Below, piece after piece: positions 1-64,000 of a DNA stretch of 64,000 bases; position 1 is the first letter of the stretch, and every line of letters starts with the position of its first letter. The position numbers were made by a program, and so were the translations under genes. The notes beneath the pieces were generated by a model. The model was not told the DNA's origin. It saw only the letters and a program-made list of their open reading frames with translations, and did not search any database. Source of the stretch: Candidatus Sysuiplasma jiujiangense (GTDB lineage: Archaea; Thermoplasmatota; Thermoplasmata; Sysuiplasmatales; Sysuiplasmataceae). The stretch covers positions 1 through 64,000 of the forward strand of contig JAHEAD010000005.1 in the NCBI GenBank assembly GCA_019721075.1. The letters run 5' to 3'.

Positions 1-185
1 CGCTGGTCATGTGAAGAGACTCCTGCATACAAGGCAACACCACCTTCATTCTTCGGAGTGGGATAGACGGGAATGGTTCCAGTTGGCATCTGTTCAGACC
101 TTACGGGCAATTGCCCTGCACGGAACCAACGACAGGCCGTCTTGTAATCTATGCCTTGTTCCCGCGCCCAATCCGCCAACTTCAT
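1..185 (-). CDS. IS607-family serine recombinase TnpA, N-terminal part (cut by window edge)
   Basis: Reading the minus strand from an ATG at 185 gives 61 codons before the window ends. The product opens with a MerR-like helix-turn-helix (MKLADWAREQGID, then CRWFRAGQLPV). A serine recombinase N-terminus (ALYAGVSSHDQR) follows. This order of DNA-binding domain first and catalytic domain second is the hallmark of IS607 TnpA. The serine nucleophile is present in VSS. The usual YARVS motif reads YAGVS, so the arginine known to be catalytic in this family is a glycine. The rest of the gene, and any tnpB partner, lie outside the window. The element's end is probably between 186 and about 300, but I could not recognise it. 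The family call is firm; whether the copy is active is unknown. Confidence 0.85.
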   Translation of the reverse strand, partial: MKLADWAREQGIDYKTACRWFRAGQLPVRSEQMPTGTIPVYPTPKNEGGVALYAGVSSHDQ

Positions 186-310
186 TTGACCCTACATAAG
201 CACATATGGTATTGAAGTTTCCTGCTGCTAATTACCCTTTGCTGTCCACTCGATATCAAGAGTAGATTGACAGGGGCTAAATAACTGCTTTGTACTGACC
301 ACGGCAAAAG

Positions 311-320
311 TCTTTATCGG
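311..320 (+). promoter_or_regulatory. TATA-like box for purM
   Basis: TCTTTATCGG lies about 25 bases before the ATG at 341, the spacing of an archaeal TATA box to a leaderless transcript. The stretch 186-340 holds the recombinase upstream flank and this promoter; I see no other gene in it. Confidence 0.5.
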
Positions 321-340
321 AATTGACAGATGACGCAGCC

Positions 341-1366
341 ATGCAAACTGAAGGACTTACCTATGCGTCCTCAGGTGTTGACATCGATATCAAAAGCAGT
401 TTCATCCGCACGGTTGTGAAGGAACTCAGGTTCAGCAGAAGGACATTCCGTCCTGAAATTGGTGTGGGGCACTTCACCTCAGCAATACGCATTGGATCCA
501 GACTGCTCACTCTTTCAACCGACGGCGTCGGATCAAAAATGCTCATCGCAAGGAAACTAAACAAGTGGGATACCGTAGGAATAGACTGCATAGCCATGAA
601 TGTAAACGATACAATATGCATCGGTGCGGAACCGATTGCTGTTGTCGATTATATCGCAACACCAAAGATTGAAATGGAGATCGCTTCGGCGATAGGAAAA
701 GGACTGAACAGGGGAGCAGCCAGAGCCAACGTAACCGTTGTCGGGGGCGAGGTCGCAATCCTCACCGATATGCTCAATGAAGTCGATCTGTCTGGAAGTT
801 GCCTCGGTATCGTGGAGAAAAAGAAAATGATTACCGGGAATACAATCATGCCCGGAGATAAAATAATCGGACTCTCGAGTTCCGGTCTCCATTCAAACGG
901 TTTTACCCTTGTTCGCCGGCTTCTGGAGGACGGCTTACTGGACCTTGATGCAAAAATTGGAAACAAGACACTGGCGGAAATAATAATGTCTCCGACAAGG
1001 ATTTACGTCAGGGGGGTGCTCGATGCGCTCCGATCGGGAGGCATTACGGGTCTCGCCAACATAACCGGCGGGGGGATGAGAAATATTATAAGGCTCAATG
1101 ACAGTCTTCACTTTCGAATAGATTCTCTTCCACGTATTCCTGAGATTTTTAGTCTTATTGCAGAAGCTGGAAAAGTGTCTGATCGCGAGATGTTTCAAAC
1201 CTTCAATATGGGTGTGGGATTCATGGTCGTATGCAGGGAAGATTCCTGTGAAAAGGTGATTAAGAGACTGAAGAAGAACGGTGTGTCGGCATTTGAGATT
1301 GGCAGTGTAGAAAAAGGCAGTGGATTGACGCTTGTGGACCATGACATTCATTACAGCGCATATTGA
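341..1366 (+). CDS. purM: Phosphoribosylformylglycinamidine cyclo-ligase (AIR synthetase)
   Basis: PurM closes the imidazole ring of purines, converting FGAM to AIR with ATP in the cytosol. The N-terminus LTYASSGVDID matches the conserved YxxAGVDI opening of the family. The glycine-rich segments TDGVGSKMLIA, VGGEVAILTDM and LHSNGFTLVRRLL are the nucleotide and substrate loops of the PurM/PurL fold. About 341 residues is the usual length. I chose the ATG at 341 over the upstream TTG at 323 because a TATA-like box sits 25 bases before it, giving a leaderless start. The stop overlaps the region just before the amidohydrolase gene. No other pur genes are nearby. Confidence 0.92.
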   Translation: MQTEGLTYASSGVDIDIKSSFIRTVVKELRFSRRTFRPEIGVGHFTSAIRIGSRLLTLSTDGVGSKMLIARKLNKWDTVGIDCIAMNVNDTICIGAEPIAVVDYIATPKIEMEIASAIGKGLNRGAARANVTVVGGEVAILTDMLNEVDLSGSCLGIVEKKKMITGNTIMPGDKIIGLSSSGLHSNGFTLVRRLLEDGLLDLDAKIGNKTLAEIIMSPTRIYVRGVLDALRSGGITGLANITGGGMRNIIRLNDSLHFRIDSLPRIPEIFSLIAEAGKVSDREMFQTFNMGVGFMVVCREDSCEKVIKRLKKNGVSAFEIGSVEKGSGLTLVDHDIHYSAY

Positions 1367-1398
1367 GCTTTACTTGCATGTTTTGGGAGATGCGGTGT

Positions 1399-2949
1399 AT
1401 GAGCCGTGATAACGGCAGCATCCTGGTATTCAATGGAAGAATTTTTACCGGGCACAGATTCGTCGAATCAATACTGATATCAGATGGTCGGGTGGTATAC
1501 GCAGGCTCTTCGGGTGAAATAACGGAAAAGTCCGCAGGACAGGGAATTGAACGACTGGATGCACAGGGGAGGATCGTACTTCCGGGCCTTACCGACAGTC
1601 ACATGCACCTGCTTGAAACCGGGACAGAGATGATGATGGGCACACTGAAAGGATATGCAAGCATCGAATCAATGGTGTCGGATCTCAGGAACAAATGCGG
1701 AAAAATGCCGTTTCTCGTGTCAGGAGGATGGGATGAGGAAAATTTCAGTGAGCGCAGGCTTCCCGAAAGGAAGGACCTGGACAGGATATCCACCGATGCC
1801 CCGGTAATGCTTTTCAGGTTCTGCCATCATGTTGTTTCTGTTAACTCATTTGTTATAGAAAGACTCGGTCTGGAAGACGCAGAGGATGTGGACGGAGGAA
1901 TTGTCGGTCACGACTCCTCCGGAAGAATGAACGGCATACTCATTGACAGGGCAATAGATTATCTCCTCGGTTACAGAAGCAGTCTCCTTCAGTCTATTGC
2001 AGCCGACGCTATGTGTCTCGCCGCCGATTATGCCATTTCGAGGGGCATCACAACACTGATGTCTCTGGATTGTGACTCGCTTGAATTGCAGAGGTGCATT
2101 GAACTCGTTTCATCAAAAAGAATGAAATGCCGACTGAGACTTTTCCTTTCGAAGAGTACATTTTCCGATTATCTTGCTTCCGGTGCAATTCCTGAGGATG
2201 ACATGTTCAGGGTTGCGGGCGTAAAGCTGTTCGCAGACGGCAGTTTTGGCGGTAGAACAGCCCTTCTGTCCAAACCGTACGAGGACAGCAACACATCGGG
2301 ATTGTGCCTGATGGATGTCGGCGACTTGACTGAGGAATTACGGAAGGCAGCCGCTGCAGGAAAAATGGCTGCGGTTCATGCAATCGGGGACAGGGCAATA
2401 GCAAACGTTCTGAAAGCGGCGTCGAATGCGCAGATCCCCGGCAACAGGTTGAGAATAGAACATCTGGCTCTCACTCCCCCGGAAATAGTGAAAAGGTTAT
2501 CCGAGTTCAGGCCGCTGCTTGTTGTGCAGCCACATTTTCTCGTCGGCGACTGGTGGCTGCCGGCAAGACTGGGAGATCGAGCCAAACACTGCTATCTTTT
2601 CAGAACATTTGCAGAGAAGGGCCTGGAACCGGTAGGTTCCAGCGATTCTCCGGTGGAACCCCTGGATCCGTGGACAGGCATACTGTCAGCGACAGACAGG
2701 GGGAAGCACGCGGGTGTTGAGATGTCAGCCATCACTTCTTCGGAAGCTGTTGATACCATCGATGCAATCAAGATGTATACTGCATGGTCAGGCAAAGCAA
2801 GCAATGAATCGGGCATAATAGGGTCTCTTGAGCCCGGAGGTTACGGGGACTTTATTATGATGATGGAGAAAGACATAGATGCCTTGCTCCGGAACAGCAT
2901 GGTTATGAGGAGTTATGTCGGCGGGCGGCTGGTTTTTGAGGCGGAATGA
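1399..2949 (+). CDS. Metal-dependent amidohydrolase, YtcJ-like
   Basis: This is a TIM-barrel amidohydrolase of the COG1574/YtcJ group. The metal-binding HxH appears in GLTDSHMHLLE, followed by SGGWDE, the lysine-containing strand VKLFADGSFGGRTALL, HAIGDRAI, RIEHLALTPPE and a terminal SSDSPV motif. These are the ligands and signature loops of the family. Members hydrolyse amide or formyl bonds on diverse small molecules, and the substrate cannot be told from sequence. The open frame reaches back to a TTG at 1363 that overlaps the purM stop. The ATG at 1399, with GGAG nine bases upstream and the conserved NGRIFTG start following, is more likely. It is probably co-transcribed with purM. Confidence 0.85.
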   Translation: MSRDNGSILVFNGRIFTGHRFVESILISDGRVVYAGSSGEITEKSAGQGIERLDAQGRIVLPGLTDSHMHLLETGTEMMMGTLKGYASIESMVSDLRNKCGKMPFLVSGGWDEENFSERRLPERKDLDRISTDAPVMLFRFCHHVVSVNSFVIERLGLEDAEDVDGGIVGHDSSGRMNGILIDRAIDYLLGYRSSLLQSIAADAMCLAADYAISRGITTLMSLDCDSLELQRCIELVSSKRMKCRLRLFLSKSTFSDYLASGAIPEDDMFRVAGVKLFADGSFGGRTALLSKPYEDSNTSGLCLMDVGDLTEELRKAAAAGKMAAVHAIGDRAIANVLKAASNAQIPGNRLRIEHLALTPPEIVKRLSEFRPLLVVQPHFLVGDWWLPARLGDRAKHCYLFRTFAEKGLEPVGSSDSPVEPLDPWTGILSATDRGKHAGVEMSAITSSEAVDTIDAIKMYTAWSGKASNESGIIGSLEPGGYGDFIMMMEKDIDALLRNSMVMRSYVGGRLVFEAE

Positions 2950-2961
2950 GACGATTTGTCG

Positions 2962-3792
2962 TCATCTTGCTCCCCTGTATATTACCACAGGACACGGAGA
3001 TTCCCTGATAATGTGTTCAAAGAGGCTTCCATGATAGAATGGCAGAGCTGATGTCGAGAGTCTTGAGGAAAGGACAAGTACGGAAAATTTCCCCTTCGAG
3101 ACTTCATTGATTATGAGCTCCGCAGGGCTACCTCTGCGTGTCACGTTCATTACGCCGGCGGAAAAGTCTGCCGGTGCCGCCGCACTATCATTCCGCGATG
3201 ACGAAATGTGGAGCTCCGAAATTGAACCGTTTCCAATTCCCCGGGAGAGCGCTTTTGCAATCGCGATTACCGTCCTCCTGTTGCTCCATTCGCTGGTTAC
3301 TGCAAGTATTTTTCTTGCCTGCCTGCTGTCCATAAGAAGCGTCAGCTGGGTGACCATCATAATGTCCACTACCGAATTCTTCGCGATGCTTCTTGTTTTG
3401 CTCCCTAATCTGAAATTCCTCTTTCCAGGATGAGGCTTTATGACAAAAAGCAGCAGGTCATAGTTCTCTTTCCTGATCTCCTCCAGTATCCCTCCGGCAA
3501 TCGATCTGTGGTTGACAACTTTAGGAATCACTTTCACTTGATTTCTGTAACCTGTTTCCACTGCGGCAAGCGAAATTCTGGTTCCTCTTTTCCATTGCCC
3601 AATGATCTCCAGCGGGTGCGACGAATCAATGACATGTATTGTAACAATTTCCCCCCCTCTCCTCAGAAATCTCATTGCAAACGGTATGATCAGCTCGACT
3701 ATCTCTTTCGAATCTGCAGGAATGAGAATGCGTCCGTACTGGGGGGTTGCATCCTTCCGCTCTTCTTCCGTATCTTCGCTCTGTGCATCCAT
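2962..3792 (-). CDS. Tandem universal stress protein (two UspA domains)
   Basis: The 276 residues hold two UspA-type Rossmann domains. The first starts at about residue 20 with YGRILIPADSKEIVELIIPFA, and the second at about residue 160 with KILAVTSEWSNRR. The second ends with HIIRESPCPVVIYRG, the classic last strand of the fold. The ATP-binding GxxGxnG(S/T) loop is poorly conserved; only HGS remains near the C-terminus, so nucleotide binding is doubtful. The gene follows kdpC on the same strand after 69 bases, with AT-rich promoter-like sequence at about 3804-3835. UspA domains are part of the KdpD potassium sensor in bacteria, and no kdpD or kdpE occurs here, so a role in Kdp control is possible but inferred. 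Confidence 0.8.
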   Translation of the reverse strand: MDAQSEDTEEERKDATPQYGRILIPADSKEIVELIIPFAMRFLRRGGEIVTIHVIDSSHPLEIIGQWKRGTRISLAAVETGYRNQVKVIPKVVNHRSIAGGILEEIRKENYDLLLFVIKPHPGKRNFRLGSKTRSIAKNSVVDIMMVTQLTLLMDSRQARKILAVTSEWSNRRTVIAIAKALSRGIGNGSISELHISSSRNDSAAAPADFSAGVMNVTRRGSPAELIINEVSKGKFSVLVLSSRLSTSALPFYHGSLFEHIIRESPCPVVIYRGAR

Positions 3793-3861
3793 GTGTATGC
3801 TACCTTATATTATTTGTTTAATTTAATTTTTACCCATGATAGAATTAAGCAATGCAGAATT

Positions 3862-4467
3862 TTATCGAATCAATCCGTCCTTCAGCAGTATGGAATGAAG
3901 TGCAAGATCTAAAAGGACGACGTTCACATAGGTGCTTCCTATGAATCCGAGGAACGGATGAACTGTGTATCTGGTCACAAGCGAATCAAGTAGAGAAACG
4001 CTCAGATTTGTGTTGAAATGTACCCTCGGAATCTGGAACAGTGCAAAGCTGACAGTTATGTCCGGATCGAAACCAGAAGCGCTTGGCTCAACACCGTTTG
4101 CCGGGACCTTCTGTCCTGGTTTGAGATGGCCTGTCTGGATAAGATATGTGGTATAATTGAGCGTCTGATTGTAAAATTCCAGTGTCGCGATCCCAATTGC
4201 CTGTCCGCCTGAACCGTTAAGCGAATTGTAATTTACCGAAGATACTCTGGGCCAGAAGTACATCGGCGAGCTGAAATTTTGGCCTATCAGTTCCGAACCC
4301 ACCACTGTCCCGTTAACACTGATGAGGCTTCCATTCTCCTGCCAGCCCAGGCCGAGAGCTTCTCCCGCACCTGCAACAAAAGCCGGATATGCGAAACCGC
4401 ACAGGATGAAGGAAAGCAGCGTCAGCACTAGAACCGGCCTCAGATGCCTGAAATGAGCATCAGACAT
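3862..4467 (-). CDS. kdpC: Potassium-transporting ATPase subunit KdpC
   Basis: KdpC is the single-span accessory subunit of the KdpFABC high-affinity potassium pump. The protein begins with a membrane segment (PVLVLTLLSFILCGFAYPAF). It continues with the family motifs GSELIGQNFSSPMYFWPRVS, the N/S-rich stretch around NSLNGSGGQ, DPDITVSFA and QIPRV. At 201 residues it is normal length. Its start overlaps the end of kdpB by eight bases, which implies translational coupling within the operon. Confidence 0.95.
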   Translation of the reverse strand: MSDAHFRHLRPVLVLTLLSFILCGFAYPAFVAGAGEALGLGWQENGSLISVNGTVVGSELIGQNFSSPMYFWPRVSSVNYNSLNGSGGQAIGIATLEFYNQTLNYTTYLIQTGHLKPGQKVPANGVEPSASGFDPDITVSFALFQIPRVHFNTNLSVSLLDSLVTRYTVHPFLGFIGSTYVNVVLLDLALHSILLKDGLIR

Positions 4468-6481
4468 GAATTATCAACCCCATCAGTATGGATATGAGTT
4501 TAATTCCTATAAATGCGGAGATCAGGCCACCGCCGCCATAAAGTACTATGTTTCTCCTTAACAGCGCGACTGGCCCTGTCGCCTCGAATCGTACCCCTCT
4601 CATTGCTATCGGTATCAACAGCGGGATCACAATAGCGTTGAACAACAGTGTGGAAAGTATTGCTATCTGAGGGGATTGTATTCCAAGTATATTCACTGCA
4701 GCAAGCGATGGAAGGAAGGCAACAAACATTGCTGGTATTATGGCAAAGTATTTCGCTACATCGTTGGTAACGCTGAATGTGGTCAGCGCCCCCCGTGTAA
4801 TCAGAAGCTGCTTGCCAAGCGCAACGATCTCGATGAGTTTGGTCGGATCGGAGTCAAGGTCGACCATGTTTGCGGCATCCTTTGCTACAGCGGTTCCTGA
4901 GTTCATTGCCAGGCCAACGTCGGCCTGTGCCAGCGCTGGCGCATCGTTTGAGCCATCGCCTGTCATGGCTATCAGGTGACCCCTGGACTGCTCCCTGACA
5001 ATGATCTCCATTTTGTCCTGCGGTTTTGCTTCCGCTCTGAATTCGTCTACACCCGCCTTCTTCGCGATTGTCTGTGCGGTGAGGAAATTATCTCCCGTGA
5101 CCATGATTGTCCTTATCCCCATGTTCTTCAGCTCCTGAATTCTGGAATCGATACCGGGCTTAATCAAATCCTGAAGGACAATCAGCCCCTGAACCTCGTT
5201 ATTAAGCGCGAGAACAAGCGGAGTCGAACCTTCAAGAGCAGCGGCATGGATTTCTTTCCTGATCGTCTCAGGAATTATCACGCCGCTCTTTTCCATTGCG
5301 TCGGCAGAGCCTTTTCTTATTCTGTCCTGATCGATATCGGCTCCACTCATTCTTGTTTCTGCAGTGAATCTCACCGGTCTTATCCTCGATATTATATCCT
5401 TGTCGACTCTCGCTCCCCGGGCATAAGCCAGTTTCATTGTCGAAACGCCTTCGGGCGTATTGTCAATTGCAGATGACAGATATGCAAGATTCAGTATGCT
5501 GGCCTCGTCCTTGCCTGGAGCGGGCACTATTCTGGTCGCGACCCTGTTTCCTATAGTTATTGTTCCGGTCTTGTCAAGCAGCAGAACGTCAACATCGCCG
5601 GATGTTTCAACAGCCTTTCCCGACTTCGCAATGACATTGTATCGAATAACCCTGTTGACTCCGGCAATTCTTATTGCAGGCAGCAGCGCACCTATCGTTG
5701 TCGGAAGGAGACATACAAGTAGTGCGACGAGCGCACCCATGTCGACTGTGAATTTGAAGAACTGCGCCACCGGTATTATCGTTGCTATTACAATTACAAG
5801 AACAAGACTCAGGGCCACAAGCAGCTGCGACAGTGCAATCTCATTCTGTGTCTTCTGTCTGTTTGCACCTTCCACAAGAGCAATCATCTGATCCAGGAAT
5901 GTATGGCCGGGATCGTTGCTCACCTTGACCTTTGCCTGGCCGGATATAACTGTTGTGCCGCCAAGAACAGAATCTTTGTCGCCTCCGGTTTCCTTCACCT
6001 GAGCTTCGGATTCACCCGTCATCATTGACTCGTTGACAACGAGTGCCCCCTCAATGATCTGGCCGTCTATTGGAACCGTGTCCCCCTCGTTCAGCAGAAC
6101 AATATCTCCTTTCCTGAGTTCATTGTTGTTCACGAGTTCCGGCTTTCCTGCACTGTCTATCCTTCTTGTCTTGATTTCGGTTCTTAGGCTCTTGAGTGAC
6201 TCTGCATTTGCCTTTCCCTGTGCATCAGCAAAAGACTCCGAAAAATTCGCAAACCACAGGGTCGCGATCAAAATAAGCAGGATAGCAAGGTAGTATGAAA
6301 ATCCATACCCTTTCCCAATCATACCGCTGAACAGGCCGGGAAGGAAAGTTATCATCGCCACAAATATCGTGCTGATGTAGACAACAAACATTACCGGATT
6401 TTTGAAAGCAATTCTCGGATCAAAACCTCTCAGTGATCCAGTCAGAGCATTGGACAGGAAGCTCCTCCGTAGCTTTCTCAT
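4460..6481 (-). CDS. kdpB: Potassium-transporting ATPase ATP-binding subunit KdpB
   Basis: KdpB is the P-type ATPase subunit that powers K+ import through KdpA. The phosphorylation motif DKTGT lies near residue 300 in LLLDKTGTITIGNR. The actuator motif TGES is in MMTGESEAQ near residue 155. The hinge motif MTGDGSNDAPALAQADVG lies near residue 505. Membrane segments occur at the N-terminus (PVMFVVYISTIFVAMITFLP), in the middle and at the C-terminus. The length of 673 residues fits the family. It lies between kdpA and kdpC with a 20-base gap upstream and an overlap downstream. Confidence 0.97.
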   Translation of the reverse strand: MRKLRRSFLSNALTGSLRGFDPRIAFKNPVMFVVYISTIFVAMITFLPGLFSGMIGKGYGFSYYLAILLILIATLWFANFSESFADAQGKANAESLKSLRTEIKTRRIDSAGKPELVNNNELRKGDIVLLNEGDTVPIDGQIIEGALVVNESMMTGESEAQVKETGGDKDSVLGGTTVISGQAKVKVSNDPGHTFLDQMIALVEGANRQKTQNEIALSQLLVALSLVLVIVIATIIPVAQFFKFTVDMGALVALLVCLLPTTIGALLPAIRIAGVNRVIRYNVIAKSGKAVETSGDVDVLLLDKTGTITIGNRVATRIVPAPGKDEASILNLAYLSSAIDNTPEGVSTMKLAYARGARVDKDIISRIRPVRFTAETRMSGADIDQDRIRKGSADAMEKSGVIIPETIRKEIHAAALEGSTPLVLALNNEVQGLIVLQDLIKPGIDSRIQELKNMGIRTIMVTGDNFLTAQTIAKKAGVDEFRAEAKPQDKMEIIVREQSRGHLIAMTGDGSNDAPALAQADVGLAMNSGTAVAKDAANMVDLDSDPTKLIEIVALGKQLLITRGALTTFSVTNDVAKYFAIIPAMFVAFLPSLAAVNILGIQSPQIAILSTLLFNAIVIPLLIPIAMRGVRFEATGPVALLRRNIVLYGGGGLISAFIGIKLISILMGLIIHV

Positions 6482-6501
6482 TTCGCTGTTTTCTTCCGCA
6501 G

Positions 6502-8193
6502 TTATCCCCCCAGGAATCCTGCTAGCGGACCGAGAACCAGCACAGGCAGGAAGAGTAGGGCGCTAAGCACTATTATGAAGCCGAACAGAAAAATCCCGAA
6601 AACAGGATCATCGGTCATCATGATCGTTTTCGTCTGGGACGCTGTCTTGGTCGATGAGAGAACCCCGCCTATTGAAAGCGCTATTGCGATAGGCACATAT
6701 CTGCCTATTATCATCACAACCGCTTCCGCAATATAGAAAAAGGCCGAATTCTGGGCAACAACAACTCCTCCCATGGCCGATCCGTTGTTTGCAGCGGCTG
6801 AGGTGAATTCATAGAGGAGGGCGGTGAACGCTTCATTTGGCGGCAAAAAAATGAATCTGGAAAAACCGGAAAGTATCGCTATTGCTGTTGGAATGAGAAT
6901 AAGTACCGGATGCAACAACACAAAAATGACAGCATACCTCATTACGCCTGTTGAAATTTTTTTGCCTATGAACTCAGGCGTTCTTCCCACCATGAGGCCG
7001 GAGATAAACACGGCAAGCATCATGTAAATCAGCAGCGTGATGAGTCCGGTGCCTACTCCGCCAGGAGTTCCCTGAAGATCCATGCCGAAAAGTGCTACGC
7101 CGATGGAAAGCGGATTCATCTGGTTTATATTGACATTGGGGCCACCTGTCATAGTGTATGTGTTGAGAATCAGGCTGAAGGTCGATTCTGTAATTGAAAA
7201 GCGCGTGTCCTTGCCTGCCCAGTTGCCTGAAGTCTGGCTTATCGGAAGTGTGCTGAGAAGGTGATTCGGAAGGTATTCCGCATAGAGCGAAAGGCCGATT
7301 GCAATAATGAGGATTGACATCGTTACGGCAACCAGCACTCTTGCCTGTTTCGGATTCCGTATCATGTGGCCGAATGAGAATATCAGGCCGAACGGTATGA
7401 TTGCTTCAGTTATGAGTTCAAGATAATTAGACACGGGTCCTGGATTTTCGAAAGGATATGACGAATCTGCACCGTAGAAGCCACCGCCGTTTGTTCCCAG
7501 GAATTTAATAGATTCCAGGCTTGCAACAGGTCCCCTGAAAATGTACTGGTTTCCCATATCTACAGTATGCGCTATTATGGCGGCCTGGAATGTCTGGGGC
7601 ATTCCGAGGTATATGAAAACTATTGCCTCCACAGCACTTATGGGTATCAGGATGCGTGTTATGGTTGTGACAAAGTCCTTATAAAAGTTTCCGACCTTTG
7701 AGTTCTGATTTATAATGCTCCTGATGAAGGCAACTGCAGAAACAATGCCTGTTGCTGCGGAAGTGAACATCAGGAAGGTGATAACGCCCATCTGGGAAAA
7801 GTAACTCAGCTGCAGCTCCCCCGTGTAGTGCTGCAGGTTGGTGTTCGTCAGGAAGGATGAGACAGTCGTGAAGTTGAGGAGTACCGGCAGGCCACCTGCA
7901 TGATTCGGATTCAGGGGCAGCAGCGGCTGAAAATAAAGAATGATGAATGATAGAATTCCAAAGGAAATATTTGTAAATAATATGGCCTTAAGATATTCCT
8001 TCCAGTCCATTTCAGACTTCGGATTCACTCCAAGGAGCCTGTAAATGAAATTTTCAATCGGCAGCATCAGGCGATCCGCTGCCATGCGCTTGCCGAGGAA
8101 GAGTCTTCCCATGTAGTTTCCAAGAATCGCCGAAAGAAACACAATGACAAAAAGGAGAAAACCGATCTGAACGAAGGAGATTAATGGTATCAA
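6502..8193 (-). CDS. kdpA: Potassium-transporting ATPase subunit KdpA
   Basis: KdpA is the K+-selective channel-like subunit, related to the SKT superfamily. The sequence is almost entirely membrane spans. It has the four selectivity-filter loops typical of KdpA, visible around FTNTNLQHYTGE, LGTNGGGFYGADSSYPFENP and SAAANNGSAMGG. The 563-residue length is normal. The start is a TTG at 8193, thirteen bases after the kdpF stop, so translation is probably coupled to kdpF. Confidence 0.97.
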   Translation of the reverse strand: MIPLISFVQIGFLLFVIVFLSAILGNYMGRLFLGKRMAADRLMLPIENFIYRLLGVNPKSEMDWKEYLKAILFTNISFGILSFIILYFQPLLPLNPNHAGGLPVLLNFTTVSSFLTNTNLQHYTGELQLSYFSQMGVITFLMFTSAATGIVSAVAFIRSIINQNSKVGNFYKDFVTTITRILIPISAVEAIVFIYLGMPQTFQAAIIAHTVDMGNQYIFRGPVASLESIKFLGTNGGGFYGADSSYPFENPGPVSNYLELITEAIIPFGLIFSFGHMIRNPKQARVLVAVTMSILIIAIGLSLYAEYLPNHLLSTLPISQTSGNWAGKDTRFSITESTFSLILNTYTMTGGPNVNINQMNPLSIGVALFGMDLQGTPGGVGTGLITLLIYMMLAVFISGLMVGRTPEFIGKKISTGVMRYAVIFVLLHPVLILIPTAIAILSGFSRFIFLPPNEAFTALLYEFTSAAANNGSAMGGVVVAQNSAFFYIAEAVVMIIGRYVPIAIALSIGGVLSSTKTASQTKTIMMTDDPVFGIFLFGFIIVLSALLFLPVLVLGPLAGFLGG

Positions 8194-8205
8194 TTGCTTA
8201 TCCCT

Positions 8206-8295
8206 TCAGAATCTCTCTGGATAGAGAAGTGCATAGGTAAGGTATGTGACAGTGAGCACAATGAATGCAATAAGGACGACATAACCTGCTGTCAA
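8206..8295 (-). CDS. kdpF: KdpF small membrane subunit (29 residues)
   Basis: A TTG at 8295 opens a 29-codon frame whose product is one hydrophobic helix (GYVVLIAFIVLTVTYLTYAL) ending in LLYPERF. The YLxYALxxPExF ending is the KdpF signature and matches the E. coli peptide in length and pattern. KdpF stabilises the KdpFABC complex in the membrane. A strong SD site, GGAGGTG (8303-8309), lies seven bases upstream. The gene is the first of the kdpFABC operon. It is easily missed because of its size and its TTG start. Confidence 0.93.
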   Translation of the reverse strand: MTAGYVVLIAFIVLTVTYLTYALLYPERF

Positions 8296-8302
8296 ATTAT
8301 GG

Positions 8303-8350
8303 CACCTCCCGGTGATTTTCCGTTAGAGTAAGACCAACTTAATTAAATTT
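8303..8350 (-). promoter_or_regulatory. kdpFABC promoter and ribosome binding site
   Basis: On the minus strand an AT-rich TATA-like element (AAATTTAATTAA, 8339-8350) precedes a short leader of about 20-25 bases. The leader ends in the SD site GGAGGTG at 8303-8309. The divergent thioesterase gene begins at 8566. Confidence 0.5.
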
Positions 8351-8565
8351 TGCTCTCGCGAAAGCCGGAATTACAGAATCGACTGCGCTTGTCGGTCCAC
8401 ATTCACATATCACGAAATCCCACAGGTTTGTAAATCTGCTGACTGTTTTAAAGCATTGGCGCAGTACACTGCCAATCCCGGTTTCCATTGGTATGGTTTA
8501 GTTTTTCCTGCAAAAATACTAAATGAAATTATACCCTATGACAGATAATGAAGCGAGGTAATAAC

Positions 8566-9060
8566 GTGATATCTGAAAAGAGAGTGGCAGACAGCGTGTC
8601 CCACATATCGAGGGTCATGATGCCGACCGATGCTAATATAGCAGGAAATGTCTTTGGAGGAACGATACTAAAGCTCGTGGATGAAGTTTCGGGTCTTGTT
8701 GCCCTGAGGCATTGCAATTCAAATGTCGTCACGGCCTCTATCGAACACATGGATTTTCTTTATCCAGTCCATATCGGAGACCTGCTGTCACTGGACGCGA
8801 AAATGACTTATGTCGGTAACAGCTCTATGGAAGTACTGGTAAACGTGACCGCAGAAAATCTGATGACCGGCGAGAAGCAGCATGCGGGCGATTCAATAGT
8901 CACACTTGTAGCCCTTGACAGGGACGGTCATACCAAGTCTGCTCCGAAACTGATACTTACCACTGATGAGGAAAGAAGGTTGTTTTCAGAAGGTGAAAAG
9001 AGAAGGGCCCTCAGACTGGTAAGGGCGAACGAAAGGAAAAAACAGTCCCAGTCATCATGA
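8566..9060 (+). CDS. Acyl-CoA thioesterase, hotdog fold (YciA/BACH-like)
   Basis: The protein is a single hotdog domain. It carries the acyl-CoA hydrolase signature MMPTDANIAGNVFGGTILKLVDEVSG near the N-terminus, followed by ASIEHMDFLYPVHIGDLLSL. In YciA/BACH enzymes the asparagine and aspartate of these stretches form the active site that hydrolyses acyl-CoA to free acid and CoA. The frame can be opened at ATG 8548. I prefer the GTG at 8566 because GAGGT lies six bases before it, and the extra six residues are not part of the family. It may regulate CoA and acyl-CoA pools, but the physiological substrate is unknown. Confidence 0.88.
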   Translation: MISEKRVADSVSHISRVMMPTDANIAGNVFGGTILKLVDEVSGLVALRHCNSNVVTASIEHMDFLYPVHIGDLLSLDAKMTYVGNSSMEVLVNVTAENLMTGEKQHAGDSIVTLVALDRDGHTKSAPKLILTTDEERRLFSEGEKRRALRLVRANERKKQSQSS

Positions 9061-9122
9061 GCATCGTATCCGGGAAAGGTAACAGATGCCAATAAACTCA
9101 GCAGAATGAACCCTGTGCAGTT

Positions 9123-10454
9123 ATGGAAAGAGATAATTTCGACGAGAGACATTACTCTGCTGCCCTTGCTGTAAATGGCGCAGAAGCGGTAAATGCGGCA
9201 ATTCTCGCATTCTCCGAATTAGGTTACAGACAGAATTTCGGCATTATAGCCGGCAGATCAGTCAACTTGGATTACGGGATCAGCGAAAATTATCTTCCTG
9301 TGAGAATCGTTCATCATTCAAGGCATTTGAATCGTTTTATCTCTGGGAGGGAAACACAGCTGCCGCTTCTTCATGCAGTTTCTCTGATGTCTGGCAGAAC
9401 AGAGCGCAAAGTGAAAGAGGCTAGAGGCGGATCACTCACAGATCGACAGCTGATTTTCGAGCTGGTCTCCTCACTTGAAAAGAATGAAACCGGCAGGGCA
9501 GAGGGTATCATCGTGGAATTAGTTTCAAGAGGTATGTTCGAGGAGCTGATGGGTGTCCTCCGGGATGAAGCTGTCAGGCGTTACTCTTATATGTTTCCCG
9601 CTTTTATTCTCTGGAATGCTGTCCGGTGCATCGTCAGCGATGTCCCGGCCTATGAAGGTGGTTCCGTGTCTTTGCTCCGATGCCTTTCCGCAAGCACTGT
9701 TTCAGACGAATACATTTCGGTCCGGAAGGCAATTGGAAGGAAGGAGCTGAAGCTGCATAATGTTCTGGAAAACAGCTACGTCCCCGATGAGAAAGTTGAT
9801 TGGAAAATAATCTCGGCCCTGAGAAGTGGAATTCCGGAACTTGCATTGAACATGCTTCTGGAAAAGATCTCCGACGGAATGAGTCAGAATCACATACTTT
9901 CTCTTGTCTTCAGGGAAATACTTGCTCAGTCACTAAATTCGGACAGAAAGGCGCTGTTCGAACACCTCATTCAGAATTGCTCTTCCATGATTGAGGTGAA
10001 TATTTCCGGGAACGACAGAAGTGAAATCTCAGTGTACGAACTGCTGCTGACTGCCTCACACCTTGCTCAGATTTCTGTCGCCCATCCACTACAGCGGCCC
10101 TCCTCAGAAGGAAATGATGGCCTCAATGATGCTCTTCTCGTCATAGAGAGTGCCTTATCCGAAAAGACAGGTTCAATCCTGCCGGCGAAGCACAACACAT
10201 TGTCGAACCAGGGGATAGCTGAATTTCTTGTCATGGCATCAATAAAGTGTGATCAGCTGAAAAACTTCAGTGAAGCCCTCTGCCACTGCTCATCTGTTCT
10301 GTCGGCCGGTGAAGTTCTCGGCGGCGGTAATGTTGCCAAATACGTCATCGACGAAAGCGCAGATTATCTTTCAAAACTGTTTTTGATCGGCGGCAGGTAC
10401 GCCACTTCGATATATGACAGATTCGGAAGTTTCAGTGAATCCGATTCTCATTAA
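9123..10454 (+). CDS. Uncharacterised 443-residue soluble protein
   Basis: I do not recognise this protein. It has no signal peptide, membrane span or cysteine cluster. Its first 75 residues look like a mixed alpha/beta unit (YSAALAVNGAEAVNAAILAF, then NFGIIAGRSVNLDYG and LPVRIVHHSRHLNRF). The rest appears mostly helical, with repeated leucine-rich amphipathic helices that resemble an alpha-solenoid. Codon use and base composition match the neighbours, so it is very likely a real gene. It starts 62 bases after the thioesterase stop on the same strand and could be co-transcribed with it. No function is proposed. Confidence 0.75.
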   Translation: MERDNFDERHYSAALAVNGAEAVNAAILAFSELGYRQNFGIIAGRSVNLDYGISENYLPVRIVHHSRHLNRFISGRETQLPLLHAVSLMSGRTERKVKEARGGSLTDRQLIFELVSSLEKNETGRAEGIIVELVSRGMFEELMGVLRDEAVRRYSYMFPAFILWNAVRCIVSDVPAYEGGSVSLLRCLSASTVSDEYISVRKAIGRKELKLHNVLENSYVPDEKVDWKIISALRSGIPELALNMLLEKISDGMSQNHILSLVFREILAQSLNSDRKALFEHLIQNCSSMIEVNISGNDRSEISVYELLLTASHLAQISVAHPLQRPSSEGNDGLNDALLVIESALSEKTGSILPAKHNTLSNQGIAEFLVMASIKCDQLKNFSEALCHCSSVLSAGEVLGGGNVAKYVIDESADYLSKLFLIGGRYATSIYDRFGSFSESDSH

Positions 10455-10572
10455 ACAGACTGACGGAGATCAGAATATTGCAATTGATATTGTAAAAACA
10501 CTCATAGAATTTCCGGAAGCATTCTATAATTCTGCGATTTTTTTCTGACATCAGCGTCGGCAAAATTTTGGT

Positions 10573-10614
10573 AAATTATATTTGTATGAATGTATATGTG
10601 GTAGACGGAGTGAT
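10573..10614 (+). promoter_or_regulatory. Promoter and SD site of the lysine-rich microprotein
   Basis: A TATA-like AAATTATATTT (10573-10583) is followed about 25 bases later by GGAGTGAT (10607-10614). That sequence is close to the full anti-SD complement, and it ends five bases before the TTG at 10620. Confidence 0.5.
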
Positions 10615-10619
10615 TGTTT

Positions 10620-10676
10620 TTGCCAACTAAGAAAAAAGCAAAGACTGCAAAAAAGGCAAAGAAGGGAAAGAAATAG
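10620..10676 (+). CDS. Lysine-rich 18-residue microprotein
   Basis: The frame reads MPTKKKAKTAKKAKKGKK, with ten lysines in 18 residues and no acidic residue. It starts at TTG 10620, with GGAGTGAT five bases upstream. A stem-loop with a T-rich tract starts 20 bases after its stop. A TATA-like box at 10573-10583 completes a self-contained transcription unit. The composition resembles histone H1 or eukaryote-like basic tails, so binding to nucleic acid or another polyanion is plausible, but this is inference. The alternative is that the signals belong to a small RNA and the peptide is incidental. Confidence 0.5.
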   Translation: MPTKKKAKTAKKAKKGKK

Positions 10677-10695
10677 AAACCTGAGGATTCTGAAT

Positions 10696-10730
10696 GGGGG
10701 AAACGGTTTTCCCTTCTATTTTTCATTTTT
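10696..10730 (+). terminator. Stem-loop with T-rich tract after the microprotein
   Basis: GGGAAA (10698-10703), loop CGGT and TTTCCC (10708-10713) form a six-pair stem, extendable by G-T pairs. It is followed by TTCTATTTTTCATTTTT. The T tract agrees with archaeal termination. The DUF255 gene starts 126 bases further on. Confidence 0.65.
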
Positions 10731-10855
10731 GTCATTCAGGGTGAATTTTTTAAGAATCTTTTTTGTTTCCCATTGCCGGCTGCACTATTCAGCCAACTGC
10801 TGCCACAAGTGAATAACAATAAAGGTATCTATCTGTTAAGTGATCCTTATTTTCA

Positions 10856-12946
10856 ATGGCGGATACTGGTAATTCTGCAAACAGGCTTGTTAATGAGAGA
10901 AGTACATATCTCAGAGATGCGGCCATGCAGCCAGTTGACTGGTTTCCATGGTGTCATGAAGCATTTGAAAAGGCACACAGGGAAGGGAAACCAGTTCTGC
11001 TCGACATCGGCGCTTCATGGTGTCACTGGTGCCATGTTATGGATGAAGGAACTTATGAAGACAAACATATTGCGCAACTGATTAATGAAAAGTTTGTTGC
11101 TGTAAAGGTCGACAGGGATGAAAGACCAGACATTGACGGGCGTTACCAGAAGGCTGTAAATGCGATGACGGGCCAGGGAGGATGGCCCCTTACAGTCTTC
11201 CTTGATGATGAAGGAAGACCGTTTTACGGCGGAACATATTTCCCTCCCAAACAGTCAGGGCAGCTTCCCGGCCTGGACGAAGTGCTTGAAAAAGTCCATG
11301 ACTATTACTCCTCAAACAGAGACGATGCATCGGAGGTCGGAAAGAGGGTTTTGTCAGCCCTCAAAACAGAGAGAAAGGACAAATCTGAGGCAGTCAGGAC
11401 ATCCCTGCTTTCGGCAGCCTGCCTGCAGATGATTGCCGAATCGGATATGAAATACGGTGGATTCGGTTACTCGCCCAAATTCCCGCATACAGCCGCAATT
11501 GAATTCCTCATGGCTGCATTTCGCAGGGGTAATAATAATGCTCTTCCAGTAATAATAGCCACTCTGAACAAAATGCAGGAAGGAGGAATCTTCGATCAGT
11601 TGGGCGGAGGGTTTCACAGGTATTCCACGGACGAGAAATGGGTAGTCCCCCATTTTGAGAAGATGTCCTACGACAATGCATTTCTTCTGAAAAACTATGT
11701 TCACGGTTACCAGATTTTCAGGGACGAGGAATACAGAAAAACTGCGGACCTCATCATTAACTTCGTCATGACTAAACTGAAGTCAGAAGCCGGATTCTAT
11801 TCGACCCAGGACGCCGATGCGATTCCGGGGGATGACGGCGATTACTGGACGTGGTCTCCCTCAGAACTATCTTCTGTGCTTAGCGGAAAGGAAAGGGAGG
11901 TAGCATCCTTCGTCTATCATATTCGGGGAGAGGCGGAAATGCATGGCAGGAGTGACAGGCATGTACTCTACAGGGCGATGACTGTGCCTCAGGCAGCCGA
12001 ACGTCTCTCCCTGACAAGGACTGAGGCGGAACAAATGCTGAATACTGCAAGAGACAAAATGCTTCTCGCAAGACAAAAAAGACCTTCCCCGCGCGTAGAC
12101 AGAACCGTCTTTTCCAACTGGACCGGCATGGTCATTTCTTCGGTCTATGAGTATGCACGTGCATTCAATCTTGACAATGACGCAGATTTCTGCAGGAAGG
12201 CAATAGAATATTCTATTGCGCATTCATTCGATGAGGAAACCGGATTCCTGCATGTAGTAGATTCTTCAAGGAAAGTTACAGGTATGCTTGAGGATCAGGT
12301 GCAGATGGGTCTGTCCCTGATAGATGCCTTTTGCTATCATGGAAATGAAATTTTTCTGAGGACTGCGGTTTCAGTTGCAAAGATACTGTCCAGCAGGTAC
12401 GCGCTGTCCTCCGGGCTTCTTTCAGATACAGACAGATATCTTGCAACGCCTGATTTCAACGAACTATCCTCGATTGAGAACATACAGCTGTACGATTCAC
12501 CTAATCCTTCCCCGAATGCCTCTGCTGCAATATTTTTTCAAAGGCTCGAAGCCGTCACGGGTGAACATTCGTATCTCGACAGTTCGCAACGTATTTTGAA
12601 CGCTGCGTCACATTTTTGCTCTGAGAGCGGCTCTTTTGCAGGTTCATATTTTCAGGCTCTGGACAGCCATATGAATGGTATGGCATCACTGGTTATAGTC
12701 GGATCAGAGGGAGAGCGGAATTTCGAAGAACTGAAAGCCGCCTCCTCGCAAATCTATCTTCCTGCAAAGGAGACAATATTTGTCGACCTTTCCGGTGGCT
12801 GCAGGAAACTCTATTCCGAAACAATAAAAGGCATGATTGAAAGGGCCGAAAAAGGGAAAAAGGCATTTGCATTCCTGTGCAGGGGAACAACATGTTCTTC
12901 TCCTTCAGGTTCTGCGGACGAACTGATTAAAACAGTGGGAGTCTGA
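10856..12946 (+). CDS. DUF255 / YyaL (SSP411-like) thioredoxin-domain protein
   Basis: The 696-residue protein has the standard layout of the YyaL/spermatogenesis-associated-20 family. An N-terminal thioredoxin-like domain carries the motif [16 protein letters not shown] near residue 60 and the cis-proline segment [23 protein letters not shown]. It is followed by an (alpha/alpha)6-barrel region resembling N-acylglucosamine epimerase folds (for example [35 protein letters not shown] and the [18 protein letters not shown] stretch). The family is widespread but its reaction is not established; a redox or sugar-related role is often suggested. The start at ATG 10856 gives the conserved [15 protein letters not shown] opening. 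It is monocistronic by appearance. Confidence 0.9.
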
Positions 12947-13053
12947 TTTCCGGAATTACGTCTGAAGGGGAGTGTAAAGCTTGTGAAGAATTGACTACAT
13001 TATGCCTTATTTCACATTATCATCAGGACTCTCTGCATTTACCGGAAATGGCG

Positions 13054-13218
13054 TTACTCATCCGGTGAAGGCTCGCACAATTTCCCTTTCTCCCATTTCA
13101 ATCCCCTGCCTTCGGAACAATCACGGCACAGTATGACATATCCCCTGGGATTCATGAGGTCGCTGAATCTCTTTAGATCAATAAGCTCGACAGGCATCTG
13201 GCAATCTTCACACTGCAT
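13054..13218 (-). CDS. Small zinc-ribbon protein, function unknown
   Basis: A 54-residue protein with two CxxC pairs (CEDC at residues 3-6 and CRDC near residue 32), separated by a short helix. This is the layout of a single zinc ribbon. The ATG at 13218 is preceded by GGAGTGGA about nine bases upstream. An in-frame ATG six codons further up is less likely. The C-terminal tail is charged. Small proteins of this type in archaea often bind RNA or act in complexes, but nothing here identifies the partner. Confidence 0.65.
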   Translation of the reverse strand: MQCEDCQMPVELIDLKRFSDLMNPRGYVILCRDCSEGRGLKWEKGKLCEPSPDE

Positions 13219-13318
13219 TTGACTTCCACTCCACATTACGTCCGACTTCTAATTAACTTTGCCGTAATTCGCGCAGGAGCTTCTGCCAAAAGCTTCTGGA
13301 GGCGGCCCGTCTTTTGTT

Positions 13319-14263
13319 TCAACGTTCTCTTCTTCCAGATCTTCCCCGCCTGGATGCTATTGCGTATACGGAAAAAAGTGAAACCGCGATTATTACAGTC
13401 GCTATTGCCGCTTCTTCGAAGGGCTGGCCAGGCGGCGACACCGCGTAAATGGTGTTTCCTATTGCATAGCCTCTTCCTTTAAACACTATCATCGCTGACG
13501 GATCCTCCCGTAGCGACATGGTGTAGTTGCCTGTTGCATTTCCGGAAATGAAAGGTATCCTGAACACCGTTTCGTTCAGGGCACTGGCCTGGTAAGAATA
13601 GACTGTCTGTTTTACGGTAGCAGAGTAAGTCCTTGTCCAGTTTGCGAGAGGAATTGAAAATTCTCCAAAATTCAGTATGTTCACTCTCTTCAGATACGGA
13701 ACGCTGCTGTTCAGTACCGAAAGCTCGGTGATGTTTTCAAGATAGCTTGCAGGACTGTTCAGATTGATTTCATTTCCGCTGCTGCCTATCGAATTGAGCG
13801 TACCGCTGAAATTGAAACTCTTCCAGGTCATGTTGTATGCCCCCGCGGTGCCGTTCGGCAGCCACCTCAGAGACATGTTGAGCCTCGTTATTGCAACTAG
13901 CCCGATGCCGGATGCTGTCTGAGTGACAGTCAAATTCATGCTGCTGTCCAGGTAGAAAACCTGAATTGAGTCGTTGAAATCCGAAATCGTCTGATTGATT
14001 TTTTCTTCATCCTTCAGGCCTAGGGGCGTGGTTGTGTTTACGGACGCGCCAGATGAGAAACCGCCGGTTCCAATTTTTGTGTAATTGGTGAAATTTCCGC
14101 CGGTAATATTTATGTATGTTGCGATCTCCGAATTCCAGTAGGCGACCCCGTTTGAAGGATTGAGGTAGATATGCAGGCTTGAGCCTGCTGCAGGAGGAAA
14201 CACCTGAACAAGGATAAACAGCGATAGCAAAACAGTCAAGACCGATATTGCCTGCGATTTCAC
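13319..14263 (-). CDS. Secreted, probably glycosylated surface protein with C-terminal anchor
   Basis: The 314-residue product begins with a signal peptide (ISVLTVLLSLFILVQVFPPAAG). It ends in one membrane span (AAIATVIIAVSLFSVYAIA) followed by a basic tail rich in arginine. This is a type I topology with most of the chain outside the cell. The outside part carries about a dozen NxS/T sequons (for example NITG, NFTN, NYTK, NMSL, NETV), as expected for N-glycosylated archaeal envelope proteins. There are no recognised enzymatic motifs. It could be an S-layer-associated or substrate-binding protein. The family is not known to me. Confidence 0.75.
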   Translation of the reverse strand: MKSQAISVLTVLLSLFILVQVFPPAAGSSLHIYLNPSNGVAYWNSEIATYINITGGNFTNYTKIGTGGFSSGASVNTTTPLGLKDEEKINQTISDFNDSIQVFYLDSSMNLTVTQTASGIGLVAITRLNMSLRWLPNGTAGAYNMTWKSFNFSGTLNSIGSSGNEINLNSPASYLENITELSVLNSSVPYLKRVNILNFGEFSIPLANWTRTYSATVKQTVYSYQASALNETVFRIPFISGNATGNYTMSLREDPSAMIVFKGRGYAIGNTIYAVSPPGQPFEEAAIATVIIAVSLFSVYAIASRRGRSGRRER

Positions 14264-14338
14264 AGTGTTCCAGCAACTGTTTTTACTATAATTTTATTGC
14301 TGATCGCTTTAGACAGTACCCGCGCCGGATAGCAGTTA

Positions 14339-14617
14339 TCAGCCGCCGGACACCGCCGGAACTATGTCGACAACTGAACTTTTACTGAGTTCTGTTTTCT
14401 GTCCGTTGAGAAATCTTATATCCTTCCCGTCCACGTATACATTGATATACCTGCGTATCCGGTCCCCGTCCTCGTATGTCCTTCGTCTGAATTCTTCTCC
14501 AAAAATAGAAGCAAGTCTGGAAAAAAGGGCATCTATGCTGCCCTCAAACTCAATTTCAATTTCCCTGTTTCCCTTTGTTATTGACTGCAGTGCAGATGAG
14601 AAGTGCACAGTAACCAT
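14339..14617 (-). CDS. MoaD/ThiS-type ubiquitin-like sulfur carrier (SAMP-like)
   Basis: The 92-residue protein has the beta-grasp pattern of MoaD: an opening strand VTVHFSSALQ, a middle helix (IDALFSRLASIFGEEF), VYVDGKDIRFLNG, and a closing VVDIVPAVSGG. The C-terminal diglycine is the part that is adenylated and thiocarboxylated by an E1-like enzyme. In archaea such proteins serve molybdopterin or tRNA thiolation, or protein modification as SAMPs. Its start codon overlaps the stop of threonine synthase (both touch 14617), so the two are co-translated. The link to threonine synthesis is unexplained; sulfur transfer to an amino acid is one guess. Confidence 0.85.
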   Translation of the reverse strand: MVTVHFSSALQSITKGNREIEIEFEGSIDALFSRLASIFGEEFRRRTYEDGDRIRRYINVYVDGKDIRFLNGQKTELSKSSVVDIVPAVSGG

Positions 14618-15918
14618 CAGTTCAAACCTCCGATGCCCTTTTCAAAAATTTTTTCGACCTCTTCAGTATTATTTCCCACCTTATATGTGCGTCCCATTGA
14701 TTTGGCATCCAGATGCCTTTGAGATTTAAGGCCGTTTCCTGTGATGAGGCATACGATTGTCTCGTCTCTTCCTATTGTCCCGTCCTCCAGCTTCCTGCGC
14801 AGGGAGGCAATGACGCATCCTCCTGCAGGTTCGGTGAATACGCCTTCATGACGGGCAAGGAGCATCTGCCCCTCAAAAATCTCTCTGTCATCCGGCGCAT
14901 CAGCGAAACCTGCGGATTTCCTGATTATGGACAGGGCCTCATAACCCGAGGCAGGATCACCTATTGCCAGCGACTCGGCCACTGTTTCCGGTCTCTCAAC
15001 AGGATGTATCATGCCATCCGTTCCGGAGTAGGCATCAGAAATCGGAGAGCATCCATACGGCTGCGTGCCTGAAATCATTACTTCTGCAGAATCATCTATG
15101 AGACCTGTTTCAGCAAACTCATTTAATCCCTTGCTCACAGCAGTCAGCAGCGCCCCCGAACCCATGGGTACAATTACCCTGTCAGGCAGTGCCCACCCAA
15201 GCTGCTCTACCGTTTCCATCGCTATTGTTTTGGATCCCTCCACATAATACGGCCTGAGATTTATGTTGACGAACCCTATCCTGTATCTGTCGGCGATCAG
15301 GTTTGAAATCCTGTTTGCTTCATCATATGTTCCGTCAACCTCAATCAGATTTGCACCATATGCCAGCGCCGGCAATATCTTCCCTCTGTCCGTGCTGGAC
15401 GGAACGAGCACATATGACGGGATACCGTATTTTGCCGATGCTGCAGCTACAGCTCCCGCAAGGTTTCCCGTGGATGCGCAGCCCGAACCCGCGAGACCGA
15501 ACTCAACGATCTTTGTTATGGACACCGCAACGGGTCTGTCCTTAAAGGAATAAGTCGGATTCACAGTATCGTCCTTGACGAGAATCCTTCTGGCCCCCAG
15601 CATCCTGGCGAGATTCCTGCACTCTCTCAAGGGAGTCATTCCGGGATTGAGTCCGTCTGCTCCGACAACCGGATCAGCAGGTAGAAGAGGCCAATATCGC
15701 CACATGCTGCCCGGCTGCGATCGGATATAATCCCTGTCAAGAAATTCCCTGACTTCCTCGGTTCGGTATTTTACCTCCAGGGAATGGAAGCATTCATCAC
15801 ATGCATTCCTCAGGCCCACCGGAAACTTTTTTCCGCATCCCTTGCACTCAAAGCCATCTATGTAGCTTCCGCGCTGATTGCCTCCTCTGCTGGTATATAG
15901 CGTCATTTTGCAGACCAT
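14617..15918 (-). CDS. thrC: Threonine synthase
   Basis: This PLP enzyme converts O-phosphohomoserine to threonine. An N-terminal zinc ribbon (two CxxC pairs, in FECKGCGKKF and ACDECF) precedes the catalytic domain. The PLP lysine lies in NPTYSFKDRPV, and the phosphate-binding glycine loop appears as STGNLAGAVAAASAKYG. PMGSGALL and GNGLKS are also present. The open frame continues 32 codons further upstream, but the TATA box at 15945-15954 puts transcription start near 15920-15925. The ATG at 15918 (or 15906) is therefore the likely start, nearly leaderless. A perfect palindrome sits directly before it. Confidence 0.93.
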   Translation of the reverse strand: MVCKMTLYTSRGGNQRGSYIDGFECKGCGKKFPVGLRNACDECFHSLEVKYRTEEVREFLDRDYIRSQPGSMWRYWPLLPADPVVGADGLNPGMTPLRECRNLARMLGARRILVKDDTVNPTYSFKDRPVAVSITKIVEFGLAGSGCASTGNLAGAVAAASAKYGIPSYVLVPSSTDRGKILPALAYGANLIEVDGTYDEANRISNLIADRYRIGFVNINLRPYYVEGSKTIAMETVEQLGWALPDRVIVPMGSGALLTAVSKGLNEFAETGLIDDSAEVMISGTQPYGCSPISDAYSGTDGMIHPVERPETVAESLAIGDPASGYEALSIIRKSAGFADAPDDREIFEGQMLLARHEGVFTEPAGGCVIASLRRKLEDGTIGRDETIVCLITGNGLKSQRHLDAKSMGRTYKVGNNTEEVEKIFEKGIGGLN

Positions 15919-15954
15919 TATCGAACTTCGATATAGCATTGGTTGATATAAAAA
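15919..15954 (-). promoter_or_regulatory. thrC promoter with palindromic operator
   Basis: The minus-strand TATA box TTTTTATATC (15945-15954) is followed by TATCGAA-G-TTCGATA (15919-15933). This is two perfect seven-base arms around one central base. The palindrome covers the expected transcription start and touches the chosen ATG, a typical repressor position. Confidence 0.6.
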
Positions 15955-16093
15955 TTCTAAAAGGAATTTTACTTTTGCCTGCGCCATATATCGCTGTTTG
16001 CACCGGATATGCATGAGACGGCGGTTGAAACAGCAGGATTGTAGCTCGCACTATTCCGATACGAATTAATATTGGAGAACAATCGGTAACCAT

Positions 16094-16657
16094 ATGTCCT
16101 TTCCGAGGATTGAAGACATTAAGAAGATCAGAAAGCAGCTGGACATGACTCAGAGCCAGCTTGCAAGAGCGGCCAATGTGAGCCAGTCGACGATAGCAAA
16201 GCTGGAAAGGAACAGCATATCTGCAAGTTACGATATTGTAACCAGGGTTTTCAATACACTTGAATCCGAGGGACGGAGCAGAAAGCTCAGAAAGACTGCC
16301 AAGGATGTTCTTCACCCCTCTGTGGTGAGCGTCAATAATTTCGCAACGCTTGCCGAGGTTTCGGAACTCCTCAAAAGAAAGGGCTATTCACAGTTGCCGG
16401 TAATGAGCGGTGAACGGGTGATGGGCAGCATATCCGAAGAGGCAATACTTGACAAGCTCAGGGACGGCATAAGCATTGAGGAGCTCGCAGGGATCAGGGT
16501 CGAGGAAGTGATGAATGAAGCATACCCTGTTATATCTGAAGAAACACCTGTTGAAGCAGTCGCCTCCCTCCTCACACACAGCACTGCGGTTCTGGTTCAG
16601 CGAAGGGGCAGGATCTCAGGCATTATCACGAAGTCAGATCTTCTCAAGCTCATCTGA
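16094..16657 (+). CDS. HTH-XRE transcriptional regulator with two CBS domains
   Basis: The 187-residue protein has a Cro/CI-type helix-turn-helix in the first 60 residues (LDMTQSQLARAANVSQSTIAKLERN). A pair of CBS motifs follows, starting at KDVLHPSVVSVNNFATLAE and VEEVMNEAYPVISEETPVEAVASLL and ending GIITKSDLLKLI. CBS pairs bind adenosine ligands such as ATP, AMP or SAM. This fusion is a conserved archaeal regulator family. It is divergent from thrC and has its own TATA-like box (16063-16073), 26 bases before the ATG. Control of thrC through the adjacent palindrome is an attractive but untested idea. Confidence 0.88.
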   Translation: MSFPRIEDIKKIRKQLDMTQSQLARAANVSQSTIAKLERNSISASYDIVTRVFNTLESEGRSRKLRKTAKDVLHPSVVSVNNFATLAEVSELLKRKGYSQLPVMSGERVMGSISEEAILDKLRDGISIEELAGIRVEEVMNEAYPVISEETPVEAVASLLTHSTAVLVQRRGRISGIITKSDLLKLI

Positions 16658-16718
16658 AGAGGGAGGAAAAGTGTTTTGGTGAAAATGTTTGAGTTAACGA
16701 TCTAACCGCCGCAAAAAT

Positions 16719-17972
16719 TCAGGGCCAGAGTCCTCTTGCCCTGTGGGCGTCCACGACCTTCTTTACCGCATAGACATACGCTGCTGTCCTCATGTCTATG
16801 TTTTCCTTCTTTGATATCGGTAGGATATCATTGTATGCCGACGTCATAACCCTTTCGAGTTTCTGATTGACCTCTTCCAGCGACCAGAAGAAGCTCTGTA
16901 TATCCTGAACCCACTCAAAGTAGCTCACTGTGACGCCTCCTGCATTTGCAAGCACATCCGGTATCAGAAATACACCATTCTTGAAAAGTATCTCATCGGC
17001 CTTTGGTGTTGTGGGTCCATTCGCCTCTTCGACAACCATTTTTGCCTTGATCTTGGATGCATTCTTTTCCGTTATCTGATTTTCAAGAGCAGCTGGAACG
17101 AGTATGTCCGTATCCAGCATGAGAAGCTCATCGTTTGAAATGTTCCTTGTTCCGGGGAAATTTACAACCGAACCTGTTTTCGCCTTATGTTGTTCAAGCT
17201 TGGGAATATCAATGCCCTCTTTGCTGTATATGGCGCCTCTGCTGTCGCTTGTTGCAATGATCTTTGCCCCCAGATCACTGTGGAAAAGTCTGGCACCTAT
17301 CGAGCCGGCATTTCCGAATCCCTGAACCGCTACCGTTGCCTTTTTTGTGTCTATTCCCGCGGTTTTTGCGGCAGCCCTTGCAACATACATCGCGCCCCTG
17401 GCGGTTGCTTCCCCCCTTCCCTCGGATCCTCCAATGCTCAGTGGTTTTCCTGTGACCACTCCGGGCACTGAGTAGCCCTTTATCATGCTAAATGTGTCCA
17501 TCATCCATGCCATCGTCTGGGAATCTGTGTAAACATCCGGAGCAGGAATGTCCTTCTCAGGTCCTATTATTATGCTTATTTCCGATGTGTATCTTCTTGT
17601 CAGTCTTTCAAGCTCATTCCTGCTCAATTGCTTCGGATCAACGACAACACCACCTTTTGCGCCTCCGTAGGGCAGATTTACGACAGATGTCTTCCATGTC
17701 ATCCATGCGGCCAATGCCCGTACCTCGTTCAGGGTTACATTGGGATGGAACCTGACTCCACCCTTGCAGGGTCCCCTTGAATAGTTATACTGAACACGGT
17801 ACCCGGTAAAGACTCTGACCGAATCATCGTCCATTCTTACCGGGAAATTGACTGTCAGCTCCCTCTTGGGGTGTGTCAGTATTTCTACCATTCCGTTGTC
17901 GAGGTTGAGTATCTTAGCAGCCTTCTTAATCTGCTCAACAGCAATCCCAAATTGATCTAGTTGTTCTGCCAT
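16719..17972 (-). CDS. gdhA: Glutamate dehydrogenase (Glu/Leu/Phe/Val family)
   Basis: The enzyme interconverts glutamate and 2-oxoglutarate plus ammonia using NAD(P). The catalytic lysine is in GPCKGGVRFHPNV, the substrate lysine in WKTSVVNLPYGGAKGG, and the dinucleotide loop in VQGFGNAGSIGA. At 417 residues it is typical of the hexameric archaeal type. The ATG at 17972 is preceded by AGGTG eight bases upstream and starts MAEQLDQFG. The frame runs ten codons further up to 18002, which lacks an SD site. It probably links amino-acid catabolism, fed by tricorn and the permease elsewhere in the window, to the 2-oxoacid oxidoreductase. Confidence 0.93.
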   Translation of the reverse strand: MAEQLDQFGIAVEQIKKAAKILNLDNGMVEILTHPKRELTVNFPVRMDDDSVRVFTGYRVQYNYSRGPCKGGVRFHPNVTLNEVRALAAWMTWKTSVVNLPYGGAKGGVVVDPKQLSRNELERLTRRYTSEISIIIGPEKDIPAPDVYTDSQTMAWMMDTFSMIKGYSVPGVVTGKPLSIGGSEGRGEATARGAMYVARAAAKTAGIDTKKATVAVQGFGNAGSIGARLFHSDLGAKIIATSDSRGAIYSKEGIDIPKLEQHKAKTGSVVNFPGTRNISNDELLMLDTDILVPAALENQITEKNASKIKAKMVVEEANGPTTPKADEILFKNGVFLIPDVLANAGGVTVSYFEWVQDIQSFFWSLEEVNQKLERVMTSAYNDILPISKKENIDMRTAAYVYAVKKVVDAHRARGLWP

Positions 17973-18303
17973 TTTATTGCACCTGATTGATTTTCCCTGC
18001 ACTATTTATGTCCCTATAGCGCAGGTGTATTGAAGCTAGTATGCCCGTATATTTTAATACTGCCGATGTGAAAATTAGGCATGGCGGTAAAGTGCAGAAT
18101 TGTGAATACCGTTCACGTTAAGCCAGGAAGAATTAATCCGGGCGCCGACTCCATTCAGAAGACGCATTCCGGGTACGATAACTGCAATGGAAGCGATTTA
18201 TGGTGCACATACGGATATAATGCCTGCAGCCTTAACCTAATTTCCTTCGGAAATAGGTTGAAATACAGGTTCGCGGTAAACGCGATCGGGAGGTATGGCA
18301 AAT
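17973..18303. other. Intergenic region between gdhA and htpX
   Basis: This 331-base divergent spacer holds a TATA-like TATATTTTAATA (about 18048-18059) and a hairpin at about 18235-18256 (ATTTC, loop CTTCG, GAAAT, with CCT/AGG flanks). The SD site GGGAGGT (18288-18294) of htpX is at its right end. An open frame from ATG 18081 runs into htpX but looks unlike a protein, and I do not call it. Confidence 0.4.
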
Positions 18304-19227
18304 ATGGGACCCCGGACCGGTGTCATTGCGTTGTTTGCTGCGCTTACCCTGCTGTTTTTGTTAATAGGATCAGCTGTAGGTTATATGTTCTACGGTGATC
18401 CGTTGCTTGGTGCGCTAATATTTCTCGTGCTTTCGGCGGCAATCAATATTTTTACATATTTCTTTTCAACAGCGTTCGTCCTCCGGAGCAACAGGGCAGT
18501 GATGGTTAACGAATCCCAGGCGCCACGTCTTTTTGCCGCTATAAGGCAGGTCTCACAGACATATAATCTGCCAATGCCGAGGGTTGCCATTTCGGACTAT
18601 CCAACGCCAAATGCGTTTGCAACCGGAAGGAACCATTCAAACGCAGTTGTATGTGCTACATCCGGTCTTCTCAACATTCTGGATGACAGGGAGCTCAGGG
18701 GTGTTATGGCTCATGAACTGGCTCACATAAAGGATCGTGACATACTTGTAATGAGCATTGCAGCTACGATAGCCGGAGCCATATCCTGGGCAGCCAATTC
18801 CCTCTTTTTTGCTGCGTTATTCGGGGGGCGCCGCAATCAGACCGGTATTTTAGGACTCCTGGTTATGATGGTTACAGTCCCAATAGCAGCGGCGATTCTC
18901 CAGCTGGCAATCTCCAGGAGACGGGAGACTGAGGCCGATGTGGTTGGTGCAAGGACCATTGGAGATCCGCTTTCCCTTGCTTCAGCACTAAAGAAGCTGG
19001 AATATGCAAACACCACTGCGCCTCTGCATGTCAGTCCTTCTTCTTCATCACTTTACATTGTTGGCGCCGGTCGCGCCCGCAGTCTGATGGCAAGGCTAAT
19101 GTCAACACACCCTCCCCTGGAGCAGAGGATAGCAAGGCTCCAGAAACTGGCTTATGACATGGGTTACTGGTCACCTTCTGCACAGGGACCTGCTTACAGT
19201 GGCAAACTACAGAAAATGAGGTTCTGA
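18304..19227 (+). CDS. htpX: Membrane zinc metalloprotease HtpX
   Basis: HtpX is an M48 peptidase of membrane protein quality control. Two N-terminal spans (VIALFAALTLLFLLIGSAVG and ALIFLVLSAAINIFTYFFS) precede the zinc motif HELAHIKDRD near residue 137. Two more spans follow (AAILQLAISRR at the end of the second). The third zinc ligand is in RRRETEADVVG. The closing STHPPLEQRIARL is also diagnostic. I chose ATG 18304 because GGGAGGT ends nine bases before it; the ATG at 18295 is directly abutted by the SD site. Confidence 0.95.
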   Translation: MGPRTGVIALFAALTLLFLLIGSAVGYMFYGDPLLGALIFLVLSAAINIFTYFFSTAFVLRSNRAVMVNESQAPRLFAAIRQVSQTYNLPMPRVAISDYPTPNAFATGRNHSNAVVCATSGLLNILDDRELRGVMAHELAHIKDRDILVMSIAATIAGAISWAANSLFFAALFGGRRNQTGILGLLVMMVTVPIAAAILQLAISRRRETEADVVGARTIGDPLSLASALKKLEYANTTAPLHVSPSSSSLYIVGAGRARSLMARLMSTHPPLEQRIARLQKLAYDMGYWSPSAQGPAYSGKLQKMRF

Positions 19228-19237
19228 GGTACTAACC

Positions 19238-19822
19238 TCAGTGATTCCAGTCCTTTCGCAGCACATCTATTATGCCAGGGGTCAGAATAAGTTTTTCATT
19301 CACAACTGGATAGCCGTAGGGCAGCAAAGTTGTATGGACATCGTCCCACCTTATTTCCACTTCTGAACTTATTTCAAGCTCACCAACTGATGCTCCCAGA
19401 AGAATCGCCCTTGCAACAAATGCCGCACTATCAATTGTCAGCTGTATCTTGCCCATGTTTCTCGTTATGTTATTGATTCTATCAAATTTGCTCGTTATGA
19501 GTTTTGCAGTCCTGCCCAGGGGTCTGTCGTAACCGAGGATGCCGCCTACGATCAGGTATTCATAACCTCTTATTTCCTTTTTTTTCAGCTCCTCTGCAGC
19601 CATGTGATCCAGAATTATGCATCCGCTGCCTCCGGTATATTCAAGAGAATCGAGCTCGCTTACTTCGCCTATCTCCTCCAGCAACTTTCTGTCCTTTTTC
19701 CTTCTTATGCTTGTAAATACCAGTCCCGGCCAGATTTCACCGCAATGTCTGTATTCGGCAAGAAGCCAATCTGACAGCCTTTCTTCGCAATTCTCGATGA
19801 CCATCCTCGGTCCTTTTTTCAT
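19238..19822 (-). CDS. SPOUT-class methyltransferase, Sfm1/DUF431 family
   Basis: The protein matches the COG2428 family. It has an N-terminal VIENCEERLSDWLLAEYRH and the SPOUT knot sequence YLIVGGILGYDRPLGRTAKLI, where SAM is bound. The C-terminal stretch is VEIRWDDVHTTLLPYGYPVVNEKLILTPGI. The yeast relative Sfm1 methylates an arginine of ribosomal protein uS3; archaeal members have been predicted to act on RNA or protein. The length of about 194 residues agrees. It is convergent with htpX and divergent from the KaiC-like cassette. Confidence 0.82.
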   Translation of the reverse strand: MKKGPRMVIENCEERLSDWLLAEYRHCGEIWPGLVFTSIRRKKDRKLLEEIGEVSELDSLEYTGGSGCIILDHMAAEELKKKEIRGYEYLIVGGILGYDRPLGRTAKLITSKFDRINNITRNMGKIQLTIDSAAFVARAILLGASVGELEISSEVEIRWDDVHTTLLPYGYPVVNEKLILTPGIIDVLRKDWNH

Positions 19823-19973
19823 TCACCTGAGTGATTGGAACACCTACTAAAAAACCCAGCGGGCCTGTTTAATTCTTAATCGCTTCCCGGAAGATGAGTT
19901 TTCCCGTTATCATTTGCCGTTACTGTTGTAAAAAGGTTGATAATTGTAAAGCTGGTCAATTGAACGGTTACAG

Positions 19974-20756
19974 ATGAGAACGGTTTCGGACGAAAGGGCT
20001 GTTCAGGCTGAGGGAAGCCTCAGCATTGGTCGAGAAAAATGTCTCACCGGCATCGAAGGGCTGGACAGCATTCTGGGAGGAGGAATCCCTAGAAACAATA
20101 CTGTTCTACTCACTGGAAACTGCGGTACCGGAAAAACATCCCTATCGCTCGAATATCTCCTCCACGGTGCTATTTCCGGCGAAAACGGGCTATATCTTTC
20201 GGTCACGGAACCGTTCGAAAAACTGATAGCAAACATGATACCGTATGATTTTTTCAAAAGAGACTTCTTAAAAAACGGGAGACTCACCTTCATCGACATT
20301 TCTACAATATACAGCAAACTCGGTTTCAGCAGAGACAGGATGAGTCTGGAGGACGTCGACCTGCTTGTTGTTGCCATAGGAGATCTGGCCAGGGAAACAA
20401 AGGCGAGAAGGCTGGTCATTGATTCCATTACTTCCGTTGCTTATCAGCTCGATACGCAGGAAAAGCTCAGAAATTTAATGCTCGGACTGAGCAAGATGCT
20501 CTCCGGGCTGGGAACAACATCGCTCATCATATCGGAACTGACTGCAGCCGATGCAAGTTACTCAAAATATGGCGTGGAGGAAGCAATAGCTGACGGCGTA
20601 GTCCTCATGGGGAATCTTGAAAGGAAGGGAGATATGCTCAGGACCCTTCAGGTAATAAAGATGAGGGGAACATCGCATTCGCGTGCGAAATATGTTCTGG
20701 ATCTGACTACGGCCGGGACGCTTCTTGTTCCGCTGCTCAAGGGTGGCCAGTCATGA
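19974..20756 (+). CDS. KaiC/RadA-like ATPase with intact P-loop
   Basis: This 260-residue single RecA-fold protein belongs to the KaiC/RAD55 group (COG0467). Walker A is GNCGTGKT at residues 48-55. A strand with the catalytic-type glutamate follows (LYLSVTEPFEKL), and Walker B is RRLVIDSITSVAY. The C-terminal part (VEEAIADGVVLMG, then LQVIKMRGTSHSRAKYVLDLT) is the KaiC-like closing region. It is first of three genes joined by four-base ATGA overlaps. Such proteins act as signalling or assembly ATPases; the output here is unknown. It is probably the only competent ATPase of the three. Confidence 0.85.
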   Translation: MRTVSDERAVQAEGSLSIGREKCLTGIEGLDSILGGGIPRNNTVLLTGNCGTGKTSLSLEYLLHGAISGENGLYLSVTEPFEKLIANMIPYDFFKRDFLKNGRLTFIDISTIYSKLGFSRDRMSLEDVDLLVVAIGDLARETKARRLVIDSITSVAYQLDTQEKLRNLMLGLSKMLSGLGTTSLIISELTAADASYSKYGVEEAIADGVVLMGNLERKGDMLRTLQVIKMRGTSHSRAKYVLDLTTAGTLLVPLLKGGQS

Positions 20757-21319
20757 ACGATATTGCCAGCCAGGTTGCAGGCGAGGTTAACAAGCTGGAG
20801 CCTAGTACCTCCACATCGCTTGAGATTGGGACAGATGTCTATTTTGATGCCATCAAGGGCATGCTAAGTCTTTCCGACAAGGGCTCGCAGATAATATACG
20901 TGGCATCGACTGTCCCGGCGGACGCAATAATGAATGCAATGGAACTCATCGGGGTTAGCACGAAACAGATCAAGTTTATTGATTGTATTTCAAACATGAT
21001 GACGGGACAGCATAAGAGGGAGGACAACATAATATTCATCGAGAGCCCGACGATGCTGGAAAACATCATGCTGAAAGTGGAATACCTGAGAAGGAAATCG
21101 TCAGGCAAAAATGTTCTCGTCATTCTCGATTCGATAAACACGCTTCATATACACAACGACTGGAAAATTATGGGTGAGTTTCTCCACATCCTGGTCAACA
21201 GCCTGCGTTCAAGAGGTGCAATGATTCTTATGATAAGCATAAAGGAACAGCAGACACAGGAAGTCAGCACTCTCCTGGGCCTTGTGAGCGATAAACTTGT
21301 CAGATTCGGAGGAGAATGA
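20753..21319 (+). CDS. RecA/KaiC-like protein lacking Walker A
   Basis: The 188-residue protein keeps the later strands of the RecA fold. IIYVASTVPADAIMNAMELIG resembles the segment after the P-loop, NVLVILDSINTLHIHNDW is a Walker B-like strand, and a C-terminal IKEQQTQEVSTLLGLVSDKLVRFGG follows. The region where Walker A should lie (around TSLEIGTDVYFDAIKGM) has no GxxxxGK(T/S). It overlaps both neighbours by ATGA. It may be a structural or regulatory partner for the first protein. It could also belong to a RecA-like archaeal DUF family that I cannot name. Confidence 0.7.
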   Translation: MNDIASQVAGEVNKLEPSTSTSLEIGTDVYFDAIKGMLSLSDKGSQIIYVASTVPADAIMNAMELIGVSTKQIKFIDCISNMMTGQHKREDNIIFIESPTMLENIMLKVEYLRRKSSGKNVLVILDSINTLHIHNDWKIMGEFLHILVNSLRSRGAMILMISIKEQQTQEVSTLLGLVSDKLVRFGGE

Positions 21320-22041
21320 TGTCGTTCACGTCAGGCATAAAGAACCTTGATGTGGCACTGGATGGAGGTTTTGCGGAGGGTTCACTCTGTGCTGTAGTAG
21401 GTCATCCGGGATCCGGGCTTGGCGTCCTCGCCATGCAATTCGCCTCTTCCGGGAACGAGAAGAGCTACTATTTTTCCACCATGGACAGCAATGATGAGAT
21501 TCTGCACACGATAAAGCGGTTCGGCTGGAACAAAGACATAAACATAGTGGACATCGGAGACAAATACTATGATTCTGTGCTTCTGAAGAAACTGGAAGTG
21601 ACAAGATACAGGCAGGAGGGAATAAAGGTTATTGACGTTTTCGACTCTGAACCTGACGGTTCCAGACCGTTCAACTTTCTTACATTCCTGACGCATGAGA
21701 TTTTCAAAGTCAAGCCGCCATTCAGGATAACAATAGACTCCCTTGATTTCTTCCTTGACAATTATGGCGTGGATGAGGTTCTCAGCGCCCTCAGGACATT
21801 AAAGGCCTATAACAAGCGCAGCCAGGGCGTAATTCTTGCAACAATGACAAAGGATATTTTCGACAGCAAGACGCAGAACGCGATAGATGCGCTGTGCGAT
21901 ACACTGATTGAACTGGAGAGAGAACGCGCAGGTAAGAAGTTCGAGAACAATTTCATATTGAGCAAGGTTAAGAGTTTTCCTGAGAAGGCAAAGATCCTGC
22001 AATATGCGATTACATCGGAAGGTTTCACTTTATTCGAATAA
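21316..22041 (+). CDS. KaiC/RAD55-like protein with degenerate P-loop
   Basis: The protein has the KaiC/RAD55 opening (SFTSGIKNLDVALDGGFAEGSLCAVVG). Its Walker A reads GHPGSGLG at residues 29-36, so the lysine and the serine/threonine are replaced by leucine and glycine. The rest of the fold is kept: YYFSTMDSNDEILHTIKRFGW, the Walker B-like FRITIDSLDFFLD, and a basic C-terminal region ending with FENNFILSKVKSF. ATP binding in the classical way is unlikely. It is the third gene of the overlapping cassette, and its end faces the RDD gene with a T-rich terminator. Confidence 0.75.
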   Translation: MMSFTSGIKNLDVALDGGFAEGSLCAVVGHPGSGLGVLAMQFASSGNEKSYYFSTMDSNDEILHTIKRFGWNKDINIVDIGDKYYDSVLLKKLEVTRYRQEGIKVIDVFDSEPDGSRPFNFLTFLTHEIFKVKPPFRITIDSLDFFLDNYGVDEVLSALRTLKAYNKRSQGVILATMTKDIFDSKTQNAIDALCDTLIELERERAGKKFENNFILSKVKSFPEKAKILQYAITSEGFTLFE

Positions 22042-22049
22042 TTGCTGCC

Positions 22050-22565
22050 TCAGGGATGAAAGGTGCCCGTTTTTTTTATTTTTACCTTAATCAGCGAGCT
22101 GGCGGGCTGAGCGGATACAACAGTCGTCCCGAAAACGCGGTCGCTGAATCTCTGCCTGGGGTCGCCAAATGTGAAAAAGCCGAGTATGAGGTCGAGTGGC
22201 AGAAGTATGTACCAGAATAGTTTGGATATGTTCCTGAACGCCGCTTCACGGAGCATTATCTGTCCCCTTTCTGAAGAAACGCGGAGTGACATTATTTTCT
22301 TTCCAACAGTATAGCCGTAATAGTATTCTGTCAGAGTCCCGTAGATAAGCCAGCATATTCCAGATGCAACACCCAAAAACAAGTCAAAATATAGTCTGCT
22401 GAATCCGAATGTCATGCCCACTGCCCATATTGGCACGAATATAGTCACCATGTCAATTACGCCGGCAGCAATTCTCTTCAGCCAGTGTGTTCTGAGAACG
22501 CTGTTCCTGAGTATAATCTCCGCAGCTATGGGCATCCCTATTCCCGATGTAGTAATGCTCATCAT
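22050..22565 (-). CDS. RDD-family membrane protein
   Basis: RDD proteins are small three-span membrane proteins. The first helix region contains LKRIAAGVIDMVTIFVPIWAVG with the R/D pair. The motif GYTVGKKIMSLRVSSERG follows a second span, and LILGFFTFGDPRQRFSDRVFGTTVV closes the domain. Some members take part in ion homeostasis, but most are uncharacterised. An internal ATG (22535) would remove ten weakly conserved residues. It is convergent with the KaiC-like cassette. Confidence 0.82.
   Translation of the reverse strand: MMSITTSGIGMPIAAEIILRNSVLRTHWLKRIAAGVIDMVTIFVPIWAVGMTFGFSRLYFDLFLGVASGICWLIYGTLTEYYYGYTVGKKIMSLRVSSERGQIMLREAAFRNISKLFWYILLPLDLILGFFTFGDPRQRFSDRVFGTTVVSAQPASSLIKVKIKKTGTFHP
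22070..22083 (+). terminator. T-rich terminator after the KaiC-like cassette
   Basis: An oligo-T run (TTTTTTTTATTTTT) begins 29 bases after the stop of the third KaiC-like gene. It lies inside the 3' end of the convergent RDD gene. T-runs of this kind stop archaeal RNA polymerase. Confidence 0.5.
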
Positions 22566-22651
22566 GAATATAATTCTATCGCATTTGACTGACGATCGTC
22601 TGACGGCTGTAACATACTTGTAGATGTTTCAGGAATAGACAGCCGGCTTAT

Positions 22652-22749
22652 GACCGGTCTGTCTGCTTTCTCGTCAATTTGATCGTCTAACCGGCGTTGT
22701 ACCGGTTCAGGCAGCCAGTTCCGGACATCAGTCCATTATATACCGGTTC
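22652..22749. repeat. Three ACCGGT palindromes upstream of the GNAT gene
   Basis: ACCGGT occurs at 22653-22658 (inside GACCGGTC), 22701-22706 and 22742-22747. The last two copies lie within an identical nine-mer, TACCGGTTC. The third copy lies between the TATA-like TTATATACC and the start of the acetyltransferase gene. These could be regulator sites. Confidence 0.35.
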
Positions 22750-22764
22750 TTCATAAGCGCGATC

Positions 22765-23241
22765 ATGGTAGAACTTGCGTCGATGGCCGAAGACGATTTT
22801 CTGGCTTACCTGAAGAACAGCATTGAGCTTTATGCCGGTGAGAAGACCAGATCAGGCGACTGGAGTGAAATGGAATCACGGAGCCTTTCCGAGAAGACTT
22901 TCAACAGCCTTCTCCCGGACGGCATGGCGACAAAGGATCATTTCCTCTTCTCCATTGTGGATGAGAACAGCGGATTGAAGGTAGGTGTCATATGGGTGGG
23001 AATCGGGAATGCCAGTCCGGCTAAGGGAGCATGGGTGTGGGATCTGCTCATATTTGAAGGATTCAGGAGGCGAAGGTATGCACTCGATGCTCTTCGAAAG
23101 CTGGAACAGTTCCTCCAGACCAGGGGAATCACCCGCATTTCACTGCATGTATTCGCGCACAACACAGCGGCGCAGCATCTTTATGAGAAGTCGGGATTCA
23201 CTGTTCTGGATATGACGCTGTCAAAGAGCATCACCTGTTAG
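22765..23241 (+). CDS. GNAT-family N-acetyltransferase
   Basis: A 158-residue acetyltransferase. The conserved acetyl-CoA region appears as WVWDLLIFEGFRRRRYALDALRKLEQFL, where the R/GxxG/A-like turn binds the pyrophosphate. It is followed by ITRISLHVFAHNTAAQHLYEKSGF, the classic motif B of the fold. The target (amine, peptide N-terminus or small molecule) cannot be told. A TATA-like element near 22736-22744 lies about 24 bases before the ATG, so the transcript is probably leaderless. Confidence 0.85.
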   Translation: MVELASMAEDDFLAYLKNSIELYAGEKTRSGDWSEMESRSLSEKTFNSLLPDGMATKDHFLFSIVDENSGLKVGVIWVGIGNASPAKGAWVWDLLIFEGFRRRRYALDALRKLEQFLQTRGITRISLHVFAHNTAAQHLYEKSGFTVLDMTLSKSITC

Positions 23242-23362
23242 TCATCTTTTATCTTTAAAGGCAAAATTGTTCGTTGTGCAGAGCGACATTGGACAACGGC
23301 CAGGTGCAGCTGCCTGATGACCGTCAGGGGGCAGTATAAGCCGGTCTGAGATTTTACGACGC

Positions 23363-26329
23363 CTATTCAATGTACCTGATGGCAGCGGATGGTTCTATCC
23401 GTGAAACTGCCCGAACCGAACTTATCACGGCCAGTATCGTCAGTGTGGCGGATATGGCAACAAGATAAAGGACGCTCGCGGGGGAATATGTAAATGAAAG
23501 TACGGGACTGAGTCTGCTTGCTATGATATTTCCGTTTATTAGGCTCATGATTACACCAATTACTGAGCCCGATACCGCTATGAATACGAACTCAAGGAGG
23601 AATGATGCGCTGACCATTCTTCTCGTGAATCCGAGTGCGCGCAGAAGACCTATGCTCTGATAGCGTTCCACCACGGAACGCATGGCTATTATACCGAGTC
23701 CGGCTGTTCCCGCAACCAGCCCCATTGCAATGAAAATTTCAGTCATTTCCACTATTCCGTTTATGTCCATGGTGATTTGTTGTGTAATCAGGTAGAGATT
23801 GAGTAATACGGGATTGTATTCCGTGAGAGCTTTCCTTATCTGTATGGATGCTGTGGTTGGTGAAACACCGTCTGCAAGGCTTATGAAAAGAACCGGAAAG
23901 GATGATCCCCTGAGGCCAAGGGAATCCATTGCCGTCGCCGAAACAAAGACCCCCTGAAAACCGAACTCATCGAGTATTCCCGCCACGACCACATTATGGG
24001 AAGTATGGTTGTTGCCGTACACAGTAAGTGTCTGGCCGAGTTTGATATTCACGTGAGGGTTCATGCCAGAACCGAAATTTCCCTGCTTTACGCCTGCAAG
24101 CGTCATGTCTATGACCGCCAGAGACGAATTGTTTTGAACAGCATTCCATACGCTGCGCTGTGAGTTGAATCGGGGGAGGTAGCTGTAAAACTGGTACCTG
24201 TTCCCGGAAAAGAAATCCCCTGTTCCATTATATGATGGTATTCCGACCAGCGGATAGATGAAGAGGCCGGAATCGTTGCCGCTGGCGGTAAACGCTGTTG
24301 TCGTATCATAAATCAGACTTGCCCGGGAAATATACCGGCTCAGTGAATTATTGTTTTCAATTGCGGAGGTTATGTTTGTACCATCACCGCTGTATACGAC
24401 AAAATTGTATCCACCGCTCTGCTTTGCAACCGTCTGGACTGCAGCCTGATCAACCATACTTCCAAGGACAGAAACCGATACAATCCCGAAAATGACAAAG
24501 GAAAACAGCGCCAGCGAGATCGCCGTTCTGGTCTTCTTCTGAGTGGTGAACGCAAGCGCCTGCCTGACCGTTGCGCTTATTCCTCCGCGATTAATCTTTT
24601 TTGGTTTCATCGCACTAAGCAGAAACGGCTCCAGTGCGAAGAATACCAGTATGCCTCCTGAAACGAGGAAAATACCTGATTCCACATAGACGTAATAGGA
24701 ATAGCCAAAATAATCCGGAAAAATACTCCATGCCTGTGGGATGCCCCACTGGATGATCAGACCGATTCCCGCAATTCCGGCAACAAAACTCCTGCCTGTG
24801 ATGACAACGATTAACCAGACCACCGATAATATCAGCAGAGACAGGCCAAGCATGGAAATTTCCAGAGATGTGGTGAAATAGCCTGCTGCCAGCAGGAACA
24901 CCGACACAATGGCGAGTAAAGCGAGCACAGTATTTTTGGGGCCGACTGCAACCTTACGCTGATTTACATTTCCTCTTATCGCATCTATTATGCTGAATCG
25001 ACTCATAAAAATGCTTGCGGCAATTATTACTGCAAAAGTGGCAATGCCTCCAGTAGAGAAGCCAATAACTATATCAGACAGGGAAGGGCTGAATGATGCA
25101 AGCAGTATGCCAGTATTTCTCACAGGCAGTGAAAATGTATGACCAAACAGCGCCACAAACCCGTACATCATCAAGAATCCAATTGCTATCCCGAGAAGTG
25201 AGCCTGCAAAGCATGAAATCGCGGTATACACGAAACCTTCGGAGACAAATCCGTATGTTATTCCGGCCCTGCTTGCACCCAGCGCCCTGAGAGTGCCAAG
25301 ATCCCTCATTCTTTCTTCGGCAAGCATGTAGAAAATGACAAGAACAAGTATCAGACCGGTTGCTACCGCGAACAGGCTCAGTGCCAGGTACAGATCGGAA
25401 AGATCACTTATTTCGGCATGGATTGTATTGAGCTGCTGCTGCAATAACGGATAAGCTGCAAGGGAAGTGCCAAATTCCGAATTGATTGACGGCAGTATGG
25501 AATCGATTTTTCTAATGGCACTGCCTGAGACTTTTACAGCAGAAAGTACTGTTCCGCTGTTGGCGATGGCAATGATGCTAATCCTTCCCTGGGAGCGAAG
25601 TGCAATTTGCGCGCCGCTCAGCCTCATGAATATGTTGAAACCAGAATCAAAATATCCTCTGTAATTGTCCCTGACAATACCGGCGACCCTTCCGGTGTAA
25701 TGCACTCCAGGACCAAAATACAGTGTAACAGTGTCGCCAGTGGTGGCATTAAGCTGGTTTGCGGCAAGTTCATCTATGAGTATCCCATCTGCGGGAAGCG
25801 AAGTTATCACGCTTCCATTGGCGGATATGAAGTTTCCCAGTACGCTGCTGGACCACCATGGCGTCCCGACCAAACCAATATCCTGGTATGGGACACCTGT
25901 TGTGTTGTCGAACACGCTGACAGTTTCATATATCATCGGAATGGCGGCTGAAATTCCGGAATAACCTGATATCGATGAGTTCAATGCGCTATAGGCTGAA
26001 TAATTGAAAAATGCTCCGTACAGCGAATTTCCGGAATCGGTGATTGTTTCGTCTATATGTCCGTAACTTAGCGCAACAAGGTTGTCGCTGAGTTCAAGCA
26101 TGCTGCTCCTCATAACCAGCGCCCCGCTGATCATTGCGGAGCCCACCATCAGCCCTGCTATTATGAGCGCTGCCCTCTTTCTGTTGCCGAAAGCATTCCG
26201 TATGAACATCCTGAATATTGTTCTGTCTTTCAGTATTATCGAGACCGAGAATACGCTGATTATGGCGAACGTGATTAGCAGCAACAAAGAAACATCAGGT
26301 ACCATTATCTGCATCTGATTCACCGTCAT
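23363..26329 (-). CDS. ABC transporter permease with two FtsX domains (MacB/LolCE-like)
   Basis: The 988-residue protein has an N-terminal span and an extracytoplasmic MacB-type domain (about residues 80-290). A first FtsX core follows (LYLALSLFAVATGLILVLVIFYMLAEERMRDLGTLRALG region), then several extra spans, a second outside domain, and a second FtsX core. It ends ISSVRAVSRIEPSAAIRYIE, the standard FtsX tail. This is the two-unit type of permease found in many archaea. Such transporters export lipoproteins, peptides or drugs, or transmit mechanical force. The start overlaps the ATPase gene by 35 bases. Confidence 0.9.
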   Translation of the reverse strand: MTVNQMQIMVPDVSLLLLITFAIISVFSVSIILKDRTIFRMFIRNAFGNRKRAALIIAGLMVGSAMISGALVMRSSMLELSDNLVALSYGHIDETITDSGNSLYGAFFNYSAYSALNSSISGYSGISAAIPMIYETVSVFDNTTGVPYQDIGLVGTPWWSSSVLGNFISANGSVITSLPADGILIDELAANQLNATTGDTVTLYFGPGVHYTGRVAGIVRDNYRGYFDSGFNIFMRLSGAQIALRSQGRISIIAIANSGTVLSAVKVSGSAIRKIDSILPSINSEFGTSLAAYPLLQQQLNTIHAEISDLSDLYLALSLFAVATGLILVLVIFYMLAEERMRDLGTLRALGASRAGITYGFVSEGFVYTAISCFAGSLLGIAIGFLMMYGFVALFGHTFSLPVRNTGILLASFSPSLSDIVIGFSTGGIATFAVIIAASIFMSRFSIIDAIRGNVNQRKVAVGPKNTVLALLAIVSVFLLAAGYFTTSLEISMLGLSLLILSVVWLIVVITGRSFVAGIAGIGLIIQWGIPQAWSIFPDYFGYSYYVYVESGIFLVSGGILVFFALEPFLLSAMKPKKINRGGISATVRQALAFTTQKKTRTAISLALFSFVIFGIVSVSVLGSMVDQAAVQTVAKQSGGYNFVVYSGDGTNITSAIENNNSLSRYISRASLIYDTTTAFTASGNDSGLFIYPLVGIPSYNGTGDFFSGNRYQFYSYLPRFNSQRSVWNAVQNNSSLAVIDMTLAGVKQGNFGSGMNPHVNIKLGQTLTVYGNNHTSHNVVVAGILDEFGFQGVFVSATAMDSLGLRGSSFPVLFISLADGVSPTTASIQIRKALTEYNPVLLNLYLITQQITMDINGIVEMTEIFIAMGLVAGTAGLGIIAMRSVVERYQSIGLLRALGFTRRMVSASFLLEFVFIAVSGSVIGVIMSLINGNIIASRLSPVLSFTYSPASVLYLVAISATLTILAVISSVRAVSRIEPSAAIRYIE

Positions 26330-27002
26330 TCTCTATTTTCCCATCGCGGATCTTGATTTTTCTCTTTGAGTACGAAGCAACATCCTCATTGTGCGTCACA
26401 ACTATTACTGTCGAATCGGTCTCCCGGTTAAGCTGGCTGAAGAGTTCAAGGACTGCCTTGCCTGAAATGCTGTCGAGATTGCCGGTCGGTTCGTCAGCCC
26501 ATATCACAGCAGGTCTGTTTATCAGTGCCCTTGCTATGGCTACCCTCTGCTGTTCGCCGCCGGAGAGTTGATTCGGCCTGAATTTTGCCCTGTCGGCAAG
26601 TCCGACGTACTTCAGAATCTCGATTGCCCTTGCCCGCGTCTCTGTCCCACGGACGCCCGCAATTAGTGCTGGAAGTTCAACGTTTTCAACCACGTTGAAC
26701 ACAGGCAGCAGGGCATAGTTCTGAAAGACAAAACCCATTCTAATCGATCTGAAATAACTGATTTCTCTGTCGCTCAGCGCACTTATGTTCCTGCCGTCTA
26801 CTATGACTTCGCCTTCACTTACCGTGTCCAGGCCGGACATGCAGTTCAGCAGCGTACTCTTTCCGGAACCTGAGGGGCCTGAAATAGATACAAATTCCCC
26901 TTTCCTGAACTTCAGGCTCACATTTCTTAGAACTGATATGGACTCTTTTCCAATCATATAGTATTTGCTGATGTTCCTTGCTTCTGCCGCGATTTCGGTC
27001 AC
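26295..27002 (-). CDS. ABC transporter ATPase, MacB/LolD type
   Basis: The nucleotide-binding subunit for the adjacent FtsX permease. Walker A is SGPSGSGKSTLLN, the Q-loop is in FVFQNYALLPVFNVVENVELP, the signature LSGGEQQRVAIARALINRPAVIWADEPTGNLD includes Walker B, and the H-loop is VVTHNED. These features place it with LolD/MacB ATPases. The frame opens at TTG 27035. The GTG at 27002, preceded by GAGG at six bases, is better placed relative to the palindrome at 27044-27057. Confidence 0.93.
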   Translation of the reverse strand: MTEIAAEARNISKYYMIGKESISVLRNVSLKFRKGEFVSISGPSGSGKSTLLNCMSGLDTVSEGEVIVDGRNISALSDREISYFRSIRMGFVFQNYALLPVFNVVENVELPALIAGVRGTETRARAIEILKYVGLADRAKFRPNQLSGGEQQRVAIARALINRPAVIWADEPTGNLDSISGKAVLELFSQLNRETDSTVIVVTHNEDVASYSKRKIKIRDGKIENDGESDADNGT

Positions 27003-27043
27003 TGTAGCCCTCGGCTGCCCGTTGTATTGAATCAAGTTATTTC

Positions 27044-27057
27044 CAGTTAATTAACTG
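27044..27057. promoter_or_regulatory. Perfect 14-base palindrome upstream of the ABC operon
   Basis: CAGTTAATTAACTG reads the same on both strands and lies 42-55 bases before the preferred GTG start. It is AT-rich and may overlap the TATA element. Its half-site AGTTAA also occurs in the operator-like repeat at 63539-63554. Confidence 0.5.
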
Positions 27058-27347
27058 AGTCCCGAAGAAATCGTACGAGGACATGGTGTGCCACTCGGCT
27101 CGCCCGTCACTCATCACAGTATCAGCGCTGGGTTTCTCGTCACCGTGGCAGCATGGTCATTTCATAAGAGTTTAGAAAGTTATCGATCCAAACACTGCCG
27201 GCTGACCGTGAAACGGCACTCTTCGCTCAATGTCCAGATCTTAAATTAAAGTCCGTACACGTCTGCTGTCTATGCAGCCAGGCACAGAACGAATTTGCCG
27301 CATTGCCGCACAAAAGACTTTTAAGACTGAGCTGTTATGCTGCAGTT
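27058..27347. other. Intergenic region before the Trm112-like gene
   Basis: About 290 bases without a gene I can support. A TTAAATTAAAG stretch (about 27240-27251) and AAAAGACTTTTAAGACTG (about 27310-27327) are AT-rich. The latter may carry the TATA element of the gene at 27348. An open frame from 27272 overlaps that gene in another frame and is not credible. Confidence 0.35.
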
Positions 27348-27530
27348 GTGAAAAGAAAACTGATGGAAATACTTGCCTGCCCTGTATGCAAAAACCATCC
27401 GCTGGATATCGCAGTAACCAAAGAGGATGGAGGCGAAATTATCTCAGGCACAATAACCTGTTCGAAATGCGGAGGCACGTATCCCATAGAAGACTCTATT
27501 CCGAACATGCTCCCGCAAAATATGCGATAA
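27348..27530 (+). CDS. Trm112-like zinc-ribbon protein
   Basis: The 60-residue product starts (GTG 27348) MKRKLMEILACPVCKNHPLD and continues ITCSKCGGTYPIEDSIPNMLP. The two CxxC pairs and the closing I(P/D)xMLP motif are those of the Trm112 family. Archaeal and eukaryal Trm112 activates several methyltransferases acting on tRNA, rRNA and release factor. The frame can be extended 15 codons upstream, but those residues are not part of the family. Confidence 0.82.
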   Translation: MKRKLMEILACPVCKNHPLDIAVTKEDGGEIISGTITCSKCGGTYPIEDSIPNMLPQNMR

Positions 27531-27538
27531 GGGCGAGA

Positions 27539-28696
27539 TCATGTTCGCAGTGTTTTAAGCGCCCTTTCCATAGAATCCAGACCCTTCTCCAGGTTGTTCA
27601 TGCTAGTTGCATACGATAACCTGAAATGCCTCTCCCCAAATTTGCCGAAGGATGATCCTGGTGTTACGGCGACCTGTGCCCTGTCAAGAAGGAATTCGCT
27701 GATGCTCTCTGAATCCATTTCGTAATCATATTTCGGGAAGGCATAGAACGCTCCCTGCGGCTCCACCACATTCATACCTTCAATCTCCTTCAGTCGCCTG
27801 ACAACGAAGTCGCGTCTTTTTCTGAATTCCGAAACCATCTTTTCAACGGGCTCCTTGGGTCCTCTGAGCGCTGCGACTCCTGCTTTCTGCACAAACGAGG
27901 TCACACAGGTAATGGAGTGCGTCTGGATCTTGAGTATGTCCTTCAGGAGGCGCTTATCGGCGTGAAGGTATCCCAGCCTCCATCCTGTCATCGAATAAGT
28001 CTTGGAAAATCCATTTACGGTGATAACTCTCTCTTTCATTCCTGGAAAAGAGCCAGGTGAATAGTTTACTGCATCATATATGATCTTCTCGTAAATCTCG
28101 TCACTAAGGATGAGTAAATCATGCTCTCTGGCCAAATCACACAATCCCTCAATGTCCTCCTTCCCGGCTACCGCTCCAGTAGGGTTATTCGGCGAATTGA
28201 GTATTATCATTCTGGTCTTTTCTGTGATCTTTTCGGCAACAAGCTCTGGTGTAAGTCTGAAACCTGTCTCTTCATCGGCCCTGACAGGCACCGGGATGCC
28301 TTCGGCAATTCTCACCATCGGCTCATATGATACCCAGGAAGGGTCTGGAATTATTACCTCCATGTTCCTGTCGACAAGTGCAAGTACTGCCATGAATAGT
28401 GCCTGTTTTGTAGGAGTGACGACGATCTCGGAACTTTCCGCATCTATGCCATTCTCAGCCTTCAGCTTCTGTGATATCGCCTCTCTCAGTTCAGGTATAC
28501 CTGCAGAGGCGGTGTATTTTGTGAAACCAGATTTAAGGGCCTCTATACACGCATCCACAATATGCTGTGGCGTTGGGAAATCCGGTTCGCCTATGGAAAA
28601 CGAAGTCACATCAAGCCCCCTGGATTTGAGCTCCTTGACCTTGTCAGCCACCTTTACTGTCCCGGATTCAACTATGTTTTCCATTCGTCCCGGCAT
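27539..28696 (-). CDS. PLP-dependent aminotransferase, class I (aspartate aminotransferase-like)
   Basis: A fold-type I aminotransferase. It has the N-terminal FSIGEPDFPTPQHI, the TASAGIPELREAI segment, NSPNNPTGAV, LSDEIYEKIIYD, and the PLP lysine in VNGFSKTYSMTGWRLGYL. A late arginine in HFRLSYATS binds the substrate carboxylate. It is probably an aspartate or broad amino-acid transaminase feeding 2-oxoacid metabolism. The frame extends 60 codons upstream without similarity to the family, so the ATG at 28696 (or 28684) is chosen. It shares a divergent spacer with pdxS, which makes its cofactor. Confidence 0.9.
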   Translation of the reverse strand: MPGRMENIVESGTVKVADKVKELKSRGLDVTSFSIGEPDFPTPQHIVDACIEALKSGFTKYTASAGIPELREAISQKLKAENGIDAESSEIVVTPTKQALFMAVLALVDRNMEVIIPDPSWVSYEPMVRIAEGIPVPVRADEETGFRLTPELVAEKITEKTRMIILNSPNNPTGAVAGKEDIEGLCDLAREHDLLILSDEIYEKIIYDAVNYSPGSFPGMKERVITVNGFSKTYSMTGWRLGYLHADKRLLKDILKIQTHSITCVTSFVQKAGVAALRGPKEPVEKMVSEFRKRRDFVVRRLKEIEGMNVVEPQGAFYAFPKYDYEMDSESISEFLLDRAQVAVTPGSSFGKFGERHFRLSYATSMNNLEKGLDSMERALKTLRT

Positions 28697-28869
28697 AACG
28701 CTGCAATCATGCCGGTCCCCCTTAAAACATTTCCATGCTGTATTTCGAACATTTGCTGAATTTGTGTAATGCAATTTCTCTTTCATATAAAAAGGGCAGC
28801 TCCAAAACATGGGATATATTGATAAAGAAGTGCGTCGTTTGTAAATGTTGACAAAAGGAAGGTGGAATA

Positions 28870-29778
28870 TTGCCACTTAATCTCGACATCTCGTCGTTCA
28901 GGCACGGCACCGAATTGATAAAGAGAGGTTTTGCCAGCATGCAGAAGGGCGGCGTTATTATGGATGTCACGAATGCAGAGCAGGCGGCTATCGCAGAGGA
29001 AGCAGGCGCTGTGGCTGTAATGGCACTGGAAAGAGTTCCCGCAGACATCCGGGCCGCAGGCGGGGTCGCAAGGATGGCGGACCCTCTGAAGGTCCTGGAA
29101 ATCATCGACGCTGTAACAATTCCTGTAATGGCAAAGTGCAGGATAGGCCATGTCGCAGAAGCGCTTGTGCTGCAGTCGCTGGGTGTGGACATGATAGATG
29201 AAAGCGAAGTTCTAACGCCTGCCGATCCCTTCCACCATGTTGATAAGAAATCATTCACGGTACCTTTCGTCTGCGGAGCAAGAGATCTCGGTGAGGCGCT
29301 CAGGAGAATCAGCGAAGGTGCCGCCATGATCAGAACAAAGGGAGAACCCGGCACAGGCAACATAGTTGAAGCTGTCAGGCATCAGAAACTTGTTTTAGGC
29401 AAAATAAGGTCACTGAAGGGGATGTCGGAAGAGGAACTGCTGACTGTCTCCAGGGAGATGGATGCTCCATTTGAACTTGTCAGTGAAACAGCCAGACTGC
29501 AGAGACTGCCGGTGGTCAATTTCGCCGCTGGTGGCGTGGCATCGCCTGCAGACGCAGCGCTCATGATGCTCCTCGGCAGTGACGGCATATTTGTCGGCAG
29601 CGGTATTTTCAAGGCCAAGAACCCTGCAAGAATGGCAAAGGCAGTCGTTGAAGCCACTCTCCATTTTGACGATCCTTCCGTCGTTGCGGAGGTTTCCAAG
29701 GGTCTCGGGGAGTCGATGCACGGAGTCGAAATATCAGCACTTGCACAGGAACAGAGGATGCAGGAAAGAGGCTACTGA
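28870..29778 (+). CDS. pdxS: Pyridoxal 5'-phosphate synthase lyase subunit PdxS
   Basis: PdxS builds PLP from ribose 5-phosphate, glyceraldehyde 3-phosphate and ammonia in the DXP-independent route. The signature stretches are [52 protein letters not shown], and [16 protein letters not shown], with the catalytic lysines in the expected places. The start is TTG 28870, with GGTGG four bases upstream. The glutaminase partner pdxT is not in the window. A TATA-like ATATAAAAAG lies near 28786-28795 and could serve either direction of this divergent spacer. Confidence 0.96.
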
Positions 29779-29823
29779 ACAGGCCGTGTTACAAGTTTTA
29801 ATGATTTCGGTCGATCCTAAATG

Positions 29824-30405
29824 TCATCTCTTGGGGCCGGGATGATAGGGAAGCAGCAGAGGAACTGCCGTTCTGTACTGCTCATACATTGCACCGTATT
29901 TGTGTCTCATCAGCGGCTCCTGAAGGATCCTGAGATACAGGAAATAGCTTGTTACAATTGCAGGCGTAATTATGAATATGGCGATTGCCGACTGGAGCAG
30001 CACTCCGAGTCCCACGAGTATGAGCATATAGCCGAAGCCCTTTGGATTCCTGGTGAGTGAATACGGCCCCTCAATAAGCAGCCTCTCCCCTGTTTTCATC
30101 TGTGTATATGAGAGTGCCCAGAATATCCACGAACCGCCGGCAAGAAAGAGGAATGAGAACAGTACAAAATTCCAGGGAAAGATATTGAAGTAGGTCCAGG
30201 TAAATGCCTGCCCCAGAACGGGAGTCGAGTAATCAACCAGCGCAACGTATCCGAACGGTACCAGCACTGCAACAATATAGACAAGAACCGCTTTTTCAAC
30301 CGAAGCCATGAATGAAACATGCGACCTTCCCCTCCCTGCATGCCATGCTGTCTCCTTTTTTGCGTTCAGCTTAATGGGAGTTCTGTCTGCCGTCTGTTTG
30401 AACAT
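29824..30405 (-). CDS. Integral membrane methyltransferase, ICMT/PEMT-like
   Basis: The 193-residue protein has four or five membrane spans. The C-terminal catalytic signature of the isoprenylcysteine/phospholipid methyltransferase superfamily is present: GPYSLTRNPKGFGYMLILVG, then a span, then EPLMRHKYGAMYEQYRTAVPLLLP. These residues bind SAM at the membrane face. The substrate is unknown; archaeal lipids or quinones are candidates. An in-frame ATG at 30309 would remove a basic N-terminus. The TATA-like TTTTTATAAC at about 30440-30449 supports the longer form. Confidence 0.8.
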   Translation of the reverse strand: MFKQTADRTPIKLNAKKETAWHAGRGRSHVSFMASVEKAVLVYIVAVLVPFGYVALVDYSTPVLGQAFTWTYFNIFPWNFVLFSFLFLAGGSWIFWALSYTQMKTGERLLIEGPYSLTRNPKGFGYMLILVGLGVLLQSAIAIFIITPAIVTSYFLYLRILQEPLMRHKYGAMYEQYRTAVPLLLPYHPGPKR

Positions 30406-30593
30406 GCGTCATACCATCCGTCAGACAATATGCACAGAACGTTATAAAAACTTAATCTGTGGACCGGAAATTTCAATGGCTGCCGATTTCCAGTACCTCC
30501 TTGGTCCCGGATGTCGTACATCATCGAAAAAACCGGTCTCGGCAATGCAAAGACTGTTAAAGCAGTAAATATATCGGCTCCAAGGGATCAAAA

Positions 30594-31532
30594 ATGTCAG
30601 GCTCTATCGTGAACACCGTCTTCAGGGAAGCAGTACTCCAGTCCTCAAGCTCGCTTGGCGTATTTGCAGGCGGCATCGTAGTGCTGATCATTGTGCTGAT
30701 ATTCCTTGCCGCAATGATCAAGATCGTCAAGGAATATGAGCGAATTGTGAATTTCAGGCTCGGAAAAGCGCAGGCTGAAAAGGGACCGGGCATCGTCTTC
30801 ATCATACCCGGAGTGGACAGGCCGGTCCGAGTGGATCTCAGGGAGCGGTTCCTTCAGATTCCCCATCAGACCTGTATTACAAAGGATAATGCTCCAGTCG
30901 ATATCGATTTTATAATTTACTTCAAGGTGATAAGTGCTGCCGACTCGGTTATTCAGGTAAACAATTTTGAGGGCGCGGCGATGGGAATCGCCACAACAAC
31001 TCTCAGGGCCGTTATTGGCGATATAAACCTCGACGAAGTACTATCCAAGAGAGAGGAAATTAACGCGATACTCAGAACCAAACTCGACGAAGTCACAACC
31101 AGATGGGGCGTTAAAGTCACAAATGTCGAAATCAGGGAAATTCTACCCCCGAAGAACGTTTCAGACGCCATGATACTCCAGATGTCTGCAGAACGGAGCA
31201 GGCGTGCTGTTGTAACGGAGGCCGAGGGTAAGAAATCAGCTACAATCACGGTGGCCGAAGGGGACAGGCAGAGCGCCATCCTGAGAGCCGAGGGAGAGAA
31301 GCAGGCTGCGATACTCAGGGCGGAAGGCTACGCTCAGGCGCTGAGCACTGTATTCAGTGCGGCCAAAACAATTGACCAGAAAACGCTCACGCTCCAGTAT
31401 CTCGACACTCTCAAGGCGCTTGGAAGCAGTGCTGCGACAAAGTTCGTGCTTCCTGCTGAATTCACACAGCTTCTTTCACCGATAAAGGCCATGATCCGGG
31501 ATGCCGAGACGGAGGCAGGAAAGGTTGACTGA
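30594..31532 (+). CDS. SPFH/stomatin-like (band 7) membrane protein
   Basis: A stomatin of the archaeal p-stomatin type. It has one N-terminal span (GIVVLIIVLIFLAAMI), then the SPFH domain (KEYERIVNFRLGKAQAEKGPGIVFIIPGVD, VDLRERFLQIP, TTLRAVIGDINLDEVLS, WGVKVTNVEIREILPP). A coiled coil rich in alanine and glutamate follows (about residues 200-260), then a hydrophobic C-terminal tip. Stomatins oligomerise into membrane rings and scaffold proteases or channels. The TATA-like AAATATATC at 30567-30575 lies 24 bases before the ATG. The next gene overlaps and encodes an NfeD protein, the usual partner. Confidence 0.93.
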   Translation: MSGSIVNTVFREAVLQSSSSLGVFAGGIVVLIIVLIFLAAMIKIVKEYERIVNFRLGKAQAEKGPGIVFIIPGVDRPVRVDLRERFLQIPHQTCITKDNAPVDIDFIIYFKVISAADSVIQVNNFEGAAMGIATTTLRAVIGDINLDEVLSKREEINAILRTKLDEVTTRWGVKVTNVEIREILPPKNVSDAMILQMSAERSRRAVVTEAEGKKSATITVAEGDRQSAILRAEGEKQAAILRAEGYAQALSTVFSAAKTIDQKTLTLQYLDTLKALGSSAATKFVLPAEFTQLLSPIKAMIRDAETEAGKVD

Positions 31533-31956
31533 TGGGGCGCCTCAGAAAAAGGAAAATATTGTAGACAGACTGTTCCTTTTTGGCATACGCCCGTTCATGA
31601 TTGTCATGGCGCTTCTCATAGGCGGGCTGTATTTCCTGATCTCTGGCGCACTGGGTTCGGGCATTTCTTCGCTTTTTACAGGCGCAGTACTTTTGCTGCT
31701 GGGCATAGGGCTGGCATACGGTTTCAAAACAACCGGAACGAGGAAGATAACTAAAAAGTATTACAACAAGGACACTAAAACCGGCAGACAGGGAAAAGCC
31801 AAGAGTGGGTTCGGACCGGGTGAAAAGGGCGTTGTCGACGTGGACAACGAATTGTGGACTGCGGTTTCAGCGGAGAAGATACTTGCTGACGATGAAATAA
31901 CAGTCATTTCGATAGAACCGGACAACGTTACACTGAGAGTGGGGAAAAGGAAATAA
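31525..31956 (+). CDS. Short NfeD-like membrane protein
   Basis: The 143-residue product has two spans (PFMIVMALLIGGLYFLISGAL and SLFTGAVLLLLGIGLAYGF). A basic linker and a small beta-rich OB-type domain follow (GEKGVVDVDNELWTAVSAEKILADDEITVISIEPDNVTLRV), as in NfeD C-terminal domains. NfeD proteins are encoded next to stomatins and modulate them. I chose the TTG at 31525, with GGAGG nine bases upstream, over the ATG at 31501. The result overlaps the stomatin stop by eight bases. Confidence 0.82.
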   Translation: MTDGAPQKKENIVDRLFLFGIRPFMIVMALLIGGLYFLISGALGSGISSLFTGAVLLLLGIGLAYGFKTTGTRKITKKYYNKDTKTGRQGKAKSGFGPGEKGVVDVDNELWTAVSAEKILADDEITVISIEPDNVTLRVGKRK

Positions 31957-32029
31957 CTACCGTAAAAGGCGTTCTTCCAATACATTATTCCGGTATTCCG
32001 CCCGTAAGGGCTGAAACCTGCGAGAGGAA

Positions 32030-33385
32030 CTATCTGCCGGTTTCCTGCTCTTCTGATGGTCCGGAATCTTCGATCTTCTCAACTTTGATCCTGCCCTCCC
32101 CGTATTCGATGACTCTCACCCTTGAATTCTTAGGTACAGGTTTATCTGAATAGCAGGTCCAGTCTTCAGATCGCACATTGCATACGCCATCTTCTCCCGG
32201 CACGAGATCGGTTGTCGACCAGCCTGTCGCACCGACCACCCTGTGCGGTCCCACCAGCATCGGGCTGTTCATAAGCGCCTTCCTCACCTTTGAGATATAG
32301 ACCGCACCGATTATCAGGAAGCCGGCAATGAATCCCATCAGCAGGTATTCCAGAAGACCAAACGGTGATGGGGAATAGCCTGCGGGGAGATGATTTGAGT
32401 AGCCGATGCTGTTCCCTGCAAGCAGCCAGGTGCCGAGAAGGCCCAGGAGTATGCCCGAGGTTGCAAAGAGGCCATGTCCCGCCTTCACCTCTATAAATAT
32501 CAGGACCGCGGCGGCTGCAAGCACCAGTATTGCCACTACGGGCGCTCCTATGACCTCGGCTCCCAGCAGACCGAGGGCAATCATGATTGCCCCAAAAAAA
32601 GTGAGAAACAGTGTTCTATGGAACAAATCTATGAAAATAGCCACCGCACCCACTATGAAGAACAAGCCATCAAGAGTTGCATTGCTGACAGTGCTCAGGA
32701 AAACATCGAAAAGCGGTTCCTGCAGGTTGTCGACATACGCTCCGCTCAGACCAACAGCCGAAAGAAACTGATCGAAAGTCTGTGCTTTCCCCGTAATGAG
32801 CTTTACAGCTGCTGCGGTTGTCGAGTTGTATGCAACATTGCTTCTCGCCATGTTTTCCGCGGCGCTTACATTATAACCGTTGCGTGTGGCAAGTGCTCCT
32901 ATGTAGGCTACCGAAAAATTTACCACATGCGCTTCTTCCGAAGATGTGCCACCTATTATGTATGGTGTCGACGGTCCGATTACGGATCCGTTTCCCATGT
33001 AAATTGCGTTTGTAGCGAGAGCTATGTAACTTCCCGCGGATGCCGCTGCCCCGTCAGGCGGAACGAATGTGAACACTTTCAGGCCGTGGTTTTGCACGTT
33101 TTGAATAGACGACACAATGCTCAGCATGTCCTCTAGCAGCCCTCCGGGCGTATTCATCACGATTATCATGTCCTCATGATTTGCTATGGCAAAGGACGAA
33201 ACGCTCTGGACATAGTTCGAAGCTCCCTGATCGACACCGATGTCAAAATTTACAACTGCCACCAGAGGGGCCTTCGCAGCATCCGGATGAGGCTGAATTA
33301 TTTGTGCATCGACAACCTGCGCTGTGCTGAGTATGACTGCAAAAACGACAAGGATTACTGCCACACCGTATCTGTATGAAGACAT
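32030..33385 (-). CDS. Long NfeD / STOPP-type membrane serine protease
   Basis: The 451-residue protein has a signal peptide, a ClpP-fold protease domain (about residues 40-225), a polytopic membrane region and a C-terminal OB domain (GVCNVRSEDWTCYSDKPVPKNSRVRVIEYGEGRIKVEKI). The nucleophile serine is Ser116 in GAAASAGSYIALATN. In the Pyrococcus enzyme PH1510, which cleaves stomatin, the partner lysine lies 41 residues after the serine in APPKITNYF. Aligned here is EAHVVNF, so a histidine (His153) appears in its place. The gene converges on the stomatin and short NfeD pair. Proteolysis of the stomatin is the expected job if the enzyme is active. Confidence 0.85.
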   Translation of the reverse strand: MSSYRYGVAVILVVFAVILSTAQVVDAQIIQPHPDAAKAPLVAVVNFDIGVDQGASNYVQSVSSFAIANHEDMIIVMNTPGGLLEDMLSIVSSIQNVQNHGLKVFTFVPPDGAAASAGSYIALATNAIYMGNGSVIGPSTPYIIGGTSSEEAHVVNFSVAYIGALATRNGYNVSAAENMARSNVAYNSTTAAAVKLITGKAQTFDQFLSAVGLSGAYVDNLQEPLFDVFLSTVSNATLDGLFFIVGAVAIFIDLFHRTLFLTFFGAIMIALGLLGAEVIGAPVVAILVLAAAAVLIFIEVKAGHGLFATSGILLGLLGTWLLAGNSIGYSNHLPAGYSPSPFGLLEYLLMGFIAGFLIIGAVYISKVRKALMNSPMLVGPHRVVGATGWSTTDLVPGEDGVCNVRSEDWTCYSDKPVPKNSRVRVIEYGEGRIKVEKIEDSGPSEEQETGR

Positions 33386-33549
33386 CAGTTGCGAATATAG
33401 CTCAATACGGCATTAAATCTATTGATTGTCATCAGCAGAATTACCGTTCAGGCGTCTGTTATGCACGTTAAAGAGCGTATTTCAGGATTCTCATTCATGA
33501 AACCTGTCGGATAAGTAATATAAACCGACTGACAACTTGAATTCTGGTA

Positions 33550-34266
33550 TTGGAGTTGGAGCAGAGATCGCGCAATATTGCGAGAGGCGAAAATTTGTCA
33601 TCTGAACGCACGTTTCCGTTCTTCAGGGGCGGAGATTCGGAAGTAATGAAAATACTTTCCGGCAACAGGAAGAGGATACTTCAGACTCTTTATGTTTTGC
33701 CGGCGTCAAGCGTGTCCAGAATTTCGAGAGAGGTCGGGCTTACCCCCAACACCGTCAAATGGCATCTCAACGCCCTCAAGAGGGCCGAGTTCATAAACGA
33801 AGACCGTGTTGACAATAAAGCGGTTTTCTACCCAAGCAACTATCTCGACCAGTCGGAAATACTCCTGCTCACTGTCCTGAGTGATGAAAGCTCCAGCAGA
33901 ATATTCAGGGAAGTCTACGACAACCCCGGTCTTACGCAGAAGGAGATAAAAAATGCACTCGGGCTCACCCAGAACACAACAGGCTATTTTCTCAGAAAGC
34001 TCACACACATCGGTGCAATTGACGAAGTACAGAACGGTAAATTCAAACATTATTATCCCTCAAAGAATGTAATAAAGAGATTTGAAGAAAGGAAATCAAG
34101 GTCACATGAACTTGCAAATACGCTGATACTCAGGCTGAAATCCAGCGGCATAGAAATCACGGACATAGTGGTGACCGACATCTCATTCAATTTCAGAGTT
34201 CAGCAGAGGCATGGCACAGAACTGGTGGAGTTCCAGTCCAATCCTTTCATGCATCTGCTCGGCTGA
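33550..34266 (+). CDS. Transcriptional regulator with two winged-helix domains
   Basis: The 238-residue protein has two winged-helix units of ArsR/MarR-like type. The first is at about residues 40-95 (RKRILQTLYVLPASSVSRISREVGLTPNTVKWHLNALKRAEFI), the second at about residues 105-165 (REVYDNPGLTQKEIKNALGLTQNTTGYFLRKLTHIGAIDEV). Double-wHTH regulators of this kind are common in Thermoplasmata and other Euryarchaeota. No ligand-binding residues are evident, and the target is unknown. The start is a TTG at 33550; a TATA-like TAATATAAACC lies about 30 bases upstream. Confidence 0.82.
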   Translation: MELEQRSRNIARGENLSSERTFPFFRGGDSEVMKILSGNRKRILQTLYVLPASSVSRISREVGLTPNTVKWHLNALKRAEFINEDRVDNKAVFYPSNYLDQSEILLLTVLSDESSSRIFREVYDNPGLTQKEIKNALGLTQNTTGYFLRKLTHIGAIDEVQNGKFKHYYPSKNVIKRFEERKSRSHELANTLILRLKSSGIEITDIVVTDISFNFRVQQRHGTELVEFQSNPFMHLLG

Positions 34267-34344
34267 CTGGTTTATGCCTGCAGGAACGTTTTTAGCCTGA
34301 TTCCTGAGGAATGAAGATTTAAATTGCCACGCTGATACGTCTCT

Positions 34345-35337
34345 ATGAAATATCTGCATCTTCATGGACTGGAAGTCTCACAGCTCTGCCTGGGTACATG
34401 GCATCTGCCTCCTTCAACGAAGCAATACACTGACGGCATTCACAGGGTCGACAGGCAGGAGACTGAACGCATTGTCAAGAAGGCGGTGGACCTAGGAATC
34501 AGTTTCTTCGACACGGCCAACACATACCACGGCACTATAAGCGAAACCCATCTTCATCCGGAGCATTCGGGAAATGCTGAAAGAATCCTGGGATCCTGCC
34601 TGTCCGGATATGAGCGTGAATCGATAGTGATCGCGACCAAGGTAAGAGCGGAGGTTGCCAAGTTCCCGAATGGCGGAGGTCTTTCGAGAAAGCATATTTC
34701 ATGGCAGATCAGGGAAAGCCTGAAGCGGTTGAAAACCAAATATGTGGATCTGTACCAGATACACTGGGAAGATGAACTCACGCCGCCGGAAGAGACGATG
34801 GGTATTCTAAACGACATTGTGCACAATGGTTTTGTTCATTACATAGGTGTGAGCAATCACTCTGCTGAAATGATGACGAGGATGCAAGAGATATCGTTAA
34901 GCAGGGGATACGAGCAGTTTATTACAATGCAGGAACCGTACAATATTGCTGAGAGAAAAGTTGAGTACGATAAGATAGCCGTGGCGAGAAAGTACAGGAT
35001 GGATATGCTTGCATATGTCCCTCTCGCTCAGGGAATACTCTCGGGTAAGTATCTTGAGGGTGTCCCCACAGGTTCCAGGGCCTCGTATATAGACGGGCTC
35101 AGGTCTGACGCACGCAGGCTAGAGGGCCTTGCAGCCCGTGTAGCGAGCACGGCCAAAGATCTGCAGATCACCCCTTCGCAGCTCTCCCTGGCGTGGATTC
35201 TGAGGATGCAGAAGGAGCTAGGCATTGCAATCGTTCCAATAATTGGAGCCACAAGCGTCAGACATCTTGAGGAGAACTGTGAGGCGGTGAATGTGAATTT
35301 GCCGGATGATGTATTCAGGGACCTGCTTGAAACTTGA
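34345..35337 (+). CDS. Aldo/keto reductase
   Basis: An (alpha/beta)8 NADPH-dependent reductase. The tetrad is visible as the aspartate and tyrosine in ISFFDTANTYHG, the lysine in IVIATKVRAE, and the histidine in VDLYQIHWEDE. The C-terminal cofactor loop reads VPIIGATSVRHLEEN. The protein resembles the YajO/Tas group of ketone and sugar-aldehyde reductases. Substrate unknown. GATTTAAATTG (about 34315-34325) lies about 24 bases before the ATG, so the message is probably leaderless. Confidence 0.88.
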   Translation: MKYLHLHGLEVSQLCLGTWHLPPSTKQYTDGIHRVDRQETERIVKKAVDLGISFFDTANTYHGTISETHLHPEHSGNAERILGSCLSGYERESIVIATKVRAEVAKFPNGGGLSRKHISWQIRESLKRLKTKYVDLYQIHWEDELTPPEETMGILNDIVHNGFVHYIGVSNHSAEMMTRMQEISLSRGYEQFITMQEPYNIAERKVEYDKIAVARKYRMDMLAYVPLAQGILSGKYLEGVPTGSRASYIDGLRSDARRLEGLAARVASTAKDLQITPSQLSLAWILRMQKELGIAIVPIIGATSVRHLEENCEAVNVNLPDDVFRDLLET

Positions 35338-35338
35338 T

Positions 35339-36268
35339 TCAGGCAAGACATCTCTCGGTTATTGAAAATATTTTCTCATCGGCGTCTATCCTCGCCATGG
35401 CGCCCACCGGCAGAACTGTTGTCCGGCATTCATGTCCGAAGTCGTTTATTTTCAGTATCGGGAAGTCATAACTCCGGCTTACATCAAGCAGTATGTCCTC
35501 CATCTGACGTACGGGAAATGGCGAGTTCTGCAGGCTGTGGACATATCCGACGACAGCGCCGGAGATTTCTTCGAAAATACCCATCTGTTCCAGCTGATGG
35601 AACATATAGTCACAATCGTCCGGTCCGACTGTATATCCCTCCATGAATAAAATGGAATTCCTGCAGTCCGGCCAGTAGGGTGTCCCGGCAAGCTTCAGCA
35701 GGCACATTATGTTGCCCCCCACCAGTTTACCTGAGGCACTTCCGCTCCTCACTGTTTTCCTTTCACCTGAGGGATTGACCTCTCCTGTCATCCCATCGAT
35801 AAGCCTCAGCCTGAATTCGTTCAGATCGTATTCAGACGGCTTCCAGCCGAGTCCCCAGGCAACATCGTGCCCGTGGAAAGTCACGAGCCCCGTCTTACTG
35901 TTAATGGAGTTGAGAATGACTGAAATGTCGCTGAAGCCCTGGAAGATCTTTGGATTTTTTCTTATTGTATCCCAGTCGAGATGAGGCAGGCAGCTGTTCG
36001 CAGTTCCGCCTCCCTGCGAGCAGAGTATGGCACTGACATTCCTGTCGGCAAACATCTCATTGATGTCTTCGGCCTTCTCCACCGGTTCACCGGCCAGATA
36101 ACCGTTCACTTTCATTGCATTCCTTCCCAGCACCACCTCGAAGCCCATGTCGTTGAGGATGGCAATCCCATTGTTCAGTCTTGCCACCAGCTCGTTGCTG
36201 TTCAGCGGGGCGGAAGGCGTGACAACTCCAATCCTGTCCCCTTTCTTTAGTCTCTTCGGAATTATCAT
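35339..36268 (-). CDS. S66-family serine carboxypeptidase (LdcA/MccF-like)
   Basis: The protein has the S66 catalytic set: Ser in QGFSDISVIL, Glu in LFMEGYTVGPDD, and His in DFGHECRTTVLPVGA, within the family fold (IGVVTPSAPL at the start and CSQGGGTANSCLPHLDW before the serine). Bacterial LdcA trims murein tetrapeptides, and MccF cleaves microcin C. An archaeon without murein must use another substrate, perhaps peptides or peptidyl-nucleotides. The ATG at 36268 (MIIPKRLKKGDRIG) is chosen; the frame extends 13 unrelated codons upstream. It is the last gene of the run starting with tricorn. Confidence 0.87.
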   Translation of the reverse strand: MIIPKRLKKGDRIGVVTPSAPLNSNELVARLNNGIAILNDMGFEVVLGRNAMKVNGYLAGEPVEKAEDINEMFADRNVSAILCSQGGGTANSCLPHLDWDTIRKNPKIFQGFSDISVILNSINSKTGLVTFHGHDVAWGLGWKPSEYDLNEFRLRLIDGMTGEVNPSGERKTVRSGSASGKLVGGNIMCLLKLAGTPYWPDCRNSILFMEGYTVGPDDCDYMFHQLEQMGIFEEISGAVVGYVHSLQNSPFPVRQMEDILLDVSRSYDFPILKINDFGHECRTTVLPVGAMARIDADEKIFSITERCLA

Positions 36269-36328
36269 TGTAATGCAATCACATCCATGATAAAAATGGT
36301 TATGCATCTGCCCTGACCGGTAACGGAT

Positions 36329-37273
36329 TCAAATGTTCTTTCCCACACCAAGTTCGGTCGCCTTTTCATACGCGATCCTGGCAGCAGCCAGATCCTCTGC
36401 TGCAACACCCAGTGATTTAAAAAGAGTTCTTCCGGAACGGGCATTCCGGCGTCTTATGGCAGTACCGGCAAGAAGGTCGCTGAGTTCAGTAACCTCATCC
36501 CACTGGAGGTCTCCTGAGGCAACCGCGGCAATAAGTTCCCCGCTTTCCTTCATTGCCTGCGCCTTCAAGTCGGAGACAACTGTTACGCAGGAGCAAACTG
36601 TTTCAGGATCTATTTCCACCATCTGAGGTTTGTAGCCTCCCACAGCATTGATATGGCAGTCCTCTTTCACTGATCCGGCATTAATCACCGGAGTCGATGA
36701 TGTGGTGACACACGTCACTATGTCCGCGTCAGCAAACGAGGGATAAACGGCCCTTACTCCATCGACCCTTATATCATGGATTGAGTGAATATCCTCCATG
36801 AAGCTATGCATCCTCCTTTCATCCCTTCCATGCACGATTATTCTCTCGATGTTCCTGACGGCAACCACCGCATCAACCTGTGCGCGCGCCTGGTAACCTG
36901 TGCCAATGCAGCCAAATACCTTTGCATTGCGCCGGGACAGAAGATCTGTCGCCAGCCCCGAAGCGGCCCCTGTTCTCATCTGCCCCAGTTTCCCTGCCTG
37001 CATCACCGCAACGGGTTCCGGGTTGCGCGTGGAAAAGAGCGTGAGCATGAATGACATTTGCTCTCCAGAGCTGTAAAATGACTTTACAGCCGCCAGCTCC
37101 CACTCGTTTGAAATTGCTCCCATTATGCTCAGCACGCCTCCACACTCGATATTCGTGCGCGGAACCAGATGCGCTCTCCCTTTTCCCACCTGTGTGAAGA
37201 CTTCCCTTAGGGAGGCAATCGTCTCCTCCATTGTGACAAGCCTGGTGACATCGCTGTCTGTCAGATATAGCAC
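36329..37273 (-). CDS. Ornithine cyclodeaminase / mu-crystallin family enzyme
   Basis: This family covers ornithine cyclodeaminase, alanine dehydrogenase of the archaeal type and ketimine reductases. The N-terminal substrate domain (YLTDSDVTRLVTMEETIASLREVF, then RTNIECGGVLSIMGA and AVKSFYSSGE) is followed by LGQMRTGAASGLATDLLSRRNA. The Rossmann loop is GCIGTGYQARAQVDAV. The DVVTC-type strand (DADIVTCVTTSSTPVI) also fits. It likely acts on an amino acid delivered by the neighbouring permease and tricorn protease. Start GTG 37273; gaps to both neighbours are short (33 and 60 bases). Confidence 0.87.
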   Translation of the reverse strand: MLYLTDSDVTRLVTMEETIASLREVFTQVGKGRAHLVPRTNIECGGVLSIMGAISNEWELAAVKSFYSSGEQMSFMLTLFSTRNPEPVAVMQAGKLGQMRTGAASGLATDLLSRRNAKVFGCIGTGYQARAQVDAVVAVRNIERIIVHGRDERRMHSFMEDIHSIHDIRVDGVRAVYPSFADADIVTCVTTSSTPVINAGSVKEDCHINAVGGYKPQMVEIDPETVCSCVTVVSDLKAQAMKESGELIAAVASGDLQWDEVTELSDLLAGTAIRRRNARSGRTLFKSLGVAAEDLAAARIAYEKATELGVGKNI

Positions 37274-37306
37274 GCCGAAATCCCCCGGCTTATGAACGGC
37301 ACCGGA

Positions 37307-38890
37307 TTATTCTGTGCCGGGCACTGCCTCCGACGTATATTTCGGCGTATCGAATTTGCTGGAGAGACCCGACAGCACTCCCCAGGGATAAAATATGGCA
37401 ACAGACACGATCACAACGACAAGAGATGACTGATAGAAATTCAGTATGCTCAGCGCACCGGTGCTACCGATATATGTCATTGCAAGAAGGAAAGCAATGT
37501 ATGCAATGTACCACAGCGAGTTCATGATATTCTCTCGGACTCTGAATGCGATCGCGAATACAACAACACCGATGAGAAGCAGCAGGACGGAATATGATAC
37601 ATAGAGCCATCCGCTCCAGTAAACTATAAGGGAAGCGGCTACAAATGCAACTGGTGCAATCACACTTCCCAGCGGCAGCATTTCCTTGGTCATTCCCTGT
37701 CTGCGGGAAACTGTCATTGCTACGGGATTGGCTGAAAAACCTATATAACCGGCCACAACGGAATCTGTAATAAGACCGTATATATTCGGGAGAGGTGCGG
37801 CCACGAACGCAACGACCGCCCCAACGATCGCAAGCGCAATGAGGGAGACATAAGGTATGGAATAGGTTTCACTCAGCCCTTTCATGGATCTCGATGCTAC
37901 TCCTGATCTGCCCATTGCGAAGAGCACCCTTGAACCGCCGCCAAGGTAGATATAGCCGACCACAAACGGACCTATTATGCCTATGATCAGCGTCAGTATA
38001 AGCAGCCAGCCGACATTGTAGCTGTCCGCTATTGCGATGAACGGATTCCCGCTGATCGCTCCGACAGACGCCCAGTTGCCCGATACAAGACCAAGCTTTG
38101 ACCAGTTTATTCCTGTCACGAAAACAAAGTCATAGAGGAGATATATCAGCAGCTGACCTATGACAACAATCACAATTGCCGCAGGCAGCTTTTTTCTGCT
38201 CTTCGTCTCCTCGGCATAATCCGGGAGGACTCTTATCCCGCCGAATGCAAACATCGCCAGCGGTATGGCCAGGAAAACGCCGGACATGCCGAACGGTATG
38301 AAGCCGTGATATGAGGTCAGGTTTCCCGAATCGAAGAAAACAAAGACAAGGCCGAAGGCAACGGCGAGATAGAGAACGAGTTTCACAATGCCTATTGCCA
38401 CGGTTGACCGGCCGAAGGCCTTCACGCCGAAGTAGTTGAAGGGTATGAACACAAGCATGAGCGCAACGCCAAGTGCAGCGCCGCCGAAAGTCGGAAGACC
38501 CTTGACAATGAGTCCCTTTACAAAAGCACTCAAACCCTCGACGACGGCAAGAGCCTCAACAGGTGGTATAAATATGTACCACAGGAGGTCTGAGAAAGCG
38601 TTGATGAGATTCGTCATCCTTCCATGCGTGTACAGGGAATATCTCGACGGTCCTCCAGCTTCAGGATATAGCGATGAAAGCTCTACATAGGTCAGTCCTA
38701 TGAATAGGTAGAATATGCCGCCTATGAGCCAGGCGAGTATGCTGCCCGGTCCTGCAATCCCTGTCATGCCCGCTGTGCTGAACAGTATTCCGGTTCCTAT
38801 TGCACCGACAACACCTATTATGACGAGGTCGAAAAAGCTGAGCTCCTTTTTTAAATAGCGGTCCCCCTGCATGAAAGGGGAGATCGGCAA
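37307..38890 (-). CDS. APC-superfamily amino acid permease
   Basis: A 527-residue polytopic protein with about 12-14 spans. The first span has the APC signature (FFDLVIIGVVGAIGTGILFSTAG), with the glycine-rich unwound segment that binds the amino-acid backbone. Span 6 has MFAFGGIRVLPDYAEETKSRKKLPAAI, another diagnostic APC stretch. The start is TTG 38890 or ATG 38872; neither has a clear SD site. The gene lies between tricorn and the ornithine cyclodeaminase-like gene on the same strand. This suggests uptake of amino acids, or their export after peptide breakdown. Confidence 0.92.
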   Translation of the reverse strand: MPISPFMQGDRYLKKELSFFDLVIIGVVGAIGTGILFSTAGMTGIAGPGSILAWLIGGIFYLFIGLTYVELSSLYPEAGGPSRYSLYTHGRMTNLINAFSDLLWYIFIPPVEALAVVEGLSAFVKGLIVKGLPTFGGAALGVALMLVFIPFNYFGVKAFGRSTVAIGIVKLVLYLAVAFGLVFVFFDSGNLTSYHGFIPFGMSGVFLAIPLAMFAFGGIRVLPDYAEETKSRKKLPAAIVIVVIGQLLIYLLYDFVFVTGINWSKLGLVSGNWASVGAISGNPFIAIADSYNVGWLLILTLIIGIIGPFVVGYIYLGGGSRVLFAMGRSGVASRSMKGLSETYSIPYVSLIALAIVGAVVAFVAAPLPNIYGLITDSVVAGYIGFSANPVAMTVSRRQGMTKEMLPLGSVIAPVAFVAASLIVYWSGWLYVSYSVLLLLIGVVVFAIAFRVRENIMNSLWYIAYIAFLLAMTYIGSTGALSILNFYQSSLVVVIVSVAIFYPWGVLSGLSSKFDTPKYTSEAVPGTE

Positions 38891-38931
38891 CGGAGTATTT
38901 CAATGGTGCTGTCCATTACGCTTCTCCCGTT

Positions 38932-41900
38932 TTAGCGGGAGGAGGCTGACTTCAGCTCTTCTATCTCCGGAGCCTGAAGAATCCCTTCCTTCCCCTCCAT
39001 AAGCGAACTGATTTCCTTCAGCGCCAGTTCAAGCTGCGTATCAACTCCCGCCCTGTAATCCTGGGGTGAAATCTCGACTTCAATCGTTGGGTCTGTCCCA
39101 TAATTTTCAACGCTCCATCCCACATCTTTAAACCAGAAGGCATACTGAGGCTGGGTGACAGTGGTGCCGTCGACAAGTCTCAGTCTCGGATTTATGCCTA
39201 TTACACCACCCCAGGTTCTTGTTCCAATAAGGGGGCCGAGGTTGAACAGCTTGAAGCCATGGCTGAATATGTCGCCATCGGAGCCAGCATTCTCATTTGT
39301 AATTGCGACCATCGGGCCCTTAACTGAATCGGGAGGATATGGGACTGGCACCCCTCTCCTCGGTCTGTCATATCCTATCCTTTTCCTCGCGAGCTTTTCA
39401 AGCAGCAGTGCCGAAACATGCCCGCCCGAATTGTACCGCAGATCGACTATCAGCGCCTCCCTCTCGACCTCGAGCCTGTATATCCTGTGGAATTCAGCAA
39501 AACCGTTAGGTCCCATGTCTGGTATGTGCAGGTAGCCCACTTTTCCGTCTGTCCTGTCATGCACATAGTTCCTGTTCCTTTCCACCCATGTCCTGTATAT
39601 GAGTCTCTTTTCGTTCCTGAGCGCTCTGACTGTGAACTCCTTTTTCTTTCCGTTACGCATTAGTATGATGTTGACTACATCATCCGCCCTGTTTTCAAGA
39701 ACGCTCTGCGGGGCCCTGCCGGGTGTGAGTTCTATTCCGTCTATGGAAACCAGAACGTCTCCTTTACTCGCATCCACTCCGGGAGAAAGAAGCGGGGACT
39801 TTTCTCCATCGTTGGCCGGGTCACCAACATAAATGTCACTGATAACATATCTGCCGTTCTTCAGCTCAAATTCAGCTCCAAGACTTCCTATGCCGTACGG
39901 CGTGTCGGTCCTGTAATCGCCGCCCATCTCGTAGGCATGCGACGTTCCCATCTCCCCCTGCATCTCCCTGATTAAATCAGAAAGCTCGAATCTTGTACTG
40001 ATGCGCGGTATCAGAGCGCTGTAACGGCTGTATACAGCATCCCAGTTCACACCGCGCATGTCCCCCCTCCAGTAATTGTCTCGCATGAGCCGCCATGTTT
40101 CTCTGAACATCTGTTCCCATTCCTTCACAGGATCGAGCCTTATCTTGATCCTCCCGAGATCTATGAATCCAGACTTCCTTCCGGGTCTCCTGTCATCCGC
40201 GCCCTCGACCTTCTTTTCCGCGTCCCGTATACTTATCTCCTCTCCGTATTGAAGCAGAAGGTGCGAGCAGTCAGCCGAAACCTCAAAATCGGATAGGTCC
40301 TGTGCAAATGTCTCCATTTCCCCGTTAGACAGATCGAAGGACTCAATTTTCCCCTTCCTCCTCTCACGGGAGTACAGCCAGTATTTCTTTGAGCCTTCCA
40401 CCGGGAAGGAGAGTAAAAAGACCTTTCCCTTCAGCGCTCTTACTTTTCCATAGTCCGCCGATTCCACAGGAAATGCTTCCACCCTTGTCTCAATTGATGT
40501 AATGTCAATTCCGAAATTCTTCCTTTTTTTATCTTCCTCCTTCTTCACCGGTGGAGAGATAAAAGGTGATGGCACGTCCTTCCTGAGCGAAACCGCGAAT
40601 GGTCTGGATGTCTTCTGAAAACCGAGATCAAACATAATCCTGTCATAAGTCGGATCGAGTTCCCTGTCTGATATGAAGAAAAGATATCGGCCTTCAGGAT
40701 CGAAGGTCGGTGAAAAGTCGTTTGCGGAAGGTTGCGTGACATCAGTCTTCTTTCCCCCGTCTCTTCCTGCAATCCTTATGTTGCTGGCATTGTGTCCCTG
40801 CGGAATACTGTACGCTATAAAACTGCCGTCCGGTGACCACGCGAAATCATCTATCGGACCCCAGGCGCTCGAGTCAATCGGTTTTTTCCTTCCTGCACTG
40901 TCTGAAATTATGAGTTCATACCTGCTGGTGGAATAAGCAAACAGATCCCCGGCGGGTGAAGTCTTAAGTGCCATAACTGAGCCATCCACGTTTATCACTT
41001 TTTTCCGGATGCCGGATCTGTCAAAAATTTCGATTCTCTCCTCACCGTCCTCGTCGCTCACGGCTACAATAAATCCCGATTTCAGGTACCTGCCAAGTCT
41101 GTATCGGACGCCGTCTCTCCTGCCAAGCTGGAGCACCGGACCATCCCAGTTCTGCATTGCTAAAAGCTTCCCTCTTGCAACAATCACAAGATTTTTCGCA
41201 CTGCTGTCCATGCTGCACTCTTCAATGAACTCCTTCGTTTCTATGAATCTCTCTTTTGTCTGTATCCTTGTGGCCGGGATCTCCATCTTGATTTTCTCAC
41301 TTTTACCGGACGATGGATCAAAGACAAAAAGTTCACCTCCACACTGATACACAATTCTCCTCCCGTCGCTCCCCGCATTTCTGGCAAAGAACTCATTGTG
41401 CGAGGTGTGCCTTGTCAGATCCACGCCATTTGCATCAACGGAGTAGATATTTCCTGTTCCCTCGTGGTCTGAGATGAAATACAGCCTCTTTCCTATCCAC
41501 ATAGGTGAAGTCAGATTGCTGTCCAGTTCCAGGAACTTCCTGAATTTTCCGTTTCCCCTGTCATCCTTCCAGAATTTTCCCCTAGCTCCCCCCTTATATC
41601 TCTTCCACTGCGGAAGGTCTGTGGAGTTCCTCGCGAGCACAGTTCCGGCACTTCCAAACGCCAATGCTGTCGCAGGTCCAATGTTCATCTTCCTGTAACT
41701 GCCTTCTTCCAGATCGAATTCAAACAGTTCCGGATAACGCATGAAGGGTTTGCCGAAATCGCTCGACACAATGAGTCTGCCATCCTTTGACCAGCCTGCA
41801 ATTGTTGTCAGCACTGAGCCAAAGTACGTGACCCTTTTTACCTCGCCTCCGCCTGAAGGCATTGCATATATCTCTGCAGAAGACTGGGATGAATATCTGA

Positions 41901-42078
41901 CAGCCCTGAAGGCGATATTCTCACCATCCGGAGAAAATTTTGGATACGTGATTATTCCAAAACCACTGGCTATATTCCTCAACGCCCCTGTTCGCATGTC
42001 GTAAAGCCAGAGATCGTCGTCACTTACAAAAAGCACATTTTCCCCACTTATGTCAGGATAGAGGCAGTAACTCTTCAT
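38932..42078 (-). CDS. tri: Tricorn protease
   Basis: The large self-compartmentalising peptidase that degrades proteasome products to short peptides, best known from Thermoplasma acidophilum. The first two thirds are beta-propeller repeats (for example YPKFSPDGENIAFRA and FAWSPDGSFIAYSIP). A PDZ domain follows near residues 750-830 (ISDIYVGDPANDGEKSPLLSPGVD, then LVSIDGIELTPGR). The catalytic parts are SH in GTSHAYEMGG near residue 710, the nucleophile in ENAGSDGDIFSHGFK near residue 933, and a late glutamate in WSVENYGTD. The 1048-residue length fits. GTTTAAAAAC (42101-42110) lies about 27 bases before the ATG, so it is leaderless and heads the run of salvage genes. Confidence 0.96.
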   Translation of the reverse strand: MKSYCLYPDISGENVLFVSDDDLWLYDMRTGALRNIASGFGIITYPKFSPDGENIAFRAVRYSSQSSAEIYAMPSGGGEVKRVTYFGSVLTTIAGWSKDGRLIVSSDFGKPFMRYPELFEFDLEEGSYRKMNIGPATALAFGSAGTVLARNSTDLPQWKRYKGGARGKFWKDDRGNGKFRKFLELDSNLTSPMWIGKRLYFISDHEGTGNIYSVDANGVDLTRHTSHNEFFARNAGSDGRRIVYQCGGELFVFDPSSGKSEKIKMEIPATRIQTKERFIETKEFIEECSMDSSAKNLVIVARGKLLAMQNWDGPVLQLGRRDGVRYRLGRYLKSGFIVAVSDEDGEERIEIFDRSGIRKKVINVDGSVMALKTSPAGDLFAYSTSRYELIISDSAGRKKPIDSSAWGPIDDFAWSPDGSFIAYSIPQGHNASNIRIAGRDGGKKTDVTQPSANDFSPTFDPEGRYLFFISDRELDPTYDRIMFDLGFQKTSRPFAVSLRKDVPSPFISPPVKKEEDKKRKNFGIDITSIETRVEAFPVESADYGKVRALKGKVFLLSFPVEGSKKYWLYSRERRKGKIESFDLSNGEMETFAQDLSDFEVSADCSHLLLQYGEEISIRDAEKKVEGADDRRPGRKSGFIDLGRIKIRLDPVKEWEQMFRETWRLMRDNYWRGDMRGVNWDAVYSRYSALIPRISTRFELSDLIREMQGEMGTSHAYEMGGDYRTDTPYGIGSLGAEFELKNGRYVISDIYVGDPANDGEKSPLLSPGVDASKGDVLVSIDGIELTPGRAPQSVLENRADDVVNIILMRNGKKKEFTVRALRNEKRLIYRTWVERNRNYVHDRTDGKVGYLHIPDMGPNGFAEFHRIYRLEVEREALIVDLRYNSGGHVSALLLEKLARKRIGYDRPRRGVPVPYPPDSVKGPMVAITNENAGSDGDIFSHGFKLFNLGPLIGTRTWGGVIGINPRLRLVDGTTVTQPQYAFWFKDVGWSVENYGTDPTIEVEISPQDYRAGVDTQLELALKEISSLMEGKEGILQAPEIEELKSASSR

Positions 42079-42354
42079 GGATGCGGGTATGATTCACTTT
42101 GTTTTTAAACATTGTATAAATCGCATGTAAATTATGCATCCTGACAAATTGTTTTGTTAAATGTAATTCGCGCACGGTTTATGATAACAAACTGTTTTTT
42201 ATGTCATATCTGCCGTTCAGACAGTGAGCGGCAAATATTGAGCCAAAGACATGGACAGGTTATTTGAACTGATGATAAGTACTGTCATATTGAGGCGGCA
42301 TCAATGTTCAAACTTCCAAGATTAAAACCATCCGCAATTGCCTGTTTCGTTTAC
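42079..42354. other. Intergenic region upstream of the first DNA methylase
   Basis: About 280 bases holding the tricorn promoter (42101-42122) and AT-rich sequence with oligo-T and oligo-A runs (ACAAATTGTTTTGT, about 42140-42153, and ACAAACTGTTTTTTATG, about 42187-42203). I see no gene. Confidence 0.35.
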
Positions 42355-42369
42355 CTGATTTTTAATCAG
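42355..42369. promoter_or_regulatory. Inverted repeat over the methylase promoter
   Basis: CTGATT-TTT-AATCAG is a perfect six-base inverted repeat with a three-base centre. It sits 22-36 bases before the methylase start, where the TATA box would be. It may be promoter plus operator. Confidence 0.45.
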
Positions 42370-42390
42370 AAGACAGGGAGGCAGTGATCT

Positions 42391-43425
42391 TTGCAGTTCG
42401 AAACGAGTCACAGGATCATTAATTGCGATGCGGCTGAAGGAATAGCCCAACTACCAGACAGTTCAATTGCCCTCACTGTTACCTCGCCTCCTTATCCAAT
42501 GATAGAGATGTGGGATGCGCTCTTTTCTGAGTCCGACTCAGGCATATCAGGTTCAATGGCGTCCGGAAATGCCGAAACGGCGTTCGAATCAATGCATCAT
42601 CAACTCGATAAAATCTGGACCCTGATATGCGCAAAGACAATCGATGGCGGGATTTTATGCATTAATGTCGGCGATGCAACAAGGAGTACAGGGGGACGTT
42701 TTCGCTTATTTTCCAATCATTCACGGGTTATCAGAGGCTGTCTGGCGGCAGGATTTGACCAGTTGCCCGAAATAATATGGAAGAAACAGTCGAACAAACC
42801 TAACAAGTTCATGGGCTCAGGAATGCTCCCTACGGCAGCTTATGTCACTCAGGAACACGAATTCATACTTATATTCAGAAAGGGGCGCAAAAGAAAATTC
42901 GAACTCCCGGATGAAAAGATTCGCAGGAGACTGAGTGCATATTTCTGGGAAGAACGAAACTGCTGGTTTTCTGACATCTGGGATGACATTAAAGGCGAAA
43001 AGCAGGACAATGGGAAATCAACCCGGAAAAGGACGGCTGCGTTCCCCGTGCAGCTGCCCTACAGGCTGATATCAATGTTTTCCGTCATCGGTGACACCGT
43101 CATGGATCCATTCTGTGGCACTGGGAAGACATCAGTCGCGGCAATAGCTGCATGCAGAAACAGCATAGGCATCGACATCAATGAAGAGTATGCAGCGCTC
43201 TCAAGGTTGGATATTTCTAACTGTCTGGATGAATGCAATAACATCATTGGACGTCGCCTTGCCGGTCACACACAGTTTGTTAGCAATTCTGGTGTTGAGA
43301 ATCACCGCTACATTAATGAAAATTACAAATTCAGGGTCAAAACCGCACAGGAATCAGAAATTCTTTTCCCTGTTCCTGTGTCAATACTGTCAGCGAACGG
43401 ACAATTCACTGTAGTCTATTCCTGA
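42391..43425 (+). CDS. DNA methyltransferase, TSPPY type (probably N4-cytosine), orphan
   Basis: A beta-class amino-methyltransferase in which the catalytic motif comes first. Motif IV is VTSPPYPMIEMWD near residue 33, and the SAM-binding motif I is near the C-terminus in MDPFCGTGKTSVAAIAACRNSIGIDINEEY. The SPPY form is typical of N4-cytosine enzymes, although N6-adenine methylation is not excluded. The middle region probably holds target recognition. No restriction enzyme gene is adjacent, so it is an orphan. The start TTG 42391 has GGGAGG (about 42377-42382) upstream. Confidence 0.88.
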   Translation: MQFETSHRIINCDAAEGIAQLPDSSIALTVTSPPYPMIEMWDALFSESDSGISGSMASGNAETAFESMHHQLDKIWTLICAKTIDGGILCINVGDATRSTGGRFRLFSNHSRVIRGCLAAGFDQLPEIIWKKQSNKPNKFMGSGMLPTAAYVTQEHEFILIFRKGRKRKFELPDEKIRRRLSAYFWEERNCWFSDIWDDIKGEKQDNGKSTRKRTAAFPVQLPYRLISMFSVIGDTVMDPFCGTGKTSVAAIAACRNSIGIDINEEYAALSRLDISNCLDECNNIIGRRLAGHTQFVSNSGVENHRYINENYKFRVKTAQESEILFPVPVSILSANGQFTVVYS

Positions 43426-43517
43426 AAGTCGTCTCTCATTTACGTCGCCAAGTTTTTGAACAGGACCATTGTTTTCCCATTACACTTGTATAGGAATTCA
43501 TTACCTGGAGCTTATGC

Positions 43518-44420
43518 ATGACTAAATACCTGAATGCGGCATATGGGAACAGGCACGTATTGGCTTTTAGAACAGAAAACGGTATAGTTTACGCAGATTC
43601 GCTGAGAAAATTAACAGGTAAGAGCTACGGCAGCATCAACTGTGTAGACGATCTTTGCCGTGACCCTGAGAACGCGAAATTAATAGCCGCTGATATTGTG
43701 ACAAATTCCAATAGACTGGTTTCAGCCACGATTAACGGTGAGGAGGTGAAGCATCTTCCGTGTGTTCTTCATCCCGGCAAGATTGTCTGCATTGGCCTCA
43801 ATTACAGGAAACATGCTATGGAAACACACGCAAAAGTACCGGAATATCCCGTCATATTCAGCAAATTCTCCGATTCCGTTGCTGCTCACAGGCAGGACAT
43901 AGCAATCAAACCGGACGGCTGGAAAGTGGATTATGAAGCCGAACTTGGTATACTCATAGGCAGGAGGGCAATAAATGTAAGCCGCGGGAATGCGCTCAAA
44001 TTTGTTTTCGGGTATTTTCCTGCAAATGATGTTTCCGCGCGTGAGCTACAGCTGCGGACAAGTCAGTGGCTGCTGGGAAAGACGTGCACTGGTTTTGCAC
44101 CGATTGGACCCGAAGTTGTTACAACGGATGAAGTGGCAACACCCAACAACCTCCGCATCAGTTGCTCTGTAAACGGAGAAATGAGGCAGGATTCCAGTAC
44201 ATCCGACATGATATTCAAATGTGATGAAATAATCTCCTACTGTTCACAATATTTCATACTGGAGCCGGGGGATATCATACTTACGGGTACGCCTGAGGGA
44301 GTCGTTCTGGGGATGAAGGAGGGAACGCGGAAATGGATTGTACCGGGAGATACGGTAGAAGTTAAAATTGAAGGCATGTCAGCTCTTGAGAACAGATTCA
44401 TCAGCATTCAGGGAAATTAG
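43518..44420 (+). CDS. Fumarylacetoacetate hydrolase (FAH) family protein
   Basis: The C-terminal FAH domain begins at about residue 90 with KIVCIGLNYRKHAMETHAKVPEYPVIFSKFSDSV. It holds the metal-binding acidic residues (YEAELGILIGRRA and the aspartate in FPANDVSAR). It ends with ILTGTPEGVVLGMKEGTRKWIVPGD. Members cleave or decarboxylate C-C bonds in aromatic and sugar-acid catabolism, or act as oxaloacetate decarboxylase or acylpyruvase. The exact reaction cannot be assigned. The N-terminal 90 residues are a small cap typical of the family. GGAG lies about eight bases before the ATG. Confidence 0.9.
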   Translation: MTKYLNAAYGNRHVLAFRTENGIVYADSLRKLTGKSYGSINCVDDLCRDPENAKLIAADIVTNSNRLVSATINGEEVKHLPCVLHPGKIVCIGLNYRKHAMETHAKVPEYPVIFSKFSDSVAAHRQDIAIKPDGWKVDYEAELGILIGRRAINVSRGNALKFVFGYFPANDVSARELQLRTSQWLLGKTCTGFAPIGPEVVTTDEVATPNNLRISCSVNGEMRQDSSTSDMIFKCDEIISYCSQYFILEPGDIILTGTPEGVVLGMKEGTRKWIVPGDTVEVKIEGMSALENRFISIQGN

Positions 44421-44819
44421 TTTTTGGGATATATGGGAGTATTCCAGAATCAATGCTGTTTCATTTGTCATGCGATTGCCGCACAGGTTCGCGAAAAGAC
44501 ATGAATTGTCAATCGTTGGGTCGGGTCTGAATAGTATTCGGTCTGCATTAATTTCAGGCATAATTCGTTCCATGTCATACTGAAAATCCACAAACGTCGT
44601 CAGGTCCAGTCGATAAAAGCATTTGATGCTTCAGCACCATCTGTATGCGGCATTTGCCAGGTTCAACATTCACGACCTGCGGGTTGGAAACGAGCCTAAA
44701 TAATTGCAACGGCAAAACGTGCCGTTTTAGTTACTGTCTGTGCCCGCTACGGGCGCAACGTAAATAATTATAAGGAGCAGAAGGATAAACTGATCAGGAT
44801 GGAATGAAACAGGGCATCG
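44421..44819. other. Intergenic region upstream of the sensor kinase
   Basis: This 399-base spacer has no gene I can support. It contains two hairpins. The first pairs AACGGCA (44708-44714) with TGCCGTT (44720-44726), with an alternative fold pairing AAAACG (44714-44719) with CGTTTT (44723-44728). The second pairs GCCCG (44742-44746) with CGGGC (44750-44754). TAAATAATT occurs twice (44697-44705 and 44761-44769); the second copy resembles the TATA element of the kinase gene. Confidence 0.4.
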
Positions 44820-47800
44820 TTGAGTACGGAGGATATGGGGCAAATGGTAACCGGTCGGGAGATAAGGATTCTTTACGTGGATGATGAGGAGACGCTCCAT
44901 GAACCGGTGAAGCTGCTTCTCGAAATCAATGGCGGTATCAAAGTAGAAACAGCGAAATCGGCTGCGTCTGTCCTGGCAGAAATTGAAGGAGGAGATTATG
45001 ACGCCATAATTTCTGATTACCAGATGCCTGAAATCGACGGTCTGGAATTCCTTGATCGACTTAGAAAGAAATCGATAACCATTCCGTTTATTCTCTTCAC
45101 GGGAAGAGGGAGAGAGGAGGTCGCCATTGAAGCTCTGAACAGAGGAGCCGATTATTATTTTCAGAAAGGAACGGATATTGCTTCGCAGATCAGGGAGATG
45201 CGCAATATTATCGAGACAAGTGTCGAAAAACGCCGGGCCGAAGAGGAAATCAGGGCAACCAGGGAGCTCCTTGAATCATTTGTTCAGAACACTGATGATG
45301 CAATAATATTGTTTGACACGGAGGGTCGTATAATGAGGGCAAACCCCTCTTTCCGCAGGATATACGGATGGGACGAATCAGAGGCATTGGGCAAAAGACT
45401 CCCAATGGTTCCCGATGATGATATGCCCAGAGTCGAGAATTACTTCAGATCCGTAGTGGAAACAGGGAAACCAATGACATACCGTGGAAAGAGGATCAGA
45501 AAGGACGGGACAGTCTTTCACGGTCTCATGACTGTTTCACCCGTCAGGGACGCTTCCGGAAAGGTTGTCGCCATTTCCGGAATAGGCAGGGACATTTCCG
45601 AATATGTCAGGCTTACGGAAGAAATTGAAAATCAGAATGAATGGCTGCAGACAACAATATCCAGCATAGGGGACGCACTTATGGCGACCGACGAGAAAGG
45701 CAAAATCCTGTTTCTCAACACAATGGCTGAAAAGCTGACAGGATACACAAAGGAGGAGGCAGTAGGCAGACCCGTAACGGATATTTTCAGGATAATCAAC
45801 GAGAAAACCGGATTGCCTGCCGAAGTACCCGTGGATCGTGTCATGTCTACGGGAACTATTGTCGGCCTTGCAAACCATACTGCCCTGATCTCCAAAAACG
45901 GCAGAATTCGTTCAATAAAGGACTCTGCTGCACCAATTATTGACAGTAGAGAATCGGTGATAGGCATAGTTATGGTTTTCAGCGACGTGACAGCAGAGAG
46001 GATAGCAGAAAGGGCCACGAACATGCGCTTTGCGGTCACATCGCTTCTTGCGTCCGAATCCTCTATTGAAAGCGCCGGGCCGTCCCTTCTCAGAGCGATG
46101 TGTGACGCTATCGAATGGCAGGCGGCTGAGATCTGGCTTCCCGACAGGACAAACACCTGCCTAGAACTCCTCTGCCAGTATTTTTCACGTGAAATTGACT
46201 CAGAGCCTTTCAGGAAGGAAACGGAGTCAACAGTATTCATCAGAGGTCGAGGTGTTCCAGGAATGATATGGGAAACCGGGAAGCCCTTGTGGTCAGACAA
46301 ACTGGAAGACCTTCCTGTCTACGTAAGAAAAGCAACGGCACATAAATCCGGTCTTGTCTCACTCTACGGCTTTCCAATCCGTTACGGTAATAACTGCACC
46401 GGCGTGATGATGTTTTACGGCTCGGTCAGCAAGGAAATAGAGGAGCATTTCCGCCACGTTATGGAAGATATAGGAAAACAGATTGGCCAGTTTATATCCA
46501 AACAGCATGCCGACGAGGATTTGCGGAGGATGACCGAGGTTGTATCCTCGCTGATGGAAAATGCCTCGGACTCTATAATAATTACCGACGCGCAGGGTAG
46601 GGTGATCAGCGTGAATCCTGCGTTCGAACGGATGTTTGGATGGAAGCTTGAGGAGATTGCAGGAAAGCAGCTGCCAACGATACCTGCGCCATTGCGTAAG
46701 ACTTTCGACGATTCTCTGGATAAAGTCAAAAAAGGGGAATTCGTGAAATATGAAACGAAGCGCCTCAAAAAGGGTGGAGGCGATATCGATGTAAGCGTGT
46801 CTGTTTTCCCGCTGCGCGGCAACGATGGAAAGATCACAGGCATTGCATCCATAACGAGAGATATAAGCGACATGTCAAGACTCAGAGACGAACTCATGCT
46901 TCACGACGCCGCTCTCAGGGCATCGCCTTATATTTTCCTTACAGTTGAAAACGGCGTTGCCGGCAGAAAGATCATATATTGCAATCCCGCTTTCTTTGCG
47001 TTCAGCAGACTTGATGAGGAGAACGTCATTCACCACGATATCTCCGAAGTTTTCAGCTGCTTTGCGGGCGAACAGACTGTCAGGGATATCGAGAAGATGA
47101 TCGTATCCGGAAGGCACCATGAGGCCGAATTCGAACTCAATGAAGGTGGCACGGGGAAAGCATGGATGGATATCGACATTTCACCTATATTCAATGAGCA
47201 GAAAAAGATAGAATTCTGGATACTGGGAATGAGGAATGTAAGCGATGAGGTAAGATTCAGGGAAGAATTGAAAAAGCTAAACGAAAAACTGAATCTAATG
47301 GGTGAAATAGTCAGGCATGACATTAAAAACGGCCTGCAATCAATCCTTACATATGCCGAGAGTGCCATCAGCTCAAAAAAGGAAGATGTTATTTCGAAGT
47401 GCCTTTCTGAAATAAAGAATTCCGTGAGCCGCATCAACAGGCAGCTTGAGACTTTCAGAGACTATCAGGAGAGTGTTGGAGCAGGCGCAGAGTGGCTTGA
47501 CATGCATTCCATTCTCAAGACATCCCTCTCCGGTTTCGATTTGAAGAAAATAGATGTTGAAATCAACCTGCCCGAATTTGAAATATGGGCGTCTCCGCTG
47601 GTGGAGAGAGTATTCCACAATCTCATCGATAATTCTCTCCGTCATGGAAAAAATGTGACTAAGATCAGCTTTGCAAGTTTTGTGCAAAACGGTTTCTGCA
47701 GGATAATCTATGAAGACGACGGAGTTGGGCTCAGTTTCCAGAAGAGAGAACAGATATTTTCACACAAAGACGGAATTCCGGTGAAACATGGGATGCAGCT

Positions 47801-47915
47801 TGCCAGGGAGCTTCTCGAGATCACAGGCATCACGATAAAGGAAACAGGCGAACCGGGGAAGGGTGCCAGATTCGAAATCAGTGTTCCCCCGACCTCTTTC
47901 AGGAAGAAGGTATGA
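44820..47915 (+). CDS. Hybrid sensor histidine kinase: receiver, PAS x4, GAF, kinase core
   Basis: The 1031-residue protein begins with a CheY-like receiver (LYVDDEETLHEP, phospho-aspartate in DAIISDYQMPEIDGLEF, lysine in YFQKGTD). Two PAS domains (about 145-265 and 270-395), a GAF domain (about 405-560) and two more PAS domains (about 570-690 and 695-815) follow. The kinase core has the H-box VRHDIKNGLQSIL, the N-box RVFHNLIDNSLRHG and the G-box EDDGVGLS. There are no membrane spans, so it is a cytosolic sensor. No separate response regulator is nearby. The start is TTG 44820; ATG 44844, with GGAGGA about 12 bases upstream, is an alternative that keeps the receiver intact. Confidence 0.9.
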   Translation: MSTEDMGQMVTGREIRILYVDDEETLHEPVKLLLEINGGIKVETAKSAASVLAEIEGGDYDAIISDYQMPEIDGLEFLDRLRKKSITIPFILFTGRGREEVAIEALNRGADYYFQKGTDIASQIREMRNIIETSVEKRRAEEEIRATRELLESFVQNTDDAIILFDTEGRIMRANPSFRRIYGWDESEALGKRLPMVPDDDMPRVENYFRSVVETGKPMTYRGKRIRKDGTVFHGLMTVSPVRDASGKVVAISGIGRDISEYVRLTEEIENQNEWLQTTISSIGDALMATDEKGKILFLNTMAEKLTGYTKEEAVGRPVTDIFRIINEKTGLPAEVPVDRVMSTGTIVGLANHTALISKNGRIRSIKDSAAPIIDSRESVIGIVMVFSDVTAERIAERATNMRFAVTSLLASESSIESAGPSLLRAMCDAIEWQAAEIWLPDRTNTCLELLCQYFSREIDSEPFRKETESTVFIRGRGVPGMIWETGKPLWSDKLEDLPVYVRKATAHKSGLVSLYGFPIRYGNNCTGVMMFYGSVSKEIEEHFRHVMEDIGKQIGQFISKQHADEDLRRMTEVVSSLMENASDSIIITDAQGRVISVNPAFERMFGWKLEEIAGKQLPTIPAPLRKTFDDSLDKVKKGEFVKYETKRLKKGGGDIDVSVSVFPLRGNDGKITGIASITRDISDMSRLRDELMLHDAALRASPYIFLTVENGVAGRKIIYCNPAFFAFSRLDEENVIHHDISEVFSCFAGEQTVRDIEKMIVSGRHHEAEFELNEGGTGKAWMDIDISPIFNEQKKIEFWILGMRNVSDEVRFREELKKLNEKLNLMGEIVRHDIKNGLQSILTYAESAISSKKEDVISKCLSEIKNSVSRINRQLETFRDYQESVGAGAEWLDMHSILKTSLSGFDLKKIDVEINLPEFEIWASPLVERVFHNLIDNSLRHGKNVTKISFASFVQNGFCRIIYEDDGVGLSFQKREQIFSHKDGIPVKHGMQLARELLEITGITIKETGEPGKGARFEISVPPTSFRKKV

Positions 47916-48021
47916 AGGCTTCCTGCTGAACGAGTCTTACAGTCTGAGGCAGGGCACTCTGAATGCATACACTGCTCTGCACTGACGCATTTAAGTATTC
48001 AAGTGAACTTAATGCCTTCAT

Positions 48022-49101
48022 ATGGACGAAAACGAATTTCACATGTATCGTTCAATTGTTTCTCAGCCTGAAAAAATAACACATGCTGTGATCAACAACA
48101 TGGATTCTGTCATCCGCCTGGGCTCGATCATGCAATCCGGAAAAAGAGGCAAGCTCTTTCTTGTCGGCACAGGAACTTCACTACATGCTGCAGAACTGGC
48201 TTATTATTTCTTCACGGGGAACGGTAACGGCTCTTCGGCGGTTGACGCACTGCCGTTTTCTTCATATGAATTCGTTAATTATCCGCCCGCTCTGTCAAAG
48301 GAGGACACGGTGATGGTGATCAGTCATCGCGGCTACAAACGGTACAGCCACAGCGCGCTGGAGTTGAGCGCCCGGAAAGGATGCGTCACCGTCGCGATTA
48401 CGGGAATTGGCAGCACTGTCAGAAAAGGGGACGCCGATTTTGTATTTGAAACAGTGGAGCAGGAGAAGTCTTCGGCTCATACAGTCAGTTTCACTTCAGC
48501 TCTTGCAATACTCCTTTCAATTTCCATCGCATCACGAAAACCCGAAACTGATGCAACCGCCAGAATCATCGCGGTAACCGAAAAGATAACCTCCCTGATG
48601 GGCAGTATAATTTCCGGAAGGGATGCGATACGCAACCTGGTTTCAGGAATGACGGATCTCAGGAGGGTCTGGATATCAGGAAGCGGTCCCAACAGGATAA
48701 CAGCTAAGGAGGGTGCCCTCAAAATACAGGAGACATGTTATCTTGATGCATACGGATTTGAGATCGAACAGCTCATACACGGGCCAATGCGTGCAGCATC
48801 CATTCCGGACGATCTTTTTATTCCGATCATCTGGGGTGAAAGTGACATCAGAAGCCGCGAATTAGTGAAGTCCATAGCCGGGGCAGGAGGCAATCTGCTT
48901 ACGATTTCCAGCAGTTCAGCCGACAATTACAACTGCCTGCATTCGGACATACAACTGGAGGAGCACCTTTCGCCTTTCCTCACCGTGATTCCGCTGCAGT
49001 TCCTGGCACTATATCTTGCAGCAATCAAAGGTACAGATCCTGACGGCTTCAGGAGCAATGATACTTTCTTTTCCAAAATAGATGCAACGCTCAAGCTTTG
49101 A
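48022..49101 (+). CDS. SIS-domain sugar isomerase/deaminase-like protein
   Basis: Two SIS (sugar isomerase) domains are present. The first begins at about residue 40 with KLFLVGTGTSLHAAELAYYFF, and the second at about residue 210 with RRVWISGSGPNRITAKEGALKIQETCYLDAYGFEIEQLIHGPM. The second stretch is very like the isomerase half of GlmS. There is no N-terminal glutaminase, so it may be a glucosamine-6-phosphate deaminase-like or isomerase enzyme. A catalytic glutamate and histidine (EIEQLIHGP) are kept. The start ATG 48022 follows a TATA-like element by about 27 bases. Confidence 0.87.
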   Translation: MDENEFHMYRSIVSQPEKITHAVINNMDSVIRLGSIMQSGKRGKLFLVGTGTSLHAAELAYYFFTGNGNGSSAVDALPFSSYEFVNYPPALSKEDTVMVISHRGYKRYSHSALELSARKGCVTVAITGIGSTVRKGDADFVFETVEQEKSSAHTVSFTSALAILLSISIASRKPETDATARIIAVTEKITSLMGSIISGRDAIRNLVSGMTDLRRVWISGSGPNRITAKEGALKIQETCYLDAYGFEIEQLIHGPMRAASIPDDLFIPIIWGESDIRSRELVKSIAGAGGNLLTISSSSADNYNCLHSDIQLEEHLSPFLTVIPLQFLALYLAAIKGTDPDGFRSNDTFFSKIDATLKL

Positions 49102-49192
49102 GTTCAATCAACTTCCAACCCCGCTGTAATGTCGTCCAAAAGACTTCCTCCGGCAAGTTTACCGAAGAAGCTTCTCAACTGCACTGAATAAA

Positions 49193-49405
49193 TTATGAAT
49201 CTGCTCCCTGGTTAATGACTCCTGCCATGTCGTCGAAAGACAAGAGAGGTTTCAGCCCGTCATTTTTCTGTATGAACAATCCCCTTCCTGACAAGAACAG
49301 GCAGAGAGCTCCCTTTTTTCTCAAATCCGGGAAACTGTCCTTTGCTTTGATTTCGCTGAGGTAGACAGGTATGGTTACTGCATTGTTCTTCTGTGCATTT
49401 TCCAC
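49193..49405 (-). CDS. Small hypothetical protein (70 residues)
   Basis: A 70-residue soluble protein I do not recognise. A TTAATATAAGG box (about 49428-49438) lies about 29 bases before the GTG at 49405, which fits a leaderless transcript. The sequence (VTIPVYLSEIKAKDSFPDLRKKGALCLFLSGRGLFIQ) has normal amino-acid composition and predicted alternation of strands and helices. It converges with the SIS gene. A chance open frame cannot be excluded. Confidence 0.45.
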   Translation of the reverse strand: MENAQKNNAVTIPVYLSEIKAKDSFPDLRKKGALCLFLSGRGLFIQKNDGLKPLLSFDDMAGVINQGADS

Positions 49406-49745
49406 TTTGGAATAAGTGTGACATCCTTATATTAATCCGGTTCTTAATAATCCACTTATCGACTCTCTGCCAGAATCAAGCGAATTTTCAACAATGAAAC
49501 AGCTTCTTTTAATTTATTTGCTGAAAACATCCTTGAGCCTGTGTGAACGTTCTGTTATTTTCAAAGCGACCATGCTGCCCTGTACTTACTGCACGAATGA
49601 TTGAACAAGGGAATGAAATTATTCAACTGCTTCGACACGTCTAATTCGAAATAGGGCGACTCAGGGAAAGCGAAATGATTGTATCGGGCGCTTAAACGCT
49701 CCTTGCCCTGCACCCAACTCAGGTTCGCAGCTGACCATATGACGG
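49406..49745. other. Intergenic region downstream of arsB
   Basis: About 340 bases that hold the promoter of the small gene at its left end. A minus-strand frame (49561-49767) overlaps the arsB end. It contains LDVSKQLNNFIPLFNHS, faintly like a transposase C-terminus, but it has no start signals. I see no functional gene. Confidence 0.35.
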
Positions 49746-51041
49746 TTAGAGATTGACAGTAAGCCATACAACCACAAGCGTAACAATTAACACCGGCAAT
49801 GCCAGTTTAAATCCCGTCTTCATATATTCTGCAATGCCAATTTTTATGCTGTTCTTTCTCTCAAGGGTATGAAGCCAAAGAAGAGTGGCAAGTGAACCGA
49901 TAGGTGTGAATTTTGGTCCCACGTCATTCCCAACGACATTGGCAAATATAAATTGCGAGTTCACTTGTCCAGTGAATTTCGCAATTGCCAGATTCCCGAT
50001 CATCACAGACGGCATGTTGTTCATGATCGCAGCCATGAAGGCAAAAAGCAGGCCGGCTCCGACAACATTCAGGGGTCCGGGCAGTGATACCATGTTTAGA
50101 AGGGCTGAATGAACAATCGAAGTGAGTCCTTCTCGTCCCAGTCCGAACACTGTAAGATACATTCCGAGTGAAAAAAGCACCACCTGCCATGGAGCGTCCT
50201 TCAGCACCCCGCTGGTGTCTATCTTTTTTCTAAATCTGGCAAACAGAAAAAGGAATGCAGCAGAAGGAACAGCTACAAATGAGACAGGCAGATTGTAAAT
50301 TCCTCCAATGGAATAGGCAATTATGAGGCCGATAATCATAGGCACTGCGATTCCCACTATTATTCTGTCTTTTATTGCCTCTGAAGGGACACCAATTTTT
50401 GCGGTTTCATAGATGGGTGGAATACTTCTTCTGAACAGCAACCAGAGAACCGCTATGCTTACCAAAACCGATGAAATGTCGGGAAGGATCATTACTTCAG
50501 CGTAATGCAGGAAACTTATTGAAAAATATCCGGAGGCTACAATATTGACGAGATTACTTATGACCAGCGGAAGACTGGCCGTATCTGCAATGAAACCTGC
50601 CGCCATTACAAACGCTACGATGCTCTTTTTGTCCATTCCGGTTCTTGTCATCACAGATACAACAATCGGTGTCAGTACGAGAGCGGTTCCGTCATTTGCA
50701 AAGAAGGCAGAGATCAGCGCACCGAGCAGAATTATCATTATGAACAGCTTCTTTGTATTTCCCTGTGCATTGATTGCTATCCTTGCTGCCCAGTACTCAA
50801 AGAAACCCGCTTCATCGAAAATCAACGTAAGTATTATTACCGCAACAAACGTAAAAGTCGCATTCCAGACAATCGACCAAACAATGAATACATCCCCGAC
50901 CGTTGTTGCGCCGATCAAGACACTCAGAACGCCACCCGCCATGGCGGTATATCCTATGCCGATGTTTCCCGGTCTCAAGATTACGAGGCATAGTGTGGCG
51001 ATAAATATCGAGAGGGATGCGGAAAATAGCAGATAGTTCAG
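49746..51041 (-). CDS. arsB: Arsenite efflux pump ArsB, probably starting at CTG
   Basis: ArsB expels arsenite or antimonite through the membrane using ion gradients. The protein matches the family throughout: IVWNATFTFVAVIILTLIFDEAGFFE, FANDGTALVLTPIVV, FIADTASLPLVISNLVNIVA, and GNDVGPKFTPIGSLATLLWLHTLERK. The first conventional start is a TTG at 50978, which would delete the first membrane span. The same frame continues upstream with LLFSASLSIFIATLCLVIL, the expected first span, up to a stop, with no ATG, GTG or TTG in between. A CTG at 51041 has AGGCGGT six bases upstream and overlaps the stop of a 30-codon ORF. It follows arsR on the same strand. Confidence 0.88.
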   Translation of the reverse strand: MNYLLFSASLSIFIATLCLVILRPGNIGIGYTAMAGGVLSVLIGATTVGDVFIVWSIVWNATFTFVAVIILTLIFDEAGFFEYWAARIAINAQGNTKKLFIMIILLGALISAFFANDGTALVLTPIVVSVMTRTGMDKKSIVAFVMAAGFIADTASLPLVISNLVNIVASGYFSISFLHYAEVMILPDISSVLVSIAVLWLLFRRSIPPIYETAKIGVPSEAIKDRIIVGIAVPMIIGLIIAYSIGGIYNLPVSFVAVPSAAFLFLFARFRKKIDTSGVLKDAPWQVVLFSLGMYLTVFGLGREGLTSIVHSALLNMVSLPGPLNVVGAGLLFAFMAAIMNNMPSVMIGNLAIAKFTGQVNSQFIFANVVGNDVGPKFTPIGSLATLLWLHTLERKNSIKIGIAEYMKTGFKLALPVLIVTLVVVWLTVNL

Positions 51042-51130
51042 AAAAATACCGCCTTTCCTGATGTGCTTTCCCGTACTCGAGAGTGAAACCGGTGTTTTTC
51101 AGAAACGCCCGCTCCCAGAGGACTCGCCAT
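51038..51130 (-). CDS. 30-codon ORF overlapping the arsB start (possible coupling ORF)
   Basis: An ATG at 51130 opens 30 codons ending at TGA 51038-51040. The stop shares two bases with the proposed arsB CTG (CTGA arrangement). The SD site of arsB lies inside this ORF. The peptide (MASPLGAGVSEKHRF onward) has no recognised features. If translated, it would deliver ribosomes to the arsB start. Confidence 0.35.
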   Translation of the reverse strand: MASPLGAGVSEKHRFHSRVRESTSGKAVFF

Positions 51131-51194
51131 TCGCTTGGAATCGTTCATTTAAGCCACTCAGTTTCAGACTTTCCATCCACGCCTGCCGAAAATG

Positions 51195-51584
51195 TCATGT
51201 GGACATTTCCGATATTTCTCTGAAAAGTGGATTGATCAAATTGTCTGTAAGGAAATTTTTCGACAGACTGTAGAAAACCCACCTTCCAACCCTTCTTCTT
51301 TTTATAAATTCCTCTCTTTCAAGTATCCCCAGCTCATGACTTATTGAAGGCTGAGGAATGTTGAGCGCGGCCGTCATTTCGCAGACACACATTTCTTTCC
51401 TTGAGAGCATGAGCAGGATGACAATGCGATTGTGCCCTCCTAGAGCTTTGAACATTCTTTCAATATCTGCAACTCTCTTCGATGCCGGAGGAGACATAAT
51501 CGATTCCGCCAGTTCCCTGGCATTCTTGAGATCTGCGTTTGAACACAGTTTGATTTCCTTCAGTCTTTCAAGACTTCCTTTCAA
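51195..51584 (-). CDS. arsR: ArsR-family arsenic-responsive repressor
   Basis: A winged-helix repressor. The helix-turn-helix is at about residues 60-105 (EMTAALNIPQPSISHELGILEREEFIKRRRVGRWVFYSL). The metalloid site is seen as the cysteine pair in KEMCVCEM, the same place as ELCVCDL in ArsR proteins that bind As(III). The N-terminal 40 residues are an extra helix. It lies upstream of arsB on the same strand, so it forms arsRB. The start is TTG 51584, the only standard start after the upstream stop. An inverted repeat in the promoter may be its operator. Confidence 0.9.
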   Translation of the reverse strand: MKGSLERLKEIKLCSNADLKNARELAESIMSPPASKRVADIERMFKALGGHNRIVILLMLSRKEMCVCEMTAALNIPQPSISHELGILEREEFIKRRRVGRWVFYSLSKNFLTDNLINPLFREISEMST

Positions 51585-51634
51585 CCGATTTTCGGACGTG
51601 GATGCACACCACGATCAACTGTATACTGAAAAGC

Positions 51635-51672
51635 AATATTAATAGTTTCATATATGTTAATTAATTAATATT
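51635..51672. promoter_or_regulatory. Inverted repeat in the arsR promoter region
   Basis: AATATTAAT (51635-51643) and ATTAATATT (51664-51672) are perfect nine-base inverted arms around a central AT-rich segment containing CATATATG. The position upstream of arsR suits an ArsR operator. It also lies upstream of the divergent methylase gene. Confidence 0.45.
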
Positions 51673-51752
51673 TCTAACCGACTGCGTCGACCCGATCCCG
51701 ACCTATTTGTTAAAATACGGGAATGTCAGATATCTGCAGGAGTTGACGGACG

Positions 51753-52616
51753 GTGCAAAAAGTCATGGAGCTTCATTTGCTCAATAAGCTACATCACGGT
51801 TCTATTTTCGATATACTTCCATCCATTCCTGATGAAAGTGTCGATTGTATTTTCGCAGATCCTGATTACAACGTTGGCGTCAAGTATCAGGGAAAACGGT
51901 ATACGACGGACTTCAACAGTTATTTGGGCGAGTGTATAGAATGGGCGCGTGAAAGCCGGAGAATTTTGAAGAGAGATGGAAATTTCTTTATAGTAAACTA
52001 CGGCAAAAACAGTGCATATCTCCGTGTCAATTATCTGGATAACGCCTTTTATAACGTTTATGAATACGTTTGGGTGTACAGGACAAACATCGGTCACGGA
52101 GAGCATCACTTTACAACCGCGCATCGAATAATTCTTCACTGTACGAAGTCTCCGGATAACAAATTCTATAAAGATGCCGTAGCCCAGCCCTATCAAAATC
52201 CCGGCGACAGGAGGATAAAAGAACTGATTAAGTCTGGTTCCCCAGGGAGAATGCCTTATTCCTGGCTCGAGGGGACTGCGGACGGCACGGCCAACTCAGA
52301 AAGGGACTGGTTCGAATTCAATCTCGTGAAAAATGTCGGTTTTGCAAAAACATTCCATTCATGCCAGATCCCGGAAAAACTTTCAGAAATGCTGTTCAGG
52401 GCGACCTGCAGGAAGGGAGATACAGTGTTGATTCTATTCGGCGGCTCAGGATCTGAAATTGCAGTTTGCCATCGCCTTGGACTGAACTGGATAAGCGCCG
52501 AAAGCATTCCTGAATACTGTGGGATTATCGAAAAGAGGCTTGCTAATGACGGAATGGTCGCGGAGTCAGACAGAATGATCAATTTTATGAAAAGAAAGGC
52601 AGGTCATAAGAAGTAA
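51753..52616 (+). CDS. DNA methyltransferase-like protein with DPDY motif, orphan
   Basis: A beta-type amino-methyltransferase in outline. The catalytic motif reads IFADPDYNVGVKYQ (DPDY instead of DPPY) near residue 35. The SAM motif near the C-terminus reads VLILFGGSGSEIAVCHRLGLNWISAE, where DPFxGSG would be expected. The middle region, with NYGKNSAYLRVNYLD and NPGDRRIKELI, is typical of COG0863 methylases. The altered motifs may still be functional: the Asp and Tyr of DPPY and the GSG are present. No nuclease gene adjoins. Start GTG 51753 has GGAG about ten bases upstream. Confidence 0.82.
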   Translation: MQKVMELHLLNKLHHGSIFDILPSIPDESVDCIFADPDYNVGVKYQGKRYTTDFNSYLGECIEWARESRRILKRDGNFFIVNYGKNSAYLRVNYLDNAFYNVYEYVWVYRTNIGHGEHHFTTAHRIILHCTKSPDNKFYKDAVAQPYQNPGDRRIKELIKSGSPGRMPYSWLEGTADGTANSERDWFEFNLVKNVGFAKTFHSCQIPEKLSEMLFRATCRKGDTVLILFGGSGSEIAVCHRLGLNWISAESIPEYCGIIEKRLANDGMVAESDRMINFMKRKAGHKK

Positions 52617-52862
52617 GCGTTAAACAGTTCCGCAGTTTATTCCCAAATTTGCACTTAAAATGTTCTGTTTATTTAATGGGATCTTCGTTTGGATGCCGCT
52701 GAAGCGATTGCTTGCTATCTAGAGCAAATGGTTGATCAGTCATATCGCGATCCGGCGCACCTATCACCCGTATTGTAATTGTTGTGTTGTTTAGGCGCTA
52801 TGCGATTCTAATTTTCAAAAGGCGGTAAAAAAAGCGTCTTCAGTCTTTCCCTCTTTTGAACG

Positions 52863-53111
52863 ATGTATCTTACAATCGGTTCCTTTCATCTGTCTTTGGC
52901 ATCAATGAATCTTTCAGAACTCAAATGCAACAGAGAAGGTTGTATCGCAAATCTGATGGAAAACTGCAAATTGATGAAGCTGCTGCGCATCTATTCAGGA
53001 ATGCCGGGATATGAAGTCGTGCTACCCCCTCTCCATATTTTCGGAGTAAGGGATTTTCAGAGGGACTCGATTGAGAACGTGGAGCTCATAAGCAATGCCA
53101 TGAGCAGATGA
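52863..53111 (+). CDS. Possible small hypothetical protein (82 residues)
   Basis: A short frame in an otherwise empty 718-base stretch (52617-53334). It has four cysteines (CNREGCIANLMENC pattern) and ordinary composition, but no clear SD site or TATA box. An internal ATG after 14 codons is possible. The rest of this stretch, before 52863 and after 53111, shows nothing I can call. Confidence 0.25.
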   Translation: MYLTIGSFHLSLASMNLSELKCNREGCIANLMENCKLMKLLRIYSGMPGYEVVLPPLHIFGVRDFQRDSIENVELISNAMSR

Positions 53112-53334
53112 CTTTGTCTTTCCTGAATTCCCATTATTCCAGCGGTTCGCCTTGGTGAGGGCAAGTTGCAGAAGACACCGCTGTTCCGCCATTCTTCAAG
53201 AACATAACAATTATCTTTTTCCCGCCAGTTGTAATAAGGAGATGTCCAAGTATTTTCAAGTCGGCAATAGAGCATGCTCGTAGCCACAAAAACATCGCGG
53301 AATCAGGTAAAGATCGGGGAGAAGTGAGAACAAC

Positions 53335-53844
53335 TCACTTTGATGGGCGCGGACCTTCTCTTGGGAATCTTCTTCTGAAATGACTAGATGGCCTGCCGTA
53401 GAGAAACTCCAGGAACCACGCCTCACGTTCAGTTTCTTCAGTCATAATTCTCTGAGCGAAATCGTATGTTCTATGGTCATTGCCACCGGCAATCATGTGA
53501 CAGACCTCAGACCACACGCAAATTGCACACTGCTCAGCCCGAAGCGGCACCTTCAATATCGATTTGTGGTCCTTACAATCATCTGGCAAGTAAGCATCCG
53601 GGTACGATGACTGGTCGGCGAATTTCCTTATATCACTGGGAGGTTCTCCGTCAAGTTCGTAGATCCTTGGAGTCATCAGCTCGAAGTGCAGCCTGTCTTC
53701 AAATCTTGCATCCACTGCAATCTCCTTCAGCCTCTCGCCTTCAGGCCCAATAAGATGCATTCTGAGAATTGTGTAGTAATGGTAAGTTGCAGGTTCGGCA
53801 CCAACTGCCCTGACAGGTTTTTCAATCAATTTGTCGACGTTCAC
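53335..53844 (-). CDS. Dps-like ferritin-family protein (DPSL)
   Basis: A ferritin-fold protein that oxidises and stores iron with hydrogen peroxide. Iron-site residues are seen in [26 protein letters not shown] and [14 protein letters not shown] cysteine set ([15 protein letters not shown]) matches the DPSL group described from Sulfolobus and Bacteroides, which carries a cysteine pair near the active site. [12 protein letters not shown] and [10 protein letters not shown] are also typical. The start is GTG 53844. A DPSL fits an aerobic, iron-rich or acidic habitat. It is monocistronic. Confidence 0.88.
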
Positions 53845-54188
53845 TCCTGCTTTTCAATTTCCTATCTTCCTGCGACCTGAATATTATCCTTCGCATCCAA
53901 GTTCATAGTATCGGCATAATCCATCTGAGCACTTATCACTAATCGTTCTTAATAACCGGATTCAGAGAGTATGGATTTGTTTTCGATCAAATGATCCATC
54001 TGAAATGCGACTAACCTAACTGTACCAGTGCTTTGCAGATACACTTACCTATTCCATTCAGGAACAATTGTGCGTAAGAATTGAGTATCGCCTCTGCATT
54101 TACCGGTTGACTGAACACTGCGGCCAAAATCTTTCCTGATTGCAACGCAAAAATATCTTATACTTGAATAATGAATTAAAGAACAGGA
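53845..54188. other. Intergenic region between the Dps-like gene and secG
   Basis: About 340 bases with no gene I can support. The right end holds the secG promoter, a TATA-like AATATCTTATAC (about 54152-54163) about 28 bases before the ATG, and an AGGA site. The left end would hold the Dps-like promoter. Confidence 0.35.
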
Positions 54189-54356
54189 ATGGCGAAAAAG
54201 AAAGGTGAGGGTTTCCAGTCTGCCGCGGGTCTTATCAGATATTTTGATGCGGAGGACGAAAAGGCTCTGAAATTGAGCCCTTGGCTAGTGATTGCGCTCA
54301 TAATTGCCACCGTTGTTATACTGGAATATCTTACAGCCTTCTACCCACTCGGCTGA
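54189..54356 (+). CDS. secG: Preprotein translocase subunit SecG (Sec61-beta)
   Basis: The 55-residue tail-anchored protein has the archaeal Sec61-beta pattern. A basic, glycine-rich start (MAKKKGEGFQSAAGLIRYFD) is followed by the acidic EDEKALKLSPWLVI motif, and a single membrane helix (IALIIATVVILEYLTAFY) ends the chain. It is part of the SecYEG/Sec61 protein channel in the cytoplasmic membrane. The ATG at 54189 is preceded by CAGGA and a TATA-like element at a distance of about 28 bases. The gene is short enough to be overlooked. Confidence 0.93.
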   Translation: MAKKKGEGFQSAAGLIRYFDAEDEKALKLSPWLVIALIIATVVILEYLTAFYPLG

Positions 54357-54487
54357 ATTGCAAAAACATCACTTATTCCGTCATGACTAAAAAACGAGCG
54401 CTAGCCCGTGAATTTATACCATCTGTCAGGAACAGTATTTTTAACATGCCGCTTCATGGTCAGTGAAGCGGGTCAGGTGTGAATTCG

Positions 54488-55033
54488 ATGAGAAACAGTT
54501 CAGCGGGCACTGTATTGATCCTTGTTGACATGATTAATGAATTCGTGAGCGGGAAATACGGCTCTCCCAGGGCAGAAAAAATGGTGCCTCATGTGCTCAC
54601 ACTGTTGAATAAAGCCCGGCAGGCTGAAATCCCTGTAATCTATGTCAGGGATGCGCACAGGGAAAACGACCCTGAATTGAAGGTATGGGGAAAGCATGCA
54701 ATGGAGGGTACCACAGCCTCTGAAATAGTGACAACCCTGAAACCGGAAAAAGACGAGACTGTATTCAGTAAGCGGCAGTACTCAGCATTTCTGAATACAG
54801 GCATTGATCGGAAACTGAAAAGAATTGGCGCCAGAAGTATTATTTTTGCAGGGATAAGCGCTGACATATGCGTCCAGCATAATGTTGCTGATGCATTCTA
54901 CAGGGGGTACACCACATTGGCTGTGAGGGAATGTGTCGAGAGTATAAGCGCGGATGCGAAGGAGAGAGCGCTAAAGTATATGGAGACAATCTACGGAACA
55001 AAGATACTGAGCCTGAAACAGGTGGAACTCTGA
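54488..55033 (+). CDS. pncA: Nicotinamidase / isochorismatase-family hydrolase
   Basis: A cysteine hydrolase. The catalytic triad is Asp in LILVDMINEFVSG, Lys in VFSKRQYSAF, and Cys in FAGISADICVQHNVADAFYRG. The cis-peptide GISAD precedes the cysteine. The next gene, which overlaps by four bases, encodes nicotinate phosphoribosyltransferase. The likely reaction is therefore deamidation of nicotinamide to nicotinate in NAD salvage. The frame opens at GTG 54479. The ATG at 54488, with AGGTG eight bases upstream, is preferred. Other isochorismatase-fold activities remain possible without the context. Confidence 0.87.
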   Translation: MRNSSAGTVLILVDMINEFVSGKYGSPRAEKMVPHVLTLLNKARQAEIPVIYVRDAHRENDPELKVWGKHAMEGTTASEIVTTLKPEKDETVFSKRQYSAFLNTGIDRKLKRIGARSIIFAGISADICVQHNVADAFYRGYTTLAVRECVESISADAKERALKYMETIYGTKILSLKQVEL

Positions 55034-56232
55034 AGAAATTCTTTACGGCTACAGACAAACAGATTGATAGTGGCTATACAACCGACGTTTATTTTACGAG
55101 AACAAGAAAAATACTCAAAGAAAACGGTCTAGAAAAGCTGAAAGTGACTGCCGAAGTAACAACCAGCGAATTGCCGGAAGGATGGATATGGGGAATCTAT
55201 TCCGGACTTGCTGAGGCACTGAGACTTTTCGAGGGCAAGCCAGTGGATATATACTCCTTCAGGGAAGGGACAGTGTTCAGAGCCAAATCAAGACAGGGTG
55301 TGCTCGTCCCCGTCATGACAATAACCGGCGCTTACTATGATTTCGCCCTCTATGAAACGCCTCTTCTTGGTTTCCTCTGCCATTCGTCTGGTATTTCCAC
55401 TGTCTCATCCCGCTACAGAATGAGATGTGGCAAAAAGACACTTCTTGCTTTCGGCATAAGACGTGCGCATCCAGCTATTGCTCCGATGATTGACAGGGCA
55501 TCATATATCGGAGGATGCGATGCAGTATCTTCTATTGCAGGTGCGGAATTAATTGGTCATCCACCCCAGGGAACTATGCCCCATGCAAGTGTAATCGTTT
55601 TCGGCGATTCGGCAAAGGCATTTGCAGCTTATTCTGAATCTGTTTCAGGAGATGAAAAGAAGATAGTTCTCGTCGACACGTTTTCAGACGAAAGACAGGA
55701 ATCACTTCTGGCTGCAATGAATATCAAGGGACTCTACGGTATCCGGCTGGACACGCCAAAGTCAAGGCGCGGCAGCCTTCCGTCAATAGTATCGGAAGTG
55801 CGCTGGGAGCTAAACAGTAAAGGCCATGGTGACATCAAAATATTTGTATCAGGCGGAATCAGGGAGGATGATTTAGCCGATCTCATAGACGCCGGTGTTG
55901 ATGGTTTTGGCGTCGGCACGGCTATAAGCAACGCTTCCGTGATAGACTATTCCCTGGATATAGTCGAAGTCGACGGCAGCGCTATTGCAAAGAGAGGGAA
56001 GTTTTCCGGTCGAAAGGAAGTGTACCGCTGCCCTGACTGTTTTCAATTCGATGTCCTCCCCGAAGGTAGCGGAGTCCCCTCCTGTAATGTTTGTGACTTG
56101 AAGGAGGAGAAAATGCTGAGGAAAGTAATGTCAAAGGGCAGACTCGTTTCAAAAACAGAAAGTCCTGATGAAACACGCAATTATGTGATAAGACAGCTGT
56201 CAAAAATACGGATGCCTGACATGTCTACCTGA
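55030..56232 (+). CDS. pncB: Nicotinate phosphoribosyltransferase, probably starting at CTG
   Basis: The enzyme joins nicotinate to PRPP, giving NaMN. Key stretches are SGYTTDVYFTRTRKIL, YETPLLGFLCHSSGISTVSS, FGIRRAHPAIAPMIDRASYIGG and FVSGGIREDDLADLIDAGVDGFGVGT. A C-terminal zinc knuckle with two CxxC pairs (YRCPDCFQF, CNVCDL) matches the Thermoplasma acidophilum enzyme. That enzyme begins MNVFNTASDEDIKKG, which aligns with (L)KKFFTATDKQIDSG here. The only codon at that place is the CTG at 55030. It has AGGTGG four bases before it and overlaps the pncA stop as CTGA. The nearest in-frame ATG, 54931, would add 33 unrelated residues inside pncA. Confidence 0.92.
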   Translation: MKKFFTATDKQIDSGYTTDVYFTRTRKILKENGLEKLKVTAEVTTSELPEGWIWGIYSGLAEALRLFEGKPVDIYSFREGTVFRAKSRQGVLVPVMTITGAYYDFALYETPLLGFLCHSSGISTVSSRYRMRCGKKTLLAFGIRRAHPAIAPMIDRASYIGGCDAVSSIAGAELIGHPPQGTMPHASVIVFGDSAKAFAAYSESVSGDEKKIVLVDTFSDERQESLLAAMNIKGLYGIRLDTPKSRRGSLPSIVSEVRWELNSKGHGDIKIFVSGGIREDDLADLIDAGVDGFGVGTAISNASVIDYSLDIVEVDGSAIAKRGKFSGRKEVYRCPDCFQFDVLPEGSGVPSCNVCDLKEEKMLRKVMSKGRLVSKTESPDETRNYVIRQLSKIRMPDMST

Positions 56233-56412
56233 TTCCTGGCAGGCCTTCCTGCCCTTCACTCTTTCAGTTACGGCATCAGTGTCGATTTTCCGGTCTGCCG
56301 ACAATTGTTTGTCTTTCCGAATTAACCTGCCATTTTATTCAGTCTGTCTTGCTGCTTGACTGCTGTTTGAAGGATGAATAAAGTTTAATGCATCCGGGGT
56401 TATGCCTGAACG

Positions 56413-56643
56413 ATGACAATTAATCCGGATGGCATAATCGCTGGCAGGAGACTGGAAAGCGGCCGAGTGACATGGTCGCATAAATACGATATGAACGTGG
56501 TATTCGTGCCTCCTGATGATTCAACAGTCTGTTCCAACTGTGGCGCGGCGCTGATAGCCGGAGATGGCAAGTGGCATCCAGTCAGGCTGAAGGATAGCAA
56601 ATATTATTGCGAGAACTGTCCAGTCACCCTACCGTCAGTGTAG
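56413..56643 (+). CDS. Small zinc-finger protein, function unknown
   Basis: A 76-residue protein with two CxxC pairs (CSNC near residue 40 and CENC near residue 67) around a beta-rich segment (ALIAGDGKWHPVRLKDSKYY), as in a zinc ribbon. The N-terminal part has a short strand pattern (GRVTWSHKYDMNVVFVPPDD). The ATG at 56413 follows an AT-rich region (AATAAAGTTTAATGC near 56377-56391) by about 25 bases. It lies between the NAD-salvage pair and korAB but has no evident link to either. Confidence 0.65.
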   Translation: MTINPDGIIAGRRLESGRVTWSHKYDMNVVFVPPDDSTVCSNCGAALIAGDGKWHPVRLKDSKYYCENCPVTLPSV

Positions 56644-56889
56644 CTCAGCACCCCGCCTGGGCATCGGCATCGGTTTGAACCAACTGTAAAGCTGGAATTC
56701 AGCAGAGACTACCCGGAGAGCAGAAGCAGGATTCAATCAGAAGAAGAAATACGAAAGAGTATATTAAATACCTTAAAGTACGAGAGTTCGGCATAATAAA
56801 TATGAATGGAGCAGACTGAATTGAAGGGCAGTGCCTCCCTGCAGGGCAAAACAGGTCGCTGCCGTCCACGCAACTGGCTTACGCTTCTC

Positions 56890-56918
56890 ATGTCAGTTAA
56901 TGAAAGAAAGGTGATTGT

Positions 56919-56922
<4 letters not shown>
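56890..56922 (+). CDS. 10-codon ORF overlapping the korA start (possible leader peptide)
   Basis: ATG 56890 opens MSVNERKVIV and stops at TGA 56920-56922. The stop shares two bases with the proposed korA CTG (56919-56921). The korA SD site AGGTGAT (56909-56915) lies inside it. If translated, it would position ribosomes for reinitiation at the CTG. Confidence 0.35.
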
Positions 56923-59823
<2,901 letters not shown>

Positions 59824-59834
59824 CCCCAGTTATC

Positions 59835-60365
59835 TTACTGACCACTGTAGCTGCCGAAGAACCAGTCAACAGTGCTCCCCTGGTGAATTGTTTCGTGCAG
59901 CACACCGTACAGGGCCAGCGAGCCGTTTACATCATACTGCCAGTAGAGACCGAGTGTATTGCTGTTGGAAACACCGGCTATAGATGTTATGAAATAGTCA
60001 GAATATTCAGGATAGTAGGTTTTCACTATCATAAGGCCGTATCCCGCGGTAGATCGCATAATTCCCGACGATTCGTTCATCAGCACCCAGACGTCAGGAG
60101 TGCTGACGGTCACGTTCTCAAACACATATGTCGTGATATTTGATGCCTCTTCAGTGAATTCCCATTTACCGCCGGTCATTCGCCAGAAAACCTTGTATTT
60201 GTAGAAACTGTGAGGATGCCCATTGTTGAAATCAATGATCAGTGTTGCTCTCACTTTATGTCCGGCAACAGCTCCGGGAGTTAAAACGGAATAGGCAGCT
60301 ATGGACAGTATGGCAACAGCAGAGACGAAAACAGCAAGAGCTGCCTTTCTTCTTCCCCCTGTCAA
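59835..60365 (-). CDS. Membrane-anchored protein with DUF4430-like domain
   Basis: The product has a basic start, one N-terminal span (AALAVFVSAVAILSIAAYSVLTPG) and an external domain. The end (GLYWQYDVNGSLALYGVLHETIHQGSTVDWFFGSY) resembles the DUF4430 domain, in which W-x-Y-x-VNG and a late W-x(F/Y) are conserved. That domain occurs in cobalamin-binding transcobalamin-like proteins and in bacterial surface proteins. Glycosylation sequons occur (NITT, NVTV, NESS). I chose TTG 60365, about nine bases after a GGGGG stretch. A longer frame to 60452 would overlap the PAC2 gene by 68 bases. Both genes are on the same strand. Confidence 0.7.
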   Translation of the reverse strand: MTGGRRKAALAVFVSAVAILSIAAYSVLTPGAVAGHKVRATLIIDFNNGHPHSFYKYKVFWRMTGGKWEFTEEASNITTYVFENVTVSTPDVWVLMNESSGIMRSTAGYGLMIVKTYYPEYSDYFITSIAGVSNSNTLGLYWQYDVNGSLALYGVLHETIHQGSTVDWFFGSYSGQ

Positions 60366-60384
60366 GAGTTTCGTCCCCCTAGTT

Positions 60385-61200
60385 TCAACTATAGGCCGGG
60401 TTATTTTCGCTGAAACCCAGTTCTCCCTGAGGCCTGGATTTTGAAAGGGCATCCTTAATCGCGTTCTCTATTTCGGTCGCCTTCTTGTAGAGCGGTTTCG
60501 GATCCAGCTTTATGAGTGGCAGCATGTGGTCTAGCACTTCGATAGTTCTGGCAGCCGATCTCGCACCCGGATAATTTGCAGGCGTTTCTGCGAGTAGTGA
60601 AATGACGTTCCTCCTGCTGACCGATCCCTTGTGAAGCAGTACGCCTGACAGGCCGCCAACCATCCCGTCACTCATCTGCTCAACGCCGAAATCCTTCAGC
60701 ATGTGTCTTGCCTCCAGCGTGCTTCCGACGCCAAAAATCGACGGCTCTGTCTGAGCGGTGTCAGATGGTGTGTTTATTCCTTCGAGTGAAATTATCGTGG
60801 AACTCCTTTTCCTCGCGCTCCATTCAAGAATACAGTTAGCAAGCGCATCCATTGTGTCCGGCGGAGGTGTGAATTCTGAGGTTATCACAATGACCTGCTG
60901 GCATTTCTTCTCAGGTCCGCAAACATGGTCTCCACCATAGATCCTGACGGGCGGATTTGGAACACCGTCGATTACGACCGCTGTAGGTATGAAAAATCTG
61001 GAAGAGATGTATCCTATGCGCTTGAGATCCAGTTGCCTTATCACATGGTTGGCAACGATGGAACTAACAAGTCCTATGGTCGGGAAACCCACAAGGACAA
61101 GGGCTTCGGTTATTTCCATCCTCGTTTCTTCAACAATTGTCAGTTCGTCCGATAGTGATTCCGATACATTTGACGCGGCCGGCAACATATTGTCATCCAT
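60385..61200 (-). CDS. PAC2-family protein (proteasome assembly chaperone-like)
   Basis: A PAC2/DUF75 protein (COG1938/COG2047 type). The signature LVLVGFPTIGLVSSIVANHVIRQLDLKRIGYI near residue 35 is characteristic, followed by YGGDHVCGPEKKCQQVIVITSEFTPP. LSGVLLHKGSVSRRNVISLLAETPANYPGARSAARTIEVLDHMLP near residue 200 is also typical. The C-terminus is a charged helix. In eukaryotes PAC2 aids 20S proteasome assembly; the role in archaea is inferred. The presence of tricorn elsewhere in the window fits a proteolysis-rich physiology. Confidence 0.87.
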   Translation of the reverse strand: MDDNMLPAASNVSESLSDELTIVEETRMEITEALVLVGFPTIGLVSSIVANHVIRQLDLKRIGYISSRFFIPTAVVIDGVPNPPVRIYGGDHVCGPEKKCQQVIVITSEFTPPPDTMDALANCILEWSARKRSSTIISLEGINTPSDTAQTEPSIFGVGSTLEARHMLKDFGVEQMSDGMVGGLSGVLLHKGSVSRRNVISLLAETPANYPGARSAARTIEVLDHMLPLIKLDPKPLYKKATEIENAIKDALSKSRPQGELGFSENNPAYS

Positions 61201-61276
61201 AAGTCTATCACACTTGTTATTTCATAAACTATTCGTCGTTTTTGAGCCGGTAAGTTCGGAATGTGCCGAAAGAGCA

Positions 61277-61729
61277 TCAGACGGAAGAGGTGCTGTGTTC
61301 CCGTCTGCCAAGCCCTTTCATCTTCTCCATAATTTCTATCAGGCTTTCGACTTCATTGCTGCTCAGGAGGTCAAGCTTTGACTGGACTAGCTTCAAGTAC
61401 AGCTGGTTCGCCTCTCTGAATACCTGCCTGCCGGACACCGTTGTCGACACATAGATAAGCCTCCTGTCCCCCTCCTTCCTTGTCCTCTCCAGCAGACCTT
61501 TCTCTTCCAGTCTGTCAGTAAGGAGCGTGACACCTGCCTTGGTCAATATCAGTTCTTCAGATATGGCCACCATCGTCATAGGACCGTTTTTCTCCAGAAT
61601 GGAAATTATCTTGAACTCGATAAATGAGATCCCGCACTTTCCAAGTTCCCTGTCAAAATCCCTCTTCATCATCCTGGCCGCGTCTATGAAGTTAGACCAT
61701 GCCTTCATGGATTTTTCCGCCCTAGACAT
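61277..61729 (-). CDS. MarR-family regulator
   Basis: A 150-residue winged-helix repressor. IEFKIISILEKNGPMTMVAISEELILTKAGVTLLTDRLEEKGLLERTRKEGDRRLIYVSTT is the complete MarR DNA-binding domain, including the wing. Dimerisation helices lie at both ends. The gene starts three bases after the MFS transporter stop, so it is the second gene of that operon and probably controls it through the palindrome at 63539-63554. The ligand is unknown, perhaps a drug or aromatic acid exported by the pump. Confidence 0.9.
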   Translation of the reverse strand: MSRAEKSMKAWSNFIDAARMMKRDFDRELGKCGISFIEFKIISILEKNGPMTMVAISEELILTKAGVTLLTDRLEEKGLLERTRKEGDRRLIYVSTTVSGRQVFREANQLYLKLVQSKLDLLSSNEVESLIEIMEKMKGLGRREHSTSSV

Positions 61730-61732
61730 GGA

Positions 61733-63535
61733 TTATTTAGACCCTCCTCTGTTTGCACCTGTCTCGTCGGATAGTTTTCCGGCATCCTTATACTTTCTTG
61801 CAATTTCCCTGTACCTCGTGTGCAGTCTTTTCACGGTCCTGTTTTCAGCTGCAATATCCGGCCTGGCATCTGTATTCTCTTCAAGATCGTATATGTATAC
61901 CTTCCCCCTCAAGAGCGACACTATACCCGCTATGGCCGAAAGTATCGCGCTTACCAGAAAAGCCTCGCGTAGCGCATTCATGAACGGATTTGCAATCACG
62001 GACGGAAACCAGTGCTTCCCTGTAAGCAGGGCATATGTTGCGGGAGACAGGGATGAAGTCAGCGAAGGGTAAGCTGCCAGCATTGTCAATATAGGATTAT
62101 AGCCAAGAAACGCCGAGAACAATTCGCCTGTCGCCGGCAATGATCGAATTATTGCAATCAGCTGTGAAGAGGCGCCGGCTGAGGCGAGGGCTGAAGAAAT
62201 GGCGCCGGGCAACGAGGAGGTGAGAGCATCGATAATTATGATGAAGAATATCGCGAGACTCACAGTCTGACCGGAATTCTGGAGCGTTGCCCTCATGCCT
62301 GAAGCTGCGCCCCTTTGTTCGGGCGGAACGGAATTCATTATCGAGGCAGTGTTTGGCGCGGCAAACATACCCATTCCTATGCCCTGCATCAAAAGCAGAA
62401 GACCAAATTCCCAGTACTGGAAATCATATGGCAGGAGAAGAAAGAGGAGGAAAGAAAGAGTTGCAATGCCCATGCCGGCAGTTGACAGAAACCTCGCTCC
62501 GTGCCTGTCAGACAGCCACCCGCTCAGTGGGCCCATTATGATGAAGCCGACCATCATCGGCAGCATATAGATGCCTGCCCAGAACGGTGTCGACGAATAG
62601 CTGTATCCATGCAGCGGAAGCCAGATACCCTGAAGGAGAATTATGAGCATGATCATCATGCCGCCTCTTGCAATTGCAGCAAGCATGCCCGCAAAGTTCG
62701 CAGCCGTGAATATCCTTCTCTTGAAAAGTCTCAGGTTGAACATTGGCTGTTCAACCTTCAATTCAACAAACGGGAAAATAATGAGCAGCGCCAGGCCTCC
62801 GAAAACAGATGCGGCAACCCATGGACTTGACCATCCCATGCTGGCTTTTCCGTAAGGCATCAAACCATACGTCACACCAATTAAAAGCAGTGTCAGGCCC
62901 GCGGCGAATGTTGTGTTGCCGGCGATGTCTATCCTGCTCTTCCGCTCAGGCTTTACCAGTTCCCTGAGTTTATAGTATGACCAGAGCGTTCCGAACAGCC
63001 CGAACGGAACGCTTACGAGAAAAACATATCTCCAGTCATAGGATGCGAGAACGCCGCCGAGAATAAGACCGACAAGTGAGCCCGCGAGAGCCGCAATCTG
63101 GTTTACGCCGAGTGCCTTACCGCGTTCGTTGTGCGGAAACGCGTCAGTCAGAATCGCAGCGCTGTTGGAAAAGAGAAATGCTCCTCCTATGCCCTGAACG
63201 ATCCTGAAGAGTATGATGAAGTTGGCTGCAGTGTCCCCCCTCCCGGGGGTGAGAGACAGTGCAATTGAACCGATTGTAAAGATGGCGAAGCCCATGTTGT
63301 AGAGTTTGACCCTTCCGAATATGTCAGACAGTCTCCCGAATGTCACGAGAAGGGTTGCTGTAACAATATTGTAGCCAAACAATATCCAGAGAAGGTACTG
63401 GAACGAGGTGAGCGGATTTATGCCTATGCCCTTGAAAATTGCAGGGAGCGAAATTAAAATTATTGTGCTGTTTATCATCGCCATCATAACACCAAGCGTG
63501 GTGTTTGAAAGCGCGACCCATTTGTATTCAACCAT
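61733..63535 (-). CDS. MFS multidrug exporter, 14-span (EmrB/QacA type)
   Basis: The 600-residue protein has 14 predicted spans and the DHA2 signatures. Motif A appears in [21 protein letters not shown], motif C-like glycine-rich segments in [30 protein letters not shown], and [41 protein letters not shown] near residue 400. It exports drugs or organic compounds by proton antiport. The tail of about 60 residues is charged and cytosolic. It is transcribed from a promoter with a palindrome and leads the MarR gene. Confidence 0.92.
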
Positions 63536-63538
63536 AAC

Positions 63539-63570
63539 AGTTAAGTGTTTAACTACCTACTATTATAAAT
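63539..63570 (-). promoter_or_regulatory. Promoter and MarR-type operator of the MFS-MarR operon
   Basis: The minus-strand TATA box ATTTATAATAG (63560-63570) lies about 30 bases before the ATG at 63535. Between them is AGTTAA-N4-TTAACT (63539-63554), a perfect six-base inverted repeat over the expected transcription start. This is the position and size of a MarR-family operator. Confidence 0.6.
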
Positions 63571-63741
63571 CATTGACGAGCCTCAACTTTGTTTTACTGA
63601 AGCAGTTTTATAGCTTCATTTCCCCGCACTGATTTTCTTTTTAACGATTCCTGTACCACTGAAATCGGTAAACGCTACATTTTTCGCATGTGCTTTCAGA
63701 TGTTGATTCTCTGATGTGTCAGTGGGTTGACACGAAAGGTC

Positions 63742-64000
63742 TTATTCAATATGCGGGGCAATCTTCGCCACGTTTGCCTCGGGCATTTTACCGAAAAAGC
63801 GGTGATACAGGTAGACATTGAAGAAGTTGAGGACAACTGCCATCTCGAAAGGGATCGAAACGGGATAGGCATCCTGGATGGCACCTGATGACAGGGAAGC
63901 GGCAACCGCGGGAAAGAGCCGCGCGGATTGATTGGTTCCCGTGGCAAACGATCTGGACTGTTCGCTCACCAGGTTCATCATCAGCGACTGCTGCGAGGGA
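63742..64000 (-). CDS. C-terminal end of a membrane transporter, probably MFS (cut by window edge)
   Basis: The minus-strand frame is open to the window edge and ends at 63742, giving the last 85 or so residues. It holds SEQSRSFATGTNQSARLFPAVAASLSSG, a stretch resembling the late loop of some archaeal MFS proteins. A span (VSIPFEMAVVLNFFNVYLYHRFFG) and a short cytosolic tail follow. The true start is outside the window. The family call is tentative. About 170 bases separate it from the MFS operon promoter. Confidence 0.55.
   Translation of the reverse strand, partial: PSQQSLMMNLVSEQSRSFATGTNQSARLFPAVAASLSSGAIQDAYPVSIPFEMAVVLNFFNVYLYHRFFGKMPEANVAKIAPHIE

Follow-up and report, generated by a model that had tools for sequence, protein, structure and literature searches.

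Why would an archaeon keep, side by side, three KaiC-family genes of which only one has an intact P-loop, and what might such a set do? The question arises from a 64,000-nucleotide stretch of Candidatus Sysuiplasma jiujiangense DNA (the window, positions as numbered within it), in which three consecutive plus-strand genes form a compact triplet. The first, g1 (19974..20756, +, 260 aa), reads as an active KaiC-family ATPase, with a Walker A motif GNCGTGKT, an acidic E79, a Walker B D150 and a trans-acting KMRGTSH finger (K229, R231, H235). The second, g2 (20753..21319, +, 188 aa), reads as an inactive KaiC-like protein, both P-loop and C-terminal finger strand are missing, whilst the motifs ESPTMLE and LDSIN are conserved and a Walker B-like strand (VLVILDS, D126) is kept. 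The third, g3 (21316..22041, +, 241 aa), likewise reads as inactive: its P-loop, GHPGSGLG, has no lysine, and it retains Walker B D141 and the finger lysine K217. Against the Pfam KaiC profile (PF06745, curated cut-off 26.6 bits), g1 and g3 score above the cut-off with 184 and 62 bits and g2 slightly below it with 25.2 bits; homologues of g2 match the same profile at E ≤ 0.01 in 26 of 27 relatives. The initial annotation had described three KaiC-family genes, the first alone with an intact P-loop, the second without Walker A but with a Walker B-like strand, and the third with its lysine gone, and all of this agrees with the sequence and the profile matches.

The ATGA start/stop overlaps claimed at the gene joints are also present at both junctions (20753..20756 and 21316..21319, both +). 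From these the initial annotation had argued that the products are probably made in fixed ratio; spacing varies among relatives, some genes overlapping and others standing 50 or 158 nt apart, so the ATGA overlap is not universal, and whilst translational coupling of g1-g2-g3 is plausible in the window, a fixed product ratio does not follow. A scan for bacterial-type promoters, a class of model that does not describe archaeal promoters, found nothing above shuffled sequence. Next after g3 comes an RDD-family membrane protein gene on the opposite strand (22050..22565, −). Upstream of and divergent from g1 lies an SFM1-like SPOUT methyltransferase gene (19238-19822, −), which triplets in general do not have beside them, and a GNAT acetyltransferase gene (22765-23241, +) lies nearby, a similar-looking protein following g3 in L078 (family f28). 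Elsewhere in the window, two open-reading frames (42391-43425 and 51753-52616, +) carry, on reading by eye, the DNA methyltransferase-like motifs TSPPYP and DPDYNVG.

The division into one active and two inactive members is mirrored in the predicted folds. AlphaFold models of g2 and g3 are both confident (pLDDT 89 and 90), and the best PDB matches of the two are the KaiC-like protein PH0284, KaiC and ArlH/FlaH. The g2 model has a KaiC-like fold (Foldseek E 1e-8), with a short turn at the place of the P-loop, and stops short of the finger strands; the g3 model resembles FlaH/ArlH (4yds, E 3e-14). In KaiC the finger acts on the ATP of the neighbouring subunit, and in the alignment to KaiC g1 keeps this K-x-R-G-T-x-H element. 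Judged from these residues, g1 would be catalytic, g3 would only be able to assist in trans, and g2 would be capable of neither. Inactivated KaiC domains (iKaiC; DUF835, MEDS) are recognised in archaeal signalling (Galperin 2018, PMC5847659, citing Makarova 2017), and g2 and g3 share with them a KaiC fold that has lost Walker A and has no working ATP site. The iKaiC domains of PMC5847659, however, are mostly fused to REC, PAS and other domains and occur in single lineages, whereas g2 and g3 are separate proteins found across the phylum; the match of g2 to DUF835 stays below the cut-off.

The arrangement goes beyond chance. A search for g3 was made in 40 relatives and the surroundings of the matches were fetched: g1-g2-g3 are co-linear on one strand in all 26 relative loci, from about 15 families, and the triplet reaches other classes of the same phylum (Thermoplasmatota). 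A combined set, made up of the relatives' loci, loci from named genomes and the other classes of the phylum, contains g2 in 116 and g3 in 83 distinct loci. Across its alignments the P-loop lysine of g1 is kept in 114 of 114 scorable sequences and its Walker B aspartate in 115/115, the Walker B aspartate of g2 (D126) is kept in 116/116, and the corresponding position of g3 is Asp or Asn in 82/83. A complete GK[ST] occurs in none of 82 g3 sequences, where the lysine position is occupied by Thr, Met, Ser, Ile, Leu, Val, Ala or Cys, and by Lys in two. These two (L124 and L174) read GSGKEL and GAGKEL, with Glu after the Lys in place of Thr/Ser, and may represent an intermediate or a reversion. Aligned to KaiC, the finger lysine of g3 is kept in 82/83 sequences and the finger R/K in 80/83. 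As the P-loop states are fixed across the combined alignments, they are therefore ancient. All three genes are under strong purifying selection, with dN/dS between close pairs of 0.02-0.03 for g1, 0.04-0.08 for g2 and 0.02-0.06 for g3, several comparisons involving the window being saturated at synonymous sites; these values (0.02-0.08) speak against decay of g2 and g3. The initial annotation would have been refuted by relatives with a scattered triplet or with g2 and g3 in decay, and neither is seen; its pattern of one active and two inactive paralogues is borne out by the co-linear loci, the fixed residues and the dN/dS values.

The third gene is not always present. Families f7, f20, f29 and f30 show g1-g2-pilin, no g3 being found next to these genes, and whole-genome searches of the listed f7 and f20 genomes did not find a strong g3. 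As the g1-g2-pilin order persists without g3 in several families, g1-g2 therefore forms the core of the set. In f20 genomes (for example G042, G068 and G152) the g2 match was in many cases reported with one internal TGA, which may be the normal stop inside an extended match; the L080 open-reading frame is intact.

What the set is for is suggested by the genes beside it. Downstream and on the same strand, many relatives encode one to three small proteins with an archaeal type IV pilin N-terminus (xVSPVIATILMVAITVVLAAVLY), confirmed by Pfam Pilin_N. Such PilA-type pilin genes lie directly downstream in 52 of 93 distinct loci with room for them, in at least 14 families (f3, f7, f11, f12, f14, f16, f18, f19, f20, f21, f22, f27, f29 and f30), and no pattern-matched pilin was found upstream or on the other strand in the distinct loci examined. 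By our own estimate, taking a 2 Mb genome to hold about three Pilin_N genes, the chance that a random gene has a pilin within 2.5 kb in that orientation is ~0.2%; the loci and genomes share ancestry, so the counts are not independent and we claim no p-value. Many of the genomes are also fragmentary. Pilin adjacency is missing in 11 families examined, and inherited gene order may account for some of the linkage. Other syntenic neighbours are an RraA-like gene, divergent in 45 loci, an RDD gene, convergent in 40, and M48 in many. In f9, two loci have a gene for a large HerA/TraG-like ATPase immediately before g1 and in its orientation (L054:10173-12668, and an 892-aa homologue in L055); L055 and L056 carry a PAC2-family gene after g3, and in f13 a DUF763-type gene directly follows g3 on the same strand (L046:7116-8201, with the Pfam match in L046; also L081).

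In the window's own family (f1) no pilin adjoins the triplet. In f3, f14, f18 and f20, a homologue of its RDD gene comes after the pilins, which thus lie between the set and RDD; since the homologue directly follows g3 here, the simplest reading is that f1 has lost its pilins from the triplet locus. The initial annotation left the function open, which holds for the window taken alone; in the relatives the set links to type IV pilins.

The association extends to whole genomes. Of 200 genomes of the class, 127 carry g2, and of these 123 have T2SSF (four without) and 121 have Pilin_N (six without), compared to 34 and 24 respectively of the 73 genomes without g2; g2 thus nearly implies a pilus, and not the reverse. 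Fisher p-values for these counts take no account of relatedness, and we do not use them to gauge the strength of the association. Pilus genes without g2 in 24-34 of 200 genomes show that the set is dispensable for some pili; in G036 the triplet is present and T2SSF was undetected. In the window's genome, C15 (about 21.6-22.0 kb) encodes a PilA-like pilin that stands alone, and the machinery is clustered on C3 (about 78.6-84 kb), where a pair of T2SSE ATPases is accompanied by two platform genes, the first ATPase matching PilB3_C at 27.2 bits against a cut-off of 27. At G000:C3 (L167:7654-14042, +), two T2SSE-type ATPases flank two TadC-like platform genes, a 313-aa pilin-like open-reading frame coming ahead of them, and this E-F-F-E order of the pilus machinery recurs across the class. 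The set is thus genomically tied to pilins and pilus motor genes, and the reading we favour, at a probability of roughly 60%, is that g1-g2-g3 is a KaiC-family regulatory complex of the PilA-type (PilB3-like) type IV pilus in Thermoplasmatota, functionally ArlH-like.

Its most serious competitor, which we consider unlikely but deserving of weight, is a general KaiC-type signal-transduction hub not dedicated to pili, for which pilin adjacency would be inherited order without functional meaning. The window's own locus, with no pilin, is compatible with such a hub, as is the frequency of RraA-like and RDD neighbours, nearly as high as that of pilins in the sampled loci, and KaiC proteins are described as archaeal signalling hubs by Galperin 2018 (PMC5847659). 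Pilins, however, are the only neighbours that are both co-directional and downstream in so many families, their order behind g1-g2 holds even in families without g3, and the presence or absence of g2 is strongly correlated with pilin and platform genes, all of which argues for the pilus.

Far less probable is that the triplet is part of an archaellum switch. The likeness of the g3 model to FlaH/ArlH speaks for it, and the triplet shares a KaiC-like fold with ArlH (FlaH), which is proposed to switch the motor of a type IV filament in an ATP-dependent way. ArlH, however, is a single homo-oligomeric protein of the archaellum operon, and of 41 genomes only 3 carry archaellum markers (ArlH, archaellin), which there coexist with the triplet, ArlH lying separate from it; neither ArlH nor archaellin was found in the window's own genome. 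Both g1 (41.2 bits) and g3 (41.1 bits) also fall far below the cut-off of 215 for ArlH (NCBIfam NF052589). The set goes with pili rather than archaella.

Still harder to credit is an archaeal forerunner of Elongator Elp4-Elp5-Elp6 acting on tRNA. The architectural idea is the same, Elp456 being a hetero-hexameric ring built from three distinct RecA-like proteins whose P-loops are defective (PMC11050213), and PAXNEB (Elp4) matches 23 of 27 g3 and Iki1 (Elp5) 11 of 27 g2 sequences. Ordinary KaiC paralogues taken as controls, however, match PAXNEB too (3.6e-5 to 9e-4), all matches from the window are below curated cut-offs (g3 to PAXNEB, 25.0 bits against 28), and among the top 50 fold matches there is no Elongator structure, with KaiC and ArlH ranking first. 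Elp456 is a eukaryotic tRNA-modification complex, the neighbourhood of the triplet is that of a pilus and not of tRNA, and we found no specific relationship between the two. A circadian-type clock kinase with two modifiers can be set aside as the least credible reading, for although g1 is closest to KaiC proteins, it is a single domain of 260 aa where circadian KaiC has two tandem KaiC domains, and its equivalents of the CII sites S431 and T432 are Glu and Ala, so that it resembles the non-kinase CI ATPase domain.

For the pilus-regulatory complex that we favour, the three proteins would come together, probably as a ring or arc of the KaiC/ArlH kind, within which g1 would bind, and perhaps hydrolyse, ATP. 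Canonical ATP binding by g3 should be impossible, and g3 could donate its K/R finger to the neighbouring g1 site, whilst g2, with neither P-loop nor finger, may make the assembly asymmetric, acting as scaffold or output subunit. Through g2 and g3, the nucleotide state of g1 could then control either how pilins are expressed or whether the pilus motor is engaged. All of this is prediction, from co-assembly, stoichiometry and ring form to the target and the direction of control; the nearest working model is ArlH acting on ArlI in the archaellum. Among KaiC-like proteins whose role on a type IV-like filament is defined, ArlH has been studied best. The fullest version, a phylum-wide asymmetric KaiC ring of one catalytic and two dead subunits that serves as the ArlH counterpart of a two-ATPase pilus machine, with g3 completing the g1 ATP site in trans and g2 as the symmetry-breaking output, we offer only as a tentative possibility.

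Parts of this proposal have precedents. KaiC-like ATPases at archaeal type IV pilus loci (arCOG01171, arCOG01174 and arCOG01175) have been predicted as pilus regulators (Makarova, Koonin, Albers 2016, PMC4858521), and the triplet resembles them in including a KaiC-family ATPase encoded with type IV pilus genes; this genomic linkage is found in the relatives and is not adjacent in the window itself. The systems of PMC4858521, in the passages compared here, are, however, KaiC-like genes that occur singly, one of them with a DEATH-like partner, as against a constant trio in which one paralogue is active and two are inactive. The CdiP pilus of Cuniculiplasma (PMC12448462) and the pilus of the window's genome share a layout in which a single locus holds two motor ATPases together with two platform genes, and the pilins lie elsewhere; a KaiC set is not described in that paper, and family f17, which may belong to that order, is without g2. 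A further precedent comes from Haloferax, whose KaiC-like CirA affects motility and cell shape (PMC13286277). The association of KaiC with pili and the inactivated KaiC domains are therefore already published, whereas the fixed active-plus-two-inactive set appears to be new within the literature searched, in which we found no such set with PilA pilins.

To our knowledge, almost nothing has been established about how archaeal type IV pili are regulated. The triplet offers a natural case of lost ATP sites within a RecA-fold set, and one active and two dead KaiC proteins tied to PilA pilins make a specific, testable candidate for a pilus switch in a phylum that is mostly uncultured.
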